A DNA stretch of 35,840 bases from Betaproteobacteria bacterium. Its GTDB lineage: Bacteria; Pseudomonadota; Gammaproteobacteria; Burkholderiales; Casimicrobiaceae. Positions 1-35,840 of the stretch are shown here, piece by piece. The position numbers and the translations under genes were made by a program. Numbering within the stretch: the first letter of the stretch is position 1; the number at the start of each line of letters is the position of its first letter. The notes under the pieces are model-generated. The model was not told the DNA's origin. It did no database searches and saw only the letters and a list, made by a program, of their open reading frames with translations. The DNA is taken from NCBI GenBank assembly GCA_003153475.1, contig PLYT01000115.1:170-36009 (forward strand), read 5' to 3'.

Positions 1-620
1 CCGGCCTCGATCTTGCCCACCAGGTCGGCGCCGACGTCGGCCCCCTTGGTGAAGATGCCCCCGCCCAGCCGCGCGAAGATCGATATCAGCGAACCGCCGA
101 AGGCCAGGCCCACCAGCGGCTCGATGATGCCGTGGAGTCCCTCCTTGGTGGCGTTGGGCACGTAGTGCGCCGATTGCACCAGGAACCAGTAGAAGCCGGC
201 GACGCCGAGCAGGCCCAGACCGACGACCAGAAGACCGGTGATCGCGCCGCCGCGAAACGCGACCGCCAGCGCCTCGTTGAGGCCCGTTCGCGCCGCCTCC
301 GCCGTGCGCACGTTGGAGCGCACTGAGACATTCATGCCGATAAAACCGGCGAGCCCCGAGAGCACCGCGCCGACGGCAAAGCCGGTAGCCGTAGTCCAGG
401 AGAGAAATGCACCGATCACCACCAGCAGGATGATGCCGACCACCGCGATCGTGGCGTACTGGCGATTGAGGTACGCCTGGGCGCCCTGCTGCACGGCGGC
501 GGCAATCTCCTGCATGCGCGCATTGCCGGCCGGTTTTTGCATGATCCAGGTGATCGACCAGCCGCCGTAGACCAGCGCGGCGACGGCGCAAACGAGCGCG
601 AAGACGAGTGCGGTTGACAT
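1..620 (-). CDS. hppA: Membrane-bound proton/sodium-pumping pyrophosphatase, N-terminal part (cut by window edge)
   Basis: Membrane pyrophosphatase that hydrolyses PPi and uses the energy to pump H+ or Na+ out of the cytoplasm. The first 206 residues are present and the rest lies beyond position 1. The protein starts [13 protein letters not shown] with a first membrane helix. It continues through [19 protein letters not shown], several more helices, and ends in the family signature [20 protein letters not shown], just before the catalytic acidic loop. The ATG at 618-620 is preceded by AGGGG, a fair ribosome binding site. The residues that set K+ dependence and ion choice are not in the window. 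The next gene on the same strand upstream is PPi-dependent phosphofructokinase, so both genes act on the PPi pool. Family identity is very sure; the pumped ion is unknown. Confidence 0.97.
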
Positions 621-737
621 GGGGCATCCCCTAAATGGTGGCGAGCGAATCTTTTTTGTGCCCCGACCGAGCATGCACCGGGGAGCGGTTGCGTCGCGCC
701 CGCGTCAGACTAGCGGACGGCGAACCGCGAAAACACG

Positions 738-871
738 CTATTTTGCCAGCGCCCGGTCCAAAAAGTCGAGCCGATCTTACCCCCAGAACAACTCGTCTCG
801 ATAGATATACGTCGGCGAACCGAAGACCTGGCGGTCGATCGCCTCCCGGGTCAGCGCGTCATAGCGCTCGC
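738..871 (-). pseudogene. C-terminal remnant of a DsbA-family / 2-hydroxychromene-2-carboxylate isomerase-like gene
   Basis: Reading the minus strand just after the pfp stop gives GERYDALTREAIDRQVFGSP, then TYIYRDELFWG, a stop (TAA, 777-779), then DRLDFLDRALAK and a final TAG (738-740) in the same frame. This matches the usual C-terminus of DsbA-family isomerases (…FGSPT…ELFWGQDRLDFL…AL). The internal TAA stands exactly where a Gln CAA codon is expected. No N-terminal thioredoxin-fold part or start codon exists, because the preceding sequence is the pfp 3' end. I infer a gene cut down to its last 45 or so codons and further broken by a CAA-to-TAA change. The upstream limit of the remnant is approximate. 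Confidence 0.62.
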
Positions 872-910
872 CGATGTCCGCGGCGCCGGCGCCGGAAGCG
901 CGCGTCGCCG

Positions 911-2173
911 CTAGATCGAAAACGACGTTTTGAGCTTTTTCGCGACCGCCACGTTCTTCAGGCGCACGTATTGCGGAAGGCCGTCGCGGAACGGTGGAAA
1001 CGCCTCGCCGCGGGTCAGCGGCGACAGGTAAGCGCGTGCCTTGGCGCTGATGCCGTAGCCGTCGGCGCTGATGTAATCGCGCGGCAGCTTTTTTTCGACG
1101 TTGGCCACCTGGTCCAGCGGAACCGCCTCGATCTTCCACCGGTACGGCTTGTCGGAACTGCGCACGATCGCCGGCATCACCGCGCTCTTGCCGCGAACGG
1201 CGAGCTCGACGGCGGCACGGCCGACCGCGTACGCCTGGTCGACGTCGGTTTTCGAGGCCAGATGCCGCGCGGCGCGCTGCAGATAATCGGCCACCGCCCA
1301 ATGATATTTGTGTCCCAGCTTTTCCTTGATCAGCGAGGCGATCATCGGGCCGACCCCGCCCAGCTGCGCATGGCCGAATGCGTCCCTGGTACCGGCTTCG
1401 GCCAGAAGCTTCCCCTGATCGTCGCGCAGGCCTTCGGAGACGCCGACGCAGCAGTAGCCGAATTGCGCGACTTTCGCGTCGAGGCGCGTCAGGAATTTTG
1501 CCTCGTCGAAAGCGATCTCGGGAAACAGCAGCAGCAACGGAATCGGCGTGCCGGCGTCGTCGGCGAGGCCCACCGCCGCGGTGATCCATCCGGCGTTACG
1601 GCCCATCACTTCCAGCACGAAAACGCGGGTCGAGGTCTTCGCCATCGACGCGACGTCGAATGCGGCCTCGCGCATCGATGTCGCGACGTATTTGGCGACC
1701 GAGCCAAAGCCGGGACAGCAATCGGTTACCGCCAGATCGTTGTCGACGGTCTTCGGCACGTGAACGGCGATCAGCGGGTAGTCGAGGCGTGCCGCCATCT
1801 GCGATACCTTGAGACAGGTGTCGGCCGAGTCGTTGCCGCCGTTGTAGAAAAAATAGCCGATGTCGTGCGCGCGGAAGACGTCGAGCAGCCGCTCGTACTG
1901 CGCGCGGTCGCGATCGATGCCGGCGAGCTTGTACCGGCACGAGCCGAAGGCGCCGGCCGGCGTATGCATCAGCGCCGCGATCGCGCGCGACGATTCGCGG
2001 CCGGTGTCGATCAGGTCCTCGGTCAGCGCGCCGATGATGCCGTTGCGGCCGGCGTAGACGCGGCCGATGCGGTCCTTGTGCTGCCTCGCCGTCTGGATGA
2101 CGCCGCATGCGCTGGCGTTGATTACGGCGGTCACGCCGCCGGACTGCGCGTAAAAGGCATTGCGTCGACTCAC
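911..2173 (-). CDS. pfp: PPi-dependent 6-phosphofructokinase (diphosphate–fructose-6-phosphate 1-phosphotransferase)
   Basis: 420 residues. It reversibly phosphorylates fructose 6-phosphate with PPi instead of ATP, in the cytoplasm, so it can serve glycolysis or gluconeogenesis. The PFK fold is clear: a phosphate-binding N-terminus (AQSGGVTAVINAS, 9-21), GGNDS at 112-116 where ATP enzymes have GGDGS, PKTVDND at 140-146, and MGRNAGW at 190-196. The Asp in GGNDS is the type of change associated with PPi use. The start is GTG (2171-2173), because the first in-frame residues MSRRNAFYAQSGG fit the family and no in-frame ATG lies nearby. No strong ribosome binding site is seen. The neighbouring hppA on the same strand also uses PPi. 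The family is certain; PPi specificity is inferred from the motif and context. Confidence 0.93.
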   Translation of the reverse strand: MSRRNAFYAQSGGVTAVINASACGVIQTARQHKDRIGRVYAGRNGIIGALTEDLIDTGRESSRAIAALMHTPAGAFGSCRYKLAGIDRDRAQYERLLDVFRAHDIGYFFYNGGNDSADTCLKVSQMAARLDYPLIAVHVPKTVDNDLAVTDCCPGFGSVAKYVATSMREAAFDVASMAKTSTRVFVLEVMGRNAGWITAAVGLADDAGTPIPLLLLFPEIAFDEAKFLTRLDAKVAQFGYCCVGVSEGLRDDQGKLLAEAGTRDAFGHAQLGGVGPMIASLIKEKLGHKYHWAVADYLQRAARHLASKTDVDQAYAVGRAAVELAVRGKSAVMPAIVRSSDKPYRWKIEAVPLDQVANVEKKLPRDYISADGYGISAKARAYLSPLTRGEAFPPFRDGLPQYVRLKNVAVAKKLKTSFSI

Positions 2174-2272
2174 GGGCGTCGGCGAATCATCGAAAGGGGA
2201 GGCGGCGATTGTAATTGACGCGTCCGGGGGGCGTCCAACGTGCCGGCGCGGGCAGCCATCGCCGGCGCGCGC

Positions 2273-3346
2273 TCATCCGCGATCGGCGTCCAGTGCCGCC
2301 AGCATCGTCTGCGCGGAAGCGAAGTCCGGCGCGAGTACCAGCGCTCGCTGCAGGCAGGCGCGTGCGCGCGCCAGATCGCCACGTGCGCGGTGAATTTCCG
2401 CGAGGTTGAACAGCAACGCCGGATTGTTCGGCCGCACGGCGACGGCGTAGGCCTGCGCGTGCTCCGCCTCGGCCAGCCGCCCGGTCGACCGATAGACCAG
2501 CGCCAGCGCATTGAGCGCCAAAGGATCGCCCGGACTCGCCGCCAGCGCTTCGGTGCAACGGGCTTCGGCGCCGGCAAAGTCGCCGATCCGCAGGCCGGCG
2601 CTTGCATCCTCGACCAGCTGCTTGACCCGCGCCGCCAGTGCCTGGCGCGGCCCGCTCCACTTCGCGTAGATCGCATCGCGGAAGCGCGCGAAGCGCTCGG
2701 CGTTCTTGTTGCCGCCGACGCCGGTTCCCGAACTGCCGAGGTCGACGCGCCACTCGAAGGTCTGCCGCGGCTCGAAATGGAACGGCGTGCGTTGCGCGCA
2801 CTGCAGGAAAAAATCCCAGTCCTGCATGATTTCGAACGCCTCGTCGAAGCGGCAACCGTCGGCGACCAGGCTCCGCGCGAACAAGGCGGTCGACAAGTGG
2901 ATGAAGTTGCGCTCGTAGAGCTCCGACAGCGCATAGGGTCTGCCCCAGGATTCGGTGTGGCCGTCGGCAAACCGCCCGAGCGCCAGCGTGTAGATCAGCC
3001 GCGCGCCGTGCGCGTTGCGCTGCGCGGCGACAAGGCCGGCGACGTGGCCGGAGAGCAACAGGTCGTCATCGTCGAGAAACGTGATCCAGTCGCCGCGCGC
3101 GGCGTCGAGGCCGGCGTTGGCGGCCTGCGGCCGCGACAAGCGGACGTCGCTTTGGACCAGGCGCAGCGGATGCTCGCCGATGCGATCGGCGAGCGCCGGG
3201 TGATCGCGCCCGCTGGCGGCGACGACGATCACTTCGAGCTGCGGGTAGTCCTGCAGGCCGATCGAGTCGAGCGCCGCCTGCAGGCTCGCGCGTGCGCTGC
3301 TGCGTACGATCAGGCTGACCAGCGGTGACGCGGTATCGTCCATCAT
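2273..3346 (-). CDS. Family 2 glycosyltransferase with C-terminal TPR repeats
   Basis: 357 residues. The N-terminal 220 residues form a GT-A (GT2) domain: VSLIVRSSARASLQAALDSI near the start, EVIVVAASG, and an acidic LDDDDLLL segment that supplies the metal/nucleotide-sugar site. Residues from about 225 to the end are TPR-like helices (ALAASPGDPLALNALALVYR, then AVRPNNPALLFNLAEIHRAR). It probably adds a sugar to a surface glycan; donor and acceptor cannot be told. The ATG at 3344-3346 follows directly after the stop codon of the upstream WbsX-like gene with no bases between, so the two are translationally coupled. Both sit between adk and pfp, inside a block of otherwise conserved housekeeping genes. 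The GT2 call is firm; the acceptor is unknown. Confidence 0.88.
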   Translation of the reverse strand: MMDDTASPLVSLIVRSSARASLQAALDSIGLQDYPQLEVIVVAASGRDHPALADRIGEHPLRLVQSDVRLSRPQAANAGLDAARGDWITFLDDDDLLLSGHVAGLVAAQRNAHGARLIYTLALGRFADGHTESWGRPYALSELYERNFIHLSTALFARSLVADGCRFDEAFEIMQDWDFFLQCAQRTPFHFEPRQTFEWRVDLGSSGTGVGGNKNAERFARFRDAIYAKWSGPRQALAARVKQLVEDASAGLRIGDFAGAEARCTEALAASPGDPLALNALALVYRSTGRLAEAEHAQAYAVAVRPNNPALLFNLAEIHRARGDLARARACLQRALVLAPDFASAQTMLAALDADRG

Positions 3347-4408
3347 CTATGTTGCGCCCAGCGCGCGCCGCGTCGCTTCGAGAAAAGCCCGGCCGTAGCG
3401 CAGGTCCGGCTCGAGATGGCAGCCTTCTGCCCACTCGTTCCAGGCGTTGACGAACACGATGCGCTCGTCACCTTCGTGCCAGTCGCGGGTCAGCGCCGCC
3501 GCGCCGGCAAGCCAGCGCTCGTAGTTCGCGGGCTCGGCGTTGACAAAGCAACGCGCGATGTCGGGCACGCGCGCGGTGTTGTCCCAACCGGTCATCACGC
3601 CGCGGAACAGGCGATAGTCCGGACGCGCCCGGGCCAGCGCGTTCCGGGCGCATGAAACGTAGTCGAGAATGTCGCCGCGGAAGCCGCGCCGCACGCCGTT
3701 CGGGTCCGGCGCGATGGGCTGCGAAAGGGTCAGATGCGGAGGAAATTCCACCGCTGCGTCGTAGCCCAGCGCGGCCGGCTCCATCGTCTTCTGATTGACG
3801 CTTTGCACCAGCGCGAGATAGAGGCCGGGATGGCCGGCCTCGCGCGCCGCGGCGCGCCAGATCCCGGCCCAGCGCTGCGGATCCGGGATCGCATCGGCGC
3901 AGTAGACGAGCAGCAGCGGCTTGCCGCCGATGCGGACATAACGGCGGTCGGCAAACGCCGGCAGCAGGTCGCGAATCAGGGCGAGCGCATCACCGTCGCG
4001 ATAGCGCTGCGCGATCAGGATGTCGTCGTCGAGGCCATCCCAGCGCCGCGTCCACGTCTCGTTGGCCCAGCAGACGCAAAATGGAAAATCGGGCGCGCCC
4101 GACGACAGCACTTCGTCGAACGGCCGTTGCAGCAGCCGCTTGCCGGAAAACCAGTAGTGGTAATAGCAGAACGCGCCGATGCCATGGGCCTGGGCCAGCG
4201 CCGCCTGTTGCGCGCGCGTCTCGGGCACGCGCAGATCGTAAAAACCCAGATCGGCCGGCAGATGGGGCTGATAGTGCCCGGCGAAATTCGGCCTGGCGCG
4301 AACGACGTTGCGCCACTCGGTGAACCCTGCGCCCCACCAGGCATCGTTTTCCGGAATCGGATGGAATTGCGGCAGGTAGAACGCGATGGCGCGAAGGTCG
4401 TCACTCAT
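3347..4408 (-). CDS. WbsX-like / glycoside hydrolase family 99-like protein
   Basis: 353 residues, the usual length of the WbsX domain found in O-antigen and capsule clusters. Recognisable stretches are AIAFYLPQFHPIPENDAWWG at the N-terminus, GFTEWRNV, FCYYHYWFSGKRLL, CVCWANETWTRRWDG, and the C-terminal FVNAWNEWAEGCHLEPD. These belong to a TIM-barrel family related to GH99 endo-mannosidases, often annotated as a lipopolysaccharide biosynthesis glycosyltransferase. Whether it cleaves or transfers sugar is unsettled for the family. The stop codon abuts the ATG of the GT2 gene, so they form a coupled pair. The gene lies 51 bp after adk on the same strand. Confidence 0.9.
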   Translation of the reverse strand: MSDDLRAIAFYLPQFHPIPENDAWWGAGFTEWRNVVRARPNFAGHYQPHLPADLGFYDLRVPETRAQQAALAQAHGIGAFCYYHYWFSGKRLLQRPFDEVLSSGAPDFPFCVCWANETWTRRWDGLDDDILIAQRYRDGDALALIRDLLPAFADRRYVRIGGKPLLLVYCADAIPDPQRWAGIWRAAAREAGHPGLYLALVQSVNQKTMEPAALGYDAAVEFPPHLTLSQPIAPDPNGVRRGFRGDILDYVSCARNALARARPDYRLFRGVMTGWDNTARVPDIARCFVNAEPANYERWLAGAAALTRDWHEGDERIVFVNAWNEWAEGCHLEPDLRYGRAFLEATRRALGAT

Positions 4409-4459
4409 GGGTCGTTGGCGGTCCAGCCCCGCCGACCGCCGGCCCTGCCGGCCGCCACG

Positions 4460-5972
<1,513 letters not shown>

Positions 5973-6051
5973 CCTGGGGGACGCGCTCTAGCCCACCAGC
6001 GAGCGCAGGACGCGACGGGCCGCTCGCGTCACCTCACCGCCGTGCCGCGCG

Positions 6052-6231
6052 TCATTCGTATTCGGAAGGCGCGAGCTTGCGCGCCTCTTCCTCGAGCATC
6101 ACCGGGATACCGTCGCGGATCGGATACGCGAGCCGCGCGGTTTTCGAGATCAGTTCCTGTCGCTCGCGATCGTAGACCAGCGGACCCTTGGTCACCGGGC
6201 ACACCAGAAGCTCAAGCAGTTTTGGATCCAC
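6052..6231 (-). CDS. Trm112 family protein (YcaR-like)
   Basis: 59 residues starting at GTG 6229-6231 ([20 protein letters not shown]). This matches the 60-residue size of E. coli YcaR. The start is supported by GAGAGG six bases upstream; an ATG at 6255 would add eight unrelated residues. The family is a small zinc-ribbon fold that in eukaryotes and archaea activates methyltransferases. Here the first Cys (CPV) is present but the second zinc pair is absent ([12 protein letters not shown]), as in many proteobacterial members. It overlaps the lpxK 3' end by 20 bases, which implies coupled translation. Its precise role in bacteria is poorly known. Confidence 0.93.
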
Positions 6232-7213
6232 GCAAGCCTCTCTCGACCAGAGCAAACAGCGCCGGCTCGACGGCCGCGGTGACGGGCAAGGCCCAGCAGC
6301 GATCGTCGGCGAATGCCTTGCATTTTACCGCATCTTTCTCGGTCATCAGGATTGCGGTGGCGCCGGGCAGAGCCAGATCGGCAGCGGTGTAGCGATGATG
6401 ATCGGGGAACGGATGGCAGGTCGCCGCGATGCCGAGCGCGGCAAGCTGCGCGAAGAATCGGGCCGGGTTGCCGATGCCGGCAATCGCGTGCACGCCGGCA
6501 GCGCGAAACTGCGCCGCATCGGCGGTGACGGTCGCGTTGTTTACCCGAACGAAGCGCTCGCCGGCGAGCGTCATCGCGAATGCGCGCCTGGAGTTGCCCG
6601 TCCCACCGAGACAGACAATGGCGTCGACCGCACCGAGCCGCGCTGCGGGTTCGCGCAGCGGGCCCGCCGGCAGCGGCAAGCCATTGCCCAATCCGCGGCT
6701 CGCGTCGATCACTGCGATTTCGATATCGCGCGCGAGCGCGTAATGCTGCAGCCCATCGTCGGCGATGATCAGGTCGCAATCGGCATGGGCCGCGAGCAGC
6801 GCGCGCGCGGCCGCAGGCCGATCGGCGCCGATCCATACCGGCAGGCCGGTCCGCGCCAGCAGCAAAGGCTCGTCACCGACCGCATCGGGATCGTCGTCGA
6901 CGCCGACCGCACGCGGCGCGCGGCTTACTGCCCGATACCCGCGGCTGACGATGCCGGGGTGCCAGCCGCGGCGCGTGAGCTCGTTCGCCAGCGCAATCGT
7001 CAGGGGCGTCTTACCGCTGCCGCCGACGGTGATGTTGCCGACGACGATGACCGGCACCGGCAGGTGCCCGATCCGGAACAGCCCGCAGCGGTACAGCGTC
7101 CGTCGCATGACGACCGCGCCGCGGAACACGATTGCGGCCGGAACGAGCAGGATGGACAACGCAGTCAGGCGCGGCGAAAACCACGCGGCGACCAGATGTT
7201 CACTGAGGCTCAC
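6212..7213 (-). CDS. lpxK: Tetraacyldisaccharide 4'-kinase
   Basis: 333 residues. It phosphorylates the 4' position of the lipid A disaccharide precursor at the inner face of the cytoplasmic membrane. A hydrophobic N-terminal segment (about 17-33) anchors it. The P-loop [18 protein letters not shown] has GGSGKT at 64-69, followed by SRGYRAVS and DDGLQHYAL, both typical of LpxK. The start is GTG at 7211-7213, with no strong ribosome binding site. It is 52 bp downstream of exbD, and its end overlaps the Trm112 gene. The length and all family motifs are intact. Confidence 0.97.
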
Positions 7214-7265
7214 TGAAATTCACGGCAGTACGCTGACCGGTCGGCCCGCGCCCGGGACCGGTCCG

Positions 7266-7685
7266 CTATTTGCCGGAAGTCTGGGTGGCGAACGTGATAT
7301 GGACGAGCCCCGCCTGACGCGCCGCCTCCATCACGTGAATCACCGACTGATGCGTGGCATTGGCATCGGCGTTGATGATGACCACCGGGTCCTTGGCGCC
7401 GCCAGCGGCCCTGCTCAGCGCCTCGGCGAGCGCGCCGACGGTCGTGAAGGGCATCAACGTCTTGTCGATCATGTACTGTCCCTGCACGCTGATGCCGACG
7501 TTGATCTCCTTCGGCCGTTGCTGCATCGGGTCGGCGTTGGCCTCCGGCAGCGTGATCTTGAGCTCTGCGACCCGCTGGTAGGTCGTCGTAACCATCAGGA
7601 AGATCAGGATCACCAGCAACACGTCGATCAACGGAATGAAGTTGATCTCCGGCTCGTCGCGATGCTGGGTGCCGCGCAGATTCAT
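7266..7685 (-). CDS. exbD: ExbD/TolR-type biopolymer transport protein
   Basis: 139 residues. It is the small stator subunit that, with ExbB, converts proton-motive force into motion for a TonB-like partner. The N-terminal cytoplasmic tail is followed by a single membrane helix INFIPLIDVLLVILIFLMV (14-32). Asp21 is the conserved proton-carrying residue. The periplasmic domain follows (VGISVQGQYMIDKT onward). It lies 76 bp downstream of exbB and just upstream of lpxK. No tonB or receptor gene is in the window, so the partner is unknown. A TolR role cannot be excluded, but the exbBD-lpxK order is the standard betaproteobacterial ExbD context. Confidence 0.95.
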   Translation of the reverse strand: MNLRGTQHRDEPEINFIPLIDVLLVILIFLMVTTTYQRVAELKITLPEANADPMQQRPKEINVGISVQGQYMIDKTLMPFTTVGALAEALSRAAGGAKDPVVIINADANATHQSVIHVMEAARQAGLVHITFATQTSGK

Positions 7686-7707
7686 TGGCAGGTTCCGCGC
7701 GTGAACG

Positions 7708-7728
7708 GCGCGCGCAGCCGGCGCGCGC
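7708..7728. other. GC-only hairpin in the exbB-exbD gap
   Basis: Two GCGCGCGC arms (7708-7715 and 7721-7728) enclose the loop AGCCG and form a perfect 8-bp stem. It lies between the exbB stop and the exbD start. No T-run follows on either strand, so it is not a standard terminator. It may affect mRNA processing or stability, or may be a chance product of local GC richness. Confidence 0.4.
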
Positions 7729-7761
7729 GAAAACAGGTCGAAGCGGCAGCCGATCCGGCCA

Positions 7762-8367
7762 TCATTTGCGCTCTCCGTGCGCGAGCTCGACCAGCTTGAT
7801 CGCCTGCTGCTCCATCTCCAGGATCAGCGCATCGACCTTGGCGCGGAAGTGCCGGTAGAAGATCATGCTGGGTATCGCGACGATCAGGCCGAGCGCGGTG
7901 TTGTACAGCGCGACCGAGATGCCGTGCGCCAGCAATATCGGGTTCGATCCGGACGAGGTCTGCGAGCCGAAGATCTCGATCATGCCGACGACCGTGCCGA
8001 ACAAGCCGAGCAGCGGCGCCATCGCCGCGATCGTGCCCAACGTCGTCAGGAATTGCTCGAGCTCGTGGCTGACGATACGGCCGACCTCCTCGACTGCTTC
8101 CTTCATCACCGGCCGTGGGCTCTTGACGTTGGCAAGCCCGGCGGCGAGGACCCGGCCCAGCGGACCCTGGTGGGCGGTCCTGGCGAGGAGCTCCGGCGTG
8201 AGGCCGGTGCGCCTGTACTCGGAAAGCACCTTGTCCACCATGCCGGACGGCGCCACGACGCTCTGACGAAGCGACCACATCCGCTCGAATATCAGCGCCA
8301 GCGCGATCACCGATGCAAATATCAGCGGCCAGATCGGCCAACCTGCTGCCTGGATGATCGACCACAC
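7762..8367 (-). CDS. exbB: ExbB/TolQ/MotA-family proton channel protein
   Basis: 201 residues with three membrane helices: about 8-28, then roughly 108-130 and 150-172 after a long cytoplasmic loop. LTTLGTIAAMAPLLGLFGTVVGM is the family signature of the second helix, and ALGLIVAIPSMIFYRHFRAK marks the third. It forms the proton channel ring around ExbD in the inner membrane. The start is GTG (8365-8367), with GGAG about nine bases upstream. This gives MWSIIQAAGWPIWPL, the expected N-terminus. It is the first gene of the exbB-exbD-lpxK-Trm112-kdsB-adk series. Confidence 0.95.
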   Translation of the reverse strand: MWSIIQAAGWPIWPLIFASVIALALIFERMWSLRQSVVAPSGMVDKVLSEYRRTGLTPELLARTAHQGPLGRVLAAGLANVKSPRPVMKEAVEEVGRIVSHELEQFLTTLGTIAAMAPLLGLFGTVVGMIEIFGSQTSSGSNPILLAHGISVALYNTALGLIVAIPSMIFYRHFRAKVDALILEMEQQAIKLVELAHGERK

Positions 8368-8458
8368 GAGGGGGCACTCCGTCGAAGCGAAGCGTGAACT
8401 CTAGCTTGGCCGTCGCGATTCGGCAAGGCGACGTTTGCGCCGCTCGAACGCGGCGGCA

Positions 8459-9301
8459 TCAGGCACGGCGCCGCTTTCTGCTCCGGCCCCAGCGGTGCTC
8501 GGCCAAGGTGGCCGCGACCGCAGCGCCGGTGAGCAGGATGATCCAGCAAACATAAATCCAGATCAGGAACAGCGGCAGCGCGGCCAGCGCGCCATAGACG
8601 ATCTCGTAGGTCCGGACGTGCGTGATGTAAAAAGCGAAGCCGAACTTCGCTCCCTCGAACGCCGCCGCAGCGAGGAACCCGCCGATGAATGCGGCGCGCA
8701 GCGGCACCGAACGCGCAGGCACCAGCTTGTAGGTCAACGTCAGCAGCACGGTGCCGATCGCCAGCGAAAAGGGCCGCGCGACATAGGGCAACGCGGCCGA
8801 CGCGAGCGGAACGGCGGCCACCGAAGTATCGATCAGCCAGGAGGTAGCGTAGACCGCCGCGCCGATCAGAGCGGGCACGGCGACAAAGCCCAGCGCATAG
8901 ACGATGATCCGCCGCGGCAGCGAGCGTGCTTCGTGGACTCCCCAGATGGCGTTGATTTCGCGCTCCACTTCAGCAACCAGCAGGACCGCGGTCAGTACGA
9001 CGAGCGCGGTGCCGATACCCTTGAGACTCGCCGTCTTGGCGGTGAACTCGGCGAGGTACTGTCGCGCGGCGCCGCTGCTGCCGGGCAGCAGGAACTTGAG
9101 CAGGACGGGCTCCAACGCATCCTGCCAATGCTCAAACATCGAATACGGCGCGACATAGGCGAACGCCACGGTGAACAGCGGGACGAGCCCAAGCAAGGTC
9201 GTGAACGACAGGCTGGCGGCGATGCGCAAGAACTGCGTCGCCTGCAGGCGTCGGAGGACCCGCGCAACGAACATCGCGAAGGCACGCACCCGGGTGAACA
9301 A
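8459..9301 (-). CDS. YihY/BrkB family inner-membrane protein
   Basis: About 280 residues, close to the 290 of E. coli YihY. Family stretches are LSFTTLLGLVPLFTVAFAYV near the N-terminus, IWGVHEARSLPRRI in the middle, and a C-terminal ALPLFLIWIYVCWIILLTGA helix followed by a basic tail ending RSRKRRRA. I see six likely membrane helices. The family was once called RNase BN, which is now considered wrong; its function is not settled. The start is uncertain: TTG at 9301, GTG at 9289 and ATG at 9274 are all in frame, and none has a good ribosome binding site. The 280 bp upstream, divergent from msrA, shows no convincing gene or promoter. Confidence 0.88.
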   Translation of the reverse strand: MFTRVRAFAMFVARVLRRLQATQFLRIAASLSFTTLLGLVPLFTVAFAYVAPYSMFEHWQDALEPVLLKFLLPGSSGAARQYLAEFTAKTASLKGIGTALVVLTAVLLVAEVEREINAIWGVHEARSLPRRIIVYALGFVAVPALIGAAVYATSWLIDTSVAAVPLASAALPYVARPFSLAIGTVLLTLTYKLVPARSVPLRAAFIGGFLAAAAFEGAKFGFAFYITHVRTYEIVYGALAALPLFLIWIYVCWIILLTGAAVAATLAEHRWGRSRKRRRA

Positions 9302-9581
9302 GCTATGTGGGCCCGCGGGTCATGTCCGCCGCTGCTCGGTCGGGACGCCGCGTGCCGCGTGCACGATGGGACTGGAGTCAGATCGGGTCATGTCGTCGAT
9401 GCCGGTGGCCGCTGCCGATCTTCTCGGCCGAGGCGCCGATTCGCCGCGCGTGATTATCGCACCAGCGGCCATCGGCACGGTGACATCGCCGGGCGTAAGC
9501 TTGGGCACGGCGAGCGCAACCAAAGGCTCGCGAAACTGTCGCGAATCAGGCTATTCTGACCGATGACTTTGGGGTATTACG

Positions 9582-10133
9582 ATGACGACGATGACTGAAA
9601 CGACGCAGACCGCCGTGCTCGGCGGAGGCTGCTTCTGGTGCCTCGAGGCGGTGTTCGACCAGCTCGCCGGCGTACGGTCCGTGGAATCCGGGTATGCCGG
9701 CGGCCGAACCGCCGACCCGACCTACGAGGCCGTGTGCAGCGGCGCAACCGGGCACGCCGAGGTCGTCAGGATCGTGTTCGATCCTGCCGCACTGTCGTTC
9801 CGCGACCTGCTGCGCGTGTTCTTTTCGATCCACGATCCGACGACCCGCGACCGGCAGGGCAACGACATCGGCACGCAGTACCGGTCGGTGATTTTTTGCC
9901 AGACTCCCGAGCAGAAGAGCGACGCCCAGGCGGTGATCGTCGAATTGACCGGCGAGGGAATCTGGCCGGCGCCCATCGTCACCGAGATCGCCGAGGCGGC
10001 GACGTTCTATCCGGCCGAGAACTACCACCAGGAGTACTTCGAGCGCAACGGCCGGCAGCCGTATTGCCAAGCCGTCGTCGCGCCCAAAGTAGCCAAGTTC
10101 AGGAAGCAATACGTCGACCGGCTGAAGCGTTAG
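9582..10133 (+). CDS. msrA: Peptide methionine sulfoxide reductase A
   Basis: 183 residues. It reduces the S-form of methionine sulfoxide in proteins after oxidative damage. The catalytic motif GGCFWCLEAVF places the nucleophile at Cys17 with a second Cys at 20; a further Cys lies in the C-terminal RQPYCQAV. ESGYAGG, YHQEYF and IGTQYRSVIF are normal family segments. The start ATG (9582) has GGGG upstream; a second in-frame ATG lies nine bases later. The gene runs opposite to its neighbours and ends six bases from the stop of the converging MFS gene. Confidence 0.97.
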   Translation: MTTMTETTQTAVLGGGCFWCLEAVFDQLAGVRSVESGYAGGRTADPTYEAVCSGATGHAEVVRIVFDPAALSFRDLLRVFFSIHDPTTRDRQGNDIGTQYRSVIFCQTPEQKSDAQAVIVELTGEGIWPAPIVTEIAEAATFYPAENYHQEYFERNGRQPYCQAVVAPKVAKFRKQYVDRLKR

Positions 10134-10139
10134 CCCGTT

Positions 10140-11294
10140 TCAGGAACGGCGAGCGAACCAGCCGCCGCCGGCCAGCGCCGCGCCGACCGACCAGAATACC
10201 GGCGCCAGCCCGAGCGTCGATCCGACGGCGCCGAACAGCAGCGGCACGGCGAAGGTCGAGGCATTGATGATCGACATGCGCACGCCGGCCGCCTCACCCA
10301 TTCTGCCGGCGGGCGCGATGCTGTGCAGCAGCGCCATCACCATCGGCTGCGCGCTGCCGAGCGCCAATCCCAGCGCGAACGACAGCGTCATCAATGCACC
10401 TGCGCTGGCCACGAACGGAAACAGCGCATAGGTCGCGGCGGCGACGAACAGTGCGGAGGTCAGCACCTGGAATTCGCTGAAGCTCCGTGCGATCCGCGGC
10501 ATCATCAGGCGGACAGCGAAGGTCGCCGCGGCGAACGATGCGAGGATGACGCCGATGCGCGACGCCGACAGCCCGATCGTTGCGCCGTAGATCGGGATGA
10601 AAAACGTGTGCAGGTCCCAGGCCATCGACAGCAGCGCATTGACGATGAACACGCGCTTGAGCTGGGGATTGCGCATCAGCTGGGCAATACCTCCGGAGGG
10701 CGCCTGCGTCTGGCCGCGGTGGCGACCGGGAAGCACCAGGGCGCGCCGCGTCAAGACGAGCGCCGGCAGCACCGGCAGCAGCGCGAAGCCGATGAACGTC
10801 GTGCCGAACCCAAGGTTGTCGATCGACAGACCGGCGGCAAGGGGCCCGCAAAACCCCGAGATCGAGTAGCCGAGCGCCAGCAGGCTGAAGTTCTTCGCGC
10901 GCTCGCCCGGCGGTCCCATCTCGCCGGTCGCGTTCTGCACCGACACCTGGAAGAGCATGAACGAGACGCCGACCAGCGAGGTCGCCGCAAACAGCACGCC
11001 GGTCCCCGACCAGATGCACGGGAGCGCGGCACCGATGGCAATCCCGACGGAGCCGACCAGCATCGGTCGCCGCACGCCGACCCGATCGGAAAGCCGTCCC
11101 GCGGCGACGCTCAACCAGATCGGGAGAAATGCATACAGTCCCATCAGCGTGCCGACGACCAGTGGGGAGGCGCCCATCGACAGGGCGTACAGCGACACGG
11201 TCACCCGGCTGCCGGCCAGCACCGAGTGATTGACGATCGCCAGCGCGATCAGCACCGGGAAGCTGTAGCGGCTGCGCCCTGCCGACGAGGTCAC
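10140..11294 (-). CDS. MFS transporter
   Basis: 384 residues with about twelve hydrophobic helices. The loop between helices 2 and 3 has the MFS signature [15 protein letters not shown] cytoplasmic basic stretch ([18 protein letters not shown]) separates the two six-helix halves. The substrate cannot be told. The GTG start (11292-11294) overlaps the TGA stop of pdxH (11291-11293) as GTGA, so the two are translationally coupled. A link to vitamin B6 compounds is possible from this coupling but is only inference. Confidence 0.88.
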
Positions 11295-11944
11295 GGCGCG
11301 AGCCGCTGGATCTGCCAGCGCGAGACGTCGCGCCGATAGACGATGCGGTCGTGCAGCCTCGAACTGCGGCCCTGCCAGAATTCGACCAGTGATGGGAGCA
11401 CGTGATAGCCGCCCCAGAACGGGGGACGCGGCACGTCTGCGTTGTCGCCCTCGTAGCGCGCGGCGACTGCGGCGAATTCGCGCTCCAGCCAGTCACGGTC
11501 GGGGATCGCCCGGCTTTGCGGCGACGCCCACGCACCGAGGCGCGACGACCTTGGCCGGGAAGCGAAATACGCATCGGACTCGGCACTTGCGACCTTGCTT
11601 GCCACGCCTTCGATGCGCACCTGCCGCTCGAGCTCGATCCAGTGAAACAGCAGCGCCGCATCGGGATGGATCGCGAGCTCGCGCCCTTTTCGGCTGTCGT
11701 GGTTGGTGAAAAAAACCAGGCCGGCGGGGCCCACTCCCTTGAGCAGCACGATGCGCGCCGACGGGCGGCCGTCGGCGCCGACGGTCGCCAGGGTCATCGC
11801 CGTCGGCTCGGGCAGCGCCGCGCGGATGGCTTCCTGCAGCCAGCGCTCGAGCTGGCGCAAGGGTTCGGGATCGACGTCTGCTTCGGTCAGCGCTTCGCGG
11901 TGGTACTCGCGGCGCAGATCGGCGAGGTTCGGGGAGGGCGTCAT
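11291..11944 (-). CDS. pdxH: Pyridoxamine/pyridoxine 5'-phosphate oxidase
   Basis: 217 residues, as in E. coli (218). This FMN enzyme makes pyridoxal 5'-phosphate from PNP or PMP. Visible motifs are NLADLRREY near the start, [20 protein letters not shown] and LLKG for FMN binding, [13 protein letters not shown], the ASPQSR segment, and the C-terminal [13 protein letters not shown] that binds PLP/FMN. The ATG is at 11942-11944. The gene is coupled to a downstream MFS transporter through a GTGA overlap. Confidence 0.98.
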
Positions 11945-12299
11945 GGTGCGAGTTCGACATTATCGGCGATTTCGCGCCAACACGTGCGCCCCTAGAGGCA
12001 GCTCTCCCGGCTCGACGGGCGGGACGGGAGCATTCGCGCGACACCGGTCGGCGCGCGCCGGGCGGTTCGCGCTCCGCCAGCCCGGACCGGCGAAGCCGGC
12101 GCCGCGCTTTTCGTCCCGGCCAACCAACGACGCAACAACGATAACGGCGCCTCTCGTAAACCGTGCACAATTTGCGTACTATGCCCGCAGGAATGCGGTA
12201 TATTTGTTCGCATGGAGAAAGCAGCAATGACAGGAGATTGAGCTGACTCCATATTCATCGCCGTTGCATCGAAGCGATCAACCACCAGGAAGGAGTGCT
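11945..12299. other. Divergent intergenic region, pdxH / SWIB gene
   Basis: 355 bp without a convincing gene. The left two thirds are very GC-rich and featureless. The right third is more AT-rich. It holds a small hairpin (CCGCA-GGAA-TGCGG, 12185-12198) followed at once by TATATT (12199-12204), a possible -10 element; the best -35 match, TTGCGT (12172-12177), is 21 bp away and so weak. The SWIB ribosome binding site AGGAAGGAG is at 12287-12295. A 10-codon frame at 12212-12241 has no support. Confidence 0.5.
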
Positions 12300-12707
12300 A
12301 TGGCTACTGCCAAGAAAGCAGCAAAGAAGCCCGCGAAGAAGCCGGCTGCAAAGAAGCCCGCAGCGAAGAAATCCGCGGCGAAAAAGCCCGCCGCGAAAAA
12401 AGCACCGGCAAAGAAGGCCGCCCCGAAGAAAGCCGCCAAGAAGCCCGCCGCAAAGCGCAAGCCCAACGCGGCGTTCATGAAGGCGATGACTCCGTCGTCA
12501 ACGCTGGCCGCGGTGGTCGGCAGCATGCCGTTGCCACGCACCGAGGTCACCAAGAAGATCTGGGACTACATCAAGAAGAATAAGCTGCAGGATTCGGTCA
12601 ACAGGCGCCTGATCAATGCCGACGAAAAACTGAAGCAGGTTTTCGGCGGCAAGCGGCAAGTGTCGATGTTCGAAATGACCAAGCTGGTCTCGAACCACCT
12701 CAAGTAG
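12300..12707 (+). CDS. SWIB/MDM2-domain protein with histone H1-like lysine/alanine-rich N-terminus
   Basis: 135 residues. Residues 1-55 are repeats of KKPAAKK/AKK type, as in the tail of eukaryotic histone H1 and bacterial histone-like proteins, and should bind DNA without sequence preference. Residues 60-135 are a SWIB domain: FMKAMTPSSTLAAVVGSMPL, then RTEVTKKIWDYIKKNKLQD, and a C-terminal MFEMTKLVSNHLK. The ATG at 12300 has a strong ribosome binding site (AGGAAGGAG, 12287-12295). It stands alone between divergent pdxH and a converging small gene. I infer a nucleoid-associated protein. SWIB domains are otherwise best known from eukaryotic chromatin remodellers and Chlamydia. The repeat DNA is prone to length change. 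Confidence 0.92.
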   Translation: MATAKKAAKKPAKKPAAKKPAAKKSAAKKPAAKKAPAKKAAPKKAAKKPAAKRKPNAAFMKAMTPSSTLAAVVGSMPLPRTEVTKKIWDYIKKNKLQDSVNRRLINADEKLKQVFGGKRQVSMFEMTKLVSNHLK

Positions 12708-12717
12708 ACCGCACCGG

Positions 12718-12744
12718 TCGACGTGCCGCAACGCGGCACGTCGA
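12718..12744. terminator. Strong hairpin after the SWIB gene (possible terminator)
   Basis: Arms TCGACGTGCCGC (12718-12729) and GCGGCACGTCGA (12733-12744) pair perfectly over 12 bp around the loop AAC. It begins 10 bases after the SWIB stop, where a terminator would be expected. No T-run follows, so it is either a non-canonical terminator or an mRNA-end stabiliser. It could act in both directions, since the next gene converges. Confidence 0.5.
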
Positions 12745-12867
12745 TGCCCCCGCGGCCCGATCATACGGCCGGCCGTCGCCCTTCGCGATGTCCGGCCGTT
12801 AGTTTTTCGGTTGCGGCGCACGGCCTAGGCACCGCGACGCAATGCGCAGCCTGTCGCGCCGCGGCCG

Positions 12868-13110
12868 CTACTTCGCCGGCGCGCGCTTCGGCCAGTCGTC
12901 CTCCGCGTCGGGCAGGATGCGAATCACGCGCGTGCGCTTGCCTCCGCCGTAGCGCTCCATCCGGGACTCGACCGGATACAGCTCGGCAAGGCGCGTCCTC
13001 GCCTCGGCCTCGCTGTCGAAGGTCAGGACCGCGCCATCGGAGCCGCGCACGTCGCTCCAGATGCCGTTCGACGCCTCGATCTCGATCTTGTACTTGAGCG
13101 GTGCCGCCAT
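12868..13110 (-). CDS. Conserved small hypothetical protein (80 aa)
   Basis: 80 residues from the ATG at 13108-13110, which has AAAGG about eight bases upstream; the frame is open further upstream but only as a shadow of htpX. The sequence APLKYKIEIEASNGIWSDVR, then AVLTFDSEAEARTRLAELYP, reads as a compact alpha/beta domain, ending in a charged tail (DDWPKRAPAK). I do not recognise a named family. It follows htpX on the same strand by 20 bp, so it is probably co-transcribed with this membrane protease. No membrane segment or signal peptide is seen. Confidence 0.82.
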   Translation of the reverse strand: MAAPLKYKIEIEASNGIWSDVRGSDGAVLTFDSEAEARTRLAELYPVESRMERYGGGKRTRVIRILPDAEDDWPKRAPAK

Positions 13111-13130
13111 CGGTGTGCCTTTCGACGAGG

Positions 13131-14009
13131 TCAGGGCACGGGCGCGCCCGTTTGAAGCACGCGTATGCGCTCTTCGATCGGCGGATGCGTCGCGAACAGC
13201 GCCATGAATCCGGAACGATCGGTGATACCGAAGCCGCTCATCGCCTTGGGCAGCTCGCCGGGCGGCAATCCGCCCAGACGCGCCAGCGCATGCATCATCG
13301 GTTGCGGCGTCCCCAGGAGACGCGCACTGCCGGCGTCCGCGCGAAACTCGCGACGGCGCGAGAACCACGCGACGATGATGCTCGCCAGGATGCCGAGCAC
13401 GATCTGGGCGACGATCATCGTGATGAAATAGCCGGGACCGCTGCCTCGCTCGGTGCGAAAGACAATCCGGTCGACAAAAAACGCAACCACGCGGGCGAGG
13501 AACACGACGAATGTATTGATCACGCCCTGAATCAGCGCCAGTGTCACCATGTCGCCATTGGCGACATGCGAGATCTCGTGGCCGAGGACCGCTTCGATTT
13601 CGTCGCGGGACATCGAGTTAAGCAATCCCGTCGACACCGCGACCAGCGCCGAGTTGCGGAACGCACCGGTCGCAAACGCGTTCGGCTCGCCATCGTAGAT
13701 CGAAACTTCAGGCATGGCGATGCCGGCCTTGTCGGCCAGCCGCTTGACCGTCGCCAGCAGCCACGTTTCGTTCTCGTTCTTCGGTGTGCCGATCACCTGC
13801 GCGCCGGTCGACCACTTGGCCATCGGCTTTGACAGCAACAGCGAAATGATCGCGCCGCTGAAGCCGACGATCGCCGAAAAAACGAGCAAGGCGCCGACGT
13901 CCAGACCGTTGGCGGCAAGCGCGCGGTCGAGACCGAGCAAGCGGACCACGACCGACAGCACGACGAGCACCGCGATGTTGGTCAGCAGGAACAAGAAAAT
14001 GCGCTTCAT
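13131..14009 (-). CDS. htpX: Membrane zinc metalloprotease HtpX
   Basis: 292 residues. It degrades misfolded inner-membrane proteins in the envelope stress response, together with FtsH. Two N-terminal helices (about 4-24 and 37-60) are followed by the zinc motif HEISH at 144-148, with NGD after it. Two more hydrophobic segments (about 155-180 and 195-215) follow, then the third zinc ligand region [12 protein letters not shown]. The ATG at 14007-14009 has a full GGAGGA ribosome binding site; the frame runs 15 codons further upstream but those have no support. It is probably in an operon with the small gene 20 bp downstream. Confidence 0.97.
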
Positions 14010-14081
14010 CGATTCCTCCGGCCGCGGAAGGCACAGCACGCATGGTAACGCCAACGTGCCGGCAGCGTCAGCGCCGGAGAT

Positions 14082-15881
<1,800 letters not shown>

Positions 15882-15886
15882 TGCTC

Positions 15887-15902
15887 TTTGTTCATGAACA
15901 AA
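15887..15902. promoter_or_regulatory. 16-bp perfect palindrome over the glnS ribosome binding region
   Basis: TTTGTTCATGAACAAA is a perfect palindrome that starts five bases before the glnS start codon, and its last bases form part of the AAAGAG ribosome binding site. A looser inverted repeat, GTTA-N5-TAAC (15913-15925), lies just upstream. Such an arrangement fits an operator, or an RNA stem that hides the start site. The binding protein is unknown. Confidence 0.45.
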
Positions 15903-16035
15903 TTACTAACTTGTTACATTCTAACCGGTGGCCATGCCCGCGTCATCGACGCCATACCACGGGGAATCGGCCCATGTGGCGAGGACCGCGCCCAGCAAGG
16001 CTTCGCGGGCAGTGCCCCACGCGCGCGCCAAAGTG

Positions 16036-16058
16036 TTTTCCACAATATCTGTGGATAA
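16036..16058. promoter_or_regulatory. Inverted pair of DnaA boxes
   Basis: TTTTCCACA (16036-16044) and, on the other strand, TTATCCACA (16050-16058) both fit the DnaA-box consensus TTWTNCACA; the second is the classic perfect box. They face each other across five bases. A weaker third match lies at 16062-16070. The AT-rich run begins 68 bp further on. DnaA binding is inferred from sequence only. Confidence 0.6.
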
Positions 16059-16300
16059 AATTGTGCATATCTTGTAAATTCGGCCGCTAAGTAGCCCTGC
16101 GAGTAGGGATTTCGTTGTCATGCCCAAAATCGCACCGTATTTTTCTTATTATTATTCATGATGTTGTATCTTACCCTCGACGTTCGGATGATGGCACACA
16201 TCGTCGGCGCGCAAGAAGGGATAACGCGTCGGCCACCCGCAATGGTCTTATCCGTTGTCCAGGACATTCTCTTTCAACGTCGCACTTTGAGCCAGCGATC

Positions 16301-17665
16301 ATGTCCCTCCCGCCGTTGACGTCTTCTGCTCCCGGTTCGCCGCTGCTCTCGCCCGTGCTGCCGGTGTCGCTTCTGGTCGGTTCGGCACGTTTACTGATCG
16401 AGCGCCACCTGGGACTCGCCTGGATCAGTGGGGAAATTTCCGGTTTTGCGCGCGCGGCGTCCGGACACTGCTATTTCATGCTCAAAGACGAGCAAGCCCA
16501 GGTTCGCTGTGTGCTGTTCCGCCACAAGGCCCAGCTGCTCGACGTCGTCCTCCGGGACGGCGCCGCAGTCGAGGTTCGTGCGACGCCGACGATCTACGAG
16601 GCGCGCGGCGAATTTCAGCTCAATGTCGAGACCGTACGCCTCGCCGGCCAGGGCGCGCTCTATGAGCGCTTCGCCCGGCTGAAGGCGCGCCTCGAGGCGG
16701 CCGGCTGGTTCGCGACCGAGCGAAAGCGGCCGCTCCCGGCGTTTCCGCTGGCGCTGGGCATCGTCACCTCCCCGCGGGCAGCGGCGCTGCGCGACGTGTT
16801 GACCACACTCGGCCGCCGCTTCCCCGGCCTTCCGATCATCCTGTACCCGGTCCCGGTGCAGGGCGTCGGCGCCGCAGACGAGATCGCCGCGGCGATCGCG
16901 GCCGCCAACGTCCACGCCCAGGTCGATGTCCTGATCGTCTGCCGCGGTGGCGGCTCGATAGAGGACCTGTGGGCGTTCAACGAAGAGGTCCTTGCCCGCG
17001 CCCTGTTCGAATCGCGCATCCCCGTCATCAGCGGCGTCGGCCACGAAACCGACTTCACGATCTGCGATTTCGTCGCCGACGCGCGCGCACCGACGCCGAC
17101 AGCCGCCGCGGTGCTGGCCGTGCCCGATCGCGCCGCGCTGCGCCGGCAGGCGCAGGCCGTCTTTGCCCGCTGGCAGCATGCGCTCACTCGCGCGCTGGAG
17201 CTGCGCATGCAGCGCATCGATCTGGTGTCGCGCCGTCTCATTCATCCTGCCGCGCGGATCGAGCGCCAGCGAGCCGATGTCGCTTCGCTGGGCGAGCGCC
17301 TCGCGCGCTCGGCTGGACAGGCGCAGGAGGCGCGGCAACGCCGGCTTGCGAACCAGGCAGCGACGATAGCGCGGCTCATGCGGGCACCGCCGCCGGCACG
17401 CGCCGATCTGGATCGGCGCCGCGAGCGCTGGCAGCGCGCGGCGGCCGAGCGCGTCGCTGCGACCGCGCAGCGCATCGAGGCCTGCGCGCAGAGCCTGCGA
17501 CACCTGAATCCGCTGGGGGTGCTCGACCGCGGCTACAGCATCGTCACCGACGAGAACGGCGCGGTCGTGCAGGATGCGACGAAGCTGGCCATCGGCGACA
17601 CGCTCAACTTGCGCTTCGCCCGCGGCGAAGCCGGCAGCAAGGTCACGCGCACGCGCTCGGGTTAA
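16301..17665 (+). CDS. xseA: Exodeoxyribonuclease VII large subunit
   Basis: 454 residues, as in E. coli (456). It is the catalytic subunit of the single-strand-specific exonuclease VII. An N-terminal OB-fold spans about 22-115 (WISGEISGF, then GHCYFMLKDEQAQVRCVLF). The catalytic domain has GIVTSPRAAALRDVL (153-167), the VCRGGGSIEDLWAFNEE motif (213-229) and GVGHETDFTICDFVADARAPTP. A long coiled-coil region then leads to the C-terminal RGYSIVTDE segment. The ATG at 16301 fits the family start; an upstream extension to 16115 has no homology. The small subunit gene xseB is not in the window. It converges on aroC, with 20 bp between the stops. Confidence 0.97.
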   Translation: MSLPPLTSSAPGSPLLSPVLPVSLLVGSARLLIERHLGLAWISGEISGFARAASGHCYFMLKDEQAQVRCVLFRHKAQLLDVVLRDGAAVEVRATPTIYEARGEFQLNVETVRLAGQGALYERFARLKARLEAAGWFATERKRPLPAFPLALGIVTSPRAAALRDVLTTLGRRFPGLPIILYPVPVQGVGAADEIAAAIAAANVHAQVDVLIVCRGGGSIEDLWAFNEEVLARALFESRIPVISGVGHETDFTICDFVADARAPTPTAAAVLAVPDRAALRRQAQAVFARWQHALTRALELRMQRIDLVSRRLIHPAARIERQRADVASLGERLARSAGQAQEARQRRLANQAATIARLMRAPPPARADLDRRRERWQRAAAERVAATAQRIEACAQSLRHLNPLGVLDRGYSIVTDENGAVVQDATKLAIGDTLNLRFARGEAGSKVTRTRSG

Positions 17666-17685
17666 AACGCCCCGGCGCGGGCGGT

Positions 17686-18849
17686 TCAGGCCTCGTCCGG
17701 GTCCGGATTGTCGATCGCCCCGGCGCTTCTGAGCTTGGCGATTACGTCGCCGGGCGCCGTCGCGGCGATCTTCGGCGTCCGACAGACGACGTCCGCGTTT
17801 TGCGCCCGATGGCGCAACGCATGATCGATCAGGACCAGCAGCAGCATCGCTTCAGCGATCGGCGCCGCGCGGATGCCGACGCAGGGATCGTGTCGGCCGT
17901 GCGTATTGACGATAACCGGCGCACCGGATTTGTCGATCGACCGGCGATCGAGACGTATCGACGAAGTCGGCTTGACCGCAATTGAGACGACGATGTCCTG
18001 CCCGGTCGAGATGCCGCCGAGGATCCCGCCGGCGTGATTCGAAAGAAAGCCCTGCGGAGTCATCTCGTCGGAGTGCACGGTGCCCGATTGCGCGATGCTC
18101 GCAAAGCCGGCGCCTATTTCCACGCCCTTCACTGCATTGATGCCCATCATCGCCTGAGCGATGGCCGCGTCGAGCTTGTCGAACACCGGCGCGCCCCAAC
18201 CGACGGGGACGCCCGAAGCGACGACGTTGATCCGCGCGCCGCAGGAATCTCCCGACTTGCGCAACGCATCCATGAACGCTTCGAGCTCCGACACCACGGC
18301 ATCGTCGGCGGCGAAAAACGGATTGCCGTCGACGTGGTCCCAGGACTTGAACGGTATCGCGCGCTCGCCGATCTGCGCCAGGTAGCCGCGAACGACGAGG
18401 CCATGCCGCTCGCGCAGCCACTTGCGCGCGATCGCGCCAGCGGCAACGCGGACCGCGGTCTCGCGCGCCGACTGCCGGCCGCCGCCGCGATGGTCGCGGA
18501 TGCCGTACTTCTGCCAATAGGTGTAATCGGCATGGCCAGGGCGGAAGGTGTCGGCTATCGCCGCGTAGTCCTTGCTGCGCGCGTCCTCGTTGCGAATCAG
18601 AAGCGCGATCGGCGTGCCCGTCGTCCGGCCTTCGAAAACGCCGGACAGGATTTCGACGGTGTCGGTTTCGCGGCGCTGGGTGACGTGGCGCGACGTGCCG
18701 GGCTTGCGCCGGTCGAGGTCGTGCTGGATGTCAGCGACAGCGAGCTCCAATCCCGGCGGGCAGCCGTCGACGACGCAGCCGATCGCAGGTCCGTGCGATT
18801 CGCCGAACGAGGTGACGCAAAAAAGCCTGCCGAAAGTGTTGCCGGACAT
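17686..18849 (-). CDS. aroC: Chorismate synthase
   Basis: 387 residues. It catalyses the last step of the shikimate pathway, EPSP to chorismate, using reduced FMN. Signatures are [20 protein letters not shown] at the N-terminus, [18 protein letters not shown], the [20 protein letters not shown] block with [11 protein letters not shown], and the C-terminal [20 protein letters not shown] tail of about 25 residues beyond the usual end is acidic (NPDPDEA). The ATG is at 18847-18849. It is transcribed in the same direction as the DUF2339 gene 117 bp upstream, but a hairpin lies between them. Confidence 0.98.
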
Positions 18850-18899
18850 CGCTCGCCCGTGACGACGACGTGCGGCGAGTTTAGCATGCAGCGGCCGCG

Positions 18900-18922
18900 C
18901 GATCCGCGTTCGACGCGGATCG
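18900..18922. terminator. Hairpin between the DUF2339 gene and aroC (possible terminator)
   Basis: Arms CGATCCGCGT (18900-18909) and ACGCGGATCG (18913-18922) pair perfectly over 10 bp around the loop TCG. It lies 44 bases after the DUF2339 stop and 50 bases before the aroC start on the minus strand. No T-run follows. It may separate the two transcription units or protect an mRNA end. Confidence 0.45.
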
Positions 18923-18966
18923 AGATTCAGCGAATCCGCGGCGTGGATGTCATCGAACGCGAAGCT

Positions 18967-21669
18967 TCAACCGGCATCACGCGGCGTCTCGCTTTTCGCC
19001 GCCGGCGGCAACGGCGAAAGGTATCCGATCAGCAGCAGCAGCGTCCCGACGCCGAGAAAAGCGATCACGCGCGGCAGCCCCGAAAGCGTTCCAAGGTCGA
19101 CCAGAAACAGCTTGCCGATCGCGAGTGCGAGCACCCCGGCGCCGGTCATCCACAAGGGCCGCAAGGCGCGGCGCGTGGCGAAAAACATCACGACGACCGC
19201 AGTGGCAGTCCATGCGAGCGTCAATCCGGCCTGCAACAATTTCGAGGCCAGCAGCGCCGAGAGCTGCCACGGAATGCCTCCCCAGTGGTGTGCAGTGCGC
19301 AGCGCCGCGCCGTTGAGAAGGCCGAACAAGCCGACGCCCAGCCAGGCGAACCTCGTCGTATCGCGCAGGCCGCCGAAGCGGCCGCTCCACAGGAACAGCA
19401 CGACTAGCGTGAGCGCCAGCGTCAGTTCCAACGGATTGAGCAATGGCAAGTAGGCCAGCGGCGATGCCGTGCCGGGCGACACGACGGTGGCCATCGCGAA
19501 CCAGACAGCGGCCAGCACGGCGATCGGCCCGCCGGCGCCGATCGCGTAGGCGTCGCGATGCACGGTCAGCGGCCAGCGCGCCGCGCCCGCGAAGGCGTAG
19601 GCGAGGAAAAGGAACGCCAACAGCGGCAACACCGCGGCGCAGGCGAGCCACACCGTTCCCGGCGGCGCGATGCGGTCGACCCACTCGCTCGCTTCCCACG
19701 CGACTTGCGCCGTCAGCGCAATCGCGGACACGGCATGCGCGGCATACAGCTGGCTTCGCGCAGGTCCCGGCGCCAACGGCGCGCCGGCGCGCTGCGGCGC
19801 ATCGGCGGCGTACAACGCGCTCCATTGCACGAGCCAGGCGAGCGGCCAGACCAGCCACCCGAAATTCTCCAACGTCGTGTGCACCATCTGCCAATCGGCC
19901 CATGCCACGAGCGCCATGGCGGGCAGCAACCCGATGGCGACCGACAACAGGCGCGACCAGCGCAGCATCCTCGAGATGAGCAGCGCGGCAGCGACGCTGA
20001 CAACAACCCACGCCAGAGTCGCATGCGGCGTGTCGATCTTGTCCAGATGCCGCTTGAGCTCGAACGCGCCGCCGGCGAGCCACCATGCGGCGCCCCAGAG
20101 CAGCAGCAGCGGCACGAAGCCGCGTTCCGACGCCGGCAGCTTGTCGCCCGCGCGGTCGGCCACGGCGGCCGTCGTAATGCCCGACAAGGCGACCAGCATG
20201 GCGCCGACGAAGAACGTGTTGGCCAACAGCGGATCGTCGGGTCGTGCCGCGCCCGACCAGAGGAAGACTGCGCCCGCACCGAACTCCACCAGCAGCGCGA
20301 AGCCACGCAACAACGGCGTTTCCTGCCGCACGCCGAGCCAGAACGCCGCAGCGGCCGCGACAGCCCACAATGCGGCGGTGATGCGATAGTCGAACACCAG
20401 CGGTACGGCAATCGTCGCGAAAATCGCCGCCAACGCAAGAAATGCACGTGCAAGCAGCGCCAGACCCGCCTCGGCGCGAGCACGCAACAGCAGGAACAGC
20501 AGGCCGTAGACGATCGCGAGCGCTACCGCGCTCCAGGCTGCTCCGTACTCGACATCCCGCACCAGCGCGGCCTGGAGCCCGAAGGCGACCAGCGGTACCC
20601 CGAAAACCAGCAGCCCGTCGACCGGGGCGCGCGCCTCGAAGCGGCCGCGATGCGCGTACAGGATCGCGATCGCGACATAGAAGACGAAAAAGAGGATAAG
20701 GAACGGCTCGACAGTCGCGAAATACGGCGGCCGGTAATAGCGGAACGCCCAGAGCGAGCCCAGGACGAAGGTGAAGACGAATCCAAGAAGGTTGAGCGCG
20801 CGCCACGAGCGCAGCCACGCGAGCGCGAAGATCGCCGCATTGAGTATCGCGAAATAGCCGAACAGCAGCGCCGGCTCGCCGATGACCTCGGTCAGCACCG
20901 GCGCCAGAAAACCGCCGGCGACGGCAAGCCCGGCCAGCGCTTGCGCGTCGGCGCGGATCGCAAGCACGACGGTCGATATGGCGATCGCCGCGAGCAGCAG
21001 CAGTCCCGGCACCGGCGGCAAGACGTGGTACAGGCGAAACGCGGCAAACGTCGTCAGGTACAGCACGCCGGCACCCGCGCCTTGCAGCGACAGCCCGTAT
21101 CCCGGACGCGCGCGGGCGAGCCCGATGCCCGCGGCGATTAGCAGAATGCCGACGACGCCGACGCCGATCAGCCGCCATTCGATCGGGATCGTGACGATCT
21201 CGGCGAGATAGCGCAGCAGAAATGCCACACCGAAAAAGAGGACGACGACGCCGATCCGCGTCAACGCGTTGCCGCCGGTGAACCAGTCCCACAGTGCATT
21301 CGATCCGGCGGCGGTGCCCGGCGCGACAGCCGATGCGGTCGCGGACGGTGCTGCGATGGCAGGGATTGGCGCCGCTGCGGCGGATTGAGCTGCGATGGAC
21401 GCAGGTGTGGCATCGGGCACGGCTCCGGTGCCACCCTTTCGCACCGGCAGCATCGCCGCATTCGTCGCAACGCCCGGCACGCCGGCCGGTGGCGGCATGC
21501 GGAAGCCCTCACCATCCCGGAGCGCCACCTCAGGGACGCCGCTGGCGCGCGCGGCCGATTTGCGCAGGTACATGCCTGCCAGCGCGCCGACGAGCGCACC
21601 GAGCAGCGTGCTTTTGAAGCCCCAGTAGCTACCGAGGATCCCGCCGATAAGCAAACCGAGCCAGGTCAT
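18967..21669 (-). CDS. DUF2339 family large polytopic membrane protein
   Basis: 900 residues from the ATG at 21667-21669, which has GAGAGG six bases upstream. The frame is open for 64 more codons upstream, but these overlap the 3' end of the preceding gene. The N-terminus TWLGLLIGGILGSYWGFKST is a first helix. An Ala/Pro-rich linker (about 65-130) leads to NALWDWFTGGNALTRIGVVVLF, the entry of the DUF2339 domain. The rest is more than twenty hydrophobic helices with few charged residues, ending LLLIGYLSPLPPA and a short polar tail. Function is unknown. It lies 26 bp after the LplT-PlsC gene, so co-expression with phospholipid remodelling is likely. Confidence 0.87.
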   Translation of the reverse strand: MTWLGLLIGGILGSYWGFKSTLLGALVGALAGMYLRKSAARASGVPEVALRDGEGFRMPPPAGVPGVATNAAMLPVRKGGTGAVPDATPASIAAQSAAAAPIPAIAAPSATASAVAPGTAAGSNALWDWFTGGNALTRIGVVVLFFGVAFLLRYLAEIVTIPIEWRLIGVGVVGILLIAAGIGLARARPGYGLSLQGAGAGVLYLTTFAAFRLYHVLPPVPGLLLLAAIAISTVVLAIRADAQALAGLAVAGGFLAPVLTEVIGEPALLFGYFAILNAAIFALAWLRSWRALNLLGFVFTFVLGSLWAFRYYRPPYFATVEPFLILFFVFYVAIAILYAHRGRFEARAPVDGLLVFGVPLVAFGLQAALVRDVEYGAAWSAVALAIVYGLLFLLLRARAEAGLALLARAFLALAAIFATIAVPLVFDYRITAALWAVAAAAAFWLGVRQETPLLRGFALLVEFGAGAVFLWSGAARPDDPLLANTFFVGAMLVALSGITTAAVADRAGDKLPASERGFVPLLLLWGAAWWLAGGAFELKRHLDKIDTPHATLAWVVVSVAAALLISRMLRWSRLLSVAIGLLPAMALVAWADWQMVHTTLENFGWLVWPLAWLVQWSALYAADAPQRAGAPLAPGPARSQLYAAHAVSAIALTAQVAWEASEWVDRIAPPGTVWLACAAVLPLLAFLFLAYAFAGAARWPLTVHRDAYAIGAGGPIAVLAAVWFAMATVVSPGTASPLAYLPLLNPLELTLALTLVVLFLWSGRFGGLRDTTRFAWLGVGLFGLLNGAALRTAHHWGGIPWQLSALLASKLLQAGLTLAWTATAVVVMFFATRRALRPLWMTGAGVLALAIGKLFLVDLGTLSGLPRVIAFLGVGTLLLLIGYLSPLPPAAKSETPRDAG

Positions 21670-21695
21670 GTTCGCCTCTCCCGTGCGATTGCGCT

Positions 21696-23579
21696 TTAGC
21701 GCCAGTCGCCGCGCAGCGCGAGCACGTTTTGCTGCAGGTACTCCGGCGTCGCGCGCTCCGGCGGCACCGGCGGACCGGCGACCAGCGCGATGCGCGAAAA
21801 AAGGCCGCGAATCTTTCGCATCGCACGGCCCCGATCGGAGCGGCTGAAGAAGCTGCCCCACAGTCCGCGCAACGCCATCGGCACGACCGGTGCGGGCGCC
21901 TGCTCGAGAATGCGCTGCAGACCCGGGCGAAACGGATTGAGCTCGCCGGTGTCGGTGAGCTTGCCTTCGGGAAAGATGCCGACGACCTCGCCCGCCCGAA
22001 GCGCCGCGGCCGCCTCGGCGAACGCGCGCTCCTTCATCGCCGCGTCTTCCTTCGCTGGTGCGATCGGAATCGTACGCATGATGCGAAAGACGAAATTCAG
22101 CAGCGGCACGCGGAAAACGCGGTGGTCCATGACGAACCGGATCGGTCGGCGCACGCAGGCGGCGATGACGATCGCGTCAACGAAGCTCACGTGATTGCAG
22201 ACGATGACGCATGGCCCTTCGGCCGGAATGCGCTCGAGGCCCTCCTTGTCGACGCGGTAGAGGGTATGGACCAGCAGCCACGCCAGGAATCGCATCAGGA
22301 ATTCGGGGACCAGCAGGTAAATGTAGATCGCGACGACCGCGTTCATCAGGCCGGTCACGAGCAGCAGCTGAGGAATCGACAGGCCCGCCTTGAGCAGCGC
22401 CAGCGCGATGCCCGCCGACGCGACCATGAAGATCGCGTTGAGAATGTTGTTGGCGGCGATGATGCGCGAGCGGAACGCGGGCTCGGAGCGCTCCTGTATC
22501 AGCGCGTAGAGCGGAACGATGTAGAAGCCGCCGAACACGCCGATCAGCACCAGGTCGGCGATGACGCGCCAGTGTGCGCTCACGGCAAAGAAAGCGCCTA
22601 TGCCGGCGAGACCTTGCGGCGCCAGATTGCGGCTGGCCAGGTACAAGTCGATCGCGAACACCGACAATCCGATCGAGCCGAAGGGCACGAGGCCGATCTC
22701 GACCTTGTGTCCCGACAGTCGCTCGCACATCAGCGAGCCGACGCCGATACCGATCGAGAAGATCGCGAGCAGCAAGGTCGCCACGTGCTCGTCGCCGCCC
22801 AGCACGTCCTTGGTGAAGTTGGCGAACTGCGTGAGGTACGTCGCGCCGTAGAACCAGAACCAGGAGATGCCCAGCATCGCGAGCCATACGACGCGGTTGC
22901 CGTGCGCGAAGCGAAGATTGCGCCAGGTTTCGGTGAACGGGTTCCAGTTGATGCGCAATTGCGGCGCGACCGCCGGTGTCTCGGGGATGCCGCGAGAAAC
23001 GAGATACCCGCCGATCCCGATCGCTATTGCCGTCGCGCCGGCGAGCAGCGGTCCCTCCGGCTTGATCGCGATCACCAGTCCGCCGACGATCTCGCCCAGC
23101 AGGATCGCGACGAACGTTCCCATCTCGACCAGCCCGTTGCCGCCGACCAGCTCGTCGTTGCGCAGATGCTGAGGCAGTATCGCGTACTTGACCGGACCGA
23201 ACAGCGTCGAGTGCACGCCCATCAGGCCGAGTGCTGCGAACAGCAGCAACAGGTCGCGCCGGTAAAAGCCGACGGCGCCGACGATCATGATGGCGATCTC
23301 GAAGGTCTTGATCAGTCGAATCAGGCGCGACTTTTCGTACTTGTCGGCAAGCTGGCCGGCGGTTGCGGAAAACAGCATGAACGGCGCGATGAAAACCGCC
23401 GCCGCGATATTGACCAGGTCGTTCGACGAGAACGCCGTCAGCGCAGCCGCCTGGAAGGCGACAAAGATGACCAGCGCGTTCTTGTACACGTTGTCGTTGC
23501 CGGCGCCGAGGAATTGCGTCCAGAAAAACGGCGCGAAGCGCTTTTCGCGCAACAACTGGAACTGACTGTGTTCGGCCAT
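21696..23579 (-). CDS. LplT-like MFS lysophospholipid transporter fused to a PlsC-type acyltransferase
   Basis: 627 residues. Residues 1 to about 410 are an MFS transporter like LplT (FWTQFLGAGNDNVYKNALVI, then LFGPVKYAILPQHL), which flips lysophospholipids inward. Residues from about 430 on are a 1-acylglycerol-3-phosphate acyltransferase domain with NHVSFVD near 461-467 (the NHx4D active site) and FPEGKLT near 533. This fusion lets imported lysolipid be re-acylated. Enteric bacteria add an acyl-ACP synthetase domain (Aas), which is missing here, so acyl donors must come from elsewhere. The ATG is at 23577-23579. It is 18 bp after an ArsR-type regulator gene and shares its promoter. Confidence 0.92.
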   Translation of the reverse strand: MAEHSQFQLLREKRFAPFFWTQFLGAGNDNVYKNALVIFVAFQAAALTAFSSNDLVNIAAAVFIAPFMLFSATAGQLADKYEKSRLIRLIKTFEIAIMIVGAVGFYRRDLLLLFAALGLMGVHSTLFGPVKYAILPQHLRNDELVGGNGLVEMGTFVAILLGEIVGGLVIAIKPEGPLLAGATAIAIGIGGYLVSRGIPETPAVAPQLRINWNPFTETWRNLRFAHGNRVVWLAMLGISWFWFYGATYLTQFANFTKDVLGGDEHVATLLLAIFSIGIGVGSLMCERLSGHKVEIGLVPFGSIGLSVFAIDLYLASRNLAPQGLAGIGAFFAVSAHWRVIADLVLIGVFGGFYIVPLYALIQERSEPAFRSRIIAANNILNAIFMVASAGIALALLKAGLSIPQLLLVTGLMNAVVAIYIYLLVPEFLMRFLAWLLVHTLYRVDKEGLERIPAEGPCVIVCNHVSFVDAIVIAACVRRPIRFVMDHRVFRVPLLNFVFRIMRTIPIAPAKEDAAMKERAFAEAAAALRAGEVVGIFPEGKLTDTGELNPFRPGLQRILEQAPAPVVPMALRGLWGSFFSRSDRGRAMRKIRGLFSRIALVAGPPVPPERATPEYLQQNVLALRGDWR

Positions 23580-23597
23580 CGCTGGACTCCCGATACG

Positions 23598-23909
23598 CTA
23601 GTTGTGTGACGCCAGATAGTCCTGTACCGCCGCCAGTGCTGTCTGCACCGCCGGCACGTCCGGCCAGAACTGTACTTCCTTGCCCACTTTTTCGCTCTTA
23701 AGCACGCCGGCTTCGCGCAGCACGCGCAGATGATGTGCTACCGCCGAGCGCGATAGCGTCGACGCGGCGACGATCTGCCCCACGTTGAGGCGTTCGCCCG
23801 GCTCGAACATCAGCAGGATGCGTTGGCGGTGTTCGTCGCCGAGTGCGACGAACATGCGGGCAATCCGTCGCCACGCACCGGGAATCGCTCGGGCATACGC
23901 CTGTTTCAT
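23598..23909 (-). CDS. ArsR-family winged-helix transcriptional regulator
   Basis: 103 residues. The winged helix spans about 15-85: ARMFVALGDEHRQRILLMFE, then the recognition helix region STLSRSAVAHHLRVLREAGV (50-69) and the wing SEKVGKEVQFW. There is no Cys in the protein, so the metal-sensing CxC site of ArsR/SmtB is absent; it must sense something else or act as a plain repressor. The ATG is at 23907-23909; AGG stands close to it, and the ribosome binding site is weak. The gene is first in a unit with the LplT-PlsC and DUF2339 genes. Repeats at its own promoter suggest autoregulation. Confidence 0.93.
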   Translation of the reverse strand: MKQAYARAIPGAWRRIARMFVALGDEHRQRILLMFEPGERLNVGQIVAASTLSRSAVAHHLRVLREAGVLKSEKVGKEVQFWPDVPAVQTALAAVQDYLASHN

Positions 23910-23918
23910 ACCTAAATA

Positions 23919-23936
23919 ACTAGTCGCATAGTCGTG
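23919..23936. promoter_or_regulatory. Candidate ArsR-family operator at the start of transcription
   Basis: Two tandem 8-mers, TAGTCGCA (23921-23928) and TAGTCGTG (23929-23936), overlap an inverted repeat ACTA-N6-TAGT (23919-23932). The block covers the expected transcription start of the promoter at 23939-23966, where a repressor would block RNA polymerase. Binding by the adjacent regulator is inferred. Confidence 0.45.
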
Positions 23937-23938
23937 TC

Positions 23939-23966
23939 ATTCTAGCCTGCCGCCGAGCGTTGTCAA
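23939..23966 (-). promoter_or_regulatory. Sigma-70 promoter of the arsR-like / LplT-PlsC unit
   Basis: On the minus strand, TTGACA (23966-23961) is a perfect -35 element. It is followed after 16 bp by TAGAAT (23944-23939), one base from the -10 consensus. The expected start is near 23931, about 22 bases before the regulator's ATG. Confidence 0.75.
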
Positions 23967-24054
23967 GGCCCCGCCTGGCCGCCGCCGGCGCCGCAGGAGC
24001 GCGATCGCGTTTGGACTACAATGACGAAATCCGCCCTCTTCCGCCAGCCAGACG

Positions 24055-24849
24055 ATGCGCCAGTATCTCGAGTTCATGCGCCACGTGCGCGATCAAGGCC
24101 AGCGCAAGGACGATCGTACCGGCACCGGCACACTGTCGGTGTTCGGTTACCAGATGCGCTTCGATCTTGCCGCGGGCTTTCCGCTGCTGACGACCAAGCG
24201 CGTGCACACCAAGTCGGTGATTCATGAGCTGTTGTGGTTTCTCGCCGGCGACACCAATGTGCGCTACCTGCGCGAGCATGGCGTCACGATCTGGGATGAA
24301 TGGGCCGACGCGAACGGCGATCTCGGACCGATTTACGGGTACCAGTGGCGGTCATGGCCGGCGCCGGACGGTCGACACATCGACCAGATATCGGAGCTCG
24401 TCGCCCAGATCAGGAAGAATCCCGATTCGCGGCGCCTGATCGTATCGGCGTGGAATGTCGGCGACATCCCGCGGATGAAGCTGCCACCCTGCCACGCCTT
24501 CTTCCAGTTCTACGTGGCGGGCGGCAAGCTGTCGTGCCAGCTTTATCAGCGCAGCGCCGATGTTTTCCTCGGCGTGCCGTTCAATATCGCTTCGTACGCG
24601 CTGCTGACGCACCTGGTCGCGCAGCAAACGGGACTCGAACCCGGCGACTTCGTCTGGACCGGCGGCGACTGCCATCTCTACCTCAACCACCTTGAACAGG
24701 TCGAGCTGCAACTCGCGCGCACGCCCCACCCGCTGCCGAGGCTGGTGCTACGACGAAAGCCCCCGTCGCTATTCGATTACCGGTTCGACGATATCGAGAT
24801 CATCGACTATCAGTATGAGCCGGCCATCAAGGCGCCGGTCGCGGTCTAG
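24055..24849 (+). CDS. thyA: Thymidylate synthase
   Basis: 264 residues, exactly the E. coli length. It converts dUMP to dTMP using methylene-tetrahydrofolate, releasing dihydrofolate that FolA (about 4.4 kb further on) must reduce. The catalytic Cys is in [12 protein letters not shown] (Cys146). The phosphate-binding Arg is in [12 protein letters not shown], and [18 protein letters not shown] and DCHLYLNH bind dUMP. The ATG at 24055 fits the family start [11 protein letters not shown]. It is divergent from the ArsR-type unit. TACAAT (24017-24022) could be its -10, but no good -35 is seen. Confidence 0.98.
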
Positions 24850-24901
24850 AAGGCTCGGCGGTCCTCGGCCGGATGCAGCACATCGTGCAACGGAGGTTTC
24901 G

Positions 24902-25051
24902 ATGATCAGGAAACTCGCCTCGGGCGGTTATCGCCTCTATTCCCGCAAGGTCGATCTCAAAACCGGCAAGCGCCGCAACCTGGGCACATTCAAGACCCGC
25001 GCAGCCGCCGAGAAGCACGAACGTGAGGTCCAGTACTTCAAGCGGCATTGA
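24902..25051 (+). CDS. Small basic conserved protein (49 aa)
   Basis: 49 residues, beginning IRKLASGGYRLYSRKVD and including GKRRNLGTFKTRAAAEKHE. The ATG at 24902 has a strong GGAGG ribosome binding site seven bases upstream. The protein is rich in Lys and Arg, with a predicted beta-hairpin then a helix ending in HEREVQYFKRH, a shape that resembles small nucleic-acid-binding or integrase-arm-like modules. I have a sense of similar short proteins in other proteobacteria but cannot name the family. It is 52 bp after thyA on the same strand. It converges on the sigma-54-driven small gene, whose terminator begins 37 bp away. Confidence 0.82.
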   Translation: MIRKLASGGYRLYSRKVDLKTGKRRNLGTFKTRAAAEKHEREVQYFKRH

Positions 25052-25088
25052 CTGTGGAGCGAACGTCCCTAGTGGAGCGCGAACGGGC

Positions 25089-25120
25089 AAAAAAAAGCCC
25101 GCCGGAGGAAGTGAGCGGGC
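25089..25120 (-). terminator. Rho-independent terminator of the sigma-54-driven small gene
   Basis: On the minus strand, GCCCGC (25120-25115) pairs with GCGGGC (25102-25097) around a 12-base loop, followed by eight T residues (25096-25089). This is a canonical intrinsic terminator placed 26 bases after the stop of the 55-codon gene. It is the only clear one in the window. Confidence 0.88.
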
Positions 25121-25146
25121 AAGGGGGATTAGGTCGGGCGGTACGG

Positions 25147-25314
25147 TCAGACGACGCTCCGGGCGGCATTGACGCGGTCGGCCAGCTCTTCGAGCGCGAC
25201 TTGTTGCGAAGGCGACAGCGCCTGCTTGGGGCCGTGGTCGATGCCGTCGGGCTCGCCGGCTCGGTCGGGCTTCGCAAGCCAGTACGCTGTGAACTCGGGT
25301 GCAAACCTGTCCAT
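25147..25314 (-). CDS. 55-residue protein of unknown function under GlrR/sigma-54-type control
   Basis: The frame encodes 55 residues: MDRFAPEFTAYWLAKPDRAG, then EPDGIDHGPKQALSPSQQVA, then LEELADRVNAARSVV. A strong AGGAGG ribosome binding site precedes the ATG (25312-25314) by six bases. The N-terminal part is rich in aromatic residues, Gly, Pro and Asp and probably little structured; residues 33-53 look like an amphipathic helix. It has no signal peptide, membrane segment or Cys. I do not recognise it. It is bracketed by a perfect sigma-54 promoter upstream and an intrinsic terminator downstream, making a roughly 278-base transcription unit of its own, next to and in line with glrR. The transcript might also act as an RNA. 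Confidence 0.8.
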   Translation of the reverse strand: MDRFAPEFTAYWLAKPDRAGEPDGIDHGPKQALSPSQQVALEELADRVNAARSVV

Positions 25315-25336
25315 TGCCGCCTCCTGTTACCGCTTG

Positions 25337-25361
25337 GCATCGCGCAACTTGCGCCGGATGC
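25337..25361 (-). other. Hairpin at the 5' end of the sigma-54 transcript
   Basis: On the minus strand, GCATC-CG-GCGC (25361-25351) pairs with GCGC-GATGC (25345-25337) around the loop AAGTT, with a two-base bulge. It starts about six bases after the expected transcription start and ends 16 bases before the ribosome binding site. It could protect the 5' end or be an RNA-protein contact site. Confidence 0.55.
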
Positions 25362-25376
25362 TTTCGGAGGGACATC

Positions 25377-25393
25377 AAGCAATCGCCGTGCCA
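25377..25393 (-). promoter_or_regulatory. Sigma-54 (-24/-12) promoter
   Basis: On the minus strand, TGGCAC (25393-25388), five bases, then TTGCTT (25382-25377). This matches the consensus TGGCAC-N5-TTGC perfectly, with the obligatory GG and GC ten bases apart. The predicted start is near 25367, 53 bases before the small gene's ATG. A sigma-54 activator (GlrR) is encoded 229 bp upstream. Confidence 0.88.
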
Positions 25394-25412
25394 CAAGGTT
25401 TGCGTATCGATG

Positions 25413-25425
25413 AATCAGGGGCTTG
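25413..25425 (+). promoter_or_regulatory. Near-consensus IHF site between activator site and promoter
   Basis: AATCAG-GGGC-TTG differs from the IHF consensus WATCAA-N4-TTR at one base. It is centred about 52 bases upstream of the predicted start, where DNA bending would help a bound activator reach sigma-54 polymerase. Confidence 0.45.
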
Positions 25426-25488
25426 GCCCGCAGTGAACGTCCGGAACACGTGCGCAGCGGGTAAAACATCGCCGCAACTGGGACAAAC

Positions 25489-25506
25489 TGTCGTATTTAC
25501 ACGACA
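25489..25506. promoter_or_regulatory. GlrR-type activator site 1 (TGTC-N10-GACA)
   Basis: TGTCGTATTTACACGACA is a TGTC-N10-GACA palindrome; the inner bases extend the match to TGTCGT/ACGACA. This is the motif known for GlrR (QseF) upstream of the sigma-54 promoters of enterobacterial glmY and glmZ. It is centred about 130 bases upstream of the predicted start. Confidence 0.78.
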
Positions 25507-25525
25507 TCGCTACGCTGCATTGCAG

Positions 25526-25538
25526 CAATAGATTGATT
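25526..25538 (-). promoter_or_regulatory. Perfect IHF consensus between the two activator sites
   Basis: CAATAGATTGATT on the plus strand reads AATCAA-TCTA-TTG on the minus strand, a full match to WATCAA-N4-TTR. It lies in an AT-rich stretch midway between the two TGTC-N10-GACA sites and could fold the upstream DNA so that both act together. Confidence 0.6.
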
Positions 25539-25553
25539 TTACTAAGTTTTATT

Positions 25554-25571
25554 TGTCTCCGAACAGAGACA
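25554..25571. promoter_or_regulatory. GlrR-type activator site 2 (TGTC-N10-GACA)
   Basis: TGTCTCCGAACAGAGACA is a second TGTC-N10-GACA site, with arms extending to TGTCTC/GAGACA. It is centred 65 bp upstream of site 1 and 50 bp after the glrR stop. No third site was found nearby, unlike the three reported for glmY. Read as RNA from the glrR transcript it could also form a small stem, but no T-run follows. Confidence 0.78.
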
Positions 25572-25621
25572 TACGTGCAAAAATGCAACAAAACGCGGCA
25601 TATCGGCACCCGTTCGACCCA

Positions 25622-26980
25622 TCAGCCCTTGGCTTCTTTGAACATCGCCGGCTCGAGGCGATGCCGCTGCAGAAGCTTGTAGAACTCGGTGCGATTACGC
25701 TTGGCCAAGGTTGCCGCCTGCGTGACGTTGCCGCCGGTGATTTTGAGCAACCGGACCAGATAGTCGCGTTCGAATTGCTTGCGCGCTTCCTCGAACGGAG
25801 CCAGGACGCCGGAATCCTCGCGCAGCGCGCCGTGCACCAGCGTGGCGGGAATGACGCTCGTCGTTGTCAGCGCGACCGCCTGCTCGAGCAAATTGAGGAG
25901 TTGCCGGACATTGCCCGGCCAGGGTGCGCCGATCAGGAGCGCCATCGCATCGGGCGCCAAGGTCGGCACCGGTTTTTTGTATCGCTCGGCGAGCTTGCGC
26001 AGGAAATGCGTCGCCAGAAGCGGAATATCTTCACGCCGATCGGCGAGCGGCGGCAGCTTGAGCGAAACCACGTTCAAACGGTAGTACAGATCTTCGCGGA
26101 ACTGGCCGTTTTCCTTCTGCGCATCCAGGTCCCGGTGGGTGGCCGAGATGACCCGCACATCAACCGCAATCGATTGCGTCGCGCCTACCGGGCGCACTTC
26201 TCCTTCCTGCAGCACCCGCAGCAGCTTCACCTGCAACGGCAACGCCATGTCGCCGATTTCATCGAGAAAAATCGTGCCCCCGTCGGCGGCCTGGAACAAC
26301 CCCTTGTGCGCCTGCACTGCCCCGCTGAACGCGCCGCGGGCGTGGCCAAACAGCTCCGATTCGAGCAGCGGCTCCGGTATCGCGCCGCAATTGACGCCGA
26401 TGAACGGGCGAGTCGCGCGGCGGCTGGCGCGGTGGATCGCCCGCGCCAGCAACTCCTTGCCCGTGCCCGATTCGCCGAAAATAAGCACGCTGGCGTCGGA
26501 GTCCGCGACCAGGCGCGCCTGCCGCATCAGGTCCTCCATGCGGGGGCTGCGGGTGATGATGCCGGCGCGCCATTCGCCGGTCGCCTGGGGCGTCGGCTCG
26601 GATTCGCCACCGCTCAACCGGACAGCCGCCGCGACTTTCTGCAGCAGCTCCTGGCTGTCGAACGGCTTGGTGAGGAAACCGAACACGCCGCGCTGCGTCG
26701 CCGAGACCGCTTCCGGAATCGTTCCGTGTGCAGTAAGGATGATCACCGGCATCGCCGGATGCTGGCGATGGATGGCATCGAACAGGGCCAGGCCGTCGAT
26801 GCCCGGCATCTTGAGGTCGGTGATCACCGCAGCAGGACGCTGGACCGCCAGCGCCGCGAGCGCGGTTTCGCCGCTGTCGGCGGTGCGCACGCGATAGCCG
26901 GCCGAGATCAGCCGCAGACTGATCAGCTTGAGCAGATCGGGATCATCGTCGACGAGGAGGATTTCACTCGCGTGGGTCAT
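25622..26980 (-). CDS. glrR: Sigma-54-dependent response regulator GlrR (QseF)
   Basis: 452 residues (E. coli GlrR is 444). Receiver domain 6-120 with the acidic pocket DDD at 11-13, phospho-acceptor Asp55 (VITDLKMPG) and Lys105 (LTKP). AAA+ domain about 140-375 with Walker A GESGTGKE (169-176), GAFSGA (216-221), Walker B GTIFLDE (235-241), and the WPGNVRQL motif. C-terminal Fis-type helix-turn-helix ends NRTEFYKLLQRHRLEPAMFK, a stretch close to E. coli GlrR. The usual GAFTGA loop has Ser in place of Thr. The ATG is at 26978-26980; upstream frame extension lacks homology. It lies 19 bp after the QseG-like gene in the glrK-qseG-glrR order. Its likely targets are the two sites just downstream. 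Confidence 0.96.
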   Translation of the reverse strand: MTHASEILLVDDDPDLLKLISLRLISAGYRVRTADSGETALAALAVQRPAAVITDLKMPGIDGLALFDAIHRQHPAMPVIILTAHGTIPEAVSATQRGVFGFLTKPFDSQELLQKVAAAVRLSGGESEPTPQATGEWRAGIITRSPRMEDLMRQARLVADSDASVLIFGESGTGKELLARAIHRASRRATRPFIGVNCGAIPEPLLESELFGHARGAFSGAVQAHKGLFQAADGGTIFLDEIGDMALPLQVKLLRVLQEGEVRPVGATQSIAVDVRVISATHRDLDAQKENGQFREDLYYRLNVVSLKLPPLADRREDIPLLATHFLRKLAERYKKPVPTLAPDAMALLIGAPWPGNVRQLLNLLEQAVALTTTSVIPATLVHGALREDSGVLAPFEEARKQFERDYLVRLLKITGGNVTQAATLAKRNRTEFYKLLQRHRLEPAMFKEAKG

Positions 26981-26999
26981 CGGTAGGCTTCCATGGACA

Positions 27000-27722
27000 C
27001 TAGCGTCCGGTCCCGCCGCCGCCGCCACCACCACCGGCACCGCCGGCATTGCGACTTCGTTCGAGCAGCAGGGTGCGTTCGACCGCACGCAGTTGATCGA
27101 GTTTTTCCTGGGCCAGCGCGCTTCGCTTTCTTTCCTCGCCGACATTGCGCACTCTTTCGGCGATCTGCGCGTAAAGCACGATGGCGAGCTGCTTCAGCGG
27201 CGATGCACCGCCGGCCTTGCCGGAGACCGATTCGAGCAGGGCCAGCGCACGCGCATCGTCGGGCGGACCGGCGCCGGGCATCGTCAGCAGCACGGCAAGC
27301 CTGATCCGGTTGACGTCGGTGCGCACGCGCGGGTTGCTCGCCTGGGCCACCGAAGCGAGCTCGCGCCGGAGTTCGTCGGCGGACGAGACGGCGTAGCGCT
27401 GCAGATCGGCGAGGACGGCGAGGGTCTGCTGCTCGTCCTCGTTGACCGGAGGTGCGGCCGGCGCTTCCTGCCCCACCGGGCCTGGCGCCTGCGCGGGCAC
27501 CGACGGTTGCGGCGTCGGTGCAGGTGCTTGTGCCGGCGCTTGGGCTAAGAGCGCCGGCATCGATTCGGACTCGGCGCGCGCCGGCGGCGCGACTCCGCTG
27601 GGCATCTGCGAAAGTCCCGGTTGAAGCGCGGCAGCCGCCGCCGGCGCGGTCCATGCACAGAGGCCGATCAGCATTGCCACCGTCGCGCCGGCGCGTGCTG
27701 CCGCTCCACGCCGCACGCTCAC
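27000..27722 (-). CDS. QseG-like exported accessory protein of the GlrK/GlrR system
   Basis: 240 residues. A basic N-terminus and hydrophobic core (AMLIGLCAWTAPAAAA, 16-31) make a Sec signal peptide with AxA-type cleavage. The Cys at 22 is preceded by Leu, so a lipobox is not convincing, although E. coli QseG is an outer-membrane lipoprotein. Residues 45-93 are an Ala/Pro/Gln linker. From about 97 on the protein is helical and coiled-coil-like (ALAQEKLDQLRAVERTLLLE), followed by a Gly-rich tail with eight Gly in a row. The GTG start (27720-27722) overlaps the glrK stop as GTGA. In enteric bacteria QseG binds the kinase to control it. The call rests on position and shape more than on sequence. 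Confidence 0.75.
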   Translation of the reverse strand: MSVRRGAAARAGATVAMLIGLCAWTAPAAAAALQPGLSQMPSGVAPPARAESESMPALLAQAPAQAPAPTPQPSVPAQAPGPVGQEAPAAPPVNEDEQQTLAVLADLQRYAVSSADELRRELASVAQASNPRVRTDVNRIRLAVLLTMPGAGPPDDARALALLESVSGKAGGASPLKQLAIVLYAQIAERVRNVGEERKRSALAQEKLDQLRAVERTLLLERSRNAGGAGGGGGGGGTGR

Positions 27723-29206
27723 CCTTCCTCCTGAAGGGTGCCGATGGGCTTCGTGCCCCTGGCCTGCAGGCGGCCCGTGGGCATCGCCAACGGCAGGTAA
27801 AGCCGGAAATGCGCACCGCGCCGTCCGTCGATCCGGTCGATCAGCTCGATGCGGCCGCCGTGGGCCAGCGTATATTCGCGCGCGATCGCGAGTCCCAGGC
27901 CCGACCCCTTGATTCTGCCCTCAGGCGCAGTCTTGCCCTGGTAGAACGATTCGAAGATGTGTGGCCGGTCGGCCTCGCTTATGCCTGGGCCGGCATCGAT
28001 GACGTCGAGCACCGCCTGGTCGCCGACCGACGAGAGCTCGATCGCGATCGTGCCGGAACGGGGCGAATACTTGATCGCGTTCGACAACAGGTTATCGACG
28101 ATGGCGCGAATCTTTTCACCGTCGCCGACGATGATCGAAGGCGCGAGCTTCGCCTCTACCGTGATCAGGCGCGCGAACGCCGCGAGCTTGTGCTCACGCA
28201 CGACGCGTCGCACCACGTCGACCAGCGCCACCGGCCCCAGCGTTTGCGGCTCGACGCTGCGCGTCTGGTGGTAGTTGAGCAAGTCCTCGATCAGCTTCTG
28301 CAGCGAAAGCGTGTTCTCGCGCACGATGCGCACGATCTCCCTTTGCTCGGGCGACAGCTCGCCACCGACTCGATCGCGCAGCAGCTCGGCGCCCTCGCGA
28401 ACCGCGGTCAGCGGCGTCTTGAGTTCGTGCGAGACATGGCGCAGAAAGCGGTTCTGCTGCTCCTCGAGCTCGTGCAGGCGCGACCGCAGCCATTCGAGGC
28501 GCTGCCCGAGGTAGCGTATGTCCTGCGGGCCGTTGACCTCGATCGCATGCGTGAAGTCGGCGTTGCCCATCTGGCGGATCGCCTGATCGAGCTGGCGTAT
28601 CGGCCTCGCGATCAGGACGGCGAAGGTGATCGCCAGCAGCATCGCGATCAGTCCGGCCGCGAGCGCCAGGTAGCCCCAGGTCTTGCTCCCTTCGGCCGCC
28701 GTTTGCTGAAGATGCTCGATCTCGCGTTCGGTCAGGCGGTTGGTGGCGCTGATCATGGTCTGCGCATCTTCGGCCATCGTCGCATAGCCGTCGGCCAGCG
28801 CTTTTGCGGCGCCGGCCGGCCGTTGCGGCGTCTTCAAAAGCGAAAAGAGGCGGCTTTCGTTTTCGGCGAGTTTCTCGAGCTGCGCGATCTGCGAACGATC
28901 GAGCGGAAGCTGCATCAACTGTTGCGACGTCTGCCGGAAGTCCTGCCGCAGCCGCCCGTAATCGTCGATCAGCTGCGGATCGTCGAGGATCAGCTGCTGG
29001 CGGACCAGCCGCTCCAGCGTCGTCGCCTGCTCATAGAGCTGGCGGCTGGCGCGGCCGGCTTGCGCGGCCTGCAGCACCGCCTGTTGGCTCTGCGTGCCGA
29101 GGCGGTCGAGGCTGACGATCAATTCGACCAATGCATAGAGCAGCGGCAGACTTACCAGCAGGAAGCCGAGCAGAATGAACTTGAGGAATGAGCGCGGGTA
29201 GTACAC
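27719..29206 (-). CDS. glrK: Sensor histidine kinase GlrK (QseE)
   Basis: 495 residues. Membrane helices at about 8-30 and 178-200 bracket a helical periplasmic sensor domain of about 145 residues. HAMP linker 200-250 (RPIRQLDQAIRQMGNADF). The dimerisation helix FLRHVSHELKTPLTAVREGA carries His260. The ATPase domain has the N box DNLLSNAIKYSP, G1 DAGPGIS and G2 GSGLGLAIA. The H-box region and the order kinase, QseG-like, sigma-54 regulator match GlrK. The start is GTG (29204-29206) without a strong ribosome binding site; MYYPRSFLKFILLGF fits the family start. It is divergent from folA, 80 bp apart. The signal sensed is unknown; enteric GlrK responds to envelope conditions. Confidence 0.94.
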   Translation of the reverse strand: MYYPRSFLKFILLGFLLVSLPLLYALVELIVSLDRLGTQSQQAVLQAAQAGRASRQLYEQATTLERLVRQQLILDDPQLIDDYGRLRQDFRQTSQQLMQLPLDRSQIAQLEKLAENESRLFSLLKTPQRPAGAAKALADGYATMAEDAQTMISATNRLTEREIEHLQQTAAEGSKTWGYLALAAGLIAMLLAITFAVLIARPIRQLDQAIRQMGNADFTHAIEVNGPQDIRYLGQRLEWLRSRLHELEEQQNRFLRHVSHELKTPLTAVREGAELLRDRVGGELSPEQREIVRIVRENTLSLQKLIEDLLNYHQTRSVEPQTLGPVALVDVVRRVVREHKLAAFARLITVEAKLAPSIIVGDGEKIRAIVDNLLSNAIKYSPRSGTIAIELSSVGDQAVLDVIDAGPGISEADRPHIFESFYQGKTAPEGRIKGSGLGLAIAREYTLAHGGRIELIDRIDGRRGAHFRLYLPLAMPTGRLQARGTKPIGTLQEEG

Positions 29207-29228
29207 GGAATGTCGGGGGCTGGGCCGC

Positions 29229-29234
29229 TATAAT
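29229..29234 (+). promoter_or_regulatory. Possible -10 element of folA
   Basis: A perfect TATAAT stands 53 bases before the folA start, but no TTGACA-like element lies 16-18 bp upstream. It sits in the 80-bp divergent region shared with glrK, so expression of the two genes may be linked. Confidence 0.4.
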
Positions 29235-29286
29235 CGGGTTGGACGGCACATGACAGCGCCAAGATGTACTGACCAGCGAGCCACGC

Positions 29287-29820
29287 GTGCACGATACACC
29301 AGCCCCTGCCGCCCCGCAAAGCGCGGCGCGACAGGTTGCGCTGATCGCAGCCGTCGCGCATAACGGCGTGATTGGCCTGCGCGGCCAATTGCCCTGGCGC
29401 CTGCCTGAGGACCTCAAGCACTTTCGCATGTTGACCAGCGGTCACGCGATCGTCATGGGACGCAAGACCTGGGACTCGATCGGCAGACCGCTGCCCGAGC
29501 GGCAGAACATCGTCGTGACCCGGAACCGCGGCTTCGCCGCACCTGGCTGCGTGGTCGCGCCTTCGCTGCCTGACGCGATCAGCCTCGTCGCGATGCCTTC
29601 GCCGGTGTTCATCATCGGCGGCGAAACCGTCTACCGCGATGCATTGCCGCTGGCCGACCTTTTGTTCCTCACCGAGATCCATCGCGATTTCCCCGGCGAC
29701 GCGCGATTCCCCGACTTCGATCGCAAGCAATGGCGCGAAAATTCGCGCGAGCCGCGGCGGCTGGACGGGGACGACGGCTTCGCCTACGATTTCGCGTCCT
29801 ATTCGCGCCTGCGCCGCTAA
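29287..29820 (+). CDS. folA: Dihydrofolate reductase
   Basis: 177 residues. It reduces dihydrofolate to tetrahydrofolate with NADPH, restoring the cofactor used up by ThyA. Visible motifs are VALIAAVAHNGVIG, LPWRLPEDLKHFR (substrate site; the acidic residue is the Glu in PEDL), VMGRKTWDSIGRPLP, and FIIGGETVYRDALP. The start is GTG at 29287 and adds about 15 residues before the folded part; no better in-frame start is seen. It is 44 bp upstream of a DUF4337 gene and probably co-transcribed with it. Confidence 0.97.
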   Translation: MHDTPAPAAPQSAARQVALIAAVAHNGVIGLRGQLPWRLPEDLKHFRMLTSGHAIVMGRKTWDSIGRPLPERQNIVVTRNRGFAAPGCVVAPSLPDAISLVAMPSPVFIIGGETVYRDALPLADLLFLTEIHRDFPGDARFPDFDRKQWRENSREPRRLDGDDGFAYDFASYSRLRR

Positions 29821-29863
29821 AGGCGCTTGCTCCGCTTCAAAAGCCTGGATCTGGAGATTCCGC

Positions 29864-30436
29864 ATGTCCGAAGACCATTTTCACGTGCATGGACCGCATG
29901 AGCACGAGGTAGAGCATCAGGCGCAGCACGGGGATCCGTTTGCCGGCCGCATCGCGGTGATGACCGCCATCTTCGCGACCATAGGCGCCCTGTTCGGCTA
30001 CATGGCGGGCGACACGCAGAACGACGCGCTGCTGTTCAAGAACGAGGCGGCGATACGCAGGACGGAGGCGTCGGACCAGTGGAATTTCTACCAGGCCAAG
30101 AGCGCCAAGCAGAACCTCGCCGAGCTCGGCGCGACGCTAAGCAGTGGCGAGCAGCAGGCGCGATACCAGAAGGAGGTCGATCGATACAAGCAGGAAAAGG
30201 AAGAGATCATGCCCAAGGCCCAGAAACTGGAAGAGCAGTCAAAGCAGGCCGAGGAAAAAAGCGAGGCGTCGATGCACGTCCACCATCGCTGGGCGCAGGC
30301 GATGACCTTGATCCAGATCGCGATCGCGCTCGCGGCGATTACGATCCTGACCCGGAACAAAGGCCTGCAATACGTCTCCTACGTGGGCGCCGCGATATCG
30401 ATCGCACTGGGCGCGCTCGCCGTCGCGCACATTTAA
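29864..30436 (+). CDS. DUF4337 family membrane protein with His-rich N-terminus
   Basis: 190 residues from the ATG at 29864, preceded by GGAG. The first 22 residues contain seven His (DHFHVHGPHEHEVEHQAQH), a possible metal-binding tail. One helix follows at 29-48, then a long charged coiled coil (about 75-135), then two C-terminal helices at 144-162 and 169-188. DUF4337 proteins share this layout and have no known function. It follows folA and converges on the glutamate dehydrogenase gene with 18 bp between. The frame is open upstream, but only as a shadow of folA. Confidence 0.88.
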   Translation: MSEDHFHVHGPHEHEVEHQAQHGDPFAGRIAVMTAIFATIGALFGYMAGDTQNDALLFKNEAAIRRTEASDQWNFYQAKSAKQNLAELGATLSSGEQQARYQKEVDRYKQEKEEIMPKAQKLEEQSKQAEEKSEASMHVHHRWAQAMTLIQIAIALAAITILTRNKGLQYVSYVGAAISIALGALAVAHI

Positions 30437-30454
30437 GCGGCACCCGACGGGGAG

Positions 30455-33400
30455 CTAACCGAGGTTGCGCAACTCCCGCAGCCCAACCGACAGCATCGCG
30501 GCATCGGGTTGGGCGACAGCGCGCAGCTCGCTCAACAGCTGCACTGCGCGCTCGATGCCGCGCCGATTGCGGTCCTGCCAGGCGCCGATCAGCGCAGCGG
30601 AAGTCCCAGCGTCCGCGCTGCCGACGACTTCGGCGGCGATCGTACGCTGCAGGCCGGACAGATCGTCCTGCATCGCGCCCCTGGCGAGCATCTCCCAGTG
30701 CTGGTCTCCCGGAAGTGCGGCGATCCTGTCGCGCAGCCACGCCAGGCCGAGTCGCGTCGCAAGGTCGAAATAAATGTCGGCAACGAGTTCCACCGGGCGC
30801 TTTGTGGCCTCCGCGACCTCGATGATGTCGAGCGCCGCATAAAGCGTGTCGAACGTCGCGACCCGCGCCGCCAGGTCGTGCGGTACCCGGTCGGCCTCAT
30901 AGCGGGCGATTTCGGCGTCGACCCGCGAGCGCTCGCCCTCGTCGAGCAGCTGCGACAGGCGCGCGGCCAGCGCCTCAACCCGGGACGAAAAATGAGCGAT
31001 CGTCGCCGCCATGTCGTCGCCCAGGCGCCGCGAGCGCAGAAACCACATCGTCCCGCGGTCGATCAGCCTTGCCGTGTCGATCAGCATCGCCGATTGCACG
31101 GCGTCGTCGACCTTGTTGTCCAGCGCCTCGACCAGCTCCCATAGCGAGACGAAGCCGAAGATCTCGCGATTGAGCAGGTAGGCGCGGACGATCTCGTCCG
31201 GCCTGGAGCCGGTGGTCTCGCTGATGCGGTGCACGAACGTGCTGCCGACGCGGTTGATCATGCTGTTGGTGACGTGCGACACGATGATCTCGCGCTTCAA
31301 CGGATGTCGCGCCATGTGCTCGGCGTACGGCCCGCGCAGCGGCCTCGGAAAATAACGTGCGAGCGCGGTGCCGACCCATGGGTCGTCGGGAAGCGTCGAC
31401 GCCAGCAGCTCTTCGTAGAGCCAGATCTTCGAGTAGGCAAGCAGCACCGCACGTTCGGGGCCCGTCAGCCCGAGACCCTTGGTGCGTCGCGCGGCGAACT
31501 CTTCGTCGTCCGGAAGATATTCGAGCGCCCGGTTCAGCCGGCCCGCTTTTTCGAGATGCTCGATGAAGCGCTGCTGCGCGTCGAGCATTTGCGGGGCGAT
31601 GCGGCCGGTCACCGACAGCGCCTGCGTCTGAAAGTAATTGTCCCGCAGCACCAGCGCTGTGACGCCGTCGGTCATCGTTACCAGCAGCGCATTGCGCTGC
31701 TTCTCAGTCAGCTCGCCGTCGCTGATCGCCTGGCCCAGCAGTATCTTGATATTCACCTCGTGGTCCGAAGTATCGACTCCGGCCGAGTTGTCGATCGCGT
31801 CGGTCAATATCCTGCCGCCGGCCGTCGCATATTCGATCCGGCCGAGCTGCGTGCAGCCGAGGTTGCCTCCTTCGCAGAAGACCTTGCAGCGCAGGTTGCG
31901 GCCGTTGATGCGGACCGTGTCGTTGGCGCGATCGCCGACCTGCGCGTGGGTCTCCGCCGAGGCCTTGACGTAGGTGCCAATACCACCGTTGTAGATCAGG
32001 TCCACCGGCGCCTTCAGTATCGCGCTGACCAGCTCCGCCGGTGTCAGCGCATCGGCCGAGATCGCTAGCACCTTTTTCACCTGCGGCGTGATCGCGATCG
32101 ATTTGGCGGTGCGCGGATACACGCCGCCGCCGGCGGAGATGAGACCGGTGTCGTAGTCGGCCCATGACGAGTGCGGCAGCTTGAACATCCGCTCGCGCTC
32201 CGCAAAACCCGCTGCTGCGTCGGGTGTGGGATCGAGAAAGACGTGCCGGTGATCGAAGGCCGCGGCCAGCTTGATGTGATGCGAGAGCAGCATGCCGTTG
32301 CCGAATACGTCGCCCGACATGTCGCCGATTCCGGCGACGGTAAAGTCGGTCGTCTGCGTATCTACACCCATTTCGCGAAAGTGCCGCTTGACCGACTCCC
32401 AGGCGCCGCGCGCGGTGATCCCCATCGCCTTGTGGTCGTAGCCGGCCGACCCGCCGGAGGCGAAAGCGTCGCCCAGCCAGAAGCCGTATTCGGCGCTGAT
32501 GCCGTTGGCGTAGTCGGAGAACGTCGCCGTGCCCTTGTCAGCGGCCACGACCAGATAAGGATCGTCCGGGTCGTGGCGCTTCACCTGTCGCGGCGGCACG
32601 ATGCCTTCGCCGACCCGGTTGTCGGTGATGTCGAGCAACCCTCGCAGATAATCCTGGTAGCAGGCGATGCCTTCCTTCAGGTAGGCATCGCGGTCTGCCG
32701 GCGACGGCGCGCGCTTGAGGACGAAGCCACCTTTCGAGCCGACCGGCACGATGACCGTGTTCTTGACCATCTGCGCCTTGACCAGGCCCAGGACCTCGGT
32801 GCGGAAGTCCTCTGGCCGGTCGGACCAGCGCAATCCGCCGCGCGCCACCTTGCCGCCGCGCAAATGAACGCCCTCGAAGCGCGGCGAGTAGACGAAAATC
32901 TCGAACATCGGCTTCGGCTCCGGCAGCCCTGGTACCTTGGCCGGATCGAACTTGAACGAGAGGAAGCTTCTCGGCCGGCCCGCGGTGTCGCGACGCCAGA
33001 AATTCGTGCGTGTTGTGGCCATCACCAGCGCCAGGTATTGCCGCAGTACGCGGTCCTCCGACAGATTGTCGACCTGTGTCAGCGCCGCTTCGATCGCGCG
33101 CGCCAGCTCGGCACTCCGCGCGCCGGTGCCGGCGCCAAGCTCGGGATCGAATCGCGTCTTGAACAGCTCGATCAGCCCGTGCGCGACCGAAGGATGCGCG
33201 GCGAGCGTCGATTCGATAAAGGACTGCGACAGCGGGAACCCGATCTGGCGCAGATATTTCGCATAGGCGCGGAGCACGACGATTTCGCTCGCGGGAAGGC
33301 GAGCCGCCAGCACCAGGCGGTTGAAATCGTCGTTCTCGACCTCGCCACGGAAGATGCGGGCGAACGCCTCCTCGAACACCTGATGCACGGTATCGATCTC

Positions 33401-35272
33401 GACCTCGGTGTCGGCGAGTCCCGAGAGCATGCCGAAATCGTGCATCCAAATCGGCGGCGTTCCCAGCGGCGCCACGCGATGCGGCCGCTCGTCGAGCACG
33501 TTGAGCCCCATGCGCTCGAGCATCGGCAGACTGTCGGACAGACCGACCGGCTCGCCCAGATGGAATAGCTTGAAGCGCAGCGCACCGGGTGCTGCCTCGA
33601 GCGGGCGATAGAGACTCATCGCCAGCGGTTCGGCGGCGGACAGCCGTGCCATCATCTGGATGTCCGGCACCGCCTGGCGTGCGGTGAAATCCTCGCGGTA
33701 ACCGGCGGGGAAGGCTTCGCCGAACTGGCGGAAGAGCTCGTTGCCCCGCGCCTCGCCCAGCGCCTCGATCAGCGCCTGCTTCAGATCGTCATTCCAGCGC
33801 CGAGCCGCTGCGACCAACTGCGCCTCGACCGCACGAACGTCAACGTCGGGAATCGCGCCAGGGGTCGTGCGCACGGTAATCAGGATGCGCGCCAGCACCG
33901 ATTCGGTCAGGTAGACGTTGAATTCGGAGCTCGTGCCATTGAATGCCTGCACCAGGAGCCGCTGCCATTTCTGCCGCAGCTCGGTCGTATAGTTCTCGCG
34001 CGGCGCATAGATCAGGCAGGAGAGGGAGCGCTCGAAGGGATCGCGCCGAACGAACAGGCGAAAGCGCTGCCGGTCGCCCAGATGCAGGATCCCGACGGCG
34101 GTGCGCAGCAAATCGTCTTCGGTGGCCTGGAACAGTTCGTCGCGCGGATAGGTCTCCAGGATGTTGATCAAAGCCTTGCCGGCGTGGCTTCCAGGCTGCA
34201 AGCCGGCGCGCGCGACGACGTTGGCGATCTTGCGCCGCAACAGCGGTATCTCCGCCGGATTGGCGCTGTAGGCGGTCGAGGTGAAAAGCCCCAGGAAGCG
34301 ATCCTCGCCGCTGACTTCGCCCTTCGCGTTGAAGCGCTTGACGGCGATGTAGTCGAGATAGCCCGGGCGGTGCACGGTCGAGCGCGACGTCGATTTGGTG
34401 ACCACCAGGAGCTCTGGCCGCCGCGCGTACGCCTTGACCTCGGGCGGCAGCGCGGCAAAGCTGGTCGCGACTTCCTTGTTCTCGCCTTCGCGCAGTATCC
34501 CCAGGCTGGAACCGGGAACGATCTTCAGCGCATCCTCGCCCTCGATCGTCACCAGCTCGTGGCGGCGATAGCCGAGAAAGGTGAAGTGATCGTCGGCGAG
34601 CCACGACAGGAACGCCCTGCCCTCAGCGAGCTCGTCCGCCGGCAGCGGCGGCGCGCGTTGGTCGTTTTCGGCGAGTATCGTGCCGACGCGCTCGCGCATC
34701 TTTTTCCAGTCCTCGACCGCGGCGCGCACGTCGTCCAGCACGCGGGCGACGTCGGCGGCGAGCGCGCCGAGCTTCGCCGGATCGACGACTCGATCGACCT
34801 CGACATGGATCATCGATTCGCGCTGCGCACCCTCGGCATCGTCGGCGACGCCGATCAGGCTGCCCTCGGCGTCGCGCATGACGGCGACGATCGGATGGAT
34901 GATCAGGTGCAAGGTCAGCCCGTGCCGATTGACCTCCATCGTCACCGAGTCGACCAGGAATGGCATGTCGTCGTTCACGATCTCGATGATCGTGTGCGTC
35001 GACTGCCAGCCGTGTTCCTCGATCGAAGGATTGAAGACGCGGATGCGGACGTGCGCCGGGTCGCGCCGGCGGGCGAAATTCCAGTGCGACAGCGCGGCGC
35101 CGTACAGATCGGCCGGCGCCCGATCGGCCAGATCTTCGGGATCGACCTGACCGTAGTAACTTTGGACGAAGGCAGCGATCGTGTTGCGCTGCGCAGCCGG
35201 AACCTTCGCCTGTACCAGCTTTAGCACCTCCTCGAGGCGCTGCGCACGGCCGAATTCGGCGGTTACCGTCAC
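30455..35272 (-). CDS. Large NAD-specific glutamate dehydrogenase (GDH-180 type)
   Basis: 1605 residues, typical of the 180-kDa class. It oxidises glutamate to 2-oxoglutarate and ammonia with NAD, feeding amino acids into the TCA cycle. The N-terminal half holds ACT-like regulatory segments (about 30-400: THTIIEIVNDDMPFLVDSVT). The catalytic domain is central: FEGVHLRGGKVARGGLRWSD near 795-815 and VIVPVGSKGGFVLKR near 840-855 carry the substrate-binding Lys residues. The Rossmann part with DMSGDVFGNGMLLS follows. The long helical C-terminal region is intact. The GTG start (35270-35272) has GGAGG six bases upstream. It lies 38 bp after a transglutaminase-like gene on the same strand. Confidence 0.97.
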   Translation of the reverse strand: MTVTAEFGRAQRLEEVLKLVQAKVPAAQRNTIAAFVQSYYGQVDPEDLADRAPADLYGAALSHWNFARRRDPAHVRIRVFNPSIEEHGWQSTHTIIEIVNDDMPFLVDSVTMEVNRHGLTLHLIIHPIVAVMRDAEGSLIGVADDAEGAQRESMIHVEVDRVVDPAKLGALAADVARVLDDVRAAVEDWKKMRERVGTILAENDQRAPPLPADELAEGRAFLSWLADDHFTFLGYRRHELVTIEGEDALKIVPGSSLGILREGENKEVATSFAALPPEVKAYARRPELLVVTKSTSRSTVHRPGYLDYIAVKRFNAKGEVSGEDRFLGLFTSTAYSANPAEIPLLRRKIANVVARAGLQPGSHAGKALINILETYPRDELFQATEDDLLRTAVGILHLGDRQRFRLFVRRDPFERSLSCLIYAPRENYTTELRQKWQRLLVQAFNGTSSEFNVYLTESVLARILITVRTTPGAIPDVDVRAVEAQLVAAARRWNDDLKQALIEALGEARGNELFRQFGEAFPAGYREDFTARQAVPDIQMMARLSAAEPLAMSLYRPLEAAPGALRFKLFHLGEPVGLSDSLPMLERMGLNVLDERPHRVAPLGTPPIWMHDFGMLSGLADTEVEIDTVHQVFEEAFARIFRGEVENDDFNRLVLAARLPASEIVVLRAYAKYLRQIGFPLSQSFIESTLAAHPSVAHGLIELFKTRFDPELGAGTGARSAELARAIEAALTQVDNLSEDRVLRQYLALVMATTRTNFWRRDTAGRPRSFLSFKFDPAKVPGLPEPKPMFEIFVYSPRFEGVHLRGGKVARGGLRWSDRPEDFRTEVLGLVKAQMVKNTVIVPVGSKGGFVLKRAPSPADRDAYLKEGIACYQDYLRGLLDITDNRVGEGIVPPRQVKRHDPDDPYLVVAADKGTATFSDYANGISAEYGFWLGDAFASGGSAGYDHKAMGITARGAWESVKRHFREMGVDTQTTDFTVAGIGDMSGDVFGNGMLLSHHIKLAAAFDHRHVFLDPTPDAAAGFAERERMFKLPHSSWADYDTGLISAGGGVYPRTAKSIAITPQVKKVLAISADALTPAELVSAILKAPVDLIYNGGIGTYVKASAETHAQVGDRANDTVRINGRNLRCKVFCEGGNLGCTQLGRIEYATAGGRILTDAIDNSAGVDTSDHEVNIKILLGQAISDGELTEKQRNALLVTMTDGVTALVLRDNYFQTQALSVTGRIAPQMLDAQQRFIEHLEKAGRLNRALEYLPDDEEFAARRTKGLGLTGPERAVLLAYSKIWLYEELLASTLPDDPWVGTALARYFPRPLRGPYAEHMARHPLKREIIVSHVTNSMINRVGSTFVHRISETTGSRPDEIVRAYLLNREIFGFVSLWELVEALDNKVDDAVQSAMLIDTARLIDRGTMWFLRSRRLGDDMAATIAHFSSRVEALAARLSQLLDEGERSRVDAEIARYEADRVPHDLAARVATFDTLYAALDIIEVAEATKRPVELVADIYFDLATRLGLAWLRDRIAALPGDQHWEMLARGAMQDDLSGLQRTIAAEVVGSADAGTSAALIGAWQDRNRRGIERAVQLLSELRAVAQPDAAMLSVGLRELRNLG

Positions 35273-35310
35273 TTAGGACCTCCAGCCCAGGATCATGCGC
35301 CCAGACGGCC

Positions 35311-35840
35311 TCAGGCCGCTACCTCCCGTGCGCTGATGCGATACTGAAAATTCTGCGGGTCGTAATAATCGAGCGCACCCTTGAACGTTTCTGCGTAGGG
35401 ATACATGAAGTGGCCAAGCGCCTTGGTTGTCTCCGGGGCGAGCCTCGTGTCACCCGCCGTATTGAACGCCATCCAGTTCATTTCCCAGGCGCCGAAGAGC
35501 GTTTTGCGCGCCAGATCGACGCGCGGATCGTCGAGCGGAAGCAGTCGGTCCTTTTCTTCCTCGAGCACCACCTTGCGCACGTCGGCGGGATCGACCGGGA
35601 TCCAGCCGAAGCTGGGATCGTGGAACTCGGCCCGACAATGCTGGGCCCGGGTGATGTCGCCGCTCTTGCCGAGGCTTTTCCAGGTTGCCGAATCCGCGAC
35701 ACGAATGCCGTACAGATCGCGTGCCGGGATGCCGACGGAGCGCGCGAGTCCGACGAACAGCGCGTTCAGGTCGGCGCACTTGCCGCTCAGGCCGCCGGAC
35801 TCCAGCATGAAGCGGATGTCGCCGGTGCCGCAGCCGCGCG
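35311..35840 (-). CDS. Transglutaminase-like protein, C-terminal part (cut by window edge)
   Basis: The last 176 residues are visible; the start lies beyond the right edge. RGCGTGDIRFMLESGGLSGK is followed by CADLNALFVGLARSVGIPAR, which carries the catalytic Cys. The HDPSFGWIPVDPADV segment holds the His and Asp of the triad. The C-terminal part (TRLAPETTKALGHFMYPYAE, then a tail) is usual for this family of periplasmic or exported transglutaminase/protease-like proteins. Signal peptide and localisation cannot be judged because the N-terminus is missing. It precedes the glutamate dehydrogenase gene by 38 bp in the same direction. Its substrate is unknown. Confidence 0.9.
   Translation of the reverse strand, partial: RGCGTGDIRFMLESGGLSGKCADLNALFVGLARSVGIPARDLYGIRVADSATWKSLGKSGDITRAQHCRAEFHDPSFGWIPVDPADVRKVVLEEEKDRLLPLDDPRVDLARKTLFGAWEMNWMAFNTAGDTRLAPETTKALGHFMYPYAETFKGALDYYDPQNFQYRISAREVAA

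Follow-up and report, generated by a model that had tools for sequence, protein, structure and literature searches.

A conserved GlrR- and sigma-54-type control region downstream of glrR in Casimicrobiaceae and its short transcript, which probably combines a small protein with a trans-acting sRNA

The window, that is, the whole 35,840-nucleotide stretch of DNA that was analysed, carries the glrK-qseG-glrR genes on the minus strand, followed directly downstream of glrR by a compact control region, a 55-codon gene, and a conserved RNA end. These features are as follows:

27719-29206, minus strand: glrK, sensor kinase (33% identity to E. coli GlrK)
27000-27722, minus strand: qseG, assigned by position alone
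25622-26980, minus strand: glrR, from profile match and comparison with E. coli; likely start ATG at 26978-26980, longer frame to 27145
25554-25571, minus strand: distal GlrR-type site UAS1, TGTC-N10-GACA, TGTCTCTGTTCGGAGACA (strand reading, motif search, and conserved pair)
25526-25538, minus strand: perfect IHF consensus AATCAATCTATTG, also written WATCAANNNNTTR, between the GlrR-type sites
25489-25506, minus strand: proximal GlrR-type site UAS2, TGTC-N10-GACA, TGTCGTGTAAATACGACA (strand reading and motif search)
25413-25425, plus strand: second IHF-like site on the opposite strand, 8 of 9 positions; poorly conserved
25379-25393, minus strand: sigma-54-type promoter TGGCACGGCGATTGC, TGGCAC-N5-TTGC; predicted start at about 25367
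25337-25361, minus strand: predicted 5′ UTR hairpin
25320-25325, minus strand: Shine-Dalgarno AGGAGG
25147-25314, minus strand: 55-codon gene of the MDxFSPEF...ALEELAERVxAARSVV family, without a known domain
25089-25133, minus strand: sRNA-like 3′ end (covariance model R1), with unpaired CCCCCUU, stem GCCCGC/GCGGGC, a loop with CUUCCUCC, and a U8 tail
25121-25127, minus strand: putative seed 1, CCCCCUU, single-stranded ahead of the hairpin
25104-25108, minus strand: putative seed 2, CCUCC (anti-Shine-Dalgarno), in the terminator loop, predicted unpaired
25089-25120, minus strand: terminator hairpin, part of the sRNA-like 3′ end

The regulator beside the tiny gene shares 60% identity over 450 aa with GlrR of E. 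coli K-12, the C-terminal region being very similar, and GlrR (NF011695) is the best of 124 NCBIfam families at 637.8 bits, which lies below the curated cut-off of 763. The name GlrR given in the original prediction is supported by this comparison despite the score. Comparison of the 27000-27722 product, the positional QseG, gave no significant sequence match. The genome itself encodes RpoN and Hfq, and the GlrK-QseG-GlrR system is described from Betaproteobacteria (PMC12691602).

A motif search of the window found TGTC-N10-GACA twice against 0.33 expected, with two or more copies in 5 of 100 shuffles, which is weak evidence against chance. Conservation settles the control region as real, and it is accepted because it is kept across the family loci, not because of window statistics. 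A query with the 55-aa protein against 100 relatives yielded 24 genomes, including its own, from three genera of the window's family (rows L040 and L041 were excluded as second, weak small-frame matches in genomes already counted). glrR lies upstream at 22 of the 24 loci, its stop 258 to 441 nt ahead of the small frame; at one exception (L018) the contig ends, and at the other (L038) glrR precedes the RNA end by approximately 5.3 kb, as read on the longer record L164. Enough upstream DNA for the site-pair test is present at 23 of the 24 loci, and at all 23 the pair is spaced by exactly 65 bp, with no mismatch in 13 and one in 10. The best IHF-like match falls at a fixed offset between the sites in 19/23 loci (at least 8 of 9 positions in 15 of these), and the strict sigma-54 pattern TGG[CT]A[CT]N5TTGC occurs in 20/24.

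The original prediction had read two GlrR sites, a perfect IHF site between them, a consensus promoter, and a 5′ hairpin in this region, and all are found where it put them. It had also named conservation in close relatives as a point on which it could fail; the sites, the promoter, and a short frame beside glrR do recur. Two of its details hold for the window but only in part for the family: the near-perfect second IHF site is in place, but just 4/23 loci reach at least 8 of 9 positions, and the AGGAGG ribosome binding site is present, but many relatives have a weak one or none. Genome-wide, 21 of 64 family genomes contain the exact pair pattern (44-50 bp between sites), each a single time, and none contains its reversed control; 20 of these 21 places are the small-gene locus. 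The remaining one, in genome G015, precedes a different gene (L228, approximately 1331-1485, reverse strand); this second perfect GlrR-type pair, spaced by 66 bp and accompanied by a sigma-54-type promoter, is a possible further GlrR target. Chance occurrence of the site pair is rejected by family conservation, by the genome-wide exact-pair counts, and by the order-wide controls given below. The locus has the layout of a GlrR regulon member, its TGTC-N10-GACA sites lying ahead of a sigma-54-type promoter, and its control by GlrR and sigma-54, as read from sequence and conservation, is very probable.

There is little doubt that the small frame, whose 55 codons are in place as originally described, codes for a real protein under purifying selection. 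dN/dS ranges from 0.10 to 0.69 across the 14 pairs computed, and among the 276 pairs drawn from 24 sequences, pN falls short of pS in 271 (the median pN/pS of 0.65 is not strong, many pairs being distant). In an alignment of 23 of these sequences, with one near-identical sequence left out, the termini are conserved (MDxFSPEF; ALEELAERVxAARSVV) and the middle is variable; seven residues are invariant, six of them within the C-terminal 16. A profile search at E 0.01 found the protein in 43/64 family genomes from six of seven genera, and at E 0.001 in 5/399 genomes of the order, all five belonging to the window's family (12 of the 399). No relative was found in Pfam, NCBIfam, or PDB at the thresholds used, the PDB sequence search giving 0 matches, and no DUF1127 match appeared among the 23 members up to E 0.1. 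The AlphaFold model has a mean pLDDT of 66.4 with one longer helix at 35-53; a Foldseek search of a viral library with this poor model gave a best E of 5.2 and carries no weight here.

The intrinsic terminator of the original prediction, a hairpin with a U tail, is in place but is far more than a terminator, as it belongs to a conserved RNA end. The last 45 nt of the transcript follow the consensus GAAUCCCCCUUGCCCGC, a loop ending in CUCC(C), GCGGGC, and a U tail at 24/24 loci, or, in short, AAUCCCCCUUGCCCGC-(CUCC-rich loop)-GCGGGC-U7, with CCTCC inside the hairpin loop at 23/24. Alignment of 22 of the 24 RNA ends (two loci with duplicate ends were left out) gave 21 invariant columns, unpaired ones included; the loop is more variable than the CCCCC and the stem, and the unpaired CCCCC hardly varies, if at all. 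Each of the 24 loci carries a run of 5 to 9 U, in some cases after a short run and a C, and the long-U-tail terminator used as a criterion for Hfq-dependent sRNAs is found at every one. Among the 12 terminators located by script in the window, only the RNA-end hairpin has a CCTCC loop.

At E 0.001, R1 has exactly one match per genome in 41/64 family genomes, with 37/47 in six genera and 4/17 in genus g2, where the matches are weak, and it misses 23/64. The exact RNA-end pattern was found in 23 records among 84,980 species genomes. Twenty of these carry labels consistent with Betaproteobacteria (one merely "Proteobacteria"), 18 of them not being independent of the family genomes already counted, and the small frame is present in 19/19 of those with enough upstream sequence; one record matching the RNA end in the window's family is labelled Casimicrobiaceae. 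The other three (two actinobacteria and one Rhodobacter) have no frame, glrR, sites, or promoter and look like chance matches. A metagenome-assembled genome labelled Bordetella parapertussis (L175) carries the locus of the window's family, and its label is probably wrong.

Across the order, R1 matches 80/399 genomes at E 0.01 and is weak outside the window's family, where matches were counted as relatives only if they lay beside a GlrR-type promoter; the 30 best loci were read. Rfam gave zero matches of any family over 25050-25620 up to E 10, and seven matches at 16 related loci up to E 1, each below its family cut-off, one being Thr_leader, which covers the CCUCC hairpin of L099 at 25.9 of 55 bits. 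Elsewhere in the window, Rfam Bcj11 (RF02835) matches 22800-22921 on the minus strand at 52.6 bits against a cut-off of 49, within the frame of an MFS and acyltransferase protein, and a basic 49-aa frame (MIRKLASGGYRLYSRK...), read by eye, lies at 24900-25050 on the plus strand between thyA and the RNA end.

The frame and the RNA end come apart in some lineages. In genus g6, whose genomes measure 1.3 to 2.4 Mb, the profile search found the small frame in 0/11 genomes, and R1 matches 7/11. Each of these seven loci keeps the promoter, a site pair at 64-65 bp, and the RNA end, the last with its stem altered on both sides to GCCCAC/GTGGGC and with transcripts ending like GAACCCCCUUUGGCCCACCUCCUCCUGGUGGGCUUUCUUUUUU; glrR lies upstream at six, and the seventh contig is too short. 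The predicted g6 transcript is approximately 100 to 200 nt long, without a related frame at the seven loci. The reverse case is G044 (L227), which keeps the sites, promoter, and small frame and lacks the RNA end, with thyA directly after. In g2, four loci (L210, L212, L213, and L214) have the frame, a pair at 65-66 bp, and the promoter variant TGGCAC-N5-CCGC, and glrR is absent from the stretch read; their last hairpin has no CCUCC, and the motif sits instead in the loop region of a separate hairpin immediately before it. Three of the four g2 R1 matches lie with sites, promoter, and frame on a hairpin without CCUCC; the fourth, in G056, lacks both sites and promoter and could be a terminator matched by chance. 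A frame that we take to be dut-like follows glrR in six g2 genomes of the sample (L074-L079).

It is proposed that GlrK and GlrR control a single transcript of approximately 279 nt encoded immediately downstream of glrR. Phosphorylated GlrR would occupy both sites of the 65-bp pair, IHF would bend the intervening DNA, and sigma-54 RNA polymerase would initiate near 25367, a position predicted from sequence and conservation. The first product would be the 55-aa protein, whose conserved C-terminal part is predicted to be helical. The second would be a 3′-terminal sRNA of approximately 45 nt, or else the full-length RNA in that role, with the CCCCCUU and the CUUCCUCC loop pairing with purine-rich ribosome binding sites of other mRNAs and repressing them, probably with the assistance of Hfq. 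That the RNA acts in trans is fairly likely; this mode of action, its dependence on Hfq, and its targets are proposed by analogy with NfeR1 (PMC10746234), CcsR (PMC10253847), S17 (PMC11722255), and GlmY (PMC8745638). The full reading, in which phosphorylated GlrR and sigma-54 produce a dual-function transcript encoding a small protein and a GlmY-like sRNA that acts in trans through anti-Shine-Dalgarno seeds, is considered probable. Weighing against it are G044, the weak g2 matches, the 23/64 family genomes missed by R1, the more variable loop, the general C-richness of such loops in other families, the poor Shine-Dalgarno of many relatives, the median pN/pS, and the GlrR score below its cut-off.

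The strongest competing explanation is a plain small-protein gene under GlrR and sigma-54, with an unusually conserved terminator that has no function in trans. The purifying selection on the frame and its profile match in 43/64 family genomes would fit such a gene, as would G044, which has the frame without the RNA end, and the order-wide matches, 20 of the best 30 R1 loci lying outside families f1 and f48 and nearly all of these looking like plain terminators without CCUCC. A plain gene does not account for g6, where the promoter and RNA end are kept without a detectable frame, nor for the near invariance of the unpaired CCCCC, nor for the CCUCC loops that reappear in other families on unrelated stems, and this explanation is regarded as unlikely. 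The RNA end could instead act in cis, its CCUCC loop pairing with its own Shine-Dalgarno sequence or binding a protein that governs how stable its own mRNA is. The window loop CUUCCUCC is indeed complementary to the AGGAGG at 25320-25325, but many relatives that keep the loop have a weak Shine-Dalgarno sequence or none, and in g6 the loop is present with no detected frame to regulate, making a role in cis improbable. A spurious frame in a purely noncoding sRNA locus, which is how g6 appears, is rejected as highly improbable for the family by pN below pS in 271/276 pairs and by the seven invariant residues clustered toward the C-terminus.

The dual-function reading alters one further claim. The original prediction held that the output is a small mRNA, unlike the enterobacterial sRNAs; the frame is under selection, as this requires, but the 3′ end is conserved and sRNA-like, and since g6 keeps it without a detected frame, an opposition between a small mRNA here and the enterobacterial sRNAs is not supported. 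One short stress-linked transcript beside an envelope-stress regulator seems, from its sequence features, to unite a tiny protein with a small regulatory RNA.

GlrR was found at E 1e-120 or better in 155/399 genomes of the order, from which 80 downstream regions were chosen to cover families rather than at random, 72 of them outside the window's family and from 36 families. At 24 of these 72 loci, in 18 of the 36 families, glrR is followed by a site pair spaced 63-68 bp, and 11 permuted half-site controls gave none at this spacing. A sigma-54-type promoter of at least 9/10 is present at 56/72 loci vs. 1/72 on the reverse strand. Pfam searches with six proteins encoded behind such promoters returned CsbD, glycine-zipper, BON with EF-hand, and BON, two being unmatched; the remaining proteins were judged by eye, and the genes are partly of envelope type. 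A linked GlrR output is widespread, because paired sites and a promoter often follow glrR elsewhere in Burkholderiales, and the micro-mRNA/sRNA form is the variant of the window's family. The dedicated GlrR output originally predicted for a betaproteobacterium is thus borne out as a linked output, but this organism is not alone in having one.

Hairpins that combine a CCUCC loop with a U tract occur at 12 of the 72 loci, from seven other families, within approximately 2 kb after glrR, and at 0 on the reverse strand; two more f48 loci have one at approximately 3 kb, and a further hairpin downstream at L133 looks unrelated. Among control words in the loops, CTCCC scored 11 and TCCCC 7 (largely the same loops), and CCCTC and CCCCT 1 each; the first two score as well because C-richness is a general property of the loops. 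A CCUCC loop is present in 8/28 first terminators behind the promoter vs. 5/108 others (Fisher p 0.0008), a count left unadjusted although four of the five background loops look like GlrR-linked operon ends. In the f48 genomes G149 and G106, a window-like RNA end follows a CsbD and glycine-zipper operon with a GlrR-type site and promoter; glrR adjoins this operon in G149 and is not in the stretch read in G106. Tentatively, GlrR of Burkholderiales may ancestrally have driven an envelope operon with a CCUCC-loop sRNA in its 3′ UTR, which then shrank to a 50-codon gene in Casimicrobiaceae and to a free sRNA in the small-genome genus. If true, this would be an observed series from an mRNA 3′ UTR to a stand-alone sRNA, and the wiring of enterobacterial glmY, from GlrR and sigma-54 to an sRNA, would have been reached independently.

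In the open-licence literature, as far as its accessible text goes, no betaproteobacterial GlrR target and neither this RNA nor this protein were found, and a genome-wide comparison of sigma-54 promoters from 2011 (PMC3162934) may list some of the promoters. An RNA output of GlrR and sigma-54 is of a known kind, and its parts here are new. The locus provides an address for a betaproteobacterial GlrR target, with sites, promoter, and product directly beside glrR, and brings in a small-protein family with no match in Pfam or NCBIfam, together with an RNA end unmatched in Rfam, each at the thresholds used. The forms found, namely a long operon with the RNA end, a micro-mRNA with the RNA end, and the RNA alone, offer a chance to study the separation of sRNA and mRNA. 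The locus suggests that GlrR is linked to regulatory RNA outside the enterobacteria as well.

The toxic sRNA family RF02278 was considered and rejected. CUCCUC-type seeds are present in the ten members read, and its covariance model matches 52/80 order genomes at E 0.001, 30 of them above its cut-off, but it matches neither 25050-25620 nor any other part of the window's own genome.

In Enterobacteriaceae, GlmY is an RNA product of GlrR and sigma-54, and its gene adjoins glrK-qseG-glrR (PMC8745638; PMC6075780). GlrK/GlrR is also named QseE/QseF, and TGTC-N10-GACA is described as the QseF consensus (PMC8745638). A motif search of E. coli K-12 glmY found perfect TGTC-N10-GACA sites at -230, -197, and -134 and TGGCAC-N5-CTGC at -27. 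The window locus shares the GlrR/sigma-54-type control, the TGTC-N10-GACA and IHF sites, the adjacent operon, and, by prediction, an RNA output, and its 65-bp spacing is close to the 63 bp between the -197 and -134 sites. Two f9 loci (L132 and L146) have GlrR-type sites 96-97 bp apart, as in the outer glmY pair (-230/-134). However, glmY lies upstream of glrK, whereas the window locus lies downstream of glrR; the window locus has no Rfam match to GlmY/GlmZ or any other family, and its transcript has a coding frame and a CCUCC-loop 3′ end.

Regarding build, parallels are found among RNAs with anti-Shine-Dalgarno motifs. NfeR1 is described as repressing its target at the translation start through unpaired CCUCCUCCC anti-Shine-Dalgarno motifs (PMC10746234), and in Rhodobacter a small-protein gene, ccaF1, is followed by the CcsR1-4 RNAs on one stress-linked transcript (PMC10253847). 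The window locus resembles these cuckoo RNAs and CcsR-CcaF1 in joining a small protein to a CCUCC in a hairpin loop, predicted unpaired in the window, but the full CCUCCUCCC of the cuckoo RNAs is absent from the window. CcaF1 is a DUF1127 protein expressed from an RpoHI/RpoHII promoter, whereas the window encodes an unrelated protein under GlrR/sigma-54-type control and has a single hairpin that doubles as the terminator. S17 of Bordetella pertussis is an sRNA processed out of a transcript that carries a putative small frame, and it has single-stranded seeds near ribosome binding sites (PMC11722255). By its published description rather than its sequence, S17 is comparable in being betaproteobacterial and in combining a small frame with single-stranded seeds, and it differs in its sigma-A promoter, its coq7 locus, and its layout. 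By analogy, the locus of the window would be GlmY-like in wiring rather than in sequence, and CcaF1-CcsR-like in its build of a small protein followed by a CCUCC RNA.
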